Origin: Alphaproteobacteria bacterium
Lineage (GTDB): Bacteria > Pseudomonadota > Alphaproteobacteria > JAEULC01
Direction: 5' to 3'
DNA: 64,000 bases
Assembly: GCA_023150455.1 (NCBI GenBank)
Contig: JAKLKW010000006.1
Span: 43,051-107,050, forward strand
Shown: positions 1 to 64,000 of the stretch, in pieces
How positions within the stretch are numbered: the first letter of the stretch is position 1
Layout: the number at the start of each line of letters is the position of its first letter
Notes under the pieces: model-generated
The model's input: only the letters and a program-made list of their open reading frames with translations
Databases searched by the model: none
What the model was told of the DNA's origin: nothing
Translations under genes and position numbers: made by a program

Positions 1-499
1 TGCTGGTGATCATGTTCGTGCTGGTGATGGCCGTGCCCTGGATTCCTATTTCCCGGATGCGACGCACCGTGCGCGTAGGCACCGCCCTCCGGGCGGAAGG
101 GCGCGCGGATATGCGTGCAAACCGCGCCCAGCCCGCGGGCCATGGCCTCGATTACGTGGTCCGGACGGATGCGCAGCGCCGATCCATGGATTTCCGTCGG
201 CAGGTGCCGGTTGCCGAGATGCCAGGCGACGCGCGCCAGCGCCCTGGGCGAATCGCATTTGATCTCCAGCAGCTCCTCCTCGGCCGCGCGCACGGCGAGG
301 AAGCCGCCGCGCTCGAGCTTCAGCCCGTCGCCGTCCTCCAGGCGCTCGGCATGCTCGAGGTCGAGCAGCAGGTCCTCGCCCTGGTCGGTCTTCAGGCGGA
401 TCCGCCGGCGGAAGCGGTCGTCGAACGCGAGCGTGATGCTGCCGGCGGCTTCTTCCGTCGGCCACCCGCCCGCGGCGACGCGTTCCAGCGCCCGCAGCA

Positions 500-500
<1 letters not shown>
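1..500 (-). CDS. ureE: Urease accessory protein UreE (3' end truncated by window edge)
   Basis: Reverse-strand reading from ATG at 500 is open to the window edge: MLRALERVAAGGWPTEEAAGSITLAFDDRFRRRIRLKTDQGEDLLLDLEHAERLEDGDGLKLE..., ending in a His-rich tail HGHHQHEHDHQ. Start overlaps the ureC stop (TGATG). Confidence 0.93.
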
Positions 501-2215
<1,715 letters not shown>

Positions 2216-2218
2216 GGC

Positions 2219-2587
2219 TCAGCGCCTCCCCTTCTTCATGGTCTTCCTGGTCGCCGCCTTCGGCTTCGCCGCCGCGTCCAGCGCGCCCATCACCTTGCCG
2301 TTGAAACCATACACCTTGCGGCTGCCGGCGTAGGGCACCAGCGAAACGGTGCGCGTCTGGCCCGGCTCGAAGCGGATCGCCGTGCCCGCGGCGATGTCCA
2401 GCCGGCAGCCGCGCGCGGTCGCGCGGTCGAAGCGCAGCGCGGTGTTGGTCTCGGCGAAATGGTAATGCGAGCCGACCTGGATCGGCCGGTCGCCGGTATT
2501 CGCCACCTCGATCGTGACGGACTTGCGGCCGGCGTTCAGCTCCAGCTCGCCGTCCTTGGGAAAGACCTCGCCCGGGATCATCGCCAT
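2219..2587 (-). CDS. ureB: Urease subunit beta
   Basis: Inside ORF 2219..3268; true start likely 2587: [48 protein letters not shown]...; basic C-terminal tail [15 protein letters not shown]. Confidence 0.95.
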
Positions 2588-2592
2588 GACGG

Positions 2593-2895
2593 TCACCGGA
2601 CCGGCTGGTGCACGGTGACGAGCTTCGTGCCGTCGGGGAAGGTCGCTTCCACCTGCACGTCGTGGATCATCTCGGCCACGCCCTCCATCACCTGGTCGCG
2701 GCGGACGACGCCGGCGCCGTCGCGCATCAGCTCGGCGACCGAGCGGCCGTCGCGCGCGCCCTCCAGCACGTGGTCGGTGATCAGGGCCACCGTCTCGGGA
2801 TGATTGAGCTTCACCCCGCGTTCCAGCCGGCGCCGCGCCACCATGGCTGCGACCGCGACCAGCAGCTTGTCCTTCTCGCGCGGCGACAGATTCAT
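2593..2895 (-). CDS. ureA: Urease subunit gamma
   Basis: 100 aa [50 protein letters not shown]. Confidence 0.98.
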
Positions 2896-2916
2896 GCGCG
2901 TCCCCCCGTTGCGCCG

Positions 2917-3939
2917 TCATACGTGCCAGATCGTTGGCAGCCGTTCCGGCAAACCGCAAGCCCCGGCGCGAAAGGCCCGCCAGAACGCGCCAAAGGCGGC
3001 GCGCAGCGCCGCGCCATCGGCCGACAGGAATCGTGCCACCAGCACGCCTTCCACCAGGCTCGCGCCGCTGCGGACGCCGGATGCGTCCCGATCCAGCAAG
3101 GCGCGGGCCAGTTCCAGGCTGCGCCCGGCGTCCGGTCCCAGATGGACGACGGTGCCCAGGGTCGCGGCGCCGCCGAAGACCGACGGGGCGTCGATCGCCG
3201 CGGCGATGTCGCCCTCCAGCGCCAGCGCGTCGGCCCAGAGCAGGCGCCCCGCCCGGCGCACCTGCCACCGGTCGCGCAACAGCCCGCCCCGCATGCGCTC
3301 GCCCGCGGCGATGCGGCCGAACGTCAGCATCTCGCCGACCAGCACGCGCGCACCGTCCGCCGCCTCGACCGCGACGCTGCGGCGTAGCCGCGCGCCGTCG
3401 AACAGGATGGTCCCCTGCGGCAGCAGCTCGAGCAGCGCGCCACGCCCCGCGTCGAGGCGCATCGTGACCTCAGTATCCGCCCCGGGCGAGCGATACACCT
3501 TCTCGGCCGCCTGGCCGACGAGCTGCAACGCGGCGCTCTCGCCCACCGCGATGTCGAGCGTCAACCGGTCGCCGCCGACCAGGCCGCCCGACGTTGTGGC
3601 CAGCACCGCCTGCATCGGGTCGCCCGCGGCCGGGCGCGGGAACAGCACCCGCAGCGGGTCGTGCATGTAGAGGTCGCCCAGGCGGTCGGCGCCGTCCCTG
3701 CGCGCGACGCGCAGCAGCAGTCTTCCGTCGACCGGCATCGCGCGGGCGGGCACGGCGGCGCTGGCAGTCGGGTCGGATGCGCTGGATGCCAAGCGGCGGG
3801 CCCCTTTCGTCGATTCGGCGATCGCCGAACCGTCTCCCCCGCCGTCCCACAGCGTCAAGCCGCTTCCCGGGGATAAGGATGCGCCCCGAAGGGCACGGCA
3901 GCGGCCGGAGACGGTCCAAGCAAGCGCAGGGCCAGCCAC
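2917..3939 (-). CDS. ureD: Urease accessory protein UreD (start uncertain; possibly downstream, e.g. 3738)
   Basis: [67 protein letters not shown]; first gene of the ureDABCE order. Confidence 0.9.
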
Positions 3940-4076
3940 CGAAGGCCGGATGGCCTGCGTCGCGGCGTCGCCTGACTAAATGTTGGGCAAGTCCGCTGCC
4001 GTCTTATGCGCGCAAGCATAAGGTTTGGCCACAGGGGCAAGCGTGGGACCGTGCCGTCGCTCCCGATCTCGAGATG

Positions 4077-4186
4077 CACGCGGAGAACGCGGAGACGCGG
4101 ATGAAATTGGCGCCCCGGCGGTCGGTTTCGGTCCGCCTTTGCGGATGGGAGGGCGATTCGCTCCGCGTTCTCGGCGTCTCCGCGTG
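4077..4186. repeat. Intergenic inverted-repeat element (CGCGGAG-iterated arms)
   Basis: 5' arm cacgcggagaacgcggagacgcgga; 3' side ctccgcgttctcggcgtctccgcgtg; lies between ureD and the 3-hydroxyacyl-CoA dehydrogenase gene. Confidence 0.75.
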
Positions 4187-4225
4187 GACCGACGGCGATA
4201 ACGGAACCGGCAGAGGCCGCCTGAC

Positions 4226-6352
4226 CTACACCTCCGCGAACTTCCCCCCGCTCTTGGCGAGGCGCGCGAGCAGCGGCGCCGGCTCCAGCCAGTCGCGGTC
4301 GCGCTCGTAGAGCCGGCACATGGCGTCGTAGACCTTGGCGAGCCCGATCTGGTCGGCCCAGAACATCGGACCGCCGCGCCAGCGCGGGAAGCCGTAGCCG
4401 TAGAGCCAGACCACGTCGATGTCGGACGCGCGCTGCGCGATGCCCTCCTCCAGGATCTTGGCGCCCTCGTTCACCAGCGGGTACAGGCAGCGCTCGATGA
4501 TCTCCTGGTCGGTGACGGGCCGGCGCTGGATGCCTTTCTCCTGCGACACCGCGACGATCAGCTTCTCGATCTCGGGATCGGGGACCGGCGCGCGCGCGCC
4601 CTTCTCGTAGCGGTACCAGCCCTGTCCGGTCTTCTGTCCGTAGCGCCCCATCTCGGCGATGCGGTCGGCGATCGGCGAATAGCGCCGCGGATCGGGCGGC
4701 AGGCCTTGAGCCTTGCGCTGCGCCGCGCGCTGCTGGCGGATGCGGTAGCCGACGTCGATGCCGGCCAGGTCGCGCGTGGCGAACGGCCCCATCGGGAAGC
4801 CGAAGTCCTGGATCGCCTTGTCGACCTGCTGCGGCAGCGCGCCTTCCTCGATCAGGAAATCGGCCTGCCGGCCATAGGCGTAGTACATGCGGTTGCCGAC
4901 GAAGCTGTCGCACACGCCGACCAGCACGCCGACCTTGCCCAGCTTCTTCGCCAGCGCCATGGACGTGGCGATCGTCTCGCGCGAAGTCGCCTTGCCGCGC
5001 ACCGTCTCGACCAGCCGCATGATGTTCGCCGGGCTGAAGAAATGCGTGCCGATCACGCGGTCGGGCCGGCGCGTCGCGGCGGCGATCTCGTTGACGTCCA
5101 GGCTCGACGTGTTGGTCGCCAGGATCGCGGCGGGCCTGCACGCGGCATCCAGCTTCCGGAACACCTCCTTCTTCAGCGCCATGTCCTCGAAGATCGCCTC
5201 GATCACGAAGTCCGCGTCGGCGATATCCGCCATCGCCGTCGTCCCGGCGACCAGCGCCATGCGCTTGTCCATCTCGTCCTGCGAAAGGCGCTTGCGCTCG
5301 ACCATGCCGGCATAGGTCTGGCGGATGCGCGCAAGTCCCTTGTCCAGCAGCTCGGGCGAGGATTCGAGCACGCGCACCGGGATGTCGGCATTGGCGAAGC
5401 AGATGGCGATGCCGGCACCCATCGTGCCGCAGCCCATCACCGCGGCGCGGCCGACCGGCGCCGCCGGGATGTCCTCCGGCAGGTCCTTGACGCGCGCCGC
5501 CTCGCGCTCGGCGAAGAAGGCATGGCGCAGCGCCTTGGCCTGGTCCGAGCCCACGAGCCGTTGGAACGTCGCCCGCTCGAAGGCGAGCGCCTCGTCGAAC
5601 GTCTTGGTCAGCGCCGCCTCGACGCAGTCGACCACGGCGCCGGGCGACTCCTGGCCGCGCGCGCTGCGCTTGATCTGCTGGCGGAACTCGGCGACCAGGT
5701 TCGGGTTGGCGCGCGCCTCGGCGAGCTTGTCCTCGCGCTCGCGCGTGCGGCGCGGGCCTTTGCCCTCGGCGACCAGTCTCTCGGCGAACCTGACCGCGCC
5801 GTCGACCACGTCGCCCTCGACCAGCGCGTCGACGATGCCGAGCGCCAGCGCGCGCTTGGACGCGATCAGCTCGCCCGACGTCATCATCTCCAGCGCCGGC
5901 TTCACGCCGATCGTGCGCGGCAGGCGCTGCGTGCCGCCGGCGCCCGGCACGATGCCGAGCGTCACCTCGGGCAGCCCGACCCGTGTGTTCTCCGTCGCCG
6001 CCACGCGGTAATGCGCGCCGAGCGCCAGCTCCAGCGCGCCGCCGGCGGCGGTGCCGTGGATGGCGGCGACCACCGGCTTGGTCCCGCGCTCGATGCGGTC
6101 GATCACCTGCGGCAGGATCGGCGCGTCGGCCGGCGGCGGCTTGCCGAACTCGCGGATGTCGGCGCCGCCCGACAGCATGCGACCCTTGCCGGCGATCACG
6201 ATCGCCGCGGTGTTCGGATCGTCGAGCGCCGCCGCGACCTCGCGGTCGAGCGCGCGGCGGACGGCCGCGCCCAGGCTGTTCACCGGCGGATTGTCGATCA
6301 TCACCAGCGCGATGCGTCCGCGCCCAGTGCGCGTGACCGGTTCGGCGCCCAT
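4226..6352 (-). CDS. 3-hydroxyacyl-CoA dehydrogenase / enoyl-CoA hydratase multifunctional protein
   Basis: 708 aa: N-terminal crotonase (HGTAAGGALELALGAHYRVA), then Rossmann GRAAVMGCGTMGAGIAICFANA and GTHFFSPANIMRLVE. Confidence 0.95.
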   Translation of the reverse strand: MGAEPVTRTGRGRIALVMIDNPPVNSLGAAVRRALDREVAAALDDPNTAAIVIAGKGRMLSGGADIREFGKPPPADAPILPQVIDRIERGTKPVVAAIHGTAAGGALELALGAHYRVAATENTRVGLPEVTLGIVPGAGGTQRLPRTIGVKPALEMMTSGELIASKRALALGIVDALVEGDVVDGAVRFAERLVAEGKGPRRTREREDKLAEARANPNLVAEFRQQIKRSARGQESPGAVVDCVEAALTKTFDEALAFERATFQRLVGSDQAKALRHAFFAEREAARVKDLPEDIPAAPVGRAAVMGCGTMGAGIAICFANADIPVRVLESSPELLDKGLARIRQTYAGMVERKRLSQDEMDKRMALVAGTTAMADIADADFVIEAIFEDMALKKEVFRKLDAACRPAAILATNTSSLDVNEIAAATRRPDRVIGTHFFSPANIMRLVETVRGKATSRETIATSMALAKKLGKVGVLVGVCDSFVGNRMYYAYGRQADFLIEEGALPQQVDKAIQDFGFPMGPFATRDLAGIDVGYRIRQQRAAQRKAQGLPPDPRRYSPIADRIAEMGRYGQKTGQGWYRYEKGARAPVPDPEIEKLIVAVSQEKGIQRRPVTDQEIIERCLYPLVNEGAKILEEGIAQRASDIDVVWLYGYGFPRWRGGPMFWADQIGLAKVYDAMCRLYERDRDWLEPAPLLARLAKSGGKFAEV

Positions 6353-6525
6353 CTCGTTTCCCCCAAGCAGGACTTCAGCGGGCGCGGACTATAGCAACGG
6401 CCCATCGGCGCCGCGACCCGTTTGGCGCCGGCCGTGCGCGCGAACGCGACCTTTCGCCGCAAGGTCCCGGGGATTGGCCGACCGGCCGTTTACGCGCGCC
6501 CGGCGGCAATGGCAGAGTGCGCCGC

Positions 6526-7779
6526 ATGTCTTCCGGCAACTCGAACAACGACATTGCCGTGATCGGCGCGGGCATTGTCGGGCTGGCGACCGCGCTGACC
6601 CTGCAGCAGGACGGACATCGCGTCACCCTGATCGACCAGCGCGATCCGGGCATGGGCACGTCCTTCGGCAATGCCGGCGCGATCGTGACCGGCGCGGTCG
6701 CGCCGGTCGCGTCGCCCGGTCTGTGGCGCAAGCTGCCGAAGATGCTGACCAATCCCGACTCCTACCTGAGCGTGCGCTGGTCCTACCTGCCGCGGCTGAT
6801 GCCGTGGCTGTGGCAGTTCTTCCGCGCCGGCACGCCGGAGAATGTCGAGCGCATCGCGCGCGAGCTGGCGCCGCTGGTGTTCCCGGCCTACGAGGCGCAC
6901 CAGGCGCTGATGCGCCGCCACGGCATCGAAGGCATCGTGCGCCAGGTCGGCTGGCTCAAGATTTACGACCAGGCCGGATTCGACGCGACTTCCGACGACC
7001 GCGCGCTGCTGCGCCGCCACGGCGTGCGCTTCGACGAGCTCGATGCCGACGAGCTGCGCCAGCTCGAGCCCGGGCTCAACCGGCGCTACACCCACGCGAT
7101 CTTCCAGCCCGGCTCGGCCTTCGCCAGCACGCCGCTCAAGCTGTCGCAAGCCTATGCCGAGGCGATCCGGCGCGGCGGCGGCAGTTTCAAGAAGCAGACG
7201 GTGCAGGGCATCGAGATCGGTGCCGACGGAAGGCCGGTGGTCGTTACCGAGGCCGGCCGCGCGGCCTGCGACCGCGTCGTCGTCGCCGCCGGCGCCTGGT
7301 CGAAGAACCTCGCGGCGATGCTCGGCGCACGCGTGCCGCTCGACACCGAGCGCGGCTATCACCTCTATCTCGAGCGCAAGTCGGGACCGGGCGTGGGACG
7401 GCCGACGCTGGTCGGCGACCACGGCTTCGTGCTGGCCCCGATGGCGGACGGCGTGCGACTGACCTTCGGCGTCGAGCTGGCCGGCGTCGATGCGCCGCCC
7501 GATTTCCGCCGCATCCGCCGCATGGTGCCGCGCGCGCAGGACGTGCTGCCGGGCCTTAGCGGCGAGCCGCAGCGCGAATGGCTCGGCTACCGCCCGTCGC
7601 TGCCCGACTCCAAGCCGGTGATCGGCCCGTCGCCCCGGAGCGAGCGCGTGACCTTCGCCTTCGGCCACGGGCATCTCGGACTCACGCTCTCGGCCGTCAC
7701 CGGGCGCTGCGTCGCCGACCTCGTCGCCAAGCGCAAGCCGGCGATCCCGCTCGAGCCCTTCGCGGCGACGCGGTTCTAG
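6526..7779 (+). CDS. FAD-dependent oxidoreductase, D-amino acid dehydrogenase (DadA)-like
   Basis: DIAVIGAGIVGLATALTLQQDGHRVTLIDQRDPGMGTSFGNAG... GRPTLVGDHGFVLAPMADGVRLTFGVE. Confidence 0.92.
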   Translation: MSSGNSNNDIAVIGAGIVGLATALTLQQDGHRVTLIDQRDPGMGTSFGNAGAIVTGAVAPVASPGLWRKLPKMLTNPDSYLSVRWSYLPRLMPWLWQFFRAGTPENVERIARELAPLVFPAYEAHQALMRRHGIEGIVRQVGWLKIYDQAGFDATSDDRALLRRHGVRFDELDADELRQLEPGLNRRYTHAIFQPGSAFASTPLKLSQAYAEAIRRGGGSFKKQTVQGIEIGADGRPVVVTEAGRAACDRVVVAAGAWSKNLAAMLGARVPLDTERGYHLYLERKSGPGVGRPTLVGDHGFVLAPMADGVRLTFGVELAGVDAPPDFRRIRRMVPRAQDVLPGLSGEPQREWLGYRPSLPDSKPVIGPSPRSERVTFAFGHGHLGLTLSAVTGRCVADLVAKRKPAIPLEPFAATRF

Positions 7780-7840
7780 GCGGCCTGTCGCTGCGCCGCC
7801 GTCGGCGCTATGCTCCGCGCATTGGCCGGAAGGAGCGACG

Positions 7841-8218
7841 ATGCGCGTCCCGACCGTTGCGGCTCTTGCCGCCTGCCTGGCGATCACTGCGCCGCTTGCC
7901 GGCGCGCTCGCGCAATCGCGACCCTATACCGGCTACGCGCCGCCGCCGGCGATCGGGCCCGGCGCCAGCACGGAGCAGCCGCCGGTCGTCGATGCGCTCG
8001 GCACCGGCGGCCGCGCCGCCGATCGCTGCGGCGAGGCGCCGGAAAGCGCCATGGCCGCCGTCGTCATCCCGCTCGAGCTGGCGCTATGCGCCCTGTCGGC
8101 GCCCTGGCGCTCGGAAACGGCGCCCGTTCCGCCGCCGCCTGCCGCGGGCCCGGACCTGTCCGCGCTGTCGCCCATAGGCCCGCTGGCGAGCGACGAACCG
8201 GACCCGGCGATGCGGTAG
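7841..8218 (+). CDS. Small putative secreted hypothetical protein
   Basis: 125 aa with Sec-type signal MRVPTVAALAACLAITAPLAGALAQS; no family recognised. Confidence 0.6.
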   Translation: MRVPTVAALAACLAITAPLAGALAQSRPYTGYAPPPAIGPGASTEQPPVVDALGTGGRAADRCGEAPESAMAAVVIPLELALCALSAPWRSETAPVPPPPAAGPDLSALSPIGPLASDEPDPAMR

Positions 8219-8245
8219 GGTCGTTGCCGAAGCAACGCGCGCAGC

Positions 8246-8857
8246 CTAGCGATCGGCCAGCGCCAGCTTGACGCCGAGCGCCGCGAAGGCGGCGGCGAAG
8301 GTGCGGCGCATCCACGCCAGCACGCGCGGGCGCGAGATCACGTGGCTGCGGATCGCGGCGGCGAACAGCCCGTAGCCGACGAAGACGACGAAGGTCAGAG
8401 CCATGAACACGGCGCTGAGCTCCAGCATGCGCGGCAGCGCCTGCGGCTCGTCGACGCTGACGAACTGCGGCAGGAAGGCGAAGAAGAAGATCGACAGCTT
8501 CGGATTGAGCACGTTCACCAGGATGGCCGAGACGATCACCTGGATCGACGAGCGCGGGCGCGTGTCCGCGTTCACGCTCAGCGCGCCATGCTGCTTGAGC
8601 GCGCTCCAGGCCATGTAGAGCAGGTAGGCCACGCCCAGGTACTTGAGCGTCTGGAACGCGACCGCGCTGGTATGCAGCAGCGCGGCCAGGCCCAGGATCG
8701 CCGCCGCCATGTGCGGCACGATGCCGAGCGTGCAGCCGAACGCGGCGACGACGCTGGCGCGCGCCCCGTGCGCAAGCCCCGCCGCCAGGGTGAAGAGGAC
8801 GCCCGTGCCGGGCGAGACGACGACGATCAGCGACGTGATCAGGAAATCGATGCTCAT
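8246..8857 (-). CDS. LysE/RhtB family amino acid exporter
   Basis: MSIDFLITSLIVVVSPGTGVLFTLAAGLAHGARASVVAAFGCTLGIVPHMAAA, multiple hydrophobic segments. Confidence 0.92.
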   Translation of the reverse strand: MSIDFLITSLIVVVSPGTGVLFTLAAGLAHGARASVVAAFGCTLGIVPHMAAAILGLAALLHTSAVAFQTLKYLGVAYLLYMAWSALKQHGALSVNADTRPRSSIQVIVSAILVNVLNPKLSIFFFAFLPQFVSVDEPQALPRMLELSAVFMALTFVVFVGYGLFAAAIRSHVISRPRVLAWMRRTFAAAFAALGVKLALADR

Positions 8858-8878
8858 GTTCGCTCCGTCCGCAGCCGG

Positions 8879-10000
8879 TCAGCGCCGATCCGGGTCGGCG
8901 GTCCTGATGCGCGCAATCACCGCGCGCGTGATGGCTTCCGTGCCGTCCCCACCGCCGATCTCGCACGGGCTGAGGCCGTCGGCGCAAAACGCGTCGTCGA
9001 CCGCCCTCTCCAGCACGCGGCCGGCGGTCGTCGCCGCCTCGACGCCGTGGCGGTCGCCCAGCCAGTCCAGCATCAGCGCGGCCGACAGGAACATCGCGGT
9101 CGGATTGGCGAGGCCCTTGCCGGCGATGTCCGGCGCCGTGCCGTGGCTCGGCTGGAACAGCGCGTGGTCGTCGCCGACGTCGCCCGAGGGCGCCATGCCC
9201 ATGCCGCCGATCAGCCCGGCGCCCAGGTCCGAGATGATGTCGCCGAACTGGTTCTCGGTCACCACCACGTCGTAGTCCCAGGGGCGCAGCACGGCGTCCA
9301 GGCAGAAAGCGTCGATGTAGCGATGGTTCGCCGTGACGCCGGGGAAATTGCGCGCGCGCTCGTCGAAGACCTTGCGGAAGAAGGCGAAGGCGCGGAACAC
9401 GTTCGCCTTGTCGACGCAGGTGACCATGCCCCTGCCCGGCTTGTGCCTGCGTCGCTCCGCCAGGCGGAAGGCGAAGTCGAACAGCCGCTCCGAGGCGGCG
9501 CGCGTGATCACCAGCGTCTCGCGCGCCTCGCGGTCGTCGATCACTTGGCCCTCGTTGCGGCGCGCGAACAGGCCCTCGGTCGACTCGCGCAGCATCACCA
9601 TGTCGATCGCCGCCGCGCGCGGGTCGGCCAGGATCGGCGGGATGCCGGGAATGGCGCGGATCGGCCTGACGCCGGCATAGAGGCCGAGGCGCTCGCGCAG
9701 GTCGAGCTGCGGCGCGATCTCGCGCCCGTCGGGATAGCGGATGTCGGGCCAGCCCATCGCGCCGAACAGGATGGCGTCGGCCTTCTCGGCGATCCGGAAC
9801 GACGATTCCGGCAGCGCCTCGCCCGTGTCGCGATAATGGATCGCGCCGCCCGGCGCGAGCTCGTAGCCCAGCCTGAAGCCGCCGACGCGCTCGCCCAGCG
9901 CCGCCAGCACCGCCTTGCAGGCATCCATCACCTCGACGCCGATCCCGTCGCCCGGCATCTCGGCGATGCGGAATTCCCTGGCGTTGGCGGAGACGGTCAT
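8879..10000 (-). CDS. Isocitrate/isopropylmalate dehydrogenase family protein (tartrate dehydrogenase-like)
   Basis: MTVSANAREFRIAEMPGDGIGVEVMDACKAVLAAL...; VVTENQFGDIISDLGAGLIGGMGMAPSGDVGDDHALFQPSHGTAPDIAGKGLANPTA. Confidence 0.92.
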   Translation of the reverse strand: MTVSANAREFRIAEMPGDGIGVEVMDACKAVLAALGERVGGFRLGYELAPGGAIHYRDTGEALPESSFRIAEKADAILFGAMGWPDIRYPDGREIAPQLDLRERLGLYAGVRPIRAIPGIPPILADPRAAAIDMVMLRESTEGLFARRNEGQVIDDREARETLVITRAASERLFDFAFRLAERRRHKPGRGMVTCVDKANVFRAFAFFRKVFDERARNFPGVTANHRYIDAFCLDAVLRPWDYDVVVTENQFGDIISDLGAGLIGGMGMAPSGDVGDDHALFQPSHGTAPDIAGKGLANPTAMFLSAALMLDWLGDRHGVEAATTAGRVLERAVDDAFCADGLSPCEIGGGDGTEAITRAVIARIRTADPDRR

Positions 10001-10052
10001 GCGTGGTTCCAATGCTGTCCGAAGGAGAACGGAAGGATGTAGCATCGCGCAT

Positions 10053-10164
10053 CTCATCCTTCGAGGCGGCCGCGAAGCGCAGCCTCCTCGAGACGACGCG
10101 TTGAGTTTGAGCCTAGCCTACCGCGTCATCCTGCGGAGCGAGCGAAGCGCGTCTCGAAGGATGA
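10053..10164. repeat. REP/BIME-like intergenic inverted repeat
   Basis: tcatccttcgaggcggccgcgaagcgcagcc ... gagcgaagcgcgtctcgaaggatga; outer arms catccttcgag (10055-10065) and ctcgaaggatg (10153-10163) are exact reverse complements. Confidence 0.75.
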
Positions 10165-10184
10165 AGGGCTCGATCCCCCGCCCC

Positions 10185-11114
10185 TCAATCATACGGGATC
10201 GGCGTCGCGTGCCAGCCCTCGTCGTGCTTCTCCCAGTAGCGCTGGCGCAGGCGCATCGAGATCGGGCCCGGCCGGTCGTTGCCGAGGATGCGGCCGTCCA
10301 GCCGCGCGACCGGCATCACGCCGCCGGCGGTGGTGGCGGTGAAGATCTCGTCGGCGGCGCGCAGCTCCTCGACATGCAGCGGGCGGACGCGCGCCGGCAC
10401 GCCCAGCTCCTGGCACAGCTCGAGCACCGACTTGCGCGTGATGCCTTCCAGCGCGCCGCGGTCGGGGCTGATCACCGTGCCGTCGATCACCGCGAACACG
10501 TTGAAGCCCGGACCCTCGGTCACGTGGTCGTGACCATCGAGCAGGATCGCCGTGTCGGCGCCGGCGTCGGAAGCCTCGAACAGGGCGCGCGTCAGGTCGC
10601 CCCAGTGGAAGTTCTTGATCGTCGGGTCGACGCTTTCCGGCGCGATGCGCGGCGTGCGCGCGACGATCGCATGCGCGCCGCGCGCCTGCACGTCCTCGGG
10701 GATCACCCAGACGAAGGGCACCGCGTAGGCGTAGAAGCGGTTGACGCAGTGCCTGGGATGGCGCGGCATGCCCGGCGCGGGCGAGCCGCGCGTGCAGATC
10801 ATCGACACGTAGGCGTCGCGCAAGCCGGTCCGGCGCACGAGCGCCGTCAGCGCCTCGCGCAGGGCAGCCCGGTCCATCGGCAGCTCGAGGCGCAGGCCGC
10901 CGACCGAGGCAAGGAAACGGTCGAGATGGTCCTCGAGGCGGAAGAACGCGCCCTTCCACACATGCACCACGTCGTAGGTCACGTCCGAGCGCGTGAAGCC
11001 CCAGTCCGTCAGCGGCAGCCGGGCCTCGGCGACCGGCACGACCGCGTCCTCGACGATCGCCGCGCCCTTCGACCAGTCGGTTGCGGCCGGCGTTTCCTTG
11101 ATCTGCGCCACCAT
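10185..11114 (-). CDS. Class IV PLP aminotransferase (D-amino-acid / branched-chain aminotransferase-like)
   Basis: AIVEDAVVPVAEARLPLTDWGFTRSDVTYDVVHVWKGAFFRLEDHLDRF...; ILLDGHDHVTEGPGFNVFAVIDGTVISPDRGALEGITRKSVLEL. Confidence 0.93.
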   Translation of the reverse strand: MVAQIKETPAATDWSKGAAIVEDAVVPVAEARLPLTDWGFTRSDVTYDVVHVWKGAFFRLEDHLDRFLASVGGLRLELPMDRAALREALTALVRRTGLRDAYVSMICTRGSPAPGMPRHPRHCVNRFYAYAVPFVWVIPEDVQARGAHAIVARTPRIAPESVDPTIKNFHWGDLTRALFEASDAGADTAILLDGHDHVTEGPGFNVFAVIDGTVISPDRGALEGITRKSVLELCQELGVPARVRPLHVEELRAADEIFTATTAGGVMPVARLDGRILGNDRPGPISMRLRQRYWEKHDEGWHATPIPYD

Positions 11115-11237
11115 GAGCCGTCTCCCCCCAGGTTCGCTTTAGGGTAGCATCGCTTCCGCTGCCGGCGGCACTGGCGATGCCACGCCAGTGCAGGCATAAT
11201 GCATATCAACACGACAAATCGCCACCGTGGAGGACGC

Positions 11238-12443
11238 ATGCCTACGGCGACGGGACGTCATTTCCTGCAGATTCCCGGACCGACCAACGTGCCGGACCGC
11301 GTGCTGCGCGCGATCGACCGTCCGACCATCGACCACCGCGGACCCGAGTTCCAGGCGCTCGGCCATGCCGTGCTCGACGGCATGAAGGCGATCTTCAAGA
11401 CCAAGGGCATGGTCGTGATCTACCCGGCCTCGGGCACCGGCGCCTGGGAAGCGGCGCTGGTCAACACGCTGTCGCCCGGCGACCGAGTGCTGATGGCCGA
11501 GACCGGGCATTTCGCGACGCTGTGGCAGCGCCTGGCCAAGCGGCTGGGACTCGAGGTCGAGTTCATGTCAGGCGACTGGCGGCGCGGCGCGCCGGCCGGA
11601 GCGATCGGCGCGCGCCTTGCCGAGGACAAGGCGCACGCCATCAAGGCCGTGTGCGTCGTGCACAACGAAACCTCGACCGGCGTGGCCTCGAACGTCGCCG
11701 CGGTGCGCAAGGCGATCGACGGCGCGCATCATCCGGCGCTGTTCATGGTCGACACGATCTCCTCGCTTGCCTCGCTCGACTATCGCCACGACGAATGGGG
11801 CGTCGACGTCACGGTGGCCGGCTCGCAGAAGGGCCTGATGCTGCCGCCGGGCCTGAGCTTCAACGCGATCTCGGCCAAGGCGCTCAAGGCGCAGGAGCAG
11901 GCCAAGCTGCCGCGCGCCTATTGGGACTGGGCCGACATGGCCACCCCGAACAAGAGCGGCTTCTTCCCCTACACGCCGGCGACCAACCTGCTCTACGGAC
12001 TCAAGGAAGCCATCGCCATGCTGCTCGAGGAGGGCCTCGATGCCGTGTTCGCCCGGCATGCGCGGCTCGGCGAGGCGACCAGGCGCGCGGTCCAGGCCTG
12101 GGGGCTCGAGCTGCTCTGCGTCGATCCGGCCGAGTACAGCAACAGCCTGACCGCGGTGCTGATGCCTTCGGGCTTCGACGCCGACCGGTTCCGCCAGATC
12201 GTGCTCGAGAATTTCGACATGTCGCTCGGCCAGGGCCTGGGCAAGGTTTCCGGCAAGGTGTTCCGCATCGGCCATCTCGGCGGCTTCAACGAGCTGATGC
12301 TGATGGGCACGCTGTCGGGCGTCGAGATGGGGCTGCACTTGGCCGGCGTGCCGCATCGCCAGGCCGGCGTCGCCGCGGCCATGGACTTCCTGGCCGGCCG
12401 GATCGAAGGCACGGCGAAGGCCGGCAAGAGCGCCGCCGAGTAG
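11238..12443 (+). CDS. Serine-glyoxylate / alanine-glyoxylate aminotransferase family protein
   Basis: MPTATGRHFLQIPGPTNVPDRVLRAIDRPTIDHRGPEFQAL...; VDVTVAGSQKGLMLPPGLSFNAIS; ATG preceded by GGAGG. Confidence 0.94.
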   Translation: MPTATGRHFLQIPGPTNVPDRVLRAIDRPTIDHRGPEFQALGHAVLDGMKAIFKTKGMVVIYPASGTGAWEAALVNTLSPGDRVLMAETGHFATLWQRLAKRLGLEVEFMSGDWRRGAPAGAIGARLAEDKAHAIKAVCVVHNETSTGVASNVAAVRKAIDGAHHPALFMVDTISSLASLDYRHDEWGVDVTVAGSQKGLMLPPGLSFNAISAKALKAQEQAKLPRAYWDWADMATPNKSGFFPYTPATNLLYGLKEAIAMLLEEGLDAVFARHARLGEATRRAVQAWGLELLCVDPAEYSNSLTAVLMPSGFDADRFRQIVLENFDMSLGQGLGKVSGKVFRIGHLGGFNELMLMGTLSGVEMGLHLAGVPHRQAGVAAAMDFLAGRIEGTAKAGKSAAE

Positions 12444-12456
12444 TCCCGCCACGCCC

Positions 12457-13254
12457 ATGCCCGACATTCCCGCCGCCGCAGCCGACACGATCCTGGTCGC
12501 GCGCGACGGCGCCATCGCCACGGTCACGCTCAACCGGCCCGACCGGATGAACGCGCTGGACTCCGCGACGTGGCGCAAGCTCGCGGATGCGATGGCGGGC
12601 CTGTCCGCCGACCCGGCGCTGCGCTGCGTCGTGATCCGCGGCGCGGGCGGCAACTTCGCTTCCGGCGCCGACATCCAGAGCTTCGCCCGCGAACGATCAG
12701 ACGCGGCGCAGGCCAAGGCCTATGCCGTCGACATGCAGCGCGCCATGCGCAACGTCGCCGAAGGCACGCATCCGACGGTCGCGCTGATCGAGGGCGTGTG
12801 CGTCGGCGGCGGGCTCGAGCTGGCTTCGGTGTGCGACATCCGCGTGGCGGCCAGATCCAGCCGCTTCGGCGTGCCGATCAAGAAGCTCGGCCATACCATG
12901 TCCTACGGCGAGCTGATCCCGCTGGTCGACCTCGTCGGCCCAGCGGCGGCCAGGGAGATCCTGCTCGAGGGCGAGGTGTTCGGCGCCGAACGCGCGCTGC
13001 AATTCGGGCTCGTGAGCCGCATCGTCGCCGACGACGCGGTCGAAGGCGAGGCCTACGCCACGGCGCGGCGCATCGCCGAGGGCGCGCCGGTGGCCGCGCG
13101 CCTGCACCGCAAGCTCATCCGCCGCGTGCTTGACCGCCGTCCGCTGACCCAGGCCGAGATCGACGAAGGCTACGCCGCGACTGACACCGAGGACTACAAG
13201 ATCGGCGTGCGCGCCTTTCTCGAGAAGAAGGCGCCCCGGTTCACCGGGCGCTAG
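12457..13254 (+). CDS. Enoyl-CoA hydratase/isomerase family protein
   Basis: VTLNRPDRMNALDSATWRKLADAMAGL...; IRGAGGNFASGADIQSFA; GVCVGGGLELASVCDIRVAA. Confidence 0.94.
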   Translation: MPDIPAAAADTILVARDGAIATVTLNRPDRMNALDSATWRKLADAMAGLSADPALRCVVIRGAGGNFASGADIQSFARERSDAAQAKAYAVDMQRAMRNVAEGTHPTVALIEGVCVGGGLELASVCDIRVAARSSRFGVPIKKLGHTMSYGELIPLVDLVGPAAAREILLEGEVFGAERALQFGLVSRIVADDAVEGEAYATARRIAEGAPVAARLHRKLIRRVLDRRPLTQAEIDEGYAATDTEDYKIGVRAFLEKKAPRFTGR

Positions 13255-13256
13255 GC

Positions 13257-16093
13257 ATGGATATCCGCGGCAGCGTTCCCATCGGCGATTCCGGCCTCGC
13301 CCAGCGCCTGCGGCGCGAAATCGAAGGCGAGGTGCTGTTCGACGCCTTCTCGCGCGGGCGCTATTCGACCGACGCCTCGATCTACCAGATCGAGCCGATC
13401 GGCGTGGTGGTGCCGAGGACGGTCCAGGACGTCGTCGCCGCGATCCAGATCGCGCGCGAGGCCGGCGCGCCGGTGCTGCCGCGCGGCGCCGGCACCTCGC
13501 AATGCGGCCAGACCGTCGGCCGCGCGCTGGTGGTCGACGTCAGCAAGCACTTCAACAAGGTGGTCGACCTCGACGCGTCGGCGCGGCGCGTCACGGTCGA
13601 GCCGGGCATCGTGCTGGATCACCTCAACGCGCATCTCAAGGCCCACGGCCTGTTCTTCCCGGTCGACGTGTCGCCGTCCAGCCGCGCCACGCTCGGCGGC
13701 ATGACCGGCAACAATTCCTGCGGCGCGCGCTCGATCCGCTACGCCCCGTCGGCGACAACCGCGTCGGCGATCTCGGTCCCGGCAGCGGGCGCTTCGACGC
13801 GCTGACGCGCGCCATGCGCGCGCTGGGAAGCTCCGAGGCCGACGAGATCGCGCGGCGCTTCCCCAAGCTCCTGCGCCGCGTCGGCGGCTACAACATCGAC
13901 GAGCTGGCGGGCGGGCAGCCCAACCTCGCCAGGCTGCTGGTCGGCTCGGAAGGCACGCTCGCCTTCACCACGCGCATCGAGCTCGAGCTGCAGCCGATCC
14001 CCAAGCACCGGGCGCTCGGCGTCTGCCACTTTCCCAGCTTCTACAAGTCGATGGATGCGACGCGGCACATCGTCAAGCTGGACCCGGTGGCGGTCGAGCT
14101 GGTCGACCGCACGATGATCGACCTCGCGCGCGCAATCCCGATGTTCAAGGCGACGGTCGACCGCTTCGTGGTCGGCGAACCGCAGGCGCTGCTGCTGGTC
14201 GAGTTCGCCGGCGACGATGCGGCCGAGCCGACGCGGCGCCTCAAGCGCCTGGTCGAGCTGATGGGCGATCTGGGATTTCCCGGCGCGGTGGTCGAGATCA
14301 CCGACCAGGGCTTCCTGCGCGCGGTGTGGGACGTGCGCGCGCAAGGCCTCAACATCATGATGTCGATGAAGGGCGAGGGGAAGCCGGTGTCCTTCATCGA
14401 GGACTGCGCGGTGCCGCTCGACGACCTCGCGGAATACACCGACCGGCTGACCAGGATCTTCCACAAGCACGGCACCGACGGCACCTGGTACGCGCATGCC
14501 TCGGTCGGCACGCTGCATGTCCGCCCCGTGCTCAACCTGAAGCTGGAGAAGGACGCCAGGACGATGCGCGCCATCGCCGAGGAATGCTTCGCGATGGTGC
14601 GCGAGTACAAGGGCTCGCACTCGGGCGAGCACGGCGACGGGCTGGTGCGCTCCGAGTTCCACGAAGCGATGTTCGGGCCGCGCATGGTGAAGGCGTTCGA
14701 GACGGTCAAGGACACGTTCGACCCGCCCGGCCTGTTCAACCCGGGCAAGATCGTGCGGCCGTCGAAGATGGATGACCGCTCGCTGTTCCGCTACAAGCCC
14801 GGCTACGCGACGGCGCCGATCGAGACGGTGTTCGACTGGTCCGCCTGGGGCGGCTTCGGCCCCGCGGTCGAGATGTGCAACAACAACGGCGCCTGCCGCC
14901 GCACCGACGCCGGCGTCATGTGCCCGTCCTTCCGCGTCACCAAGGACGAGCGCGACCTGACGCGCGGCCGCGCCAACACGCTGCGCCTGGCGCTGTCGGG
15001 CCAGCTCGGCCCCGATGCGCTGGTCGGCGACGACATGAAGGCGACGATGGACCTCTGCGTCGGCTGCAAGGGCTGCAAGCGCGAATGCCCGACCGGCGTC
15101 GACATGGCCCGGATGAAGCTCGAGTTCCTGGCGCAATACCGCAAGCGTCACGCGCCGTCGCTGCGCGACCGCGTGGTCGCGCACCTGCCGGCCTACGGGC
15201 CGATGGCCTCGGCCTTCGCGCCGCTCATGAACCTGCGCGACCGCGTGCCGGCGCTGGCGGCCTTGAGCGAGCGCCTGGCCGGCTTCAGCGCCCGCCGTTC
15301 CCTGCCGCGCTGGCGCCGCGACGCGCTGAAGGACGCCGAATCGCCCGCGCCGACGGAGCAGGCCGACGTCGTGCTGTTCGGCGACTGCTTCGGCCGCTAC
15401 TTCGAGCCCGAGGTGCCGCGCGCCGCGCTCAAGGTCCTGCTAGCCGCGGGCGGGCGCGTCGCCATCGCTGGCGCACGCGGCCGGCGGCCGCTCTGCTGCG
15501 GCCGTACCTACTTGTCGACCGGCATGACCGCTGCCGCGCGGGCCGAGGCGCGCCGCACGCTCGATGCGCTGCTGCCGGTCGTCGGCCGCGGCGGCGCGAT
15601 CGTCGGTCTCGAGCCGTCCTGCATCCTGACCCTGCGCGACGAATACCCCGCGCTGCTGCCAGGCCCAGACACCGACGCCGTCGCGGCGCGCGCCCTGCTG
15701 TTCGAGGAATACCTGGCGGCGGAAAAGAAGGCCGGCCGCCTCGCGCTCGCTCTCAAGCCGGTGGCCAGGCGCGCCCTGCTGCACGGCCACTGCCACCAGA
15801 AGGCCTTCGGCCTGGTCGGCGAGGTCGCCGCGGTCCTGTCGCTGGTGCCCGGTCTGGAGGTCACGACGATCGAATCGAGCTGCTGCGGCATGGCCGGCTC
15901 CTTCGGCTACGAAGCCGAGCACTACGACGTGTCGCTCCGGATGGCGGAGCTGAGCCTTCTGCCCGCCGTGCGCAAGGCATCGGACGACGACCTGATCGTC
16001 GCCGACGGCACCTCCTGCCGCCACCAGATCAAGGACGGCGCCGGCAGGCAGCCGCTGCATGTGGCGCAGGTGCTGGAACGAGCGCTGGGGTGA
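13257..16093 (+). pseudogene. FAD-linked oxidase with C-terminal Fe-S / CCG domains (D-lactate dehydrogenase-like), interrupted by frameshift plus probable small deletion near 13742
   Basis: Frame A (13257..13805) gives GAGTSQCGQTVGRALVVDVSKHFNKVV...TGNNSCGARSIRY, then loses family similarity. Frame B (within ORF 13502..16093) resumes PVGDNRVGDLGPGSGRFDALTRAMRALGSSEADEIARRFPKLLRRVGGYNIDELAGGQPNLARLLVGSEGTLAFTTRIELELQPIP... through CVGCKGCKRECP and ESSCCGMAGSFG. Confidence 0.85.
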
Positions 16094-16135
16094 AGGGGGC
16101 TGCGTCAGGCTGCGTGTTGGCGCGCTCGCCAAGCG

Positions 16136-16234
16136 CCTCATCCTTCGACAAGCTCAGGTTGAGGCTACGAGAGATGCCGGGAAGCATGCGACATCAAACC
16201 AAGAGTCCTCACCCGGAGCCTGTCGAAGGGTGAG
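16136..16234. repeat. REP/BIME-like pair of inverted units
   Basis: cctcatccttcgacaagctcaggttgagg (16136-16164) and, inverted, cctcacccggagcctgtcgaagggtgag (16207-16234). Confidence 0.85.
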
Positions 16235-16272
16235 CCAATCCTGTCCGACGAATTGCAGCAACTAGCCGCACG

Positions 16273-17178
16273 ATGAAAGACTGCATCTCCCAGGGCCGCA
16301 CCATCCCCGACGAGCTGGTCGCGCCGATGCGCGACAGCGCCGCGCTGCTCGCCGACGCGCCGGCGCTGCGCGCGCGGCTGGAAAAGGACGGCTACCTGTT
16401 CCTGCGCAACGCGCTCGACCGCGACGAAGTTGCGGCGGCGCGGCGCGAGGTGTTCCAGCGGCTGGCCGAGGTCGGCGAGATCGCGCCGCCGGCGGAGGCC
16501 GGCGTCTTCACCGGCGCGAGCCGGCGCCGGGAGACGGTCGACGATCTCGGCCGCTTCTGGCGCTCGGTCAGCGAGGGCCCGGCGCTGCGCCGGGTCAGCC
16601 ATGGATCGCGCCTCGCCGCGATCATGGAAAAGGTGTTCGGCGAAGCGGCGGTTCCGTTCGACTTCCTCTACCTGCGCGCCGGGTCGGTCGGGCGCGCAAC
16701 CGGGCTGCATTGCGACTATCCGTTTTTCACCCGCGCGCACGAGCGCGTGTGCACGGTCTGGATTCCGATCGGCGACGTGCCGGTCACCGACGGGCCGGTC
16801 GTGGTGGTCGAGGGCTCGCACCGCTTCGCCGACCTGGTCGAAGCGACGCGCGGCTTCGACGTGGTGCGCGATGCGCCGCGGCGCGCCGATCTCGGCATCC
16901 ATCCGATCGACTTCGCCCGCCAGCGCGGCACGCGGCTGCTGACGGCCGATTTCCGGGCCGGCGACCTGGCGCTGTTCGGCATGTTCACGATCCATGGCGC
17001 GCTCGACAACCACTCGCCCATCGGCCGCGTGCGCCTGAGCTGCGACGTGCGCTGGCAACCCGCTTCGCTGCCGGTCGACGCGCGCTATTTCGGTCCGCTG
17101 CCCGCCGGCACGACCGGCGCCGGCTATGCCGAGCTCAACGGCGCCAAGCCCCTGACGGAGCCGTGGCACATCCGGTAG
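16273..17178 (+). CDS. Phytanoyl-CoA dioxygenase family protein
   Basis: LEKDGYLFLRNALDRDEVAAARREVFQRLAEVG...; ATGLHCDYPFFTR; WIPIGDVPVTDGPVVVVEGSHRF; FTIHGALDNHSPIGRVRLSCDVRWQ. Confidence 0.88.
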   Translation: MKDCISQGRTIPDELVAPMRDSAALLADAPALRARLEKDGYLFLRNALDRDEVAAARREVFQRLAEVGEIAPPAEAGVFTGASRRRETVDDLGRFWRSVSEGPALRRVSHGSRLAAIMEKVFGEAAVPFDFLYLRAGSVGRATGLHCDYPFFTRAHERVCTVWIPIGDVPVTDGPVVVVEGSHRFADLVEATRGFDVVRDAPRRADLGIHPIDFARQRGTRLLTADFRAGDLALFGMFTIHGALDNHSPIGRVRLSCDVRWQPASLPVDARYFGPLPAGTTGAGYAELNGAKPLTEPWHIR

Positions 17179-17242
17179 GGGCACATCAGGTAAGGGCATA
17201 TTCGCTAGGTGCCGTCCCCCGGCTGATGTAAAACCTCTTCAC

Positions 17243-17872
17243 ATGAGCTGGCACGAACGGCGCGGCTACCATCACGGCAATCTGCGCGAGGCGCTGATCA
17301 AGGCGGCCTTGAACCTGATCGGGGAGAAGGGCCTCGGCGGCGTCACCTTCGCCGAGGCGGCGCGCGCTGCCGGCGTCAGCCCGGCCGCGCCCTATCGCCA
17401 TTTCCGCGACCGCGACGCGTTGATGGCTGAGGTCGCGCGGCAGGGCTTCGAGCGCTTCGAGGCCATGCTGACCGCGGCCTGGAACGGCGGCAGGCCCGAG
17501 CCGCTCAAGGCGTTCGAGAACGTGGGCCGCGCCTATCTCGCCTTCGCCCGCAGCGAGCCGGCCTACTACGCCGCCATGTTCGAGGCCGGCCTGCCGCCCG
17601 ACGCCAGCGCCGAACTGCGCGAGGCCGGCGAGCGCGCCTATTCGGTGCTGCGCACCGCTTCCGACGCCGTCTGCGCCCTGCTGCCGAAGGAAGGGCGGCC
17701 ACCCGCCTCGATGGTGAGCCTGCATGTCTGGTCGCTCGCGCACGGCGTCGCCTCGCTGTTCGGCCGCGGCGATCCCGGCCGGCGCAAGCTGCCGATGACC
17801 CCGGAAGAATTGCTGGAAGCCGGCGTTCTCATTTACCTGCAAGGGCTTGGCCTCGGCGAATCGAAGCGCTGA
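17243..17872 (+). CDS. TetR/AcrR family transcriptional regulator
   Basis: GYHHGNLREALIKAALNLIGEKGLGGVTFAEAARAAGVSPAAPYRHFRDRDALMAEVARQGFERF. Confidence 0.95.
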   Translation: MSWHERRGYHHGNLREALIKAALNLIGEKGLGGVTFAEAARAAGVSPAAPYRHFRDRDALMAEVARQGFERFEAMLTAAWNGGRPEPLKAFENVGRAYLAFARSEPAYYAAMFEAGLPPDASAELREAGERAYSVLRTASDAVCALLPKEGRPPASMVSLHVWSLAHGVASLFGRGDPGRRKLPMTPEELLEAGVLIYLQGLGLGESKR

Positions 17873-17881
17873 CTGTTCCCC

Positions 17882-17932
17882 TTGACATCGCGGCTGGCGG
17901 CCGCCAATAATGTGAATGTTAGTAACATTCAC
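17882..17932 (+). promoter_or_regulatory. Putative promoter with overlapping palindromic operator
   Basis: TTGACA at 17882-17887, AATAAT at 17906-17911 (18-nt spacer), then perfect inverted repeat GTGAATGTTA-G-TAACATTCAC at 17912-17932. Confidence 0.75.
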
Positions 17933-17946
17933 TTGGGGTCGCGGAA

Positions 17947-18306
17947 ATGGGCATCGCGGCAAAGCTGGACGAGATCGGCAAGCCGGCATGGATCACGCTG
18001 ATGGTCCTCGGCTTCGTGTTCTGGTGGCCTTTCGGGCTGGCGATGCTGGCCTTCTTGATCGGGAGTGGACGCATGGGATGCTGGAGAAACCGTGAGCGCT
18101 GGCAGCGCGAGTTCAAGGACCGGGTCGACGACGTGACGCGGCGCTGGGGCAGCGAGACGCTGAAGCGGCTGGAAGAGGAGCAGAAGGAGTTCCGCGAGTT
18201 CCTCGAGCGCCTGCGCCACGCCAAGGACAAGGCCGAGTTCGACCAGTTCATGGCCGACCGCCGCCGCCGCGACAACGGCCCCGCGCCGCAGCCGCAGGCT
18301 TCATAA
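17947..18306 (+). CDS. DUF2852-like small membrane protein
   Basis: MGIAAKLDEIGKPAWITLMVLGFVFWWPFGLAMLAFLIGSGRMGCWRNRERWQREFKDRVDDVTRRWGSETL. Confidence 0.82.
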   Translation: MGIAAKLDEIGKPAWITLMVLGFVFWWPFGLAMLAFLIGSGRMGCWRNRERWQREFKDRVDDVTRRWGSETLKRLEEEQKEFREFLERLRHAKDKAEFDQFMADRRRRDNGPAPQPQAS

Positions 18307-18329
18307 GGCTACGTCCCCTCCGTAGCCGC

Positions 18330-18364
18330 AACGGCCGGGTCGCTCGCCGAGCGACCCGGCCGTT
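18330..18364. terminator. Perfect long hairpin between convergent genes (probable bidirectional terminator)
   Basis: aacggccgggtcgctcg-c-cgagcgacccggccgtt: 17-bp perfect arms, 1-nt centre; no strong U tract. Confidence 0.75.
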
Positions 18365-18378
18365 CGATTCTGAAAAGC

Positions 18379-18448
18379 AATCGGCTTTCGGCAGTCAGCA
18401 GTCGGCCAAAGCAGTCTGGCTGAAAGCCGACGGCCGATCGCCGACAGC
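18379..18448. repeat. Intergenic element made of short TCGGC-type iterated units on both strands
   Basis: aatcggctttcggcagtcagcagtcggccaaagcagtctggctgaaagccgacggccgatcgccgacagc; left half iterates (A/T)CGGC, right half is the complement-type iteration. Confidence 0.65.
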
Positions 18449-19932
18449 TACACTTCGTCGAGCGGCCAGATCGGGCGGCGCAGCTTCTTGTAGGTGAAGC
18501 GCCGGTAGTCGGGCGAGCACAGCGCGCCCGAGTCCGCCAGCATCACCTTGCGCGCGATCGGCTGGTAGGCGGCGCGGAAATGCTGCGCCGACTTCACCAC
18601 GACGACCGCCTTCCGGCGCGGGTCGATCCCCTGCGACAGGAAGGCCTGCAGGTCGGTGGTCTGCAGCCGGTTCGACGTGACGATCACCTCGATGCCGCCG
18701 ATCTTCAGCACCATGGTCGGCCCGTGCGACAGCTTGAGGCCCTTGGACATCGGGCCGTCGTTGACGAAGCTGCCGTCGGTCAGGTTGGCGACCGTGCCGG
18801 TCACGCGGATCGGCGCGCCGAACGCTGGGTCGATCTTGCCGCCGAGCGCGAGCGTCACCGTCGCGCCCTTGCCGGCCTTCTGTCCGATCCCGACCGCCTC
18901 GGGATCGTTGATCGCGTGCACCGCGGCGTCGGGCAGCCTGGCGGCGATCATCGCCTCGAGCAGGCGGGTCGCGTCGCCATAGCCGCCGCCGCCCGGATTG
19001 TCGGTGAAGTCGGCGATCACCAGCGGCTTGTCGCCGCGCTGCGCCGCCTCGCGCATCACCGTGTCGAGGCCATGGCGCTCGACCGTCTCCTGGCCGCGCG
19101 TCTGCCACACCGCCTCCATCAGCTCGGCCGCCACCGCGCGGGCGCGCGCCGCGTCGCCGTTCGCGGCGACCGCGACCGACGGTCCGGCGGCGTGGATGTC
19201 GGCCCAGCCGAAGCCCGCCTGCACGCTGACCGCCAGCACGCCATCCTTGCCCTCCAGCGACCCGGCGCGCGCCAGGACCCTGTCCATCGGCCCCGCGTCC
19301 CTCGGATCGCCGTGCGTGCGCCCGTGGTCGACGCCGTCGAGCGTCGCTCGCCGCGCCACGGCAGAGACCGGCCGGATCTCGCCCTTGAGCGTGCGGCGCA
19401 TCAGCTCCGCGGCCTGCTCGGCGCGCTCGATGTGGTCGACATGCGGGTAGGTGCGGTACGAGATCAGCACGTTGGCGTTGGTCGCCATGGCCTCGGTCAC
19501 GTTGGCGTGCAGGTCGAGCGTGGCCATGACCGGCACGTCGGGGCCGACGCGCTGGCGGACGCGCGCCAAAAGGTCGCCCTCGGCGTCGTCCTGGTCCTCG
19601 GTCACCATCGCGCCATGCAGCGACAGCAGCACGCCGTCGACCCTGCCGGCGCGCTCCAGCCCTTCGATCACGGCGCCCGACAGTTTGGCCCAGGTCGCCG
19701 CCGTCACCTTGCCGGCCGGGGTCGCGTCGGCGGCGATGGTCGGCACGATCTCCCAGCCATGCCGCTTGCCGGCCGCCATGAAGCCGGCGAGCTCGGTGCG
19801 CGTGTGCGACAGAAGCGGCGCGATCTCGTCGCCGAACGCCAGCAGGCGGCGGCGATAGGAGCCGAGATCGGTCGGAACGCGGCTGAACGTGTTGGTCTCG
19901 TGCTTGATCTGCCCGATCAGGATGCGTGGCAT
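18448..19932 (-). CDS. M81 family metallopeptidase / MlrC-like
   Basis: MPRILIGQIKHETNTFSRVPTDLGSYRRRLLAFGDEI...; DGVLLSLHGAMVTEDQDDAEGDLLARVR; DLHANVTEAM; VIADFTDNPGGGGYGDAT. Confidence 0.93.
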   Translation of the reverse strand: MPRILIGQIKHETNTFSRVPTDLGSYRRRLLAFGDEIAPLLSHTRTELAGFMAAGKRHGWEIVPTIAADATPAGKVTAATWAKLSGAVIEGLERAGRVDGVLLSLHGAMVTEDQDDAEGDLLARVRQRVGPDVPVMATLDLHANVTEAMATNANVLISYRTYPHVDHIERAEQAAELMRRTLKGEIRPVSAVARRATLDGVDHGRTHGDPRDAGPMDRVLARAGSLEGKDGVLAVSVQAGFGWADIHAAGPSVAVAANGDAARARAVAAELMEAVWQTRGQETVERHGLDTVMREAAQRGDKPLVIADFTDNPGGGGYGDATRLLEAMIAARLPDAAVHAINDPEAVGIGQKAGKGATVTLALGGKIDPAFGAPIRVTGTVANLTDGSFVNDGPMSKGLKLSHGPTMVLKIGGIEVIVTSNRLQTTDLQAFLSQGIDPRRKAVVVVKSAQHFRAAYQPIARKVMLADSGALCSPDYRRFTYKKLRRPIWPLDEV

Positions 19933-19937
19933 GGCGT

Positions 19938-21374
19938 CTACACCGACAGCTTCTTCAGATCAGGCACCGGGCGCACGGTCTCCTTGTCGTCCTGCAGATG
20001 CGTCTCCAGCCCGTGCGCGATCGACAGCGTGCGGAAGTCGCCCTGGTGCGGGCCGACGAGCTGCAGGTGGAACGGCGTGCCGGTCGGCTCCAGGCCGCAG
20101 GGGATCGAGATCGCGGGATTGCCGGTCAGCGTGATCAGGTAGGTCGGCGCCAGCCAGTGGAAATAGGTGCGCAGCTTCTCGCCGTCGATCTGGTCCATGA
20201 AGAGCTGCTCGACCGGGAAGGGCGGCACCGACACGGTCGGGTAGATCATGACGTCGACCTTGTCGTAGAGCCCCTGGTAGGCGCGGAAGATCTGGGTCTG
20301 CCGCGCATGGGCGCGCGCCACGTCCTCGGCCGACTGCTGCAGCCCCTGCTCGACGTTGGCGACCACGTTCGGTCCGAGCTGGTCTTTCTTGGTGCGATAC
20401 TTCTCGAGATGCCCGGCCAGAAAATTCTGCGCGCGGATCACCTCGAAGCATTCGTCGGCGTCCTTCATGTCCGGATGCAGCTCGACGCAGGACTTGAACA
20501 CCGGCGCGATGTGCTTGATGCGCCGGGCGAAGGTCTCGCGCAGCCGCTTGTCGATCTTGGCCACGCCGCCGAAATCGACGCTGTAGCCGACACGCAAGGA
20601 CGACAGGTCGACCGGCGCCGGCACGCGGAACGAGGCCGGGTCGACCGGGTGCGAGTGCGGGTCGCGCGCGTCGAACGCCGACAAGGCCGCCAGCAGCAGC
20701 GCCGCGTCTGCCGTGTCGCGTCCCATCGGCCCGCGCACCGACAGGTTGGTCCAGCCGAGCGGGCGGCGCTCGGCCGGCACCAGGCCGGGCGAGGTGCGGA
20801 AGCCGACCACGCCGCAGAAGGCGGCGGGAATGCGCAAGCTGCCGCCGGTATCGGAGCCGGTGCAGATCGGCATCATGCCGGTGGCCAGCGCCACGGCCGA
20901 GCCACCCGACGAGCCGCCGCAGATGCGCGCCGGATCGAACGGATTGCGCGACGGCCCGTACACCTTGTTGGTCGTGTTGGCGCCGGCGCCGAACTCCGGC
21001 GTATTGGTCTTGCCCAGCACGATCGCGCCGGCGGCGCGGCAGGCGGCGACGTTGCGCTCGTCCCTGTTCGGCACGTGGTCCTTGAAGATGGGCGAGCCGT
21101 AGGTCGTGCGCAGTCCCTCGGTCTCCTCCAGGTCCTTCACGCCCAGCGGCAATCCGTGCAGCACGCCCAGCGCGTCGCCGCGCATCACAGCCTCCTCGGC
21201 CGCTTTGGCCTCCGCCTTGGCGCGGTCGACGCACATGGCGACCACGGCGTTGACGCGCGGGTTCACGCGCTCGATGCGCTTGAGGCACGAATCGAGCAGC
21301 TCGACGGGCGACAATTTCTTGGTGCCGATCAGCCGGCGTGCTTCGACGGCGGCGAGATCGCATGCCTCGGTCAT
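19938..21374 (-). CDS. Amidase (amidase signature family)
   Basis: LHGLPLGVKDLEETEGLRTTYGSP...; GKTNTPEFGAGANTTNKVYGPSRNPFDPARICGGSSGGSAVALATGMMPICTGSDTGGSLRIPAAFCGVVGFR. Confidence 0.97.
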   Translation of the reverse strand: MTEACDLAAVEARRLIGTKKLSPVELLDSCLKRIERVNPRVNAVVAMCVDRAKAEAKAAEEAVMRGDALGVLHGLPLGVKDLEETEGLRTTYGSPIFKDHVPNRDERNVAACRAAGAIVLGKTNTPEFGAGANTTNKVYGPSRNPFDPARICGGSSGGSAVALATGMMPICTGSDTGGSLRIPAAFCGVVGFRTSPGLVPAERRPLGWTNLSVRGPMGRDTADAALLLAALSAFDARDPHSHPVDPASFRVPAPVDLSSLRVGYSVDFGGVAKIDKRLRETFARRIKHIAPVFKSCVELHPDMKDADECFEVIRAQNFLAGHLEKYRTKKDQLGPNVVANVEQGLQQSAEDVARAHARQTQIFRAYQGLYDKVDVMIYPTVSVPPFPVEQLFMDQIDGEKLRTYFHWLAPTYLITLTGNPAISIPCGLEPTGTPFHLQLVGPHQGDFRTLSIAHGLETHLQDDKETVRPVPDLKKLSV

Positions 21375-22813
21375 CGGACGCTTTCCTCCATTGGAAACTT
21401 CATTTCACCCAGGTCCCAGAACAGGCCGGCCATGGCGCCGAGCGCCTCGCGCGCGACCGGCGCCAGCAGGTGCTCGTTCGGCGCGTGCTGCGAGCAGGCG
21501 GCGTAGGAGTGCGGCACCCAGATCGTGGGCAGGCCCAAGAGGTCGGCGAACACGTCGTTCGGCAGCGAGCCGCCGAGATTGGGCAGCACGGCCGGCTTCT
21601 TGCGCGTGGTCGCGGCGATCGAGGCGACGGCGAAGCGGACCCAGGGATGATCCGGCTCCAGCCGCGTCGCCGGGAAGCTGTCCTGACGCGCGCGGGCAAG
21701 CTTGATCTGCTTGAAGCCGGCCGCGTCGAGATGGCGGCGGAGCGCCGGCAGGATGTCATCGGGCCTGGTGCCGACCACGAAGCGCAGCTGGCAATGCGCG
21801 GTCGCGCGCGGCGGGATCGCGTTGACCGGCGCGTCGGGGTTGCCGGTGCGGAAAGCCAGTACCTCGAAGCTGTTCCAGCCATAGACGCGCTCGGCCGGCG
21901 TCAGCCCCGGCTCGCCCCAATCGGCGTCGATGGCCGGCCCGTCGCTGCCGCCGTCGACCTCGATGTCGGCGAGCGCGGCGCGCACCGCGTTGGAGATCGG
22001 CTTGGGCCGCCAGCCCTGGACGCGGATTTCGCCCTTGGGCCCGGCGATCGACGCGATCGCGTGCGCCAGCACGATCCCCGGGTTCGCCAGCAGCCCGCCC
22101 CAGTTGCCGGAGTGGTGCCCGCCGGCGCGCAGGTCCAGGCTGATGTCGAAGTTGAACACGCCGCGCGAGCCGAGGAACACGGTCGGCCGCTCCGGCCTGA
22201 CGCGCGGTCCGTCCGAGGCGATCAGCACGTCGGCCTTGAGCGCCGCCCTGTTCCCGGCGCACACCTCGCGCAGGCCCGGCGAGCCGATCTCCTCGCCGGT
22301 CTCGAGCAGCAGCTTGAGGTTGAAGCCGAGGCGCCCGCGCGTCGCGAGCACCGCTTCCAGCGCGCCCAGGTTGATCGAGTGCTGGCCCTTGTTGTCGGCG
22401 GTCCCGCGCCCGTACCAGCGGTCGCCCTCGCGCGCGAGCTTCCACGGCGACAGGCCGGCGCGCCATTGCTCGTCCTGGCCGCGAATCACGTCGGCATGGC
22501 CGTAGGAGAACACGGTCGGCCGGCCTTCGTCCTCGATCCGCTCGGCCACGAGGAAGGGCCCGCCGCGCCCGGTCGGGTTCGCCAGCACCCGGCAGCCGAA
22601 GCCCATCGCCTCCAGTCGGCCGCGCATCTCCTCGTCGAGGTAGCGCCGGAACGCGTCGCCGCGGTCGTCGCGCTGGCTCTCGGTGGGAATGGCGACGCGG
22701 CGGGCGAGATCGGCCTCGAACCCGCCCCCGTCGAAATACGCCTCGGCGCGCGCGATCGCGGCCCTGCGGCTCATGCTCGTCCCCCTGCCGGCCGATTTGA
22801 GGGCGGCTACCAT
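21371..22813 (-). CDS. M20 family metallopeptidase (dipeptidase/deacylase)
   Basis: PTVFSYGHADVIRGQDEQWRAGLSPWKLAREGDRWYGRGTADNKGQHSINLGAL...; LLLETGEEIGSPGLREV. Confidence 0.95.
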   Translation of the reverse strand: MVAALKSAGRGTSMSRRAAIARAEAYFDGGGFEADLARRVAIPTESQRDDRGDAFRRYLDEEMRGRLEAMGFGCRVLANPTGRGGPFLVAERIEDEGRPTVFSYGHADVIRGQDEQWRAGLSPWKLAREGDRWYGRGTADNKGQHSINLGALEAVLATRGRLGFNLKLLLETGEEIGSPGLREVCAGNRAALKADVLIASDGPRVRPERPTVFLGSRGVFNFDISLDLRAGGHHSGNWGGLLANPGIVLAHAIASIAGPKGEIRVQGWRPKPISNAVRAALADIEVDGGSDGPAIDADWGEPGLTPAERVYGWNSFEVLAFRTGNPDAPVNAIPPRATAHCQLRFVVGTRPDDILPALRRHLDAAGFKQIKLARARQDSFPATRLEPDHPWVRFAVASIAATTRKKPAVLPNLGGSLPNDVFADLLGLPTIWVPHSYAACSQHAPNEHLLAPVAREALGAMAGLFWDLGEMKFPMEESVR

Positions 22814-22910
22814 GGCACCGGCACGTCCCCGCTGTCGAGGAACGCCGCCGCGAAGGCCGGGTTCTCCAGGAGTTTGCGGTCGCGATTTGGGCCGGAAGCC
22901 TATATATTGT

Positions 22911-22941
22911 GATACTGGGGTATCGTGATCCCAAGATCACG
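22911..22941 (+). promoter_or_regulatory. Two abutting small palindromes upstream of the EPS PCP gene
   Basis: GATAC-TGGG-GTATC (22911-22924) then CGTGATC-CCAA-GATCACG (22924-22941), preceded by AT-rich CTATATATTGT. Confidence 0.5.
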
Positions 22942-22966
22942 TTGATTCGGGGCAACCGGGGCACTT

Positions 22967-24583
22967 GTGGCAGGCAGGGCCGGAACCAGACTGGCCAGCT
23001 GGACCGAGGAAGGCGACGTCATCGTCGAGGCGCCGCGCGGCGCCGCGCCCGAAGGGCCGTTCACGACTCCGCACTTCACCGTCCGCGACGTGCTGACGGT
23101 GGTGTTCTTCGACCGCTGGGCCATCTTCACCGCCTTCCTCGTTCCGATCCTGCTCGGCATCGGCGCGGCCTTCCTCGCCAAGACGACCTACGAGGCCGAG
23201 GCAAGGCTGCTGGTGCTGCTCGGCCGCGAATACGTGCTCCGGCCCGAGGTCGGCGAGGCGGTGCCGGGCTTGAGCTTCGACCGCGAGCAGATCGTCAAGG
23301 CCGAGCTCGAGATCCTCGGCAGCCGCGAGCTGAAGGCGGAGGTGATCCGCACGGTCGGGCTCGAGGAGCTGTACCCGTCGATCCGCGACACCGGCATCGC
23401 CGCGACCACGGGCAAGCGCCGCCCGCGCGCCGTCGACCTTGCGGTCGACCGCTTCGAGAAGGACCTGAAGCTGACGCCGGTGCAGGGCTCGAGCGTGATC
23501 CAGCTCGCCTATCGCCACGCCGACCCGAACATCGCCGCCGAGGCGCTGAACCTGCTGGTCCGCTTCTACATGGAGAAGCGGCGCGAGGTGTTCAGCCAGA
23601 CCCGCTCGGGCGTGATCCAGGAGCAGCGCGACCAGTACGCGCAGCGCCTGAAGGAAGCCGAGCAGCGTCTGCAGGATTTCCGCGACAAGAACAAGATCGC
23701 CAACATCGAGGAGCAGACGAACCTGCTGCTGCGCCAGGAGTCCGAGCAGGTGAACGCGCAGCTGCAGCTCGACGAGCGCATCCGCGGCTTCGAGGCGCAG
23801 GTGCAGGGCCTCAAGCGCCAGATCGCGCAGACGCCGGCGCAGATCCTGCTGTCGAACGAGAACACGCGCACGCAGTCGCTCGACTCCGCGCGCGCCACGC
23901 TGATGGGACTCGAGCTGCGCCGGCGCGACCTGCTGACCAAGTACAAGGAAAGCTCGCGCGTGATCGCCGACATCGACGCGCAGATCGCCCAGGCGCGCCA
24001 GTTCCTGCAGACGGACGAGCCGCGTGCGGGCGACAGCGTGCGCTATGGCCGCAACCTGGTGCTGGACGACCTGGAGCGCGATCTCGCTCGTCTCGAGGCC
24101 GAGCTGCAGGGTTCGCGCGCGCGCAAGAGCGAGATCGAAAGCAACATCCGCAAGGCGCGCGAGCGCATCGCCGCACTGGCGCAGCAGGACCAGGAGTTCC
24201 GCGCGCTGGAGCGCGAGCGCACCATTCTCGAGGACAGCTACCGCACCTACACGACGCGGCTGGAAGAGGCCAAGATCACCGAGGAGTTCGACAAGAACAA
24301 GAGCGCCAACAACGTGCGCGTGATCGCCTCGGCCGAGCCGCCGAGCGTCGGCTCCAGCCTGCGCCTGCCGATCCTCGCGGCTTCGGTGTTCCTCGGCCTG
24401 CTGGCGGCGCTGGCGACGGCCTTCGTGGTGGCGCAGATGCGCCAGACCTACCTGACGCCCGAGGACGTCGAGCGCTCGCTCGGACTGCCGGTGCTGCTGG
24501 CCGTGCCGCAGCGCGGCGGCGGCGCCGTGCGGCGGGCGCGCCTCGGCCGGCGTTTCTGGGATCGGGGCGAGAGCGCGCCATGA
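22967..24583 (+). CDS. Exopolysaccharide polysaccharide co-polymerase (GumC/Wzz-like)
   Basis: N-terminal TM segment (RWAIFTAFLVPILLGIGAAFLAKTTYEAEARLLVLLG), long coiled-coil region, C-terminal TM (LRLPILAASVFLGLLAALATAFVVAQM). Confidence 0.9.
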   Translation: MAGRAGTRLASWTEEGDVIVEAPRGAAPEGPFTTPHFTVRDVLTVVFFDRWAIFTAFLVPILLGIGAAFLAKTTYEAEARLLVLLGREYVLRPEVGEAVPGLSFDREQIVKAELEILGSRELKAEVIRTVGLEELYPSIRDTGIAATTGKRRPRAVDLAVDRFEKDLKLTPVQGSSVIQLAYRHADPNIAAEALNLLVRFYMEKRREVFSQTRSGVIQEQRDQYAQRLKEAEQRLQDFRDKNKIANIEEQTNLLLRQESEQVNAQLQLDERIRGFEAQVQGLKRQIAQTPAQILLSNENTRTQSLDSARATLMGLELRRRDLLTKYKESSRVIADIDAQIAQARQFLQTDEPRAGDSVRYGRNLVLDDLERDLARLEAELQGSRARKSEIESNIRKARERIAALAQQDQEFRALERERTILEDSYRTYTTRLEEAKITEEFDKNKSANNVRVIASAEPPSVGSSLRLPILAASVFLGLLAALATAFVVAQMRQTYLTPEDVERSLGLPVLLAVPQRGGGAVRRARLGRRFWDRGESAP

Positions 24584-25341
24584 CCGTCGACTTCGAGCTG
24601 CCTTCCGCCGAGGCGGGTCCGCCGCCGCAGCGCGGCGCGCCCGACGGGCCCGAGGTGCTGACGGCGCAGGAGGCGCTGAAGCTGCTCTACCTCACCTATC
24701 GCTCGGTCAAGGCGCGCGGCCGCAAGCTGGGATTCGTGCGCGTGCTGTTCGTGTCGGCCAACCGAGGCGAGGGCACCTCGACGATCGCGCGCGACTTCGC
24801 CCTGGTGGCCGCTTCGCGCGCCCATGACCGCGTGCTGCTGATGGACCTCGCCATGCCGGTCAACGGCCAGTTGCGGCGCGCCCAGACCGGCGGCCACATC
24901 TCGGGGCTCGCCGACATCCCGTCGATCGAGCTGGGGCTGCCGGTGGAGCGGCCGCAAGGCCCGAGCGACGACGCCGACGGCGTGGCCACGTGGCTGCGCT
25001 TCCATCGCGTGCGCAACTCCTCGCTCTTCGTCTCCGAGCGGCACGAAGCCGCCAAGCCGCCGGGCGAGGAGCCGCCGGGAATGGCGGAATTCTGGGAGCG
25101 CATGCGCCAGGAATTCGAGCTGGTCGTGATCGACTGCCCCTCCATCTCGGAGTCGTTCGACCCCATCATGCTGGCGAGCCAGATGGACGCCGTGGTGCTG
25201 GTGGTCGCGGCCGAGTCGACGCGCGCGCCGGTGGCGCAGAACCTGCGCGACCGCATCGCCGAGGTCGGCGGCCCGATCGTCGGCGTGGTCCTGAACCGCC
25301 GCCGCTTCCATATCCCCGAGTTCCTGTATCGGCGACTGTAG
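24580..25341 (+). CDS. BY-kinase/CpsD-like P-loop ATPase with degenerate Walker A
   Basis: Within ORF 22909..25341; ATG overlaps the upstream stop. FVRVLFVSANRGEGTSTIARDFALVAASRAHDRVLLMDLAMP...; LVVIDCPSISESFDPIMLASQMDAVVLVVAAESTRAP. Confidence 0.82.
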   Translation: MTVDFELPSAEAGPPPQRGAPDGPEVLTAQEALKLLYLTYRSVKARGRKLGFVRVLFVSANRGEGTSTIARDFALVAASRAHDRVLLMDLAMPVNGQLRRAQTGGHISGLADIPSIELGLPVERPQGPSDDADGVATWLRFHRVRNSSLFVSERHEAAKPPGEEPPGMAEFWERMRQEFELVVIDCPSISESFDPIMLASQMDAVVLVVAAESTRAPVAQNLRDRIAEVGGPIVGVVLNRRRFHIPEFLYRRL

Positions 25342-26418
25342 ATGCGCGTTCTGATGGCCACGCCGGGCGGACGGCGCGGCAAAGGGGGCATGACCAGCCT
25401 GGTGAACTATCTCGTCGACGCGCTGCCGGCGCGGCTGCCCGGCGTTGGCGTCGACGTCGTCGACACCTACGGCCCCGGCCGGTTCTGGCTGATGCCGCTC
25501 TATTTCGCCGGCGGCGTCGTGCAAGTGATCGCGGCCCGGCTCGGCGGGCAGGTCGACCTGCTGCACATCCACATGGCGCATTACGGCAGCGCCGTGCGCA
25601 AGCTGCTGTTGGCTCTGGTGGCGACGCTGCTGGGCGTGCGAACCGTCATGCACATGCACGGCTCCGACTTCCACGTCTACTACCGCGCTCTGCCACGCTG
25701 GTACCGGCGCGCGCTCGTCGCGGTCCTGCGGCGCTGCGAGCGCGTCGTGGTGATCGGGGAATTCTGGCGCGGCTTCGTCGTCGAGGAGCTGGGGCTCGAT
25801 CCCAGGCGCGTCGTGCTGATCCACAACGGCGTGCCGCGGCCCGATGCACCGCGCGGGCCGCCTGCGGCCGGAGCGGCGCCGAAGCTCCTGATGCTGGGCG
25901 AGCTGGGGCCGCGCAAGGGAACGCCGGAGCTGATCGCCGCCCTGGCGACGCCGGCGTTGCGCGCGCGCGCGTGGACCGCGACGCTCGCCGGCAACGGCCT
26001 GGTCGAGCAATACCGCGCCGAGGTCGCCGCGCTCGGCCTCGCCGACCGCATCGCGCTGCCGGGCTGGCAGAGCGGCCCGCAGGTCAGGGCGCTGCTGGCC
26101 GCTTCCGACCTGTTCGTCCTGCCGTCGCGCCTCGAGGGCCTGCCGGTGGCGATCCTCGAGGCGATGGCCGGCGGCGTGGCCGTCATCGCCACGCCGGTCG
26201 GCGCCATCGGCGACGCCATCGTCGACGGCGAGACCGGCCTCCTGGTGCCGCCCGGCGACGTCGCCGCGCTCGGCGCCGCGATCGGCCGCCTCATCGACGA
26301 TGCGGCCCTGCGCGCGCGCTTGGCGGCCAACGCGTGCGCGCGCTTCGAGGCGATGTTCACGATCGACCGCACCGCCGACGCGGTCGCGGCGTTGTATCGC
26401 GCGATCGGCGTCGCCTGA
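25342..26418 (+). CDS. Glycosyltransferase family 4
   Basis: MRVLMATPGGRRGKGGMTSLVNYLVDAL...; LVLIHNGVPRP-type linker; SDLFVLPSRLEGLPVAILEAMAGGVAVIATPVGAIGDAIVDGETGLLVPPGD. Confidence 0.94.
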   Translation: MRVLMATPGGRRGKGGMTSLVNYLVDALPARLPGVGVDVVDTYGPGRFWLMPLYFAGGVVQVIAARLGGQVDLLHIHMAHYGSAVRKLLLALVATLLGVRTVMHMHGSDFHVYYRALPRWYRRALVAVLRRCERVVVIGEFWRGFVVEELGLDPRRVVLIHNGVPRPDAPRGPPAAGAAPKLLMLGELGPRKGTPELIAALATPALRARAWTATLAGNGLVEQYRAEVAALGLADRIALPGWQSGPQVRALLAASDLFVLPSRLEGLPVAILEAMAGGVAVIATPVGAIGDAIVDGETGLLVPPGDVAALGAAIGRLIDDAALRARLAANACARFEAMFTIDRTADAVAALYRAIGVA

Positions 26419-26444
26419 TCGCGCGGCGCGCCGGCGACGATGAT

Positions 26445-28301
26445 CTACGCCGCCAACCTGTACTCGCGCTGGAACAGCTCCAGCATCAGCATCTGCCACA
26501 CCAGCTTTTCGTGGTTCTGCCTGCCCGACAGATGCTCGTCCAGCGCCGCGTCGAGCCGGCCGGGGCGATAGAACGGGCGCGTCGCGGCACCCGGCCCCAG
26601 CATGTCGGTGAGGAAGGGCCGCATCTCGTTGCGGAACCACTCGTTGACGGGCATGCGGAAGCCGGATTTCGGGCGCTCGATGATGCTGCGCGGCAGGATC
26701 TTCTCGGCCACGCGGCGCAGGATCCATTTGCCCGTGAGCCCGTGCAGGCGCCAGGAATCGGGCAGGGTCGAAGCGAACGCGGCCAGGTCGTGGTCGAGAA
26801 ACGGCATGCGCGATTCCAGCGACGCGCCCATGGTCATGCGGTCGCCGCGCTCCAGGAGATTGTCCGGCAGCCACACGGTCTGGTCGAAGGCGAGGATGCG
26901 CCGCAGCGCGCCGTTGGCCGGATCGTCGTAGGGGATGTCGTAGCGCGGCCGCGCGACCGTCGAGAGCTCGGCCTGTTCCTTGGCCGACAGCGCGCCGAAC
27001 CAGCGGATCATGCGCTCGGTGAAGTCGCGCTCTCCCAGGCTGGCGGCCGCGGTCTTGATGCGGCGGAAGCCATAGGGCAGCGCGCGCAGCACCGGCTCGA
27101 CGATCAGGTCGTGCGCGCCGCCCGGCACGATGGCCTGGTAGAGCGAGGCATAGCGGTCATAGGCGTGCTTGGGATAGCCGGCGAGGATCTCGTCCGATCC
27201 CTCGCCGGTCAGCACGACCTTCAGCGTCGTCACCGCCATGCGGCTCAACAGCAGGATCGGCAGGTCGGCCGGCTCGCTGACCGGCGCGTCGCGGTAGCGC
27301 GTGGCGTCGACCAGCCCGTCGATCAGCTCCCCGGTCGAGAACAGCACCGGGTGGTGATCGCAGCCGAGCTGCCGGGCCACGAGATTGGCGTGCGGCAGCT
27401 CGCTGTACCGTGCCTCGGCGAAGCCGATCGAGTAGGTCGAGACCGGCCGCCCGGTGCGGCGCGCCATCAGCGCGACGACGGTCGAGGAATCGAGCCCGCC
27501 CGAAAGGAACGCGCCCAGCGGCACGTCCGCCACCAGGCGCCGCGTCACCGCCTGGTCGAGCAGGCGCTCGAACTCGGGCAGCGGATCGCCGCGCGCCGTA
27601 CCTTGCGCCGGCACGGTGTCGGGCGGCTTGTACCAGGTCGTAACCGTGTCTCGCCCGCCTTCCCAGACCAGCATCTGGCCGGGGCCGAGCTTGACGATGT
27701 CGCGGAACAGCGTGCGCGGGCCGGGCACGTAGCGGAACGCGAAGTAGAGCCCGAGCGCCTCGTGATCGAGTCGCCGCTCGACCCCGGGCAGCTCCAGCAG
27801 CGCCTTGATCTCGGATGCGAAGGCGACGAGCCCATCGCGGCGGTGGAGGAAGACCGGCTTCTTGCCGAAGCGGTCGCGCACGACCAGCAGACGCTCGCGG
27901 ATCGGATCCCACAATGCGAAGGCGAACATGCCGGCCAGCCGTTCGACGAAGCGGTCGCCCCAGTGGCGATAGCCCTCGAGCAGGATCTCCGTGTCGCTGT
28001 TGGTGCGGAACGTGACGCCCGCCGCCTGCAGCTCTTGCTTCAGCTCGCGGTAGTTATAGATCTCGCCGTTGAAGGTGACGGACGTGCCGTCCTCGGCCAG
28101 CATCGGCTGCGCGCCGCCAGCGAGGTCGATGATCGCCAGGCGCAGATGACCGAACCCGACGCGCCAGCCGGACCGCGCGTCTGCGTGGTAGAGCCCGTCG
28201 CCGTCCGGCCCGCGATGGCGCATCACGTCGATCATCGCCTGCGCGGTCGAATCGGCGAGCCCGATGTCCCTGCGCGCGATCCAGCCGGCGATGCCGCACA
28301 T
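26445..28301 (-). CDS. asnB: Asparagine synthase (glutamine-hydrolysing)-like amidotransferase in EPS locus
   Basis: MCGIAGWIARRDIGLADSTAQAMIDVMRHRGPDGDGLY...; FNGEIYNYRELKQEL; VPLGAFLSGGLDSSTVVALMAR; RDAPVSEPADLPILLLSRMAVTTLKVVLTGEGSDEILAGY. Confidence 0.95.
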   Translation of the reverse strand: MCGIAGWIARRDIGLADSTAQAMIDVMRHRGPDGDGLYHADARSGWRVGFGHLRLAIIDLAGGAQPMLAEDGTSVTFNGEIYNYRELKQELQAAGVTFRTNSDTEILLEGYRHWGDRFVERLAGMFAFALWDPIRERLLVVRDRFGKKPVFLHRRDGLVAFASEIKALLELPGVERRLDHEALGLYFAFRYVPGPRTLFRDIVKLGPGQMLVWEGGRDTVTTWYKPPDTVPAQGTARGDPLPEFERLLDQAVTRRLVADVPLGAFLSGGLDSSTVVALMARRTGRPVSTYSIGFAEARYSELPHANLVARQLGCDHHPVLFSTGELIDGLVDATRYRDAPVSEPADLPILLLSRMAVTTLKVVLTGEGSDEILAGYPKHAYDRYASLYQAIVPGGAHDLIVEPVLRALPYGFRRIKTAAASLGERDFTERMIRWFGALSAKEQAELSTVARPRYDIPYDDPANGALRRILAFDQTVWLPDNLLERGDRMTMGASLESRMPFLDHDLAAFASTLPDSWRLHGLTGKWILRRVAEKILPRSIIERPKSGFRMPVNEWFRNEMRPFLTDMLGPGAATRPFYRPGRLDAALDEHLSGRQNHEKLVWQMLMLELFQREYRLAA

Positions 28302-28316
28302 GGTTCGCTGCCGCTG

Positions 28317-29525
28317 CTATCGCCACAAGGACGCGTAGGCGTCCAGGTAGACCCGGCGGTGGTCCTTCCAATCGAACGCCTGCTCGACGCGCCGGCGTGC
28401 CGCTTCGCCCATCGCCCGGCAGCGCGCGGGGTCGTCGAGCAGCGCCAGCATCGCATCGGCGAGCGCGGCCGGGTCGTTGCCGCGCCCGGCATAGACCGCG
28501 GCGTCGCCGGCGATCTCGCGGCCCTCGGTCAGGTCGAACATGACCGTCGGCAGCTCGACCGCCATGTATTCCAGCACCTTGTTCATGGTCAGCTTGTCGT
28601 TGAAGCCGTTCCACGGATCGGGGCAGGCGCCGATATCGGCCGATGACAAGGCGGTCAGCAGCGCATCGCCGCGCAGGAAGCCGGTGAAGGTGACGTGGCC
28701 GCCGAGGTCGAGCGCGCGCGCCAGCGCCTGCAGCTTGTCGTATTCCGGCCCGTCCCCGACCAGCAGGAAATGCAGGTCGCGGCGCTGGCGCCGGTGCACC
28801 GCCTCGTGCGCGGCCCCGAGCAGCAGGTCGACGCCGTCCTGCGAGCCCATGATGCCGATATAGACGACGACCTTGGCCGCGCCCTTGCGCAAGGCGGGAT
28901 CGGCGGCGACGCGGCGCATCTTCTGCAGATCCGGGCAGCTGCGCACCAGGTGCACGCGGTCGGCCGGCTTGCCGCAGCGCTCGACCGCGATGCGGCGCAG
29001 CGCCTCGCTCGTCGTGATCACCATGTCGGCCGACCGGATCGACATGCGCTCGAACAGCAGCGTCAGCCGGTGTATCGCCGCCTGGCCGGGGAACTTGACC
29101 TGGAACAGCTCGGCGAACGGGTCGTGATGGTCGAACACGAACTTGCGGCCGAACAGCACGCGGAACGGCCAGGCGACCAGCCAGATCGAATCGGGCGGAT
29201 TGCAGGCCTGGATCACGTCGAAGCCGCGCGTCAGGAAGATGCGCCAGGCAAGCCGGACCTGGCAGAGCAGCGCCGTCGCGTATTCCAGCACGAAGCCCGC
29301 GATGCCGCTGGCGTCGAGCGGCAGCCAGTGCCGGTAGATGTGGACCCCGTCGATGACCTCATGGCCCTTGTCGTAGCCGCGGCCCTTGGGGCAGATCACC
29401 GAGACCTCGCAGCCGGCATTGCGCAGCGCCTGGCATTCCTGCCAGACGCGCCGGTCCGGCGGTACCGGCAGGTTCTCGACGATGATGAGGACGCGCCTGC
29501 CCCCGATATTCGCGGCGTGCCCCAT
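28317..29525 (-). CDS. Glycosyltransferase family 4
   Basis: GRRVLIIVENLPVPPDRRVWQECQALRNAGCEVSVICPKG...; FVFDHHDPFAELFQVKF; GFNDKLTMNKVLEYMAVELPTVMFDLTEGREIAGDAAVYAGRGNDPAALADAM. Confidence 0.93.
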   Translation of the reverse strand: MGHAANIGGRRVLIIVENLPVPPDRRVWQECQALRNAGCEVSVICPKGRGYDKGHEVIDGVHIYRHWLPLDASGIAGFVLEYATALLCQVRLAWRIFLTRGFDVIQACNPPDSIWLVAWPFRVLFGRKFVFDHHDPFAELFQVKFPGQAAIHRLTLLFERMSIRSADMVITTSEALRRIAVERCGKPADRVHLVRSCPDLQKMRRVAADPALRKGAAKVVVYIGIMGSQDGVDLLLGAAHEAVHRRQRRDLHFLLVGDGPEYDKLQALARALDLGGHVTFTGFLRGDALLTALSSADIGACPDPWNGFNDKLTMNKVLEYMAVELPTVMFDLTEGREIAGDAAVYAGRGNDPAALADAMLALLDDPARCRAMGEAARRRVEQAFDWKDHRRVYLDAYASLWR

Positions 29526-29526
29526 G

Positions 29527-30246
29527 TCAGTAGAGGTAGTTGGCTTCGTAGATGTTGTAGTGCTGCACGTCGAGCGTCAGCCTGCCGTCGAGCGTGTCGA
29601 TGTCCAGCACGAACCCGGCGACGCGCCAGCCGATATGGCCGGGGTCGGCGACATACATGTCGAGAAAGCGGTCGCGCGAGAGCATGTAGCCGGCGACGCT
29701 GCCGTTGGGCTGGTTGATGATGCCGTTCTCGTCCGACAGCACCAGCAGCGGGTAGGTGTTGCCGGGGATCGTGTCCCAGCGCAGGCCGGGGATCGACTTG
29801 TGCCGCAGCGTGATGGACTTGAGGTAGTAGCCGCTGATGCCCGGCACGAAACCGCTGCGGCCGCCGCTGACGCCGCCGAAGGTCACCTGGCCGCCGATCG
29901 GCTCCGAGCCGCGGCTGGGCGGCGTCGAGCCGGAGGGCGGGGCGGGAACCGTCGGCACCGCGCCGGCCAGGGCCGGCTGGTCGAGCCTGCCGGTGGCTTC
30001 GGCGATGTAGTAGCCGGGCGAGCGCACCAGCAGCCGGAGCCAGCCGTCGTCGCGCCCATCCGGCCCCTGGATCTCCGAATTCGATGCCAGGTCCAGCCCG
30101 TTGGCGCGGCCGACGATATAGGCGTAGCTCGGGAACGGCGTCTGCGCCGCCGCCGGCGCAAGCCCGGTCCCCAGCAGGGCAGCCGAAGCCGTGCCGGCGG
30201 CCAGGGCCGCCAGCGCGCGCGATTTCCTGCGGAACCGATGCCTCAT
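29527..30246 (-). CDS. Putative secreted protein of unknown family within EPS locus
   Basis: MRHRFRRKSRALAALAAGTASAALLGTGLAPAAAQTPFPSYAYIVGRANGLDLASNSEIQGPDGRDDGWLRLLVRSPGYYIAEATGRL... VLDIDTLDGRLTLDVQHYNIYEANYLY. Confidence 0.75.
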   Translation of the reverse strand: MRHRFRRKSRALAALAAGTASAALLGTGLAPAAAQTPFPSYAYIVGRANGLDLASNSEIQGPDGRDDGWLRLLVRSPGYYIAEATGRLDQPALAGAVPTVPAPPSGSTPPSRGSEPIGGQVTFGGVSGGRSGFVPGISGYYLKSITLRHKSIPGLRWDTIPGNTYPLLVLSDENGIINQPNGSVAGYMLSRDRFLDMYVADPGHIGWRVAGFVLDIDTLDGRLTLDVQHYNIYEANYLY

Positions 30247-30392
30247 GCGATCCTCGTTCCGATGCGCCGGGAGTAGAGGGGCAGAACGGTATAGATCCGA
30301 TGAACGGCCCGGCCCTGAACAGATGGGGCCATGGACGCGTTCGGCAAAGGCCGGTAAGACTGCCGCCACGTCATGATTCGGCTTCCGTCGCC

Positions 30393-31082
30393 ATGTTCGA
30401 CCGCGTAAGCGCGGCCTTCCGCAGCCGACGCAATCGCCTGCTGGCCGAGGGGCTTTCCCGGCTGGCGCGGGAGGTCGAAGCCCGCGAGGCGCGGCGCCTC
30501 AGGATCGTCGATATCGGCGGTGCACCGGGATTCTGGCGCACGCTCGCCGTCGACGTGCCCGCCGACGTGGTCATGGTCAACATCGCGCCCGACCCCGCCG
30601 CGCCGGCGGCGCTTGGCCGCATGGCGTTCGAGATCGTCGCCGGCGACGCGCGCGACCTCGTACGCTGGTCCGACCGGGCATTCGACCTCGTGCTGTCCAA
30701 CTCGGTGATCGAGCATGTCGGCGGCTGGGCCGACATCGAGCGCGCGGCGGGCGAGATGCGCCGGCTCGGCGCCCATGGCTGGGTACAGACGCCCGCCTTC
30801 GGCTTTCCCGTCGAGCCGCATTTCGCGCTGCCGCTGGTGCATTGGCTGCCGGCGCCGTGGCGCGCCGCCGTCATCCCGCATCTGCCCCGCCAGGGCTACG
30901 AGCATTTGAGCACCGGCACGGTCGGCGACGCGCGGCGCGCGGTCGAGGAAATCAACCTTTTGACCGGGCGCGAGATGCGGTTCCTCTTCCCCGATGCCGA
31001 TCTGTTGCGCGAGCGCGTGGCGGGCTTGACCAAGTCGTTCATCGCCGGATGGCCCCGAGGCTGGTGGCAAGGCGGCCGCTGA
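30393..31082 (+). CDS. Class I SAM-dependent methyltransferase
   Basis: MFDRVSAAFRSRRNRLLAEGLSRLAREVEAREARRLRIVDIGGAPGFWRTLA...; FDLVLSNSVIEHVGGWADIERAAGEMRRL. Confidence 0.88.
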   Translation: MFDRVSAAFRSRRNRLLAEGLSRLAREVEAREARRLRIVDIGGAPGFWRTLAVDVPADVVMVNIAPDPAAPAALGRMAFEIVAGDARDLVRWSDRAFDLVLSNSVIEHVGGWADIERAAGEMRRLGAHGWVQTPAFGFPVEPHFALPLVHWLPAPWRAAVIPHLPRQGYEHLSTGTVGDARRAVEEINLLTGREMRFLFPDADLLRERVAGLTKSFIAGWPRGWWQGGR

Positions 31083-31227
31083 TCCGGCCGTCAACCCAAA
31101 TTGAGGCGCGTGGATCAGCGCGCTAGTTTGCGGCATTTCCTATGCCATATCTTGTGGATAACCTTCCACGCCTACGCTATATATCCAGAAAGTGGGTATC
31201 AGGGCCAGGGTCATCGACAGGTCGCGC

Positions 31228-31992
31228 ATGGGGGTGCCCCGCCAGCGCCGTGCCGTTTCGGCCGGTGCCGTCCTATGGGCGGCGCTGAGCTTGGCTGCCT
31301 GCGGCGTGATCGGCCGGCCGGACGACGCGCAGCACCCGCCGCAGGCTTTCGCCCCCTGGAGCGACGTGGTCGAGGAATACCGCCTGCGGCCCGGCGACGA
31401 GATCGACGTCAAGCTGCTGTACAACCCCGAGCTCAGCGACCGCGTCGTGATCGCCCCGGACGGACGCATCAGCATGTCGCTGATCGGCTCGCTCGTGGCG
31501 GAAGGCAAGACCCCGACGGCGCTGGCGAAAGAGCTCGAGCAGCGGTTCAACGTCGAGCTGCAGCGGCCGGACGTCACCGTCATCCCGCGCTCCTTCGCGT
31601 CGAACCGCGTGTTCGTGGGCGGCGAGGTCGGCACGCCCGGGGTCGTGAACATCGCCGGGCGCATCGGCGTGGCCGAGGCGGTGCTGACCGCCGGCGGGTT
31701 CCGCACGACCGCGGCTTTCGATAACGTGGTGCTGCTGCGCCGTTCTCCCGACGGCCGGCCGATGCTGCGCAACGTCGACATGGCCAAGCTCCTGGACGAG
31801 GGCGACCGGTCGCAGGACGTGCCGGTCCAGGCAGGCGACATGATCTTCGTCCCGCGCAAGGGCATCGCCAATGTCAACATGTGGGTCGACCAATACTTCA
31901 AGCAGGTCATGCCGTGGACGATGTCGGCCGGGTTCTCGGCCAACTACGACATGCGCCAGCTCGGCACCAGCGCGGTTACCGGCACGCCGTAG
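31228..31992 (+). CDS. Polysaccharide export lipoprotein (Wza/SLBB-like)
   Basis: Lipobox LSLAAC near N-terminus; EEYRLRPGDEIDVKLLYNPELSDRVVIAPDGRISMSLIGSLVAEGKTPTALAKELEQRF...; VFVGGEVGTPGVVNIAGRIGVAEAVLTAGGF. ORF opens at GTG 31192 but ATG 31228 fits the signal peptide better. Confidence 0.92.
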   Translation: MGVPRQRRAVSAGAVLWAALSLAACGVIGRPDDAQHPPQAFAPWSDVVEEYRLRPGDEIDVKLLYNPELSDRVVIAPDGRISMSLIGSLVAEGKTPTALAKELEQRFNVELQRPDVTVIPRSFASNRVFVGGEVGTPGVVNIAGRIGVAEAVLTAGGFRTTAAFDNVVLLRRSPDGRPMLRNVDMAKLLDEGDRSQDVPVQAGDMIFVPRKGIANVNMWVDQYFKQVMPWTMSAGFSANYDMRQLGTSAVTGTP

Positions 31993-32007
31993 CCGTCCTC
32001 CATCGCG

Positions 32008-33183
32008 ATGAACCAGGGACCGACAGCGCCGGGCCGGCGCCGGATACTGCTGGCCGCCGGCGCGGCGGCGCTGTCGCTCGCCGTGCCGGGCCCGACCGTG
32101 GCGCAAGGTGCCGGCCCGCTGCCGCGGCGCGGCGTGAACCTCAGCCATTGGCTGAGCTGGGACGGACGCCAGCCGATCGCACCGGTCGATGCGCGGCTGA
32201 TCCGCGCCGCCGGATTCGACCACGTGCGCCTGCCCGTCGACCCCGAGTTCCTCGGCTGGGCGCCGCCGGACCAGGGCCTGCCGCCGCGGTTGGACAGGCT
32301 CGATGCGGCCTTGAAGATGCTGCTGGACGCCGGGCTCGCGGTGATCTTGAGCTTCCACGCGCGCGACAACACGCGCGACCAGATCGAGCTCCGGCGGCCG
32401 TTTCAGGAAGCCTATCTCGCCTTCTGGCTCGGCCTCGCGCGCCGCTATGCCGGACTGCCGGCCGATCGCCTGATCTTCGCGGTCATGAACGAGCCGCAAT
32501 ACTACGTGCGCGGCGCGCAGCGCTGGCACCAGTTGCAGCAATCCGTGGTGCAGGCGATCCGGGCGGAGGATCCAAGGCGCATGCTGGCGCTGGCCGGCAT
32601 CGGCGGCTCGAGCATCGACTACATCGAGCGCACCGGCGTCATCCGCGATCCGAACTCCTTCTTCGTCTTTCACTACTACGAGCCGTACCTGGTGAGCCAT
32701 TTCGGCGCCAGCTGGGAGCCGTTCACCAAGGAGCCGGGCGCGCTGGTCGGCCGCGTGGTCTATCCCTCGACCGAGATGTCGCTCGCGGCGGCCGCGATCC
32801 GTCTGGGCCCGCAGCGCGCCGCGGCGGAGAAGCTGGTGCGCGCGTACATCGACAAGCCGTGGACGGCGGAGACGATCGAGCGGCGCATCGCCATCGCCGC
32901 GTCCTGGGCGGCCCGGTCGGGCGTGCGGCTCATGTGCACCGAGTTCGGCGTGCTCAGGGTCAAGATCGACGCGTCGTCGCGCTATCGCTGGCTCGCCGAC
33001 GTGCGCACCGCGCTCGAGCGGCACGGTATCGGCTGGTCGGTCTGGGACTATGCCGACCTGTTCGGCATCGCCACGGCGCGCGGCAACGCCGACTACCTGG
33101 GCGACGGCGCCATCGTGCCGCGCGATCCCGCGAACCCGCGCCGCGAGTTCGAGCCGGGCGCGCTGGCGGCGCTCGGGCTGTAG
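32008..33183 (+). CDS. Glycoside hydrolase family 5 (cellulase-like), putatively Tat-exported
   Basis: GRRRILLAAGAAALSLAVPG signal; RRGVNLSHWLSWDGRQPI...; FAVMNEPQYYVRGAQRWHQLQQSVVQAIRAEDPRRMLALAG; LMCTEFGVLR; GIGWSVWDYADLFGI. Confidence 0.88.
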   Translation: MNQGPTAPGRRRILLAAGAAALSLAVPGPTVAQGAGPLPRRGVNLSHWLSWDGRQPIAPVDARLIRAAGFDHVRLPVDPEFLGWAPPDQGLPPRLDRLDAALKMLLDAGLAVILSFHARDNTRDQIELRRPFQEAYLAFWLGLARRYAGLPADRLIFAVMNEPQYYVRGAQRWHQLQQSVVQAIRAEDPRRMLALAGIGGSSIDYIERTGVIRDPNSFFVFHYYEPYLVSHFGASWEPFTKEPGALVGRVVYPSTEMSLAAAAIRLGPQRAAAEKLVRAYIDKPWTAETIERRIAIAASWAARSGVRLMCTEFGVLRVKIDASSRYRWLADVRTALERHGIGWSVWDYADLFGIATARGNADYLGDGAIVPRDPANPRREFEPGALAALGL

Positions 33184-34595
33184 CGGCGCTCGGCCAGCTT
33201 GGCGTAGGCGTTGGCGCCGATCACCAGGAGCATCAGCAGGCACAGGCTGTTGTCCTTGACCGCCAGCGAGTTGTTGCTCGACGCCATGATCAGGAACACG
33301 ATCACCGCGATCTTCACCGGCACCGGCCCGCCGCGCAGCAGGTGCAGCAGCAGGCCGCCGAAGCTGAACAGGAACAGCAGCCAGTTGATCAGCCCGAAGT
33401 TCAGCAGCAGGAGGATCCAGAAGTTCTCGATGTCGGTCAGCGTGGTGAATGTCTTCAGGTAGTTGATGGCGCGCACGATGCCTTCGGGCCCCAGGCCGAA
33501 CAGCAGCTCGGGAAGGGTGACGCGCTCGAACACCTTGAAGGCCAGCGTGCGCGCCTGCGCCGAGGTGTCCCAGAACAGGTTCTCGAAGATGCGCGACTCG
33601 GGCCCGAGCGCAAGCAGCACGAGGCCGACCGCGACCGGGCCGAGCAGCACGAGGAAGCTGACGCCGGCCAGCTTGACGTAGGAGAACTCGCGCCGCACCA
33701 GCGCGCGGACGTACCAGATCGCGAGCCACAGGGCGCCGATGGCGCCGCAGACCATGAACGCCGTGCGGCTGCCGAAGGCGAGCAGCGATACCGCTATCAC
33801 CGCGGCGGCGGTCGCGGCGGCGAAGCGATGATCGCGCAGCACCGGCAGCACGCACAGGAAGGTTGCGGCAATGGCGGCGTTCTTCAGCGGGTGGCCCATC
33901 AGGGACGTGGCGCGGAACAGCGGCTCCTCGTGCGGCAGGCCGTTGATGTAGTAGGGGATCAGGCGCGACCTGGTCATGAACTCGACGATGCCGATCGCGC
34001 TGTCGAGCGTGACGAGCGCGATCGCGACGATGAAGACGCGCCGGCGCCACGCCAGGGGCAGGGCGTAGAGCGTCATGGCCAGCACGACCGGCATGAGCAG
34101 CGAATCGTTGATGAACGCGGCGCCGCTGATGCCGAACCGCCAGGTGCAATAGGCCATGGTGAGGACCATGACGAGCCCGTGGATCGTCAGCGAGGGATGC
34201 GCGCGCGTGATCGCCGCCATGTAGGTGACGGGATTGAGCGGCACCGTGGCCGTCAGGAAGGCGAGGATCTGCAGATACGTGCTCGGATGGAGCTTCACCA
34301 GGACGTTGCCGCCGGGCGCGGCGTAGTTGACGCCGATCCAGAACAGGAAGCTGTCCGACAGCGTCAGCATGGCGACCACCGCCAGCAGCAGCGTGGCGCC
34401 GGCGAACTCCTTGCGCCAGGTCTTCGGCGCCAGGGCCTCGGGGATGCGGATCGCCTCGGCGCCGATGCGTCGGCCGGACGAGGTCATGCCGTGGTTGCCC
34501 GGCCGCCAATGCGCCCCGGCCGGGTCCCAGCCCGCGCGCCGGCGGTCGGCGGCGGGTCCGCTGAAGGGGCCGGTCGAATGCGGGATGTAGGTCAT
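33093..34595 (-). CDS. Polytopic membrane protein, O-antigen ligase/Wzy (VpsF-like) family
   Basis: About ten hydrophobic segments; LTLSDSFLFWIGVNYAAPGGNVLVKLHPSTYLQILAFL...; VSLLAFGSRTAFMVCGAIGALW; VTLPELLFGLGPEG. Confidence 0.8.
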   Translation of the reverse strand: MTYIPHSTGPFSGPAADRRRAGWDPAGAHWRPGNHGMTSSGRRIGAEAIRIPEALAPKTWRKEFAGATLLLAVVAMLTLSDSFLFWIGVNYAAPGGNVLVKLHPSTYLQILAFLTATVPLNPVTYMAAITRAHPSLTIHGLVMVLTMAYCTWRFGISGAAFINDSLLMPVVLAMTLYALPLAWRRRVFIVAIALVTLDSAIGIVEFMTRSRLIPYYINGLPHEEPLFRATSLMGHPLKNAAIAATFLCVLPVLRDHRFAAATAAAVIAVSLLAFGSRTAFMVCGAIGALWLAIWYVRALVRREFSYVKLAGVSFLVLLGPVAVGLVLLALGPESRIFENLFWDTSAQARTLAFKVFERVTLPELLFGLGPEGIVRAINYLKTFTTLTDIENFWILLLLNFGLINWLLFLFSFGGLLLHLLRGGPVPVKIAVIVFLIMASSNNSLAVKDNSLCLLMLLVIGANAYAKLAERRYSPSAASAPGSNSRRGFAGSRGTMAPSPR

Positions 34596-34715
34596 GCGTG
34601 CCGGTCGCTAACGCGCGGGGGAAGCGGGACGGGGCGCTTGCCCTTGCCGCGCAATGCCGCGCCAGAGTAGACCAATCCGGTGCCGCCCGCCATCTCCTAC
34701 GCCTGATTCCGCGCG

Positions 34716-36167
34716 ATGGTGCTGAGCCACGCCTTATACTATCTCGTCGCGGCGGTGCTGCAGGCGGCGGCGGCGCTCGGCATCGTCGCGGCGCTCACGC
34801 GGCTGCTCAGCGACGTCGAATTCGGCCAGTACGGCCTGGCCACCGCGGCGCTGCATCTCTACCAGTCCATCGCCTTCTTCTGGCTGCGCGCGAACGTTTC
34901 GCGCTTCCATGCCGAGGCCGAGCGGGCAGAGCGGCTCGGCTCCTTCCTTGCGGCCGTTCGCCGCTGTTTCCTGGTCGTTGCGCTCGCCGGCGGGGCCTTG
35001 AGCGCGGCGATCGTCCTGGTCGCGCCGGTCAGCCCGGGCCTACGCGCCACCTTGTGGGCGACGCTCGGCGCCGCGACCGCGCAAGGCGCCTTCACCCTGG
35101 TGCTCGAACTCCATCGCGCCACGCTCAGCGCCTGGCGCTACGCGCTGTTCCAGTCGATCCAGGCCGCCCTCGGCGTCGGCCTGTCGCTGGCCTTCGTCCT
35201 GGGCGCCGGGCATTTCTACGGCGGTATGGGCGCAGCGCTCGCCATGGCCGGGCTGGCCGTGTCGTTCTTCCTCTGCATGGCGATCGATTCGGCCGGAGGT
35301 CGCTTCTGGTTCGGTCGCGGCCGCGCCGGCCCGGGCGAGATCCGCGCGTTCCTGGTCTACGGCCTGCCGCTCGCGGTCGTCATGGTGCAGGACGCGTTCC
35401 TCGCCACCGGAGACCGCTTCGTCATCGCGCATTTCCTGGGCGAGGCCGGCGTCGGGCCCTACGCCGCGGCCGTCACGCTGGCGCATCGCAGCCTGCTCGC
35501 CATCTGCACGGTCGTGGGCGCAGCGGCGGCGCCGCTCGCCTTCGCCGCGCTGGCCGAGCACGGCGACGAGGCCGCGCGGCGGCGCATGGGCCAATCGGTC
35601 GATCTCCTGCTCGCCACCGCCCTGCCGGCCGCCTTCGGCCTGGCGGCCGTGGCCGGGCCGATCAGCGACGTGATGGTCGGCGAGGCCATGCGGGAAGAGG
35701 TCCGCATGCTGCTGCCCTGGATCGCCGCCGGCGCGCTGCTGCACGGGCTGTCCGTGCATTATTTCCACCACGCCTTCCTGCTGTCGCAGCGGACCATGGC
35801 GCTGTTCTGGGCGGTATCGCCGGTCGTGCTGCTGTACTTCGCGCTCAACGCCATGCTCGTGCCGATGCACGGCGCGTGGGGCGCGGCGTTGGCGATGATC
35901 GCGACCCAGGCGCTGCATCTCGGCCTCATGGTCGTGGTCACGCGCCGCGTCTTCCCGCTGCCGCTGCGCCTGCCGACGCTCGCCAAGGCGCTCGCCGCCA
36001 GCGCGCTCATGTATGCCGCCCTGCGCCTGCCCGGACTTCCCGGCGGCCTCCTCGGGCTCGCGCTCCAGGTGGCGCTCGGCGCCCTCTTCTATGCGGCCGT
36101 CGCGCTGGCGCTCGACATTGCGCATTGCCGCGATCACGCCATGCGCCTGCTGAAGCGCCCGACATGA
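34716..36167 (+). CDS. Oligosaccharide flippase (Wzx/MATE-like)
   Basis: VLSHALYYLVAAVLQAAAALGIVAALTRLLSDVEFGQYGLATAALHLYQSIAFFWLRANVSRFHAEA..., multiple TM segments. Confidence 0.87.
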   Translation: MVLSHALYYLVAAVLQAAAALGIVAALTRLLSDVEFGQYGLATAALHLYQSIAFFWLRANVSRFHAEAERAERLGSFLAAVRRCFLVVALAGGALSAAIVLVAPVSPGLRATLWATLGAATAQGAFTLVLELHRATLSAWRYALFQSIQAALGVGLSLAFVLGAGHFYGGMGAALAMAGLAVSFFLCMAIDSAGGRFWFGRGRAGPGEIRAFLVYGLPLAVVMVQDAFLATGDRFVIAHFLGEAGVGPYAAAVTLAHRSLLAICTVVGAAAAPLAFAALAEHGDEAARRRMGQSVDLLLATALPAAFGLAAVAGPISDVMVGEAMREEVRMLLPWIAAGALLHGLSVHYFHHAFLLSQRTMALFWAVSPVVLLYFALNAMLVPMHGAWGAALAMIATQALHLGLMVVVTRRVFPLPLRLPTLAKALAASALMYAALRLPGLPGGLLGLALQVALGALFYAAVALALDIAHCRDHAMRLLKRPT

Positions 36168-37288
36168 CCGAGGGCGCACGGCCGGGGCGGTTCGCCTTCT
36201 ACATGCCGCATCTGCGCACCGGCGGCGCCGAGCGGGTCACCGTCAATCTCGCCAACCACTTCGTCCGGCGCGGCGAGCTTCCGCTGATGGTCCTCGATCG
36301 CCGCGACGGCGCGCTGGTCGACGCATTGGCGCCCGAAGTCGAGGTCATCGCGCTCGATGCGCCGCGCACGCTGGCGGCCCTGCCGCGGCTCCGCCGCGTG
36401 CTGATCCGGCGCCGGCCGGCCGTGCTGCTGTCCGGCATCACCTACAACAGCCCGATCGCGCTCCTGGCGTCCGGGCTCGCCGGAAGGCGGACGCGCGTCG
36501 CCGTGGCCGAGCACACCGTGCTGTCGCAGGAGCTGGCCGAGCGCGGCCCGCGCGACCGCGCCATCGTGCCGCGCCTCCTTCATCTCGCCTACCGCCATGC
36601 CGCCGCGATCATCTGCCCGACCGAGGCCATCGCCGACGACCTGGCGGCGCTCTGCGGCATCGCGCGCGCGCGCATCGATGTGCTGCCCAACCCCGTGATC
36701 GGTGCCGACACGACGGCGCGTGCGGCACAGGCCCCCGCGGAGCCTTGGTTCGGCGAATCCGTCCCGGTGTTCGTCGCCGCCGGCCGCATGACGCCGGTCA
36801 AGGACTTCGCCACGCTGCTCGCCGCCTTCGCCCGCGTCGCGGGTGCGCGTCCGGCGCGGCTGGTCCTGCTCGGCGAGGGCCCCTTGCGCGACGCGTTGGC
36901 GGACGAGGCCGCCGCACTCGGAATCGCCGACCGCGTGCGGCTGCCCGGCGTGGTCGACGACCCGCTGCCCTGGTTCGCGCGCGCCGCCGCCGTGGTTTCC
37001 TCGTCGCGCTACGAGGGTTTCGGCAACGTGCTGGTCGAGGCCCTGGCCTGCGGCACGCCCGTGGTCAGCACCGACTGCCCCGGCGGCCCGCGCGCCATCC
37101 TTGACGGCGGACGTTACGGGCGCCTGGTGCCGGTTGGCGACGCACAGGCGCTCACGGCGGCGATGCTGGAGACGCTCCAGCAACGCCCCGACCCGGCGCT
37201 GCTGCACGAAGGCGCCGCGCGCTACACGATCGAGCGCGCGGGCGACGCGTACCTCGAACGGATGAAGGCCATCGCCGCCTCGTCCTAG
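36164..37288 (+). CDS. Glycosyltransferase family 4
   Basis: Start overlaps upstream stop (ATGA). MTEGARPGRFAFYMPHLRTGGAERVTVNLANHFVRRG...; VPVFVAAGRMTPVKDFATLLAAFARV; VVSSSRYEGFGNVLVEALACGTPVVSTDCPGGPRAIL. Confidence 0.95.
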   Translation: MTEGARPGRFAFYMPHLRTGGAERVTVNLANHFVRRGELPLMVLDRRDGALVDALAPEVEVIALDAPRTLAALPRLRRVLIRRRPAVLLSGITYNSPIALLASGLAGRRTRVAVAEHTVLSQELAERGPRDRAIVPRLLHLAYRHAAAIICPTEAIADDLAALCGIARARIDVLPNPVIGADTTARAAQAPAEPWFGESVPVFVAAGRMTPVKDFATLLAAFARVAGARPARLVLLGEGPLRDALADEAAALGIADRVRLPGVVDDPLPWFARAAAVVSSSRYEGFGNVLVEALACGTPVVSTDCPGGPRAILDGGRYGRLVPVGDAQALTAAMLETLQQRPDPALLHEGAARYTIERAGDAYLERMKAIAASS

Positions 37289-37320
37289 CGGCGTCGGCGT
37301 GCGGCGCCACACGAAAACTC

Positions 37321-37683
37321 GACGAGCAGGCGCATTCGACCTCCGGCGCGATCATCGCCGCCGACAAGGTCGAAGGCACCAACGTCTACAACCGCGCGGG
37401 CGAGAAGCTCGGCACGGTCGACCATGTCATGATCGACAAGCCGGGCGGCCGGGTCTGCTACGCGATCATGTCCTTCGGCGGATTCCTCGGCTTCGGCGAG
37501 GGCTATCATCCGCTTCCCCGGCAGAAGCTGACCTACGACAAGAACATGGGCGGCTTCGTGGTCGACCTCGACAAGAAGCAGCTCGAGGGAGCGCCCTACT
37601 ACACGGACAGCGATTTCGACTGGACGCCCGAGTGGGGCCGCAAGGTCGACCGGTACTACGGCGTACCGACCTATTGGCCCTGA
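37321..37683 (+). pseudogene. PRC-barrel domain protein lacking a usable N-terminal start (first in-frame ATG 37429)
   Basis: Reading frame: DEQAHSTSGAIIAADKVEGTNVYNRAGEKLGTVDHVMIDKPGGRVCYAIMSFGGFLGFGEGYHPLPRQKLTYDKNMGGFVVDLDKKQLEGAPYYTDSDFDW. No ATG/GTG/TTG in frame between the upstream stop (about 37102) and 37429. Confidence 0.7.
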
Positions 37684-37714
37684 AGGCCGGTCTTGACGGA
37701 GCGCGCCCGCGCCC

Positions 37715-39316
37715 TCAAGCGGCGTGGCGCTGCTCCGATTGCGACCCGGCGCGCTTCGCCTGCGTGGGCAGTGACGGCAGCACCGGCTTCGACAGCGTGA
37801 CGATGGGCTTCTCACCGCGGCCCCCGAGCACGACGCCGACCGTCTTCGCGAGGATCAGCACGTCGAACCACAACGACCAGTTGTTGATGTACTCGAGGTC
37901 GTGCTCGAGCCGGCGGCGCAGGTCGGCCTCGCTGGTGATCGAGCCATGCCCGCCGTTGACCTGCGACCAGCCGGTCATGCCGGGCTTCATCTGGCGGCGA
38001 CGGGCGTACTCGACCAGCACGTCCTGCGCGTGGGTGTTGCCCAGCACCATGCCGGTCGCGAACGGCCGGGGCCCGATCAGCGACATCTCGCCGCGCATCA
38101 CGTTGATGAGCTGCGGCAACTCGTCCAGGCTGTACTTGCGCAGCACGCGGCCGATGCGCGTCACGCGCGGATCGTCCTCGGTCACCTGCTTCGCCGCCAC
38201 CGCGTCGGCCATGTCGGTGCGCAGGGTGCGGAACTTGTAGACGTCGAAGGCCTTGCCGGCGTAGCCGATGCGGCGCTGCTTGAACAGGGCCGGGCCCGGG
38301 CTGTCGAGCCGGACCAGGGCGGCGATCGCCAGCATCACCGGCGCCAGCGCGACGGTCATGACCGTGCCGAGCAGCTTGTCCTCGATCTCCTTGACCAGGC
38401 GCCGGCCGCCGTCCATCGGGCGGCCCAGCACCTCGACCAGCGCAGGTCCGTCCTGCGCCTGGCCGACGGCATCGGCGAAGCGCAGGCCCACCATGTCGGG
38501 CGCCAGCAGGATGCGGGTCGAGACCGTGCGCAACCGCTCGAGCAGGCCGGCGATGCGGTCCTCCGCCGACCACGGCATCGCGACGACGATCCAGTCCAGC
38601 GCGTCGATGGCCGGGAACTTCAGCAGGTCGTTGGTCGTACCCAGCACCGGCAGGTCGGCGAGCGAGATCGGCACCCGGCTGAGGCGGTCGTCGAAGATGC
38701 CGACGATCTCGAACGGCGCGTGCTCCTGCGCGCGCGCTTCCTCGATCAGGCGCTCGGCAATGTTGGTAGCGCCGACGATCACCACGGTCGGCGCGAAACG
38801 CCCGCGCGCGCGCAAAGTCTCGATGGCGTAGCCGATCAGCGCCGAGGTGCCGATCACCCCGGCCGTCGCCGTGGCGGCCCAGGGCCCGATCAGCCGCGCC
38901 ATGGCCGGATCGACGCCGGCGAAATGCCCGGTCACCAGCGCGCCGGCGGCGATGAACGCCATCGCGCCCGCCAGTGCCGCGAGGCGCCGCACGGGTGCGC
39001 CCAGCGCTGCGAAGCGATAGGCGCCGAACAGCCGCATCAAGCCGACCAGCGTGATGCCGATCAGCGACAGGCCGACGATTTCCTGGACGATGGAGGCGTT
39101 GTGCAGCGCGCCGCCGAGCGCGCCGACGGCGATCGAAGCCAACATCACCGCGACGGCGTCGGCCATCATGGCCAGCGCGCAGGCGGTCCAGCGCGACAGC
39201 GCCTTGGGCCGCACCGATACGCGGTCGGCGACCTGCTGGCGCAGCATCTGGCGGGCTTGGTGCAGCGGGCTCTGGTCGGCCCGCGAAGCCGTCGTGGCTT
39301 CGACAGAATACGGCAT
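37715..39316 (-). CDS. Undecaprenyl-phosphate glucose-1-phosphate transferase family (WcaJ-like initiating glycosyltransferase)
   Basis: Four N-terminal TM segments; C-terminal LVRLDSPGPALFKQRRIGYAGKAFDVYKFRTLRTDMAD...; LDELPQLINVMRGEMSLIGPRPFA; RRQMKPGMTGWSQVNGGHG. Confidence 0.95.
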   Translation of the reverse strand: MPYSVEATTASRADQSPLHQARQMLRQQVADRVSVRPKALSRWTACALAMMADAVAVMLASIAVGALGGALHNASIVQEIVGLSLIGITLVGLMRLFGAYRFAALGAPVRRLAALAGAMAFIAAGALVTGHFAGVDPAMARLIGPWAATATAGVIGTSALIGYAIETLRARGRFAPTVVIVGATNIAERLIEEARAQEHAPFEIVGIFDDRLSRVPISLADLPVLGTTNDLLKFPAIDALDWIVVAMPWSAEDRIAGLLERLRTVSTRILLAPDMVGLRFADAVGQAQDGPALVEVLGRPMDGGRRLVKEIEDKLLGTVMTVALAPVMLAIAALVRLDSPGPALFKQRRIGYAGKAFDVYKFRTLRTDMADAVAAKQVTEDDPRVTRIGRVLRKYSLDELPQLINVMRGEMSLIGPRPFATGMVLGNTHAQDVLVEYARRRQMKPGMTGWSQVNGGHGSITSEADLRRRLEHDLEYINNWSLWFDVLILAKTVGVVLGGRGEKPIVTLSKPVLPSLPTQAKRAGSQSEQRHAA

Positions 39317-39637
39317 TACCTATGCCTCCAGTCCGCGCGTCCTGCGCGAACGTCACTCTCTTAGACCGTAGTCCCTGAACAACCGATTAACAGTCGAGGC
39401 CCGACAGTAACCTCTGGACGCCTCCTGGCGGCCGGAGATCACGGCATCATAATAGCGGGGTTTTTAGCCAAAGTCACGAAGTTATCACTGGCGTCATTTC
39501 GCTGAATTGGATAGGCCGCCACCCGTCGCCGTGTTAACTATCCGAGATTAAGGCTCCGTTCACCCCCACCACGGCAGGATGGTCCTGCGCGGGCCGCGAT
39601 TCAAGGCCGCGCGGGGCATGGTCGGAGGCGGTTCCCA

Positions 39638-40732
39638 ATGCTGAAGCGCGCGCTGAAGCAGGCGATTGTGGCCAGCGGCCTCGACCGGGCGGCGCGCGCG
39701 GTTGCCGGGGGTCCGGGCGCCGTCCTGATGTTCCACCAGGTCGGGCCGGCGCTGGCAGGGGGCGGCTGGTCCGCCAACGAGGGCCTGACGACCGATCCGG
39801 AGGTCCTGGCGGGGTTCTTCGACACGTTGCTTGGCGAAGGCTATCAGCTGGTGACGGCCACCGACGCGGCCCGGCGCCTCAGGCGCGGCGAAGGCGGGCG
39901 CTTCGCCGCCCTCACCTTCGACGACGGCTACCGCGACAACCACGACTTGCTGCTGCCGATCCTCGAGCGCTACGGCGCCCGGGCGACGGTTTATGTCGCC
40001 ACGGGCTTCATCGACCGGACGGCGCCGATGTGGTGGTTCGGCGTCGAGCGCGCCGTGGCCGAGAACGACCGCGTCGTGATCCGCACGCCGAATCGCGTCC
40101 ACGAGTTCGCAACCGCCACGGCGGACGAGAAGACCGCCCGCTACGAAACCATCCGCCGCATGTTCTACGGCTTCGCACCGGCCGAGACGCGCGCGGCGGT
40201 CGAGGGGCTGAAGCGCGACTTCGGCATCGACTGCCACGAGATCGCCGACCGGCTGTCGATGGACTGGTCCGACGTGCGCGCGCTCGATCGCAGCGGCCTG
40301 GTCGAGATCGGCGGCCACACCGCGAGCCATGGTCCGCTCGCCGCCATGACCGAGGCCGAGGCCTGGGGCGAGATCGACGGCGGCAGGCGGCGCATCGCCG
40401 CGATGACCGGCCGCGCGCCGCTGGCCTTCGCCTATCCCTATGGCATCGCCGCGACCGTGTCCGAACGCGATATCGGCCTCGCGGCCAAGGCGGGGTTCGA
40501 GTCCGCGGTCACCACCGAGTCGCGGCCGCTGCGCAGCGGCGACGCCGAACGGCCGCACGCGCTGCCGCGCATCGCGCTCGGCGGCGACGACGACTGGGTC
40601 ACGCTGCGCGTGCGCATCGCCGGCCTCGGATTCGGGCGGGCGGGAGACGCCGGCTGGTACGCACCACACCGGAACGCAGAAGGGCCGGCGAGCCGGCCCT
40701 CCGCGGCGACGGCCGGATCAACGGCCGCCTAA
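39638..40732 (+). CDS. Polysaccharide deacetylase family protein
   Basis: GAVLMFHQVGPAL...; FAALTFDDGYRDNHDLLLPILERYGARATVYVATGFID; GLVEIGGHTASHGPLAAM. Confidence 0.93.
   Translation: MLKRALKQAIVASGLDRAARAVAGGPGAVLMFHQVGPALAGGGWSANEGLTTDPEVLAGFFDTLLGEGYQLVTATDAARRLRRGEGGRFAALTFDDGYRDNHDLLLPILERYGARATVYVATGFIDRTAPMWWFGVERAVAENDRVVIRTPNRVHEFATATADEKTARYETIRRMFYGFAPAETRAAVEGLKRDFGIDCHEIADRLSMDWSDVRALDRSGLVEIGGHTASHGPLAAMTEAEAWGEIDGGRRRIAAMTGRAPLAFAYPYGIAATVSERDIGLAAKAGFESAVTTESRPLRSGDAERPHALPRIALGGDDDWVTLRVRIAGLGFGRAGDAGWYAPHRNAEGPASRPSAATAGSTAA
40681..40700. terminator. Strong GC hairpin at the 3' end of the deacetylase ORF
   Basis: agggccggc-ga-gccggccct, 9-bp perfect arms; the facing gene ends at 40746. 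Confidence 0.6.
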
Positions 40733-40745
40733 CGTTCGGTCCTCG

Positions 40746-41249
40746 CTAGCGGACGATCCGCCAGGTCCCGTCCGGCTGAAGGCAGGCCGTACCGTAGCTC
40801 GGCTGCTCGCGCCCGTCGATGATGATCGTGCCCGAGTATTCGCGGCAATTGGCCGTGCTGTAGCTGGCCGTTGGCGCCGGCGCCGCAGGCGGCGGCGCAT
40901 AGGCCGGCTGCGGCGGGTAGTAGCCATAGGCCGGCGCCGGGGCAGGTGCCGGCGCATAGTAATAGCCCGGCGGCGGCGCGTAATAGCCCTGCTGCGGCGG
41001 CGGCGCGTAGGTCTGCTGCTGCTGCCGGTTGCTGATTGCATTGCCGGCGAGCGCGCCCAGCGCCAAGCCGGTGACGCCGCCGATCGCCGCGCCCTTGCCC
41101 TTGCCGAACGCATAACCGACGCCGGCGCCGGCCGCGCCGCCCAGGAGGGCGCCGGTCAGGGTATTGTCCTGCGCCCGCGCCGTGCCGGTCGCACCAAGCC
41201 CGAGCGCCGCGGCGAGAACGCCGCACAGAATCGCGTTGCGCATCGGCAT
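40746..41249 (-). CDS. Glycine-zipper-type secreted/outer membrane protein with Tyr/Pro-rich linker
   Basis: MPMRNAILCGVLAAALGLGATGTARAQDNTLTGALLGGAAGAGVGYAFGKGKGAAIGGVTGLALGALAGNAISNRQQQQTYAPPPQQGYYAPPPGYYYAPAPAPAPAYGYYPPQ... Confidence 0.82.
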   Translation of the reverse strand: MPMRNAILCGVLAAALGLGATGTARAQDNTLTGALLGGAAGAGVGYAFGKGKGAAIGGVTGLALGALAGNAISNRQQQQTYAPPPQQGYYAPPPGYYYAPAPAPAPAYGYYPPQPAYAPPPAAPAPTASYSTANCREYSGTIIIDGREQPSYGTACLQPDGTWRIVR

Positions 41250-41412
41250 AATATATGTCCGCCCCATGCAACGAACAAGCGTGCCCGTACGGGCGAGCGC
41301 CCGCACGCGATCGTCAGCCTGTCCTCGTTAATCGAGCTTTATGGCGGAAGCGGAGCGCGCCGGCTCTTTCGGTCCTTGCGTGGCCAGGGAGATCCGGTCG
41401 TGGGCCCCGCGG

Positions 41413-42219
41413 TCAGGTCCCGACTTTGGCCATGACGTCGGCCTTGAGGAAGCGCTCGACCACCAGCATGAAGCCGATCGACGGGATCAACAGGATCAGG
41501 GCGGTGATCGCCGCGATCTGGTAGTTGCCGGCGATCGACGCGGTGAACATCAGCAGCGGCAGCGTGGTGATGTCGGGAACGCCGACGAAATAGGTGCCGG
41601 TGAACTCGTCGAGCGACTCGAGGAACACGAATACCGCGCTCGCCGTGATGCCCGGCGCCGCCAGCGGCAAAGTGACGGTGAGGAACGTGCGCAGCGCCGA
41701 GGCGCCGATGCTGCGTGCGGCGAGCTCGAGGTCGCGGTCGACGGCGGCGAAGGCGGCCGTCGTGATCCAGACCGCGAAGACCAGCCCGTGCACGGTGTGC
41801 ACCAGCACGACACCCAGGATCGTGCCGTTGAGTCCCAGGCCGTAGAACAGCCGCGCGATGTTGATGTAGACGGCGAGGCTGGGGAAGGCCTGCGGCAGCA
41901 GGAAGGCCAGCATGATCAGCGCACGTGCCGGCAGCCTGAGCCGCGCCAGCGCGTAGCCGGCCGGCACCGCGATGACGAGGCACAGCGCCACCGTCAGGAG
42001 CGCGATGATCACGCTGGTGGACAGCGACTCCAGCGCGTCGCCGCGCGGCTTGAACACCTGGTGCCAGAACCGGAGGCCATAGGTGACCGGCAGCTTGTGC
42101 GGGTAGTACCACTGCTCGGCAAAGGCCCACAGCGCCAGGTTCGCCAGCGGGCCGAAGATGGCGTAGACCACCAGCCCCAGCACGATCGCGCGCGGGATCC
42201 AGCGCAGCGCCGCCGTCAC
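41413..42219 (-). CDS. ABC transporter permease
   Basis: VTYGLRFWHQVFKPRGDALESLSTSVIIALLTVALCLVIAVPAGYALARLRLP...; AARSIGASALRTFLTVTLPLAAPGI (EAA-like loop). Confidence 0.93.
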   Translation of the reverse strand: MTAALRWIPRAIVLGLVVYAIFGPLANLALWAFAEQWYYPHKLPVTYGLRFWHQVFKPRGDALESLSTSVIIALLTVALCLVIAVPAGYALARLRLPARALIMLAFLLPQAFPSLAVYINIARLFYGLGLNGTILGVVLVHTVHGLVFAVWITTAAFAAVDRDLELAARSIGASALRTFLTVTLPLAAPGITASAVFVFLESLDEFTGTYFVGVPDITTLPLLMFTASIAGNYQIAAITALILLIPSIGFMLVVERFLKADVMAKVGT

Positions 42220-42229
42220 GGCCGGGCCC

Positions 42230-43063
42230 TCACGGCTTGCCGCCCCCGGCGATGCCGCGCCGGAGATAGATCCACGCGGCGGCGCCGGTCAGCGCATAGG
42301 AGATGAAGCCCAGCGCGTTGGCCGCGCCGTAGTCGCCGTAGTTGTTGATGCGGAAGGCCATGTCGACCGTGATCATGGTCGGCGACTCGCCGCTGACCAT
42401 GATCGGCACCGACAGCACCGACATCATGGTCACGAAGCTAAGGATCAGGCCCACCATCAGCGTCGGGCGGACCTGCGGCACGACGATCTCGACTAGGATG
42501 CGCAGGCGCCCGGCGCCGAGGTTGCGCGCCGCCTCGATCGTCGTGCGGTCGAGCGACGCCATGGCGCCCGAGACCAGCAGCGCCACGAACGGCAGCTGCT
42601 TCCACACGAAGGTGATCACGATGCCGCGCCAGTCGAGGAAGCCGACGGTGGACTGCGGATCGAGAAGGCCGAGCGACACCAGCGAATTGTTCATGAGCCC
42701 GTTCTTGGCGAGGAAGGTGCGCATGCACTGCGCCGCGACCACGAACGGGATGAACAGCGGCCAGCGATAGACCCAGCGCAGCAGCGCGACGGCCGGGGCG
42801 CACTCGCCGAGCGTCAGGTAGCCGCCGATCGCGATCGCCAGCACGCCCACCGCGAAGGTCGACAGCGTCACGATCACGACGGTGAAGCCGATATCGACGC
42901 TGTAGAACTCGAACGCGCGATAGAAATTGCCCAGGGTCGGCTGACCGCCCTTGTCGACGAAGGCGGTGACCAGCGAATAGCAGAGCGGATACACGAACAG
43001 CACCAGCACCGTCAGCAGCGCCGGCGCCACCAGGCAGAGCGGCAGGATGCGCGATTCTTTCAC
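42230..43063 (-). CDS. ABC transporter permease (start uncertain: GTG 43063 or TTG 43096)
   Basis: VKESRILPLCLVAPALLTVLVLFVYPLCYSLVTAFVDKGG...; TIEAARNLGAGRLRILVEIVVPQVRPTL (EAA-like loop). Confidence 0.92.
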   Translation of the reverse strand: MKESRILPLCLVAPALLTVLVLFVYPLCYSLVTAFVDKGGQPTLGNFYRAFEFYSVDIGFTVVIVTLSTFAVGVLAIAIGGYLTLGECAPAVALLRWVYRWPLFIPFVVAAQCMRTFLAKNGLMNNSLVSLGLLDPQSTVGFLDWRGIVITFVWKQLPFVALLVSGAMASLDRTTIEAARNLGAGRLRILVEIVVPQVRPTLMVGLILSFVTMMSVLSVPIMVSGESPTMITVDMAFRINNYGDYGAANALGFISYALTGAAAWIYLRRGIAGGGKP

Positions 43064-43080
43064 GGGCGCGCGCAGAAGCT

Positions 43081-43199
43081 CCTCATGCTTCGGCAAGCTC
43101 AGGATGAGGACCTCGAGTTCGACGTTGCGCCGACACCGGTTCTACAGTTTGGCTTGAAGCCGCCGGCCGACCTCATCCTGAGCTTGTCGAAAGATGAGG
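43081..43199. repeat. REP/BIME-like pair of inverted units
   Basis: cctcatgcttcggcaagctcaggatgagg (43081-43109) and cctcatcctgagcttgtcgaaagatgagg (43171-43199); the reverse complement of the second matches the first at 27/29. Confidence 0.88.
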
Positions 43200-43219
43200 T
43201 CGGCATGCTGTGTTCCGTT

Positions 43220-44368
43220 TCAGTTCATCACCTGCTTCTCGTAGCCCTGCAGGATGGCGTCGAAGTACTCCTTCACCGGGAAGGGCTTGGCCTTGGCCGC
43301 CAGGTCCTGCGGCGAGACGTCGATGAACAGCTTGTTCCAGGTCTTCTCGTCGAGCTGCGCCTTGACGTGCTGCGCGTCGATGCCCGGGTACCAGTTGAAC
43401 TTCTTCACGATCCCCTCGGCCTGCACCTGCGGGCTGGTGGCCATCTCGACGAACTTGCGCGCGGCCGCGCCGTTCGCGGCCTTGGCCGGGATCACGTAGT
43501 ACATCGGCTGGCCCGGCATGCCCGGGCCGATCAGCGCCAAGCGCATGGTCGGCGGCAGCTTGCCGTCGGCCATCCAGGTGTAGAACATGTCGACCCACAC
43601 CGGGCCCATGGCGATCTCGCCGCGGTTCAGCATGTCGAGCGTGCCGGCGTTGCCGGGCGTGATCGTGACCTGCTTGTTGAAGTCCTTGAGCTTGGCGAAG
43701 GCCGGTCCCCAGGCGTCCGCGACGGCCTTGTCGTAGGGCCCCGCCATCAGCTTGTCGGAATTGGGCGCGTTCGCGTAAATCCAGCCCACCACGAAGGCGA
43801 CGCCGGACATGCCGCCCTTGATGCCGTTGTGGCCGAACTTCTTCGGGTTGGCCTTCACCCACGCTTCCAGGTCGGCGTAGCTCTTGGGCGGCGTCTGCAC
43901 CATGGACGGGTTGTAGGCGATCGCGGTCTGGCTCTGGAACATCGGGATGACGTATCCCTCGACGTTCTGGCCGAGCGCGCTCTTCGCGGTCGGCGAGGTG
44001 GTGAGCTTGCCCGTGCTGACGTCCTTCACGTAGGGCGCGAGCAGGCCTTCGCGCACCATGTCGCCGGCCATCTTCTGGTGCACGACCGCCACGTCGACGT
44101 CCCAGCTCGGGTTCGTCTTCTGCGCCGCCAGCTTCTCGGCGATCTTCTGCGAGCCGGCATCGCCGGGCCCGGTGCCGACCGCCTTGACGGTGACGTTCGG
44201 GTTGTTCTTCTCGAAGATCGGCGCCAGATAGTCCTTCACGTAGTCGACCATGTTCTGGTCGCCCGCCGTGACGACATTGAGCGTCGCCTTCTGCGCGATT
44301 GCCGGCACGGGGCCGAGCATGAGAGCCGCCAGCGCGGCGGCGACGGTCGCGATCCTTCTGCCCATCAT
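43220..44368 (-). CDS. ABC transporter extracellular solute-binding protein
   Basis: MMGRRIATVAAALAALMLGPVPAIAQKATLNVVTAGDQNMVDYVKDYLAPIFEKNNPNVTVKAVGTGPGDAGSQKIAEKLAAQK... Confidence 0.92.
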   Translation of the reverse strand: MMGRRIATVAAALAALMLGPVPAIAQKATLNVVTAGDQNMVDYVKDYLAPIFEKNNPNVTVKAVGTGPGDAGSQKIAEKLAAQKTNPSWDVDVAVVHQKMAGDMVREGLLAPYVKDVSTGKLTTSPTAKSALGQNVEGYVIPMFQSQTAIAYNPSMVQTPPKSYADLEAWVKANPKKFGHNGIKGGMSGVAFVVGWIYANAPNSDKLMAGPYDKAVADAWGPAFAKLKDFNKQVTITPGNAGTLDMLNRGEIAMGPVWVDMFYTWMADGKLPPTMRLALIGPGMPGQPMYYVIPAKAANGAAARKFVEMATSPQVQAEGIVKKFNWYPGIDAQHVKAQLDEKTWNKLFIDVSPQDLAAKAKPFPVKEYFDAILQGYEKQVMN

Positions 44369-45471
44369 GGAAGTCTCCCTTGTTGCTCGCTGTCCGGAAA
44401 CAGATGCAGAGCCTCGGCCCTCAGGCGCACGCCGACGGCGGCGCCGACCGCCAGGCGCTCGGCGGCGTCGACGATCACCTTGCGGTCGCCGACGCTGACC
44501 GCATAGCGGTAGTGCCCGCCGGGATACGACGCCTGTTCCACCCGGCCGCTCAGCACGAGCGTTCCGTCCCCCACCGTTTCCGGGTCGGCCAGCTCCGCCG
44601 CCTCGCTGCGGAAATGCGCGACGACCGGCCCGTCGTGACGCGGCGAGACGCCGGGGCCGAGCGCACGCGCCGCGATGGTGGCGCCCGTGTTGTTCGGGCC
44701 GGGAACGATGGCAAGCCCCGCCTCGGTCGGGCGCGCGCTGAGCCGGATCGTGTTGCCCGCGCCCATGAAGCCGGCGACGAAGGCCGAGACCGGCCGGTTG
44801 TAGACCTCCTCGGGCGTGCCGTGCTGCGCCACGCGGCCCTGGTCCATCACCACGATGCGGTCGGCCATCACCATGGCTTCCTCGCGGTCGTGCGTGACGT
44901 GGATGGCGGTAATGCCGAGCCCCTGCTGCAACGCCTTGATCTCGTGGCGCACGTCCTCGCGGATGCGGGCGTCCAGGTTCGACAGCGGCTCGTCCAGCAA
45001 GAGGATGTCGGGATTGATCGCGAGCGCCCGGCCGAGCGCCACGCGCTGGCGCTGGCCGCCGGAAAGCTGCGTGACCATGCGCGGCCCGAAGCCTTCGAGC
45101 TCGAGCATGGCGAGGATCTCCTCGACCCGCCGCTTTATCGCGTCGCGCGCGATGCCGCGCAGCTTCAGGCCATAGCCGATGTTCTGCGCCGTGGTCATAT
45201 GCGGCCACAGCGCGTAGGACTGGAACACCATGGCCATGCCGCGCTTGTCGGGCGGAGCTGCCGTGATGTCGCGGCCGTTGACCGTCACGCGACCGGCGCT
45301 GACCGGCACGAAGCCCGAGACGGCGCGCAGGAGCGTGGTCTTGCCGCAGCCCGACGAGCCCAGCAGCGCCACGAACGAGCCCGGCTCGACGGCAAGATCG
45401 ATGCCGTGCAGCACGCGCACGCTGCCGTAGTCGACTTCCAGCCCGGCGACTTCCAGCCCGGCGCCTGGCAT
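44365..45471 (-). CDS. ABC transporter ATP-binding protein (spermidine/Fe3+-type)
   Basis: LLGSSGCGKTTLLRAVSGFVPVSAGRVTVNGRDITAAPPDKRGMAMVFQSYALWPHMT...; LSGGQRQRVALGRALAINPDILLLDEPLSNLDARIREDVRHEIKALQ. Confidence 0.96.
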   Translation of the reverse strand: MPGAGLEVAGLEVDYGSVRVLHGIDLAVEPGSFVALLGSSGCGKTTLLRAVSGFVPVSAGRVTVNGRDITAAPPDKRGMAMVFQSYALWPHMTTAQNIGYGLKLRGIARDAIKRRVEEILAMLELEGFGPRMVTQLSGGQRQRVALGRALAINPDILLLDEPLSNLDARIREDVRHEIKALQQGLGITAIHVTHDREEAMVMADRIVVMDQGRVAQHGTPEEVYNRPVSAFVAGFMGAGNTIRLSARPTEAGLAIVPGPNNTGATIAARALGPGVSPRHDGPVVAHFRSEAAELADPETVGDGTLVLSGRVEQASYPGGHYRYAVSVGDRKVIVDAAERLAVGAAVGVRLRAEALHLFPDSEQQGRLP

Positions 45472-45742
45472 CCGGCCGTTCCTCCCGCCCGCCGGGCTTC
45501 GCCCCCGGCCCGACGCTTCTCGTTGCGGCACATTTAACGCCGCCCCGGATTTGCCAGCAAGCCCGCGCCGGCCGGATGCCGGCGCCGCGGGAGAGCGACC
45601 ATGGCGGAGGCATGAGTGCTGCACCGCGTCGCGTGATAGCGCCGGTCCAAGTCGGTTCCCTGACGGAAACGTGTCCGCTTCGTGGCGTACCGCTTACCCT
45701 TGCCCGCTTCACATTCCACCGCTCGTTGATTACCGTCCGGTC

Positions 45743-46279
45743 ATGATCGAGACGGATCTGCCGCCGGGCGTGGAGATCCTTCCGCTCGAGATGCATCGCG
45801 ACGAACGCGGCTGGGTCAGCGAAGTATTCCGCCGCGATCGTGCGCGGGGCCCGGGGCCATGCCAGTGGAACGCCACCGTTTCGCGCCCGAACGTGATGCG
45901 CGGCATGCATGTTCATGCGAAGCACAACGACTATCTCGTCGTCGTGCAAGGCCGCATGAGCGTCGGCCTGTTCGACATACGCAAGGATTCGCCCTGGTAT
46001 CGGCGCGGCACGATCGTGACGTTGTCGGGGGATGATCTGAGCGCGCTGGTGACGCCCACCGGCGTGATGCACGGTTTCTATTGCCATGAGCCGACGGTTT
46101 ACGTGTACGGCGTCGATGCCTATTTCGATCCGCGCGACGAGATTGGCTGCCATTGGGCCGACCCGGGCCTGAAGCTGGACTGGCCCTGCGCCGACCCGAT
46201 CCTGAGCGAGCGCGACCGCCGGGCCGGGACGCTCGCCGAGGTCGAAGCGCAATACCGGGCCGCCGGCGCCGATCGCTGA
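45743..46279 (+). CDS. Cupin / dTDP-4-dehydrorhamnose 3,5-epimerase-like protein
   Basis: LPPGVEILPLEMHRDERGWVSEVFRRD...; NVMRGMHVHAKHNDYLVVVQGRMSVGLFDIRKDSPWYRRG; PTGVMHGFYC. Confidence 0.83.
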   Translation: MIETDLPPGVEILPLEMHRDERGWVSEVFRRDRARGPGPCQWNATVSRPNVMRGMHVHAKHNDYLVVVQGRMSVGLFDIRKDSPWYRRGTIVTLSGDDLSALVTPTGVMHGFYCHEPTVYVYGVDAYFDPRDEIGCHWADPGLKLDWPCADPILSERDRRAGTLAEVEAQYRAAGADR

Positions 46280-46291
46280 GCCCATGCGGTC

Positions 46292-47203
46292 ATGCTGAGA
46301 ATCGGGCTGATCGGCTGCGGCAGATGGGGCCGGCACATCCTGCGCGACCTCCTCTCGCTTGGCGCCAGCGTCAGCGTCGTCACGCGGCAAGCCGACGGCG
46401 CCGAGCTGCTGCGCGCCGGCGCGGCAGCGGTGGCGGACTCGGTCGCGGCGCTGCCGCCGGTCGACGGGTTCGTCGTCGCGACCCCGACCTCGACCCATGC
46501 CGCGGTGATCGAGTCGCTGCCGGCGGGCGCGCCGATCTTCTGCGAGAAGCCGTTATGCGACGACGCCGGACGCGCCCGGCGCCTGCTCGAGATCGCGCGC
46601 GATCGATTGTTCGTGATGGACAAGTGGCGCTATCACGAGGGCGTGCTGGCGCTTGCCGCCGTCGCCCGCGCGGGCGAGCTCGGGCCCGTCCTCGGGCTGC
46701 GCACGACGCGCGTCGGCTGGGGGCACGACTACGCCGACGTCGACTGCGTCTGGACCCTGTTGCCGCACGAGCTCGGCATCGCCCGCGAGATCCTGGGCCG
46801 TGCCCTGCCGCCGCGGGGCGCCGTGGCCGACCGGAACGCCGACGGCGTCCTGGGCATGGTCGCGATCATGGCGGACGCCGGCGGGCCGTGGCACGTCGCG
46901 GAGATCGGCGCGCGTTCGCCCGAGCGGCAGCGGACGGTGACGCTGCTCTGTCGCGACGGTTCGGCCCGTTTGACGGACGCCTACGCCGACCACATCGAGC
47001 TGATCCCCAGCCCGCCGGCGAACGGCAAGGCCGACGCTCTGCCGCCGACGAAGCGGCCGATCGCCGTCACCATGCCGCTGCTCGCCGAGCTCAAAGTGTT
47101 CGTCGACCATGTGCGGGGCGGACCGCCGCCCAAGAGCGCGGCGGCCGAAGGCGCAGCGGCGGTGGAGACGATCGCGGCGCTGAGGCGCCTCGCCGGGATC
47201 TGA
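46292..47203 (+). CDS. Gfo/Idh/MocA family oxidoreductase
   Basis: MLRIGLIGCGRWGRHILRDLLSLGASVSVVTRQ...; DGFVVATPTSTHAAVIESLPAGAPIFCEKPLCDD. Confidence 0.92.
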   Translation: MLRIGLIGCGRWGRHILRDLLSLGASVSVVTRQADGAELLRAGAAAVADSVAALPPVDGFVVATPTSTHAAVIESLPAGAPIFCEKPLCDDAGRARRLLEIARDRLFVMDKWRYHEGVLALAAVARAGELGPVLGLRTTRVGWGHDYADVDCVWTLLPHELGIAREILGRALPPRGAVADRNADGVLGMVAIMADAGGPWHVAEIGARSPERQRTVTLLCRDGSARLTDAYADHIELIPSPPANGKADALPPTKRPIAVTMPLLAELKVFVDHVRGGPPPKSAAAEGAAAVETIAALRRLAGI

Positions 47204-47229
47204 GCAGCCGGAGCCGGCCCAAGGGCCCG

Positions 47230-47982
47230 CTAGTAGAGGTGCTGGCCGCCCGTCACGAAGATCTCGGTGCCCGTCACGTAGGCGAAGTCGGGCGAGCAGA
47301 GCTGGTAGACGGTGGCGGCGACTTCCTCGGGCGTACCCATGCGGTGCATCGGGATGCGGGTGATCAGCGGCTCGTAGTCAGGCCCGATCATGTCGGTCTC
47401 GATCTCGCCCGGCGCCACGGCGTTCACGCGCACGCCGAGCTGCGCGAACTCGACCGCCATCTCGCGCGTCAGCGCCGACAGCGCCGCCTTCGACGTGGAG
47501 TAGGCCGAGCCGGCGAAGGGATGGATGGCGTGGCCGGCGATCGACGTGATGTTGACGATGGCGCCCTTGCCCAGGCGCAGCGCCGGCGCGAATCCGCGCG
47601 CCAGCACCAGCGGCGCGAAGAAGTTCAGCTCGAACACCTGGCGCCATCCGTCGATCGCGCCGTTGAGGCAGCCCAGGCGCTCCTTGAACGGCGTCTTGGG
47701 CGACACGGCGGCGTTGTTGACCAGCGCGTGCAGCGGCTGGCCGCCGAGCGCCTCGTTGGCCGCCGCGATGAAGGCGTCGCGGCTGGCGGGATCGGCCAGA
47801 TCGGCCGGGATGTGGTGCGTCCAGTTCGGGTCGCGCCGGCACTCGGGCGGGGCGTCCTCGCGCGAGCAGCTGATGATGCGCCAGCCCTCCGCCGAGAAGC
47901 GCCCGACCGTGGCATGGCCGATGCCGCGCGACGCGCCGGTGAGCACGACGCTGCGCCGCCCGGTCATGGTCCCTTCGGACAC
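47230..47982 (-). CDS. SDR family oxidoreductase
   Basis: RSVVLTGASRGIGHATVGRFSAEGWRIISCSRED...; HALVNNAAVSP; SAYSTSKAALSALTREMAVEFAQLGVRVNAVAPGEIETDM. Confidence 0.95.
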   Translation of the reverse strand: MSEGTMTGRRSVVLTGASRGIGHATVGRFSAEGWRIISCSREDAPPECRRDPNWTHHIPADLADPASRDAFIAAANEALGGQPLHALVNNAAVSPKTPFKERLGCLNGAIDGWRQVFELNFFAPLVLARGFAPALRLGKGAIVNITSIAGHAIHPFAGSAYSTSKAALSALTREMAVEFAQLGVRVNAVAPGEIETDMIGPDYEPLITRIPMHRMGTPEEVAATVYQLCSPDFAYVTGTEIFVTGGQHLY

Positions 47983-47995
47983 GTGGGGCGCGCGC

Positions 47996-48994
47996 TCATC
48001 CGCCCGTCTCGACCACGACGCGGCCGCGCACCTGCCCCTTCAGGATCTCGCCCGCCAGGCGCGGCAGGTCGGCGAGCCTGGCCGGCTGGACCATCCGGTC
48101 GAGCTTGTCGAGCGGCAGGTCGCGGGCGATCCGGTTCCACGCCTCGCGCCGCTGCGGCACCGGGCACATCACCGAATCGATGCCCAGCAGGTTGACGCCG
48201 CGCAGCAGGAACGGGATCACGGTGGTCTCGAGCTTGGGCCCGCCCGCCAGGCCGCAGGCCGCGACCGAGCCGCGGTACTTCGTCTGCGACAGCACCGTCG
48301 CCAGCGTCGTGCCGCCGACCGAATCGACGGCCCCGGCCCAGCGCTCGCTGTCGAGCGGCTTGCCCGACGGCGTCGCCAGCGTCGCGCGGTCGATCACCTC
48401 GCGGGCGCCGAGGCCCCGCAGATAGTCGTGCGTCTCCGCGCGGCCGGTCGAGCAGGCGACATTGAAGCCCAGCTTCGCCAGGATCGCGGTGGCGACGCTG
48501 CCGACGCCGCCGCCGGCGCCGGTGACGAGCACGTCGCCCTGGGCCGGCTGCACCCCGTGCGCCTCCAGCGCCATGACGGCCAGCATGGCGGTGAAGCCGG
48601 CGGTGCCCACCGCCATCGCCTGCCGCGCGGTCAGGGCCTTGGGCAGCGGCACCAGCCATTCGCCCTTGACCCGCGCGCGCGTGGCGTAGCCGCCCCATTG
48701 CACCTCGCCGACGCGCCATCCGGTCAGCACGACGGCGTCGCCCGGCTTCCAGTCCCCGTGGCGCGATTCCTCCACGACGCCCGCGAAGTCGATGCCCGGC
48801 ACGTGCGGGTACTTGCGCACCAGCCGGCCGACGCCGCTGAGGATCATGCCGTCCTTGTAGTTGAGCGTCGAATGCGTGACGCGCACGGTCACGTCGCCCG
48901 CCGGCAGCGCCGTGAGCGGCAGCTCCTCGAGCGACGACTTCACCTTGCCGTCGGCTTCCTCGAGCACGAGGGCGGAAAACGTATCGGCTGCCAT
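47996..48994 (-). CDS. MDR family oxidoreductase, acrylyl-CoA reductase (AcuI/YhdH)-like
   Basis: MAADTFSALVLEEADGKVKSSLEELPLTALPAGDVTVRVTHSTLNYKDGMILSGVGRLVRKYPHVPGIDFAGVVEES...; VLVTGAGGGVGSVATAILAKLGFNVACSTGRAE. Confidence 0.93.
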   Translation of the reverse strand: MAADTFSALVLEEADGKVKSSLEELPLTALPAGDVTVRVTHSTLNYKDGMILSGVGRLVRKYPHVPGIDFAGVVEESRHGDWKPGDAVVLTGWRVGEVQWGGYATRARVKGEWLVPLPKALTARQAMAVGTAGFTAMLAVMALEAHGVQPAQGDVLVTGAGGGVGSVATAILAKLGFNVACSTGRAETHDYLRGLGAREVIDRATLATPSGKPLDSERWAGAVDSVGGTTLATVLSQTKYRGSVAACGLAGGPKLETTVIPFLLRGVNLLGIDSVMCPVPQRREAWNRIARDLPLDKLDRMVQPARLADLPRLAGEILKGQVRGRVVVETGG

Positions 48995-48999
48995 GACGC

Positions 49000-49587
49000 C
49001 TAGCTCGCGACCGGCGAGGACTGCAGATCGGGCAGCCACTCCTGCAGCGCGATCTCCAGCGTGATGCAGATCGGATTGCCGCCGCGCACGAACTCGCCGC
49101 CATAGACGCTGGCGTCGGAGTCCGAGATTGTGCCGCGCAGCGTGGCCACGGGCTTGCCGGTCTCGTCGGGGCGCACCTCGCCGTTCAGCGTCAGGATCTC
49201 GATGCCGGGGCCCTCGACCGTGATCAGGGTCAGCGAGTCGCCTTCGCCATAGCCGAGCGCCGCGTCCACCAGGCTGCCGACGGCGCTGCGCACGACGGCA
49301 TACGTGATGCCATGCGAGGCGCAGACGCGCTCCACCCCGGCGACCAGGTCGATGTTCGGGCGGACGCGGGCGAGGATCATGCGGCCGTAGCGGCCGCGCT
49401 CGACCAGCGTCGCCAGCGTGCCCGGGCGATCCTCGTTCAGGGTATAGGGCGCGGCCGGGGGCACCAGCACGGCGGCGGGCTTCACCGCGCCGATCTTGCG
49501 CGCGCGCGGCTTCGTTTTCTTCGGCGCCGGCGCGGCCTTGCGCGCGGCTGCGGGCCTGTGGGCCGCTTGCTTGCGCCGGGCGGTCAT
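49000..49587 (-). CDS. PPC/DUF296-domain protein with basic N-terminal extension; His positions of the usual site substituted
   Basis: MTARRKQAAHRPAAARKAAPAPKKTKPRARKIGAVKP...; RYGRMILARVRPNIDLVAGVERVCASHGITYAVVRSAVGSLVDAALGYG...; TLRGTISDSDASVYGGEFVRGGNPICITLEIALQEW. Confidence 0.8.
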   Translation of the reverse strand: MTARRKQAAHRPAAARKAAPAPKKTKPRARKIGAVKPAAVLVPPAAPYTLNEDRPGTLATLVERGRYGRMILARVRPNIDLVAGVERVCASHGITYAVVRSAVGSLVDAALGYGEGDSLTLITVEGPGIEILTLNGEVRPDETGKPVATLRGTISDSDASVYGGEFVRGGNPICITLEIALQEWLPDLQSSPVAS

Positions 49588-50120
49588 GCCGCCACCTTGT
49601 GCGCCGCGCCGAGCGCCATCGGATGGAAGATCGGGTAGTTGGTCTCGGCGTCATAGCGCACCGCCAGCGCCGCGTCGGCCAGGGCGGCGGCCAACGCGAC
49701 CACGCCGCCCGGACCGACCGTGCAGACGCCCGGTGGCAGGTGGCCGCCATGGACGGCGCCGTCGCGATCCACCACGACGGCGTGGCAGTGCACGATCGAC
49801 TTGCCCATCTCGTCGATGCCGAGGAAGGCGTTGCCGCTCAACAGCGTGACCGGCCCGACCAGCGTGGTCGGCGCGCCATAGGTCGCGACGCGCTTGCCGT
49901 CGCGGCAGGGCTGGCCGGTGAGATACTGCATGCGCGCGAAACGCCCGCCGTTTAGGAACACCGCCGCCGAGGCGACCCCGGCGCCCGTCAGGGCGCGCGC
50001 AAGGCCGTTCAGCAGATCGGTCCCCTCGGGCACCACGATGCGCAGCTCGCCGCCGCTCGATGCCGCCACGCTCAACACGCGCGGACGCGCCGGCTTGCCC
50101 GGCTGCCTGATTGTTCTCAC
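49584..50120 (-). CDS. PPC/DUF296-domain protein with HxH...GGH motif retained
   Basis: RIVVPEGTDLLNGLARALTGAGVASAAVFLNGGRFARMQYLTG...; SIVHCHAVVVDRDGAVHGGHLPPGVC; overlaps the downstream gene by 4 nt. Confidence 0.78.
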   Translation of the reverse strand: MRTIRQPGKPARPRVLSVAASSGGELRIVVPEGTDLLNGLARALTGAGVASAAVFLNGGRFARMQYLTGQPCRDGKRVATYGAPTTLVGPVTLLSGNAFLGIDEMGKSIVHCHAVVVDRDGAVHGGHLPPGVCTVGPGGVVALAAALADAALAVRYDAETNYPIFHPMALGAAHKVAA

Positions 50121-50142
50121 CGTCGTCTCCTCGTGCTTCGCG

Positions 50143-51729
50143 TCACGGTCCCTGCTCCTTGCTCAGCTCGCCGCGTGCGTAGAGCTGATCGCGGATCAGG
50201 TGCTTCGGCACCTTGCCATAGCCCGACTTCGGCAGGTCCGGCCAGAAGAACACCCGGCGAGGCCACTTGTACTTGGCGAGCCTGCCGTCGAGGTAGTGCA
50301 GCAACTCGTCCTCGCGCGGTAGCGCGCCCTCGGCCGGAACCACGACCGCCACGCCGGACTCGCCCCATTTCGGATCGGGCACGCCGAGCACGGCCACTTC
50401 CGACACGGCCGGATGCGTCAGCAGCACCTCCTCGCATTCGCGCGGGTACACGTTGGCGCCGCCCGAGATGTACATGTCCGAGGCGCGGCCCGTGATGTAG
50501 AGGAAACCCTGAGCGTCCAGGCGGCCGAGGTCGCCGGTGTGGAACCAGCCGTCCTTCAGCGCCTTGGCGTTGGCCTCGGGATTGTTCCAGTAGCCCAGGA
50601 ACACGCCCGGCCCGCGCACGCAGATCTCGCCCTTCTCGCCGGGTCCCAGACGCCTGCCGGACGGGTCCTTGATCGCGATCTCCATGCCGGTGCGCGGATA
50701 GCCGCAGGTGCCGATCCGCGCATCCGGCGCGTCGTCGTCGAGCGTGTGCAGGGCCGGCGGCAGGACGGTGATGTTGCCGGTCACTTCGCCCAGGCCGAAA
50801 TACTGCACCAGCACCGGGCCCAGCTTCTCCAGGGCCTTCTTCTGGTCCGCGCGATACATCGGCGCGCCGGCATAGATCACTTGGCGCAGCGACGAATGGT
50901 CGTACCGATCCACCGCCGGGTCGTCCACCAGCATCTTCACGATGGTCGGCACGGTGAACATGTTCGTGACGCGGTGCCGCGCGACCAGCCGCCAAGCCTC
51001 CTCGACGTCCAGCTTGTCGCTCGGCAGCAGCACGCTCCTGGCGCCGCGCGCCACGTTGACCAGCATGTGCATGCCCGCCCCGTGCGACAGCGGCGCCACG
51101 ACCAGCGAGGCGTCGTGCTCGCTCAGGCCCGGCATCAGGTCGGCGAGGTGGTTCGTCACGACATAGGCCATCTGGCCGTGCGTCAACACCGCGGCCTTCG
51201 GCTTGCCCGTCGTGCCCGAGGTGAAGAAGAACCAGACCGGATCGTCGTAGGACACGTCCTCCTCGAAGGACGGCGCGCCGGCGTGCTTGGCCACCAGCGC
51301 CTCGTAGGCGTGCTCGCCGGCGCGCGGCTCGGCGACGGCGATCACGTGCCCGAGCGCGGGCGAGCCGGCCCTGACGGCGTCGACATGCTCGCCGAAGCCG
51401 CGGTCGTAGATGAACGCCTTGGCGCCCGAGGACTGGCCGAGCCAGGCGATCTCGGGCGGCGTCAGGCGGTAGTTGGTCGGCACCCACGCGGCGCCGGCCT
51501 TGAACACGGCCCAGCACGTCTCGAACATCTGGTTCGAGTTGCGCGACTGCACCAGCACGCGGTCGCCCTTGGCCACGCCCAAGCCCCGCAAGGCCGCCGC
51601 CAGCGCGTTGACGCGCTGGTCGATCTCGCGCCAGGTCCAGGTCCGGTCGCGCCAGACCAGGCCCGGCCGGTCGGGCAGCCGCCGTGCCATGTCCGACAGC
51701 AGCCGGCCGAGATTCATCACGTCGCCCAT
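50143..51729 (-). CDS. Acyl-CoA synthetase (AMP-dependent ligase)
   Basis: DMARRLPDRPGLVWRDRTWTWREIDQRVNALAAAL...; VWFFFTSGTTGKPKAAVLTHGQMAYV; GWFHTGDLGRLDAQGFLYITGRASDMYISGGANVYPRECEEVL. Confidence 0.96.
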   Translation of the reverse strand: MGDVMNLGRLLSDMARRLPDRPGLVWRDRTWTWREIDQRVNALAAALRGLGVAKGDRVLVQSRNSNQMFETCWAVFKAGAAWVPTNYRLTPPEIAWLGQSSGAKAFIYDRGFGEHVDAVRAGSPALGHVIAVAEPRAGEHAYEALVAKHAGAPSFEEDVSYDDPVWFFFTSGTTGKPKAAVLTHGQMAYVVTNHLADLMPGLSEHDASLVVAPLSHGAGMHMLVNVARGARSVLLPSDKLDVEEAWRLVARHRVTNMFTVPTIVKMLVDDPAVDRYDHSSLRQVIYAGAPMYRADQKKALEKLGPVLVQYFGLGEVTGNITVLPPALHTLDDDAPDARIGTCGYPRTGMEIAIKDPSGRRLGPGEKGEICVRGPGVFLGYWNNPEANAKALKDGWFHTGDLGRLDAQGFLYITGRASDMYISGGANVYPRECEEVLLTHPAVSEVAVLGVPDPKWGESGVAVVVPAEGALPREDELLHYLDGRLAKYKWPRRVFFWPDLPKSGYGKVPKHLIRDQLYARGELSKEQGP

Positions 51730-51764
51730 GGCGGTCCCCGAGTACGCGACGCGCCCCGGCGGCC

Positions 51765-52931
51765 CTAGCGCAGCGGCTCCAGGATGCTCACGTAGTTCGC
51801 CACGGCGGCGCCGCCCATGTTGAAGATGCCGGCCAGCTTCGGGTTGCGCAGCTGCATGCCGCCGGCCGTGCCGGTCAGCTGCATCGACGCCAGCACGTGC
51901 ATCGACACGCCGGTCGCGCCGATCGGATGGCCCTTGGATTTCAGGCCGCCCGACGGGTTGACCGGCAGCTTGCCGTCCTTCTCGGTCCAGCCCTCCAGGA
52001 TCGCGCGCGCGCCCTGGCCCTCGGGCGCGAGGCCCATGGCCTCGTACTCGATCAGCTCGGCCAGGGTGAAGCAGTCATGCGTCTCGACCAGGCTGAGGTC
52101 GAGAAGGTCGATGCCCGCCGTCTCGAGCGCGCGCTTCCAGGCGACGGCCGGGCCCTCGAACCGGACGATGTCGCGCTTGCTCATCGGCAGGTAGTCGTTG
52201 ACCTGCTCGTTGGCGCGGAACACGACGGCCTTCTTCATGCCGAGCGCGGTGTCGACGTCGGCCAGCACCAGCGCCGCCGCGCCGTCGGACACCAGCGAGC
52301 AGTCCGTGCGCTTGAGCGGCCCGGCGACGATCGGGTTCTTCTCCGACACGTTGCGGCAGAACTCGTAGCCCAGATCCTTCTGCATCTGCGCCAGCGGGTT
52401 GTGCACGCCGTTCCTGTGGTTCTTGGCGGCAATGCGCGCCAGCGCGTCGGACTGGTCGCCGTAGCGCTGGAAATACTGCTGCGCGATGCGGCCGAACACG
52501 CCGGCGAAGCCGCCCTCGATGTCGCCTTCCTCTTTCTGGTACGCGGCCTTGATCAGGACGCCGCCGATCTCCGGCCCGCTCAGCTCGGTCATCTTCTCGA
52601 CGCCGACGACCAGCACGATGCGCGCCCGGCGGGCGTCGATCGCGCCGATGCCCTGGCGCACGGCGGCAGAGCCGGTGGCGCAGGCGTTCTCGACCCGCGT
52701 CGCCGGCTTGTAGCGGAGCTTGTCGGAAACCTGCAGCACCAGGGACGAGGTGAATTCCTGGCGCACGAAGCCGCCGTTGAAATGACCGAGGAAGATCTCG
52801 TCGACGTCCTCGGGCCCGATGCCGGCATCGGCCATGGCGTCGGCTGCGACCTTGGCGATCATTCCCTCGACGTCGATGCCGTCCATCTTGCCGAACTTGC
52901 TGTGCGACCAGCCGACGATGCAGGCGGTCAT
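51765..52931 (-). CDS. Thiolase family protein (acetyl-CoA acetyltransferase / lipid-transfer type)
   Basis: MTACIVGWSHSKFGKMDGIDVEGMIAKVAADAMADAGIGPEDVDEIFLGHFNGGFV...; RVENACATGSAAVRQG; VETHDCFTLAELIEYEAMGLAPEGQG; NPSGGLKSKGHPIGATGVSM. Confidence 0.95.
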   Translation of the reverse strand: MTACIVGWSHSKFGKMDGIDVEGMIAKVAADAMADAGIGPEDVDEIFLGHFNGGFVRQEFTSSLVLQVSDKLRYKPATRVENACATGSAAVRQGIGAIDARRARIVLVVGVEKMTELSGPEIGGVLIKAAYQKEEGDIEGGFAGVFGRIAQQYFQRYGDQSDALARIAAKNHRNGVHNPLAQMQKDLGYEFCRNVSEKNPIVAGPLKRTDCSLVSDGAAALVLADVDTALGMKKAVVFRANEQVNDYLPMSKRDIVRFEGPAVAWKRALETAGIDLLDLSLVETHDCFTLAELIEYEAMGLAPEGQGARAILEGWTEKDGKLPVNPSGGLKSKGHPIGATGVSMHVLASMQLTGTAGGMQLRNPKLAGIFNMGGAAVANYVSILEPLR

Positions 52932-53007
52932 GGGAGTCCTCCGGTCTCGCGGTGTCGGGATTGATGCAAACCTTAGCGGCTTGACGCCTGCACGGCAATC
53001 GACGCCA

Positions 53008-53787
53008 ATGCGACGCATGACGGGGACGGGGGAGCAGCGCAGCCGGGTCGTCCTGGTCGCGGGCGGCGCCAGCGGCATCGGCCTCGCGGCCGCGCAGGCG
53101 CTTGCGCGCGACGGCGACACGGTGGTGCTCGCCGACCGCGACGGCGACCTCGCGCACCGCGCCGCAGCGGATATCGGCGGCCGGGCCGTCGCCGTTGCCT
53201 GCGATGTTACGGACGAGGCCGAGGTCGACGCGCTGATCGAGAAAGCCGTGGCCCGGGGCGGCCGCCTGGACGCGGCGGTGAACAGCGCCGGCATCGGCTT
53301 GCAGAAGCCGTTCCTCGAGACGACGGCGGCGGACTGGCGCCGCGTGCACGACGTCAACCTGTTCGGCGCCTTCCTCATCGGCCGCGCCGCCGCGCGGCGG
53401 ATGGTGGCGCAGGGGCAGGGCGGGCGGATCGTGCAGATCGCGTCGATCAGCGGCAACCGCGGCAGCATGGGCCGTGCCGCCTACGGCGCGTCCAAGGCCG
53501 GTCTCATGAACCTGACGCAGGTGATGGCGGTCGAGCTCGCGCCGCACGGCATCACCGTCAACTGCGTCAACCCCGGCCCGGTCGACACGGCGCTCGCCCG
53601 CGCCGTGCACACCGAGGCGACACGCGCCGGCTGGCGCCGCGCCGTCCCGCTCGAGCGCTACGGCACGGTCGAGGAGATCGCCGCCGCGGTCCGCTTCCTG
53701 CTCTCGCCCGGCGCGTCCTACGTCACCGGCGTGACGCTCGACGTCGACGGCGGCTTCACGGCAGCGGGTCTGCGGCTGGAGGCGTGA
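53008..53787 (+). CDS. SDR family oxidoreductase
   Basis: SRVVLVAGGASGIGLAAAQALARDGDTVVLADRDG...; AVNSAGIG; AAYGASKAGLMNLTQVMAVELAPHGITVNCVNPGPVDT. Confidence 0.95.
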   Translation: MRRMTGTGEQRSRVVLVAGGASGIGLAAAQALARDGDTVVLADRDGDLAHRAAADIGGRAVAVACDVTDEAEVDALIEKAVARGGRLDAAVNSAGIGLQKPFLETTAADWRRVHDVNLFGAFLIGRAAARRMVAQGQGGRIVQIASISGNRGSMGRAAYGASKAGLMNLTQVMAVELAPHGITVNCVNPGPVDTALARAVHTEATRAGWRRAVPLERYGTVEEIAAAVRFLLSPGASYVTGVTLDVDGGFTAAGLRLEA

Positions 53788-55117
53788 CGGCCCGCGGACG
53801 GCAGCGCTGCCGGAAGCGCCACGACAGCAGGACGAGCGCCACGATGCTGGCGAGCAGGATCGCGAGAAACAGGCCCGGCGCGCCGAGGCCGAGCGGGAAG
53901 GTGAGCAGCCAGGCGCCGGGGATCATCACGCCGAAATAGGCCGCGAAGTGCAGCGTGGTCGGGACCCAGGCGTCGCCGGTGCCGCGCACGGCCGACAGCA
54001 TCACGCCCTGGCCGCCGTCGGCGATCATGAACCAGGCGGCCATGGCGATCATCGTCGCCGCCAGCGGCGCCAGCGCCGCGTCGGTCGTGAACAGGGCGGC
54101 GATCCCGGGCGCCAGCACGACGAAAGCGATCGACGCCAGCGCCATGACCGCCATGCAGACGCCGAGGCCGACCCAGCCGGCCATCGCCATCTCGGCGCGA
54201 TCGCCGCGGCCGCGCGCATGGCCGACGCGCACTGCCGTGCCGACCCCGAGGCCCACCGCCGTCATGAACGCCAAGGCCGAGCAGTTGAGCGAGATCGACC
54301 AGGCGGCAAGCGGCAGGGTCCCCAGCCACCCCGCGAAGATGCTCATCGAGCCGAAGGCCGCGGCCTCGAGCCCGTAGCTCACGCCCGAGGCATAGCCGAT
54401 GCCGCGCGCCGCGGCGCCGTCGCGCCAGGGCCGGCGCGGCCGCTCGCGCACGGCGAAGCGCGCGTGGTCGGCCATCAGCAGCGCATAGGCGATCATGCAA
54501 GCCGCCATGGCCGTGCGCGTCAGCGCCATGGCCACGGCCGAGCCTTCGGCGCCCATCGCCGGCATGCCCCAATGGCCCAGCACGAACAGCCAGTTGAGGA
54601 ACGCGTTCAACAGGTTGGCGAACAGGATCGCCACCATGCCCGGCTCCGGCCGCTTGATCGCCTCGAGGAAGAACGTGGTGGTGACGTAGAGCGCCGTGCC
54701 GGGCAGCGACCAGCCCAGGATCGCCAGCACCCGCCCGCCGCCCGCGGCGATGTCCGGCGCCTGGCCGGTCAAGAGGAACAGCTTCTCGCCGAACTGGCAG
54801 AGCACCGCGCCGACGAGGCCGACAATCAGCGCATAGACGAGCGAGCGCCGCCAGACCTGGCCGCATTCGCGGTCCCTGCCCGCGCCGAGCGCGTGCGCCG
54901 TCTCCACCATCGTGCCGACCATCAGCCCGACCGTGGTGATGATCAGCGTGCCGATGGCGACGCCGGCGATCGCCATGTAGGCGACCTGCTCGGGGCCGAC
55001 GCGACCGAGGAAGGCGACACCGACCACGGTCATGGTCATCACGCCCGTACGCGAGACGATGACCGGCACGGCCAGGCGCAGCAGTTCCTTCACGTGCTGG
55101 GAGATCGGCATCGACAT
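53756..55117 (-). CDS. MATE family efflux transporter
   Basis: MSMPISQHVKELLRLAVPVIVSRTGVMTMTVVGVAFLGRVGPEQVAYMAIAGVAIGTLI..., about 12 hydrophobic segments. Confidence 0.92.
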   Translation of the reverse strand: MSMPISQHVKELLRLAVPVIVSRTGVMTMTVVGVAFLGRVGPEQVAYMAIAGVAIGTLIITTVGLMVGTMVETAHALGAGRDRECGQVWRRSLVYALIVGLVGAVLCQFGEKLFLLTGQAPDIAAGGGRVLAILGWSLPGTALYVTTTFFLEAIKRPEPGMVAILFANLLNAFLNWLFVLGHWGMPAMGAEGSAVAMALTRTAMAACMIAYALLMADHARFAVRERPRRPWRDGAAARGIGYASGVSYGLEAAAFGSMSIFAGWLGTLPLAAWSISLNCSALAFMTAVGLGVGTAVRVGHARGRGDRAEMAMAGWVGLGVCMAVMALASIAFVVLAPGIAALFTTDAALAPLAATMIAMAAWFMIADGGQGVMLSAVRGTGDAWVPTTLHFAAYFGVMIPGAWLLTFPLGLGAPGLFLAILLASIVALVLLSWRFRQRCRPRAVTPPAADPLP

Positions 55118-55161
55118 GGCCGCGCCCCCGTACAGGGTTTGGACGCGGCCGTCCAGTCGCC

Positions 55162-55734
55162 CTATGGCACGGCTGCCAGCACCGTGCTCGCGGTCACGAT
55201 CTCCGCATACTCGCCCGCGAGGTTGGCGAGCGACAGCGCGTGCACCTCGTCGGCGCTGCGCAACACGCCGTTCCAGTCCCGGCGCGCGAAGGTGAAGCAG
55301 CCGTCGGCGACGAGGCAGGCCCTGAAGCCGAGGCAGGCGGCCATGCGCACGGTCGTCTCGACCGAGTTGTTGGTGATCGCGCCGCAGACGACCAGCGTGT
55401 CCGAGCCCGCCGCGCGCAGAAGCTGCTCGAGCCCGGTGCCGACGAAGGCGCTGGTCGTCTGCTTGGGCACGACCGTCTCGCCCGGAAGCGGACGCACCGC
55501 CGGCTTGAAGTCGTTGCCGGGCCGGCCCGGGCGATAGGCGGAATTGGGCTCGCGCGAGTCGTGGCGCACATGGACGAGCGGCCGGGCGGCGCGCCGCCAG
55601 GCTGCCAGCAGGGCCGCGATCGCTGCCTCGGCCCCGGGATTGTTGCGCGGTCCGTCCTTGGCCCAATAGGGCGCGTCGATCGCCTGCTGAACGTCGATGA
55701 CGATGAGCGTCGCGTTGGCCGGCAGCGCGATCAA
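55162..55734 (-). CDS. Isochorismatase-like cysteine hydrolase
   Basis: ATLIVIDVQQAIDAPYWAKDGPRNNPGAEAAIAALL...; LVCGAITNNSVETTVRMAACLGFRACLVADGCFTF. Confidence 0.94.
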   Translation of the reverse strand: MIALPANATLIVIDVQQAIDAPYWAKDGPRNNPGAEAAIAALLAAWRRAARPLVHVRHDSREPNSAYRPGRPGNDFKPAVRPLPGETVVPKQTTSAFVGTGLEQLLRAAGSDTLVVCGAITNNSVETTVRMAACLGFRACLVADGCFTFARRDWNGVLRSADEVHALSLANLAGEYAEIVTASTVLAAVP

Positions 55735-57074
55735 AGCGTTTCCAGGAACCGGGCGGGCTGGCCGATCGGATCGTTGATCAGCTCGTCGTCGCGCATGACG
55801 ATGTTGCCGCGCAGGATCGTCGCCATCGGCCAGCCCTTGACCTTCATGCCGGCGAACGGCGTCCAGCCGCAGCGGCTGGCCGTATCCGCGTCGGTGATCT
55901 CGCGCGCGGCCTTAAGGTCCACGATCGTCAGGTCGGCGTCGTAGCCCAGCGCGATGCGGCCCTTGCCGGCGATGCCGTAGATGCGCGCCGGTCCGGCGGA
56001 GGTCAGGTCGATGACGCGCTCGAGCGTCAGCCGCCCCGCGGCGCAGTGGTCGAGCAGGAGCGGCAGCAGCGTCTGCACGCCGGGCATTCCCGAGGGGCTC
56101 TTGGGATATTCCTGCGCCTTCTCCTCCTCGGTGTGCGGCGCATGGTCCGAGCCGATCACGTCGACCACGCCGTCGCTGATCGCCTGCCACAGCGCCGCGC
56201 GGTGGCGCTCGTCCCGAATCGGCGGGTTCATCTGCGCCTTGGTGCCCAGGCGCTCGTAGCAGTCCGGCCCGCACAGCGTCAGGTGCTGCGGCGTGACCTC
56301 GACCGTCGCGACCTCCTTGTGCTCGGACAGAAGCGCCATCTCCTCCGCGGTCGTCACGTGCAGCACGTGCACGCGCCGCCGCGTCTTCTCCGCCAGCGCC
56401 ATCAGCCGCTGCGTGGCGATCAGCGCGCTCTCGGCGTCGCGCCATTCCGGATGCGCGCGCGGGTGCCTGGCGTTCTCCGCGATCGCCTTGCGCTCCTTCA
56501 GCCGCGGCTCGTCCTCGGCGTGGACGGCGACGCGGCGAAAGCCCGAGACCAGCACGCGCTCCAGCGTCGCGTCGTCCTCGACCAGCAGCCCGCCGGTGGA
56601 CGAGCCCATGAAGATCTTCACGCCGCAGCAACCCGGCAGCAGCTCCAGGTCGGCGAGGGTGTCGACGTTGCTGGCGCTGGCGCCGACGAAGAAGGCGTGG
56701 TCGCACCAGGCCCGGCCGCCGGCCCGGTTCAGCTTGTCCTTGAGCGCGGCCTCGGTCAGCGTCGGCGGCTTGGTGTTCGGCATCTCGAAGATGCAGGTGA
56801 CGCCGCCCAGCACGGCGCCCGCCGTGCCGGTGTTGAGATCCTCCTTGTGCTCGTTGCCCGGCTCGCGGAAATGCACCTGCGTGTCGATGACGCCGGGCAG
56901 CACGTGCAGGCCGCCTGCGTCGATGCGCTCGGCGGCCTTGGCGTTCTTCAATTCGCCCAACGCGGCGATGCGCCCGCCGCGCACGCCGACATCGGCCCGC
57001 ACGAGTCCGCTCGGCGTGGCCGCGGTGCCGCCTGCGACGACCAGGTCGAAGCTGTCGTTCAATCGTCCCCCCAA
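55731..57074 (-). CDS. Dihydroorotase-like amidohydrolase
   Basis: LHVLPGVIDTQVHFREPGNEHKEDLNTGTAGAVLGGVTCIFEMPNTKP...; GSDHAPHTEEEKAQEYPKSPSGMPGVQTLLPLLLDH. Confidence 0.93.
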   Translation of the reverse strand: MGGRLNDSFDLVVAGGTAATPSGLVRADVGVRGGRIAALGELKNAKAAERIDAGGLHVLPGVIDTQVHFREPGNEHKEDLNTGTAGAVLGGVTCIFEMPNTKPPTLTEAALKDKLNRAGGRAWCDHAFFVGASASNVDTLADLELLPGCCGVKIFMGSSTGGLLVEDDATLERVLVSGFRRVAVHAEDEPRLKERKAIAENARHPRAHPEWRDAESALIATQRLMALAEKTRRRVHVLHVTTAEEMALLSEHKEVATVEVTPQHLTLCGPDCYERLGTKAQMNPPIRDERHRAALWQAISDGVVDVIGSDHAPHTEEEKAQEYPKSPSGMPGVQTLLPLLLDHCAAGRLTLERVIDLTSAGPARIYGIAGKGRIALGYDADLTIVDLKAAREITDADTASRCGWTPFAGMKVKGWPMATILRGNIVMRDDELINDPIGQPARFLETL

Positions 57075-57163
57075 AGGGCCGGTCTCGGGGCGCGGCGATG
57101 GTTGCCCCCGCCCGATGCCCCTCTTATATAGCTTTCTTATAGCAGCGAAGGCAGAGCACGGTC

Positions 57164-58186
57164 ATGGCCCAAACATCGGCATTCCCCAAACCGCAAAGCG
57201 GCCTGGTCGTCCCCCGGTTCGGCGGCATCGCCACCTTCATGCGACTGCCGCTGCTCGACGATCCTGCCGGCCTCGACATCGCGCTGCTCGGCGTGCCCTG
57301 GGACGGCGGCACCACCAACCGCGCCGGGGCGCGGCACGGGCCGCGCGCGCTGCGCGATGCCTCGTGCCTGATGCGCTACGTGCACCACGTCAGCCGGATC
57401 AGCCCCTACGACATCGCGCGCATCGGCGACGTCGGCGACAGCTCGGTCAATCCGATCGACCTGATGGATACGCTGAAGCGCGTCCAGAAGTTCGTCGCCA
57501 GGGTGCATGCGGCCGGCGCCATCCCGCTCACCGCCGGCGGCGACCACCTGATCAGCCTGCCGATCATGCGCGCCGTCGCCAAGGACCGGCCGGTCGGCAT
57601 GGTGCATTTCGACGCCCATACCGATACCTGGGACCGCTACTTCGGCGAGTGCAAGTACACGCACGGCACGCCGTTCCGTCGCGCGATCGAGGAAGGATTG
57701 CTCGACCCCAAGCGCACGATCCAGATCGGCATCCGCGGCTCGCTCTACGGCGAGGCCGACAACGACTGGGGCGAGCAGCAGGGCATCCGCATCGTCACGA
57801 TCGAGGAGTTCTACAAGCTCGGCGTCGACAAGGTGATCAAGGAGGCGCGTCGCGTGGTCGGCGACGGGCCGACCTATGTCAGCTTCGACGTCGACGGGCT
57901 CGATCCCGTCTACGCGCCCGGCACCGGCACGCCGGAGATCGGCGGCTACTCGACGCACGAGGCGCAGGCCATGATCCGCGGCCTGCAGGGGCTCGACCTC
58001 GTCGGCGCCGACGTGGTCGAGGTGGCGCCGCCCTTCGATCCCTCGGGCAACACCGCCGTGGTGGGCGCCACGATGATGTTCGAGATCCTATGCATCCTGG
58101 CCGATGCCGTGGCGCGGCGGCGCGAAGGCAACATGAAGCCGAACGGCAAAGGGAACGGCAAGTCCAACGGCAAGCGCAAGCGCTGA
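57164..58186 (+). CDS. speB: Agmatinase / ureohydrolase family protein
   Basis: DIALLGVPWDGGTTNRAGARHGPRALRDASCLM...; MVHFDAHTDTWDRYFGECKYTHGTPFRRAIEEGL; YVSFDVDGLDPVYAPGTGTPEIGG; C-terminal NGKGNGKSNGKRKR tail. Confidence 0.93.
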   Translation: MAQTSAFPKPQSGLVVPRFGGIATFMRLPLLDDPAGLDIALLGVPWDGGTTNRAGARHGPRALRDASCLMRYVHHVSRISPYDIARIGDVGDSSVNPIDLMDTLKRVQKFVARVHAAGAIPLTAGGDHLISLPIMRAVAKDRPVGMVHFDAHTDTWDRYFGECKYTHGTPFRRAIEEGLLDPKRTIQIGIRGSLYGEADNDWGEQQGIRIVTIEEFYKLGVDKVIKEARRVVGDGPTYVSFDVDGLDPVYAPGTGTPEIGGYSTHEAQAMIRGLQGLDLVGADVVEVAPPFDPSGNTAVVGATMMFEILCILADAVARRREGNMKPNGKGNGKSNGKRKR

Positions 58187-58192
58187 CCGGCG

Positions 58193-58948
58193 ATGGCGGT
58201 CGGCGCCGAGCGCGATCTCTACGCGCCGGTCAAGGCGTTCCTCGAGGCGCAGGGCTACGACGTCAAGGCCGAGGTCAAGGGCTGCGACGTCGTCGCCGTC
58301 CGCCCCGGCGAGCCGCCGGTGATCGTCGAGCTCAAGCGCCGGTTCAACCTCGATCTGCTGCTGCAGGGCGTCGACCGCATGGGCTTGTCCGACCGCGTCT
58401 ACCTCGCGGTCGACGGCTCCAGCGCGCGCGGCCACTGGCACAAGCGCCCGGACGGCCGCGCGGCGCGCAAGCTCTGCCGCCTCATCGGCCTGGGCCTCCT
58501 GCTGGTGTTCGCCGACCGGCCGCACCGCGCCCGCGTCGAGGTCGTGCTCGACCCCGTGCCCTACCGCCCGCGCACCAACAAGCGCCGCGCCGGCCGCCTG
58601 TTGGGCGAGCATGCACGGCGCGCGGGCGATCACAACGTCGGCGGCTCGACGCGGGTGAAGATCGTGACGGCCTACCGGCAAGAGGCGCTGCGCTGCTGCC
58701 AGCTCCTGCTGCGCGACGGCAATTCGAGCCCGCGCGCGCTCAAGGCCTCCGGCCATGCGCCGAACGCCGCCAAGATCCTGCGGCACGACTACTACGGCTG
58801 GTTCGAGCGCATCGAGCGCGGCGTCTACGGCCTGTCCGAGACCGGCCGCAGGGCGCTCGAGACCTACGCACATGCGCTGGATCCCGCGATCACCGAGAGA
58901 GCACCGAAGCCGCAACAGAGGAACGCATGTCCGACCCAAACCGCCTGA
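58193..58948 (+). CDS. DUF2161-like PD-(D/E)XK-type putative nuclease
   Basis: ERDLYAPVKAFLEAQGYDVKAEVKGCDVVAVRPGEPPVIVELKRRFNLDLLLQGVDRMGLSDRVYLAV... Confidence 0.83.
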   Translation: MAVGAERDLYAPVKAFLEAQGYDVKAEVKGCDVVAVRPGEPPVIVELKRRFNLDLLLQGVDRMGLSDRVYLAVDGSSARGHWHKRPDGRAARKLCRLIGLGLLLVFADRPHRARVEVVLDPVPYRPRTNKRRAGRLLGEHARRAGDHNVGGSTRVKIVTAYRQEALRCCQLLLRDGNSSPRALKASGHAPNAAKILRHDYYGWFERIERGVYGLSETGRRALETYAHALDPAITERAPKPQQRNACPTQTA

Positions 58949-59763
58949 ACGCCGCCCTGTCGCTGCGCTTCGGCGATGCCGCGCCGGTCGATCCGTCGAC
59001 CCCCGGCCTCGACGCGCTGACGCGCATCGCCGAGCACCGCTCGCACCGCAAGTTCGCCGACCGGCCGGTCGATCCCGCGCTCCTGCGCGCCATCTCCGCC
59101 GTGGCGTTGTCGGCGCCGAGCAAGAGCGACCTGCAGCAGCGCGACATCGTGATCGTAGAAGACCCGGAGCTGCGCAAGAAGATCGACGCGCTGATGCCGG
59201 GCATGGACTGGCTGCCGGCGGCGCCGGCGCTGCTCGTCGTCTGCGGCAACAACCGCCGCCAGCGGCAATGGCACCAGTGGCGCGGCAAGCCGTTTCCGAA
59301 CGACCATCTCGACCAGTTCTTCAACGCGGCGACCGACGCCGCCATCGTGCTCGGCTGGCTGGTGCAGGCGGCGAGCGCCGTCGGGCTCGGCTGTTGCCCG
59401 CTCAGCGTGATCCGCAACCGGGCGCGGGAGGCGAGCGACCTGCTCGGCCTGCCCGATCTCGTCTTCCCCTATGCCGGCCTGGCGATCGGCTGGCCCGCCG
59501 GGCCGGGCTACATCAGCCCGCGCCTGCCGCTGGCCACGACCGTCCATGTGGACCGCTTTCGCGACGACGACGTCCGTGCCCAGATCGACGGCTACGACCG
59601 GCGGCGCGCCGCGATCCATAGCTCCGGCAAGCAGCGCCTGGTCGAGACATACGGCAAGGCCGACTTCTACGGCTGGTCCGAGGACAAGGCGCGACAATAC
59701 GCCGTGCCCGAGCGCGCCGATTTCGGCGCTTTCATCCGGCGGAAGGGCTTCGACCTGCGCTAA
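58927..59763 (+). CDS. Nitroreductase family protein
   Basis: Inside ORF 56293..59763; [77 protein letters not shown]...; [27 protein letters not shown]. Confidence 0.92.
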
Positions 59764-60416
59764 CCCGCCGCCAGCTCGACCGGAAACCGCGTCGCCACCA
59801 TGCTCGGCCGCGCGTCGACCGCGTCCCACCAGCGCTTGAGCGCGCCGTGCCGCGCCAGCATGGCGGCGCCTTCGGGCGTGCGGCGGAAATAGGCGAAGAC
59901 CGGCGCGGCGTGCAGGTCGGCCAGCGTCGCGGCCGGCCCGGCGAGCCACGGCCCGTCGCCCATCAGCGCCGCCACCGCGCGACAGCAGGTCTCGGCGCGC
60001 GCGAGCGCCGCGGCGATGCGCGCCTCGTCGGGATCGCGGCCGTGGACCTCGCGCGCGCGCAGGCGCTCGATCATCACGTCCCAGACCATGGTGCGATAGG
60101 CATAGCTGTCGAGGATGCTGATGATCTGGTTGACGCGGGCGCGCGCCTTCGGCTCGGCGGGCTGCAGGGCGGGCCCATGAAAGGCCTCGTCGACGTAGCG
60201 CGCGATCGCGCCGCTCTCGTACAGCCGGAAGCCGTCGTGCTCGAAGGCCGGCATCCTGCCGAAAGGGTGACGCTCGAGATACGCCGCCGGCGGCCCGCCC
60301 GGCGCGAATACGTCGACCTCGTCCAGGTCGTAGGCCACGCCCTTTTCCTCCAGCGCCAGCCGCGCGACGCGGACATAGACGCTGCGGCGGACGCCGAAAA
60401 CGGTCGGTCTTCCCAT
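59760..60416 (-). CDS. Glutathione S-transferase family protein
   Basis: [79 protein letters not shown]. Confidence 0.95.
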
Positions 60417-60497
60417 GGATTTTCCTCCGCCAAACCCCGCTTGCCGGGCCGGCCCTTCCGCCTATACTCCCGGCCTTCCTTTATCCGGAGCATCTCC

Positions 60498-61751
<1,254 letters not shown>

Positions 61752-61761
61752 GGTCGAAAAA

Positions 61762-61885
61762 AAGATGAACCGCAGAGGCACGGAGACACAGAGATAGGAA
61801 GAAGAGAGGATTCTCTGGCGGCCCAAGGCTGCCTTGAACTCCTTTCTTTCTTCCTTCACGTCTTCGTGCCTTCGGGGTTCATCTT
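61762..61885. repeat. Long intergenic inverted repeat A
   Basis: 5' arm aagatgaaccgcagaggcacggagacacagag...; 3' arm ...cttcacgtcttcgtgccttcggggttcatctt. Confidence 0.88.
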
Positions 61886-61890
61886 CAGAA

Positions 61891-61982
61891 TTCACCACGA
61901 AGGCACGAAGACACGAAGGTAAGAGGAAGGAAGCTTCTTCTCTCTTCCTCTTACCTTCGTGTCTCCGTGCCTCTGTGGTGAA
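61891..61982. repeat. Long intergenic inverted repeat B, adjacent to and related to A
   Basis: 5' arm ttcaccacgaaggcacgaagacacgaaggtaagaggaag pairs with 3' arm cttcctcttaccttcgtgtctccgtgcctctgtggtgaa: 39-nt arms with 3 mismatches. Confidence 0.92.
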
Positions 61983-61991
61983 TCTTCTTGC

Positions 61992-62879
61992 TCAACCCGC
62001 AAAGCGCGGCTCGCGCAGGCCTTTGACCCCCGGCACCCGCAGCGCGAAGACGCCGCCGTCCGGGTCGGAGAGGGTCGAGGTCGGCCGACGCAGCGTGGTA
62101 ACGTAGATCGTATCGAACTCGAGCCCGCCGAAGGCGGGCATGGTCGGCCAGGCGACCGGCAGCTTCACGGTCATGTCCAGCTTGCCCGCCGGCGTGAAGC
62201 GCATCAGCGAGGCGCTGTCGATCGCCGCCATCCAGTAGCAGCCGGAGGCGTCGATCGCCGCGCCGTCGGGCCTTCCCTGCATGTCGTGGGTGTCGACGAA
62301 GACGCGCGTGTTGCTCAAGCGCCCATCGGCCGGGTCGTGGTCGCTGACGAACACGCTGCGCACCGTTCGGTGCGTCTCGGCGTGGTACATCCTCCCGTTG
62401 TCCGGGCTGAAGGCGATGCCGTTCGAGATGATGCGGCCGGGGATCTTCCTCTCGATGCGGCGATCGGGCGTGAAGCGATAGATGGCCGAGCTCGCGCGCA
62501 TCGGCTCGATCGGGTCCTTCATGCTGCCGACCCAGAAATTGCCGGCGCGGTCGCACTTGCCGTCGTTGAGCCGCGTGTCGGGGATGTCGGCCTCGGGATC
62601 GACCAGCGGCTCGATCGCGCCTGTGTCCGGGTCGAAAAAATGCAGGCCCGTGCTCATCGCCAGCAGCACGCCGCCTTGCCGGCGCAGCGCGAACGAGCCG
62701 AGCGGCGCTGGCAGGGGCCACGAGCGGCTGGCGCAAGTGGCCGGGTCGTAGCGGTTGAGCCGGCAGCGATAGATGTCGGCCCAGAAGAGCGCCTGCTCGC
62801 GCTCGCACCAGACCGGGCACTCGGCGACCAGCGCCTTGGCGTCGACGACGCAGTCGACCGGCGGGGAAAGGACGCTCAC
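61992..62879 (-). CDS. SMP-30/gluconolactonase family protein
   Basis: GTG start at 62879 overlapping upstream stop: VSVLSPPVDCVVDAKALVAECPVWCEREQALFWADIYRCRLNRYDPAT...; LNDGKCDRAGNFWVGSM; ISNGIAFSPDNGRMYHAET; GRPDGAAIDASGCYWMA. Confidence 0.94.
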   Translation of the reverse strand: MSVLSPPVDCVVDAKALVAECPVWCEREQALFWADIYRCRLNRYDPATCASRSWPLPAPLGSFALRRQGGVLLAMSTGLHFFDPDTGAIEPLVDPEADIPDTRLNDGKCDRAGNFWVGSMKDPIEPMRASSAIYRFTPDRRIERKIPGRIISNGIAFSPDNGRMYHAETHRTVRSVFVSDHDPADGRLSNTRVFVDTHDMQGRPDGAAIDASGCYWMAAIDSASLMRFTPAGKLDMTVKLPVAWPTMPAFGGLEFDTIYVTTLRRPTSTLSDPDGGVFALRVPGVKGLREPRFAG

Positions 62880-63436
62880 GCCTTGGCCTGGAACGCCTCG
62901 AGCCAGGCAATGCGGCGGTCGACCTGTTCGATGTCGAGGCCGAGCCACTCCGTAAGATGGCCGTCGTCGCGCTCCCACCCGTCGCCGGCGACGTGCTGGC
63001 GCAGGTCCAGCAGGCGCGCGCGCTCCTGGCGGAAGATGTCGGCCATGAGCTCGACCTGGTCGCGACGATCCGCCGCCGGCAGCAGGTCGAGGAAGCGCAT
63101 CTTCAACGCCAGGGTCAGCTTGCCGACGTCGCTGCCGGGCGAACGGACATGGGCCCGCATCAGCTCGCGGAACGCCGCGCGGCCGGCATCGGTGACGCGC
63201 AGCAGCGGATTGTCCTCCATGCCCTTGCCGTCGACCGCCTCGACCAGGCCTTCCAGCCGCAACAGCTCGATCGAGGTGCCGAGCAGCTCGAGCGAGGGGC
63301 CTACCATGCGGCTGGTGAAGTGGCGCACCTCGCCCGCCAGCTCGGCATAGCGCCGCTCGCCCAGCATCAGCCGGCCCAGCGCGCACAGCCGCACCGCTTC
63401 GATCGGGATCAGACTGTTGTCGCGATACATCGGCAC
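62876..63436 (-). CDS. PadR-like winged-helix regulator
   Basis: IEAVRLCALGRLMLGERRYAELAGEVRHFTSRMVGPSLELLGTSIELLRLEGLVEAVDGKGMEDNPLLRVTDAGRAAFRELM, followed by a helical C-terminal domain. Confidence 0.7.
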   Translation of the reverse strand: MPMYRDNSLIPIEAVRLCALGRLMLGERRYAELAGEVRHFTSRMVGPSLELLGTSIELLRLEGLVEAVDGKGMEDNPLLRVTDAGRAAFRELMRAHVRSPGSDVGKLTLALKMRFLDLLPAADRRDQVELMADIFRQERARLLDLRQHVAGDGWERDDGHLTEWLGLDIEQVDRRIAWLEAFQAKA

Positions 63437-63502
63437 GCGAACCTATCCTGGATCAGCAGGCAAGCACGCCCGGCAGAGCATCAGCTCGAGATGCTACCCT
63501 AT

Positions 63503-63519
63503 TTGCGAACGATTCGCAA
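63503..63519. promoter_or_regulatory. Perfect palindrome TTGCGAA-CGA-TTCGCAA between hemA end and PadR-like gene start
   Basis: 7-bp exact inverted arms; upstream of the minus-strand regulator/SMP-30 gene pair. Confidence 0.6.
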
Positions 63520-63530
63520 CAACCAATCGC

Positions 63531-64000
63531 CTAGTCGGCGGCCGCCACGCGGGCGCCGACATCGAGCGCGCGCCACACGCCAACCAGCGCCTTCGCCAGG
63601 TGTTCCATGTCCGCGTCGCTGTGCAACGGCGTCGGCGTGAAGCGCAGCCGCTCGGTGCCGCGCGGAACGGTCGGGTAGTTGATCGGCTGCACGTAGATCG
63701 CGTGCTCCTCGAGCAGCTTGTCGCTGACCGCCTTGCACAGCGCGGCGTCGCCGACCAGCACCGGCACGATGTGGCTGGCGGACGGCATGACCGGCAGGCC
63801 GGCCTCGGTGAGGCGCGACTTCAGCGCGGCGGCGCGTTCCTGGTGCCGCGCGCGCAGCGCGCGGCCCTCCTCGCCCCGCAACACGCGGATGGCGGCGCAG
63901 GCGCCGGCCGCGATCGCCGGCGGCAGCGACGTCGTGAAGATGAAGCCGCTGGCGTTGCTGCGCACGAAGTCGATCAGCGCCGTCGAGCCGGCGATATAGC
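63531..64000 (-). CDS. hemA: 5-aminolevulinate synthase, C-terminal part (5' end beyond window)
   Basis: [122 protein letters not shown]; frame stays open to the window edge. Confidence 0.94.

Follow-up and report, generated by a model that had tools for sequence, protein, structure and literature searches.

The repeats dispersed in bacterial genomes include palindromes and heptamers, the cyanobacterial STRR being one of the heptamer families. Among the palindromes, REPINs or BIMEs are short, intergenic, arranged in inverted pairs and present in many ORF-less copies per genome, and one or a few genes for a cognate enzyme, the HUH tyrosine transposase RAYT (TnpA-REP), are associated with the repeat (PMC3116915, PMC2817692, PMC8266576). 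In 23S rRNA intervening sequences, a small ORF encoding the S23 four-helix bundle (PF05635) lies inside a long hairpin element, and in Coxiella the 7-mers GACAGAT adjoin an S23-type ORF (PMC4990558). As for heptamers near gene ends, PMC4692102 describes GGGAATC in Xanthomonas, often as arrays in inverted pairs, and GGGGA(C/T)T in Nostoc, and PMC4679880 describes TAACTGA repeats in Beggiatoaceae. MITEs, lastly, lack an ORF and share their ends with the ORF-bearing element from which they derive.

This study concerns a stretch of 64,000 nucleotides (here referred to as the window) from a 5.86 Mb draft genome, in which the gap between argG and an SMP-30 gene contains two long hairpins. These are probably (at a rough probability of 0.68) an ORF-less copy belonging to a family of small selfish elements that carry a GxxExxY gene (PF13366/TIGR04256), multiplied in trans by the encoded putative nuclease. 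No description of a link between GxxExxY/PF13366/TIGR04256 and these repeats was found in the open-access literature.

Results

Structure of the element at argG

With argG (PF00764/PF20979) ending at 61751 and the minus-strand SMP-30 gene (PF08450) at 61992, the element occupies most of the 240-nt convergent gap, as the initial annotation had described. The two related hairpins that it placed back-to-back in this gap are both real. Positions 61891-61929 pair with 61944-61982, giving the expected 39-nt arms with 3 mismatches around a 14-nt loop; no other hairpin in the 64 kb has 39-nt arms with 8 or fewer mismatches. The DNA fold of 61891-61982 reaches -40.6 kcal/mol (z = -13.4), a value that none of 200 shuffles attained. 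The fold of 61762-61885 has a z of -6.5, and the RNA fold of the whole gap one of -14.1. The hairpins are not separate elements, as had been supposed, but together form one composite unit with the order A> <B' B> <A', of which the genome holds at least nine copies including that in the window; the others are on contigs C128, C181, C231, C44, C36, C172, C252 and C261 (the last truncated by the contig end). The features in the window are as follows:

61762..61982, no strand: whole composite element A> <B' B> <A', ORF-less; same architecture at a minimum of 8 further genome loci, fold z about -14
61762..61810, plus strand: A arm, AAGATGAACCGCAGAGGCACGGAGACACAGAGATAGGAAGAAGAGAGG, three 8-nt units and a purine tract; identity to the carA/carB GxxExxY element 43/48 (left end) and 44/48 (right end)
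61817..61833, no strand: GC-rich mini stem-loop GGCGGCC-CAA-GGCTGCC within the first hairpin, from the RNA fold; other copies have GC stem-loops of different sequence in the same place
61839..61885, minus strand: B' arm, read on the minus strand as CCCGAAGGCACGAAG; 39/42 positions shared with the hairpin that adjoins the GxxExxY gene of trpF/trpB
61891..61930, plus strand: B arm, beginning TTCACCACGAAGGCACGAAGACACGAAGG; identity of 35/36 with one arm and of 35/37 with the other arm of the trpF/trpB hairpin
61944..61989, minus strand: A' arm, read on the minus strand as AAGATTCACCACAGAGGCACGGAGACACGAAGG; 41/45 identity to the end of the carA/carB GxxExxY element
4077..4186, no strand: second family member in the window, a CGCGGAG-type hairpin with arms CACGCGGAGAACGCGGAGACGCGGA / CACGCGGAGACGCCGAGAACGCGGA; unit common to the GxxExxY element on contig C60

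The arms indeed consist of iterated units, namely the 7-mers CACAGAG/CACGGAG in A and CACGAAG in B, and the units are by position largely consistent across copies. The A' arm matches the first A arm in inverted orientation at 82% over a length of 50 nt, and within each hairpin one arm is of the A type (CACAGAG, the unit in the carA/carB GxxExxY element) and its partner of the B type (CACGAAG, the unit next to the trpF/trpB GxxExxY gene). Aligned copies keep the order A B' B A'. The mismatches thus reflect the two arm subfamilies, A and B, and not decay of one arm, so that the G/A transitions by which the arms had been thought to diverge are not borne out. Both halves of a composite copy also hold a GC-rich segment whose sequence varies and which often forms a mini stem-loop, and the copies often begin 3-15 nt past a stop codon (by crude ORF calls). 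The inner B' B pair might conceivably represent a junction of joined ends, as in a circle. Within the window, CACGAAGACACGAAG (at most 2 mismatches) occurs five times against 0.14 expected, each time inside the argG/SMP-30 gap. A search of Rfam with the window element returned no model at gathering score and just sub-threshold ones, mostly microRNA precursors, which are expected of any long hairpin.

Copies in the host genome and their GxxExxY genes

The hairpins had been proposed to belong to a repeat family, and further copies are indeed abundant: the pattern ACCACNRAGN{1,3}CRCNRAGN{1,3}CRCNRAG has 47 exact matches in the host genome, compared with 0 for the reversed control pattern of the three-unit array. 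The list of host copies was built from pattern and BLAST matches and is therefore a lower bound. A subfamily of CACCAAG-type hairpins is present on contigs C8, C27, C36, C123 and C231, for which no matching GxxExxY gene was found in the host.

What the initial annotation, which rightly saw a dispersed, mobile-looking repeat family, overlooked is the link with GxxExxY. All three PF13366 genes of the host are in or beside these repeats, at carA-carB, at trpF-trpB and on contig C60 (carB and trpB were assigned by inspecting gene starts, trpB also by a PF00291 match). The window A arms are 41/47 to 44/48 identical to the ends of the carA/carB element and the B arms 33/38 to 35/36 identical to the trpF/trpB hairpin, i.e., the window arms are about 87-97% identical to arms linked with two of the three genes. 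The window copy has the inverted arrays without the gene, and its ends are common to an ORF-bearing element of the same genome, the relation that ties a MITE to its IS. A full element measures about 450-610 bp and consists of inverted repeats of iterated 7-mers around one GxxExxY gene, with the repeat consensus CRCNRAG, spacers of 1-3 nt, and usually ACCAC or ACCGC at the outer edge.

Gene-repeat linkage across phyla

A wider set of 80 GxxExxY loci came from a species-level genome collection (Proteobacteria, Cyanobacteria, Chloroflexi, Planctomycetes, Bacteroidetes, Verrucomicrobia, Acidobacteria, archaea, and others). The score for inverted repeats between upstream and downstream flanks exceeded the 99th percentile of position-shifted controls at 55 of the 74 testable loci, and an inverted CRCNRAG pair was present at 50 of these 74 but at 0 of 214 shifted controls. 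A second set of 80 loci, consisting mainly of paralogues from these genomes, raised the total to 150 unique loci, 119 of which scored above the control maximum of 28, almost all of them with repeats built of iterated units; the remaining 31 had no clear inverted repeat. The occurrence in unrelated bacteria, which the initial annotation had mentioned for intergenic regions, thus holds for many phyla and extends to some archaea. Genomes contain up to 15 GxxExxY copies, and at 53 of 94 loci the gene and its two neighbours all run in one direction (crude ORF calls), which fits expression from host operons. Among 72,556 plasmids, 7 encode a relative of the protein, as do 6 among 2.9 million viral contigs, and carriage by plasmids or phages was accordingly rejected as the usual vehicle.

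Among 299 genomes of the phylum, PF13366 is present in 39, arrays in 38 and both in 25 (25/14/13/247, Fisher p = 2e-17). The association is also found outside family f65 (p = 8e-4), and within f65 the array copy number is higher in genomes with a PF13366 gene (p = 0.0015). The 13 genomes with arrays and no PF13366 gene may have lost the helper or match by chance, and in three of them the arrays are confined to a single strand, as tandem repeats would be; for the 14 with the gene and no array, the pattern covers the ACCAC type only.

Two variants were seen along the way. A group of GxxExxY loci from Bacteroidota (L128, L143 and L374) has a different end motif, GCTACTCTTTATACACAT. At locus L111 (1221-2351), GxxExxY continues in frame through the right repeat into the downstream ORF, giving an open frame of 377 aa whose tail presumably resembles precorrin-8X methylmutase; this is possibly a fusion made by the element.

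The repeat unit tracks the protein clade

LLES-type GxxExxY proteins are accompanied by CRCNRAG units and GF.E-type proteins by CRCNRAT/A (82/2 vs 0/18, counted before removal of duplicates). The deepest split of the protein tree (support 100/99) separates 76 CRCNRAG and 0 CRCNRAT rows from 22 CRCNRAT and 1 CRCNRAG rows, counts that are not independent events because relatives share state. Both unit types coexist within single genomes (G345, G371, G383 and G387), each GxxExxY with its own arms, so that the match is not explained by host background.

The protein, of about 130 aa, is predicted to be a PD-(D/E)XK nuclease with a Cas4/lambda-exonuclease fold. Residues E35, D75, E85, K87 and Q99 are invariant, and the pattern E...D...ExK...Q of this superfamily is present in 49 of 49 sequences. 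A structure model (pLDDT 93) has the Cas4 nuclease SSO0001 and lambda exonuclease as its best PDB matches, though at Foldseek E-values of only about 1e-3, and Pfam and PADLOC match Cas4 weakly.

Filled and empty sites

Comparison with relatives revealed that sites filled in some congeners are empty in others. In the host genus, the argG gap is without the element in three congeners, and two further sites on contig C231 (one composite, one single hairpin) are without it at the orthologous sites of congeners, including one near-clean empty site in G002. The trpD-trpC junction was compared across a single genus: G080, G062 and G048 have no element there and their genes overlap by 4 bp (ATGA), G143 and G340 have 23-27 nt only, read as remnants, and most of the other genomes carry inverted repeats with GxxExxY. 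These comparisons run between species, so gain and loss are indistinguishable per site. Direct repeats flanking 117 loci were no longer than in shuffled pairings, i.e., there was no target-site duplication (TSD) above control and hence no classical transposition footprint. The argG gap of the congeners G002 and G003 (L084 and L085) carries other palindromes, CCCGGGCTTGTCCCGGGCAT and CATCCTGAGCTTGTCGAAGGATG, which suggests that this gap is a preferred place for hairpin elements.

Discussion

The data establish that gene and repeat are linked, that the repeat unit matches the protein clade and that orthologous sites differ in occupancy; how the element spreads is inferred. The clade-unit match suggests that GxxExxY binds the iterated 7-mers, and the fold and invariant active site suggest that it would cut or resect at the repeats or at hairpins extruded from them. 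The element may then be copied by host repair into a new place, mostly just past a stop codon or between operon genes, and ORF-less copies such as that in the window would be multiplied in trans, as is thought for REPINs by RAYTs.

The alternative that survives best, although unlikely, is that GxxExxY is a guardian and not a mobiliser, which binds or trims extruded hairpins while the repeats spread by replication slippage and gene conversion. The lack of a TSD agrees with this, a Cas4/lambda-exonuclease-like fold suits end trimming, and TnpA-REP has been described as a domesticated transposase (PMC8266576); however, a gene inside the repeats, multiple copies per genome and empty sites are as expected of a selfish element. 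Quite improbable is that the repeats are regulatory hairpins of the host, i.e., bidirectional terminators or mRNA stabilisers, with the GxxExxY gene as a passenger. The window copy between convergent genes and its very stable RNA fold would suit such a role, but many copies are inside operons between co-directional genes (trpD-trpC, carA-carB and trpF-trpB), where a terminator would be harmful, the same sites in congeners are without repeats, and a passenger gene leaves the match of unit to protein clade inside a single genome unaccounted for. That the hairpins are REPs moved by a RAYT-like (Y1) transposase of the host, beside which GxxExxY merely inserts, is very improbable in spite of four PF01797 genes in the host and a REPIN/BIME-like architecture, since none of the four is flanked by a repeat (the nearest array is about 1.2 kb from one of them) as opposed to three of three GxxExxY genes, and since the match of arms to GxxExxY clade would stay unexplained; RAYT was thus rejected as the repeat partner.

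The selfish GxxExxY element would offer a functional hypothesis for a widespread protein family with a merely descriptive name, and would account for the origin of a common type of intergenic hairpin; the repeats also give predicted proteins spurious peptide tails, such as MTTETQRHREE. Its mobility is directly testable: a single small protein and a defined array are involved, sites occur naturally in both the filled and the empty state, and specificity switches between RAG and RAT from clade to clade. If mobility holds, this would be a mobile element with a stand-alone PD-(D/E)XK nuclease as its only protein.

Comparison with known systems

PF05635 genes, of the same size class as GxxExxY, have CRCNRAG arrays at 0 of 28 loci and are a valid control for this sequence. 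As regards flanking inverted repeats they cannot act as a negative control, since 19 of the 28 score higher than any control used for GxxExxY; at loci L226-L255, the genes are inside inverted arrays of other 7-8-mers (GTAGGCA, GTGAGTA, GTGAGGG, GCGAATG and GGGATTC), and this looks like a parallel system. It is tentatively proposed, at somewhat less than even odds, that GxxExxY elements are one branch of an unrecognised class of minimal mobile elements, in which one small protein (a Cas4-like nuclease or, in the parallel branch, the PF05635 four-helix bundle) is situated inside inverted arrays of the 7-mer that it recognises, and which would spread by cut and repair without transposase, TSD, or plasmid/phage carriage, giving rise to many of the intergenic hairpins that are so far unexplained in bacteria and some archaea.

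Compared with MITEs, whose relation to an ORF-bearing element they share, GxxExxY elements have no detected TSD and no transposase of a known IS family. The dispersed heptamers have other sequences, and the accessible parts of PMC4692102 and PMC4679880 name no linked protein. The rRNA intervening sequences differ in their unrelated protein, their other 7-mers and their location in rRNA, whereas GxxExxY copies are in the neighbourhood of protein-coding genes. With respect to REPINs, the enzyme is a PD-(D/E)XK nuclease instead of an HUH transposase, the repeats are 7-mer arrays with 1-3 nt spacers, and the full element comprises a gene with inverted ends. Of the REP end tag (a 20-40 bp palindrome with GTAG or CGTC), the window element has no GTAG and a single CGTC that is not at an end, its arms being iterated 7-mers ending in ACCAC; together with the lack of any flanked PF01797 gene, this sets the GxxExxY repeats apart from REPIN/RAYT. 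GxxExxY elements are probably a form of mobile palindromes with a cognate enzyme, and there is a real chance that they make up a class of their own; by analogy their nearest known counterparts are REPIN/RAYT (PMC3116915) and the rRNA intervening sequences (PMC4990558).
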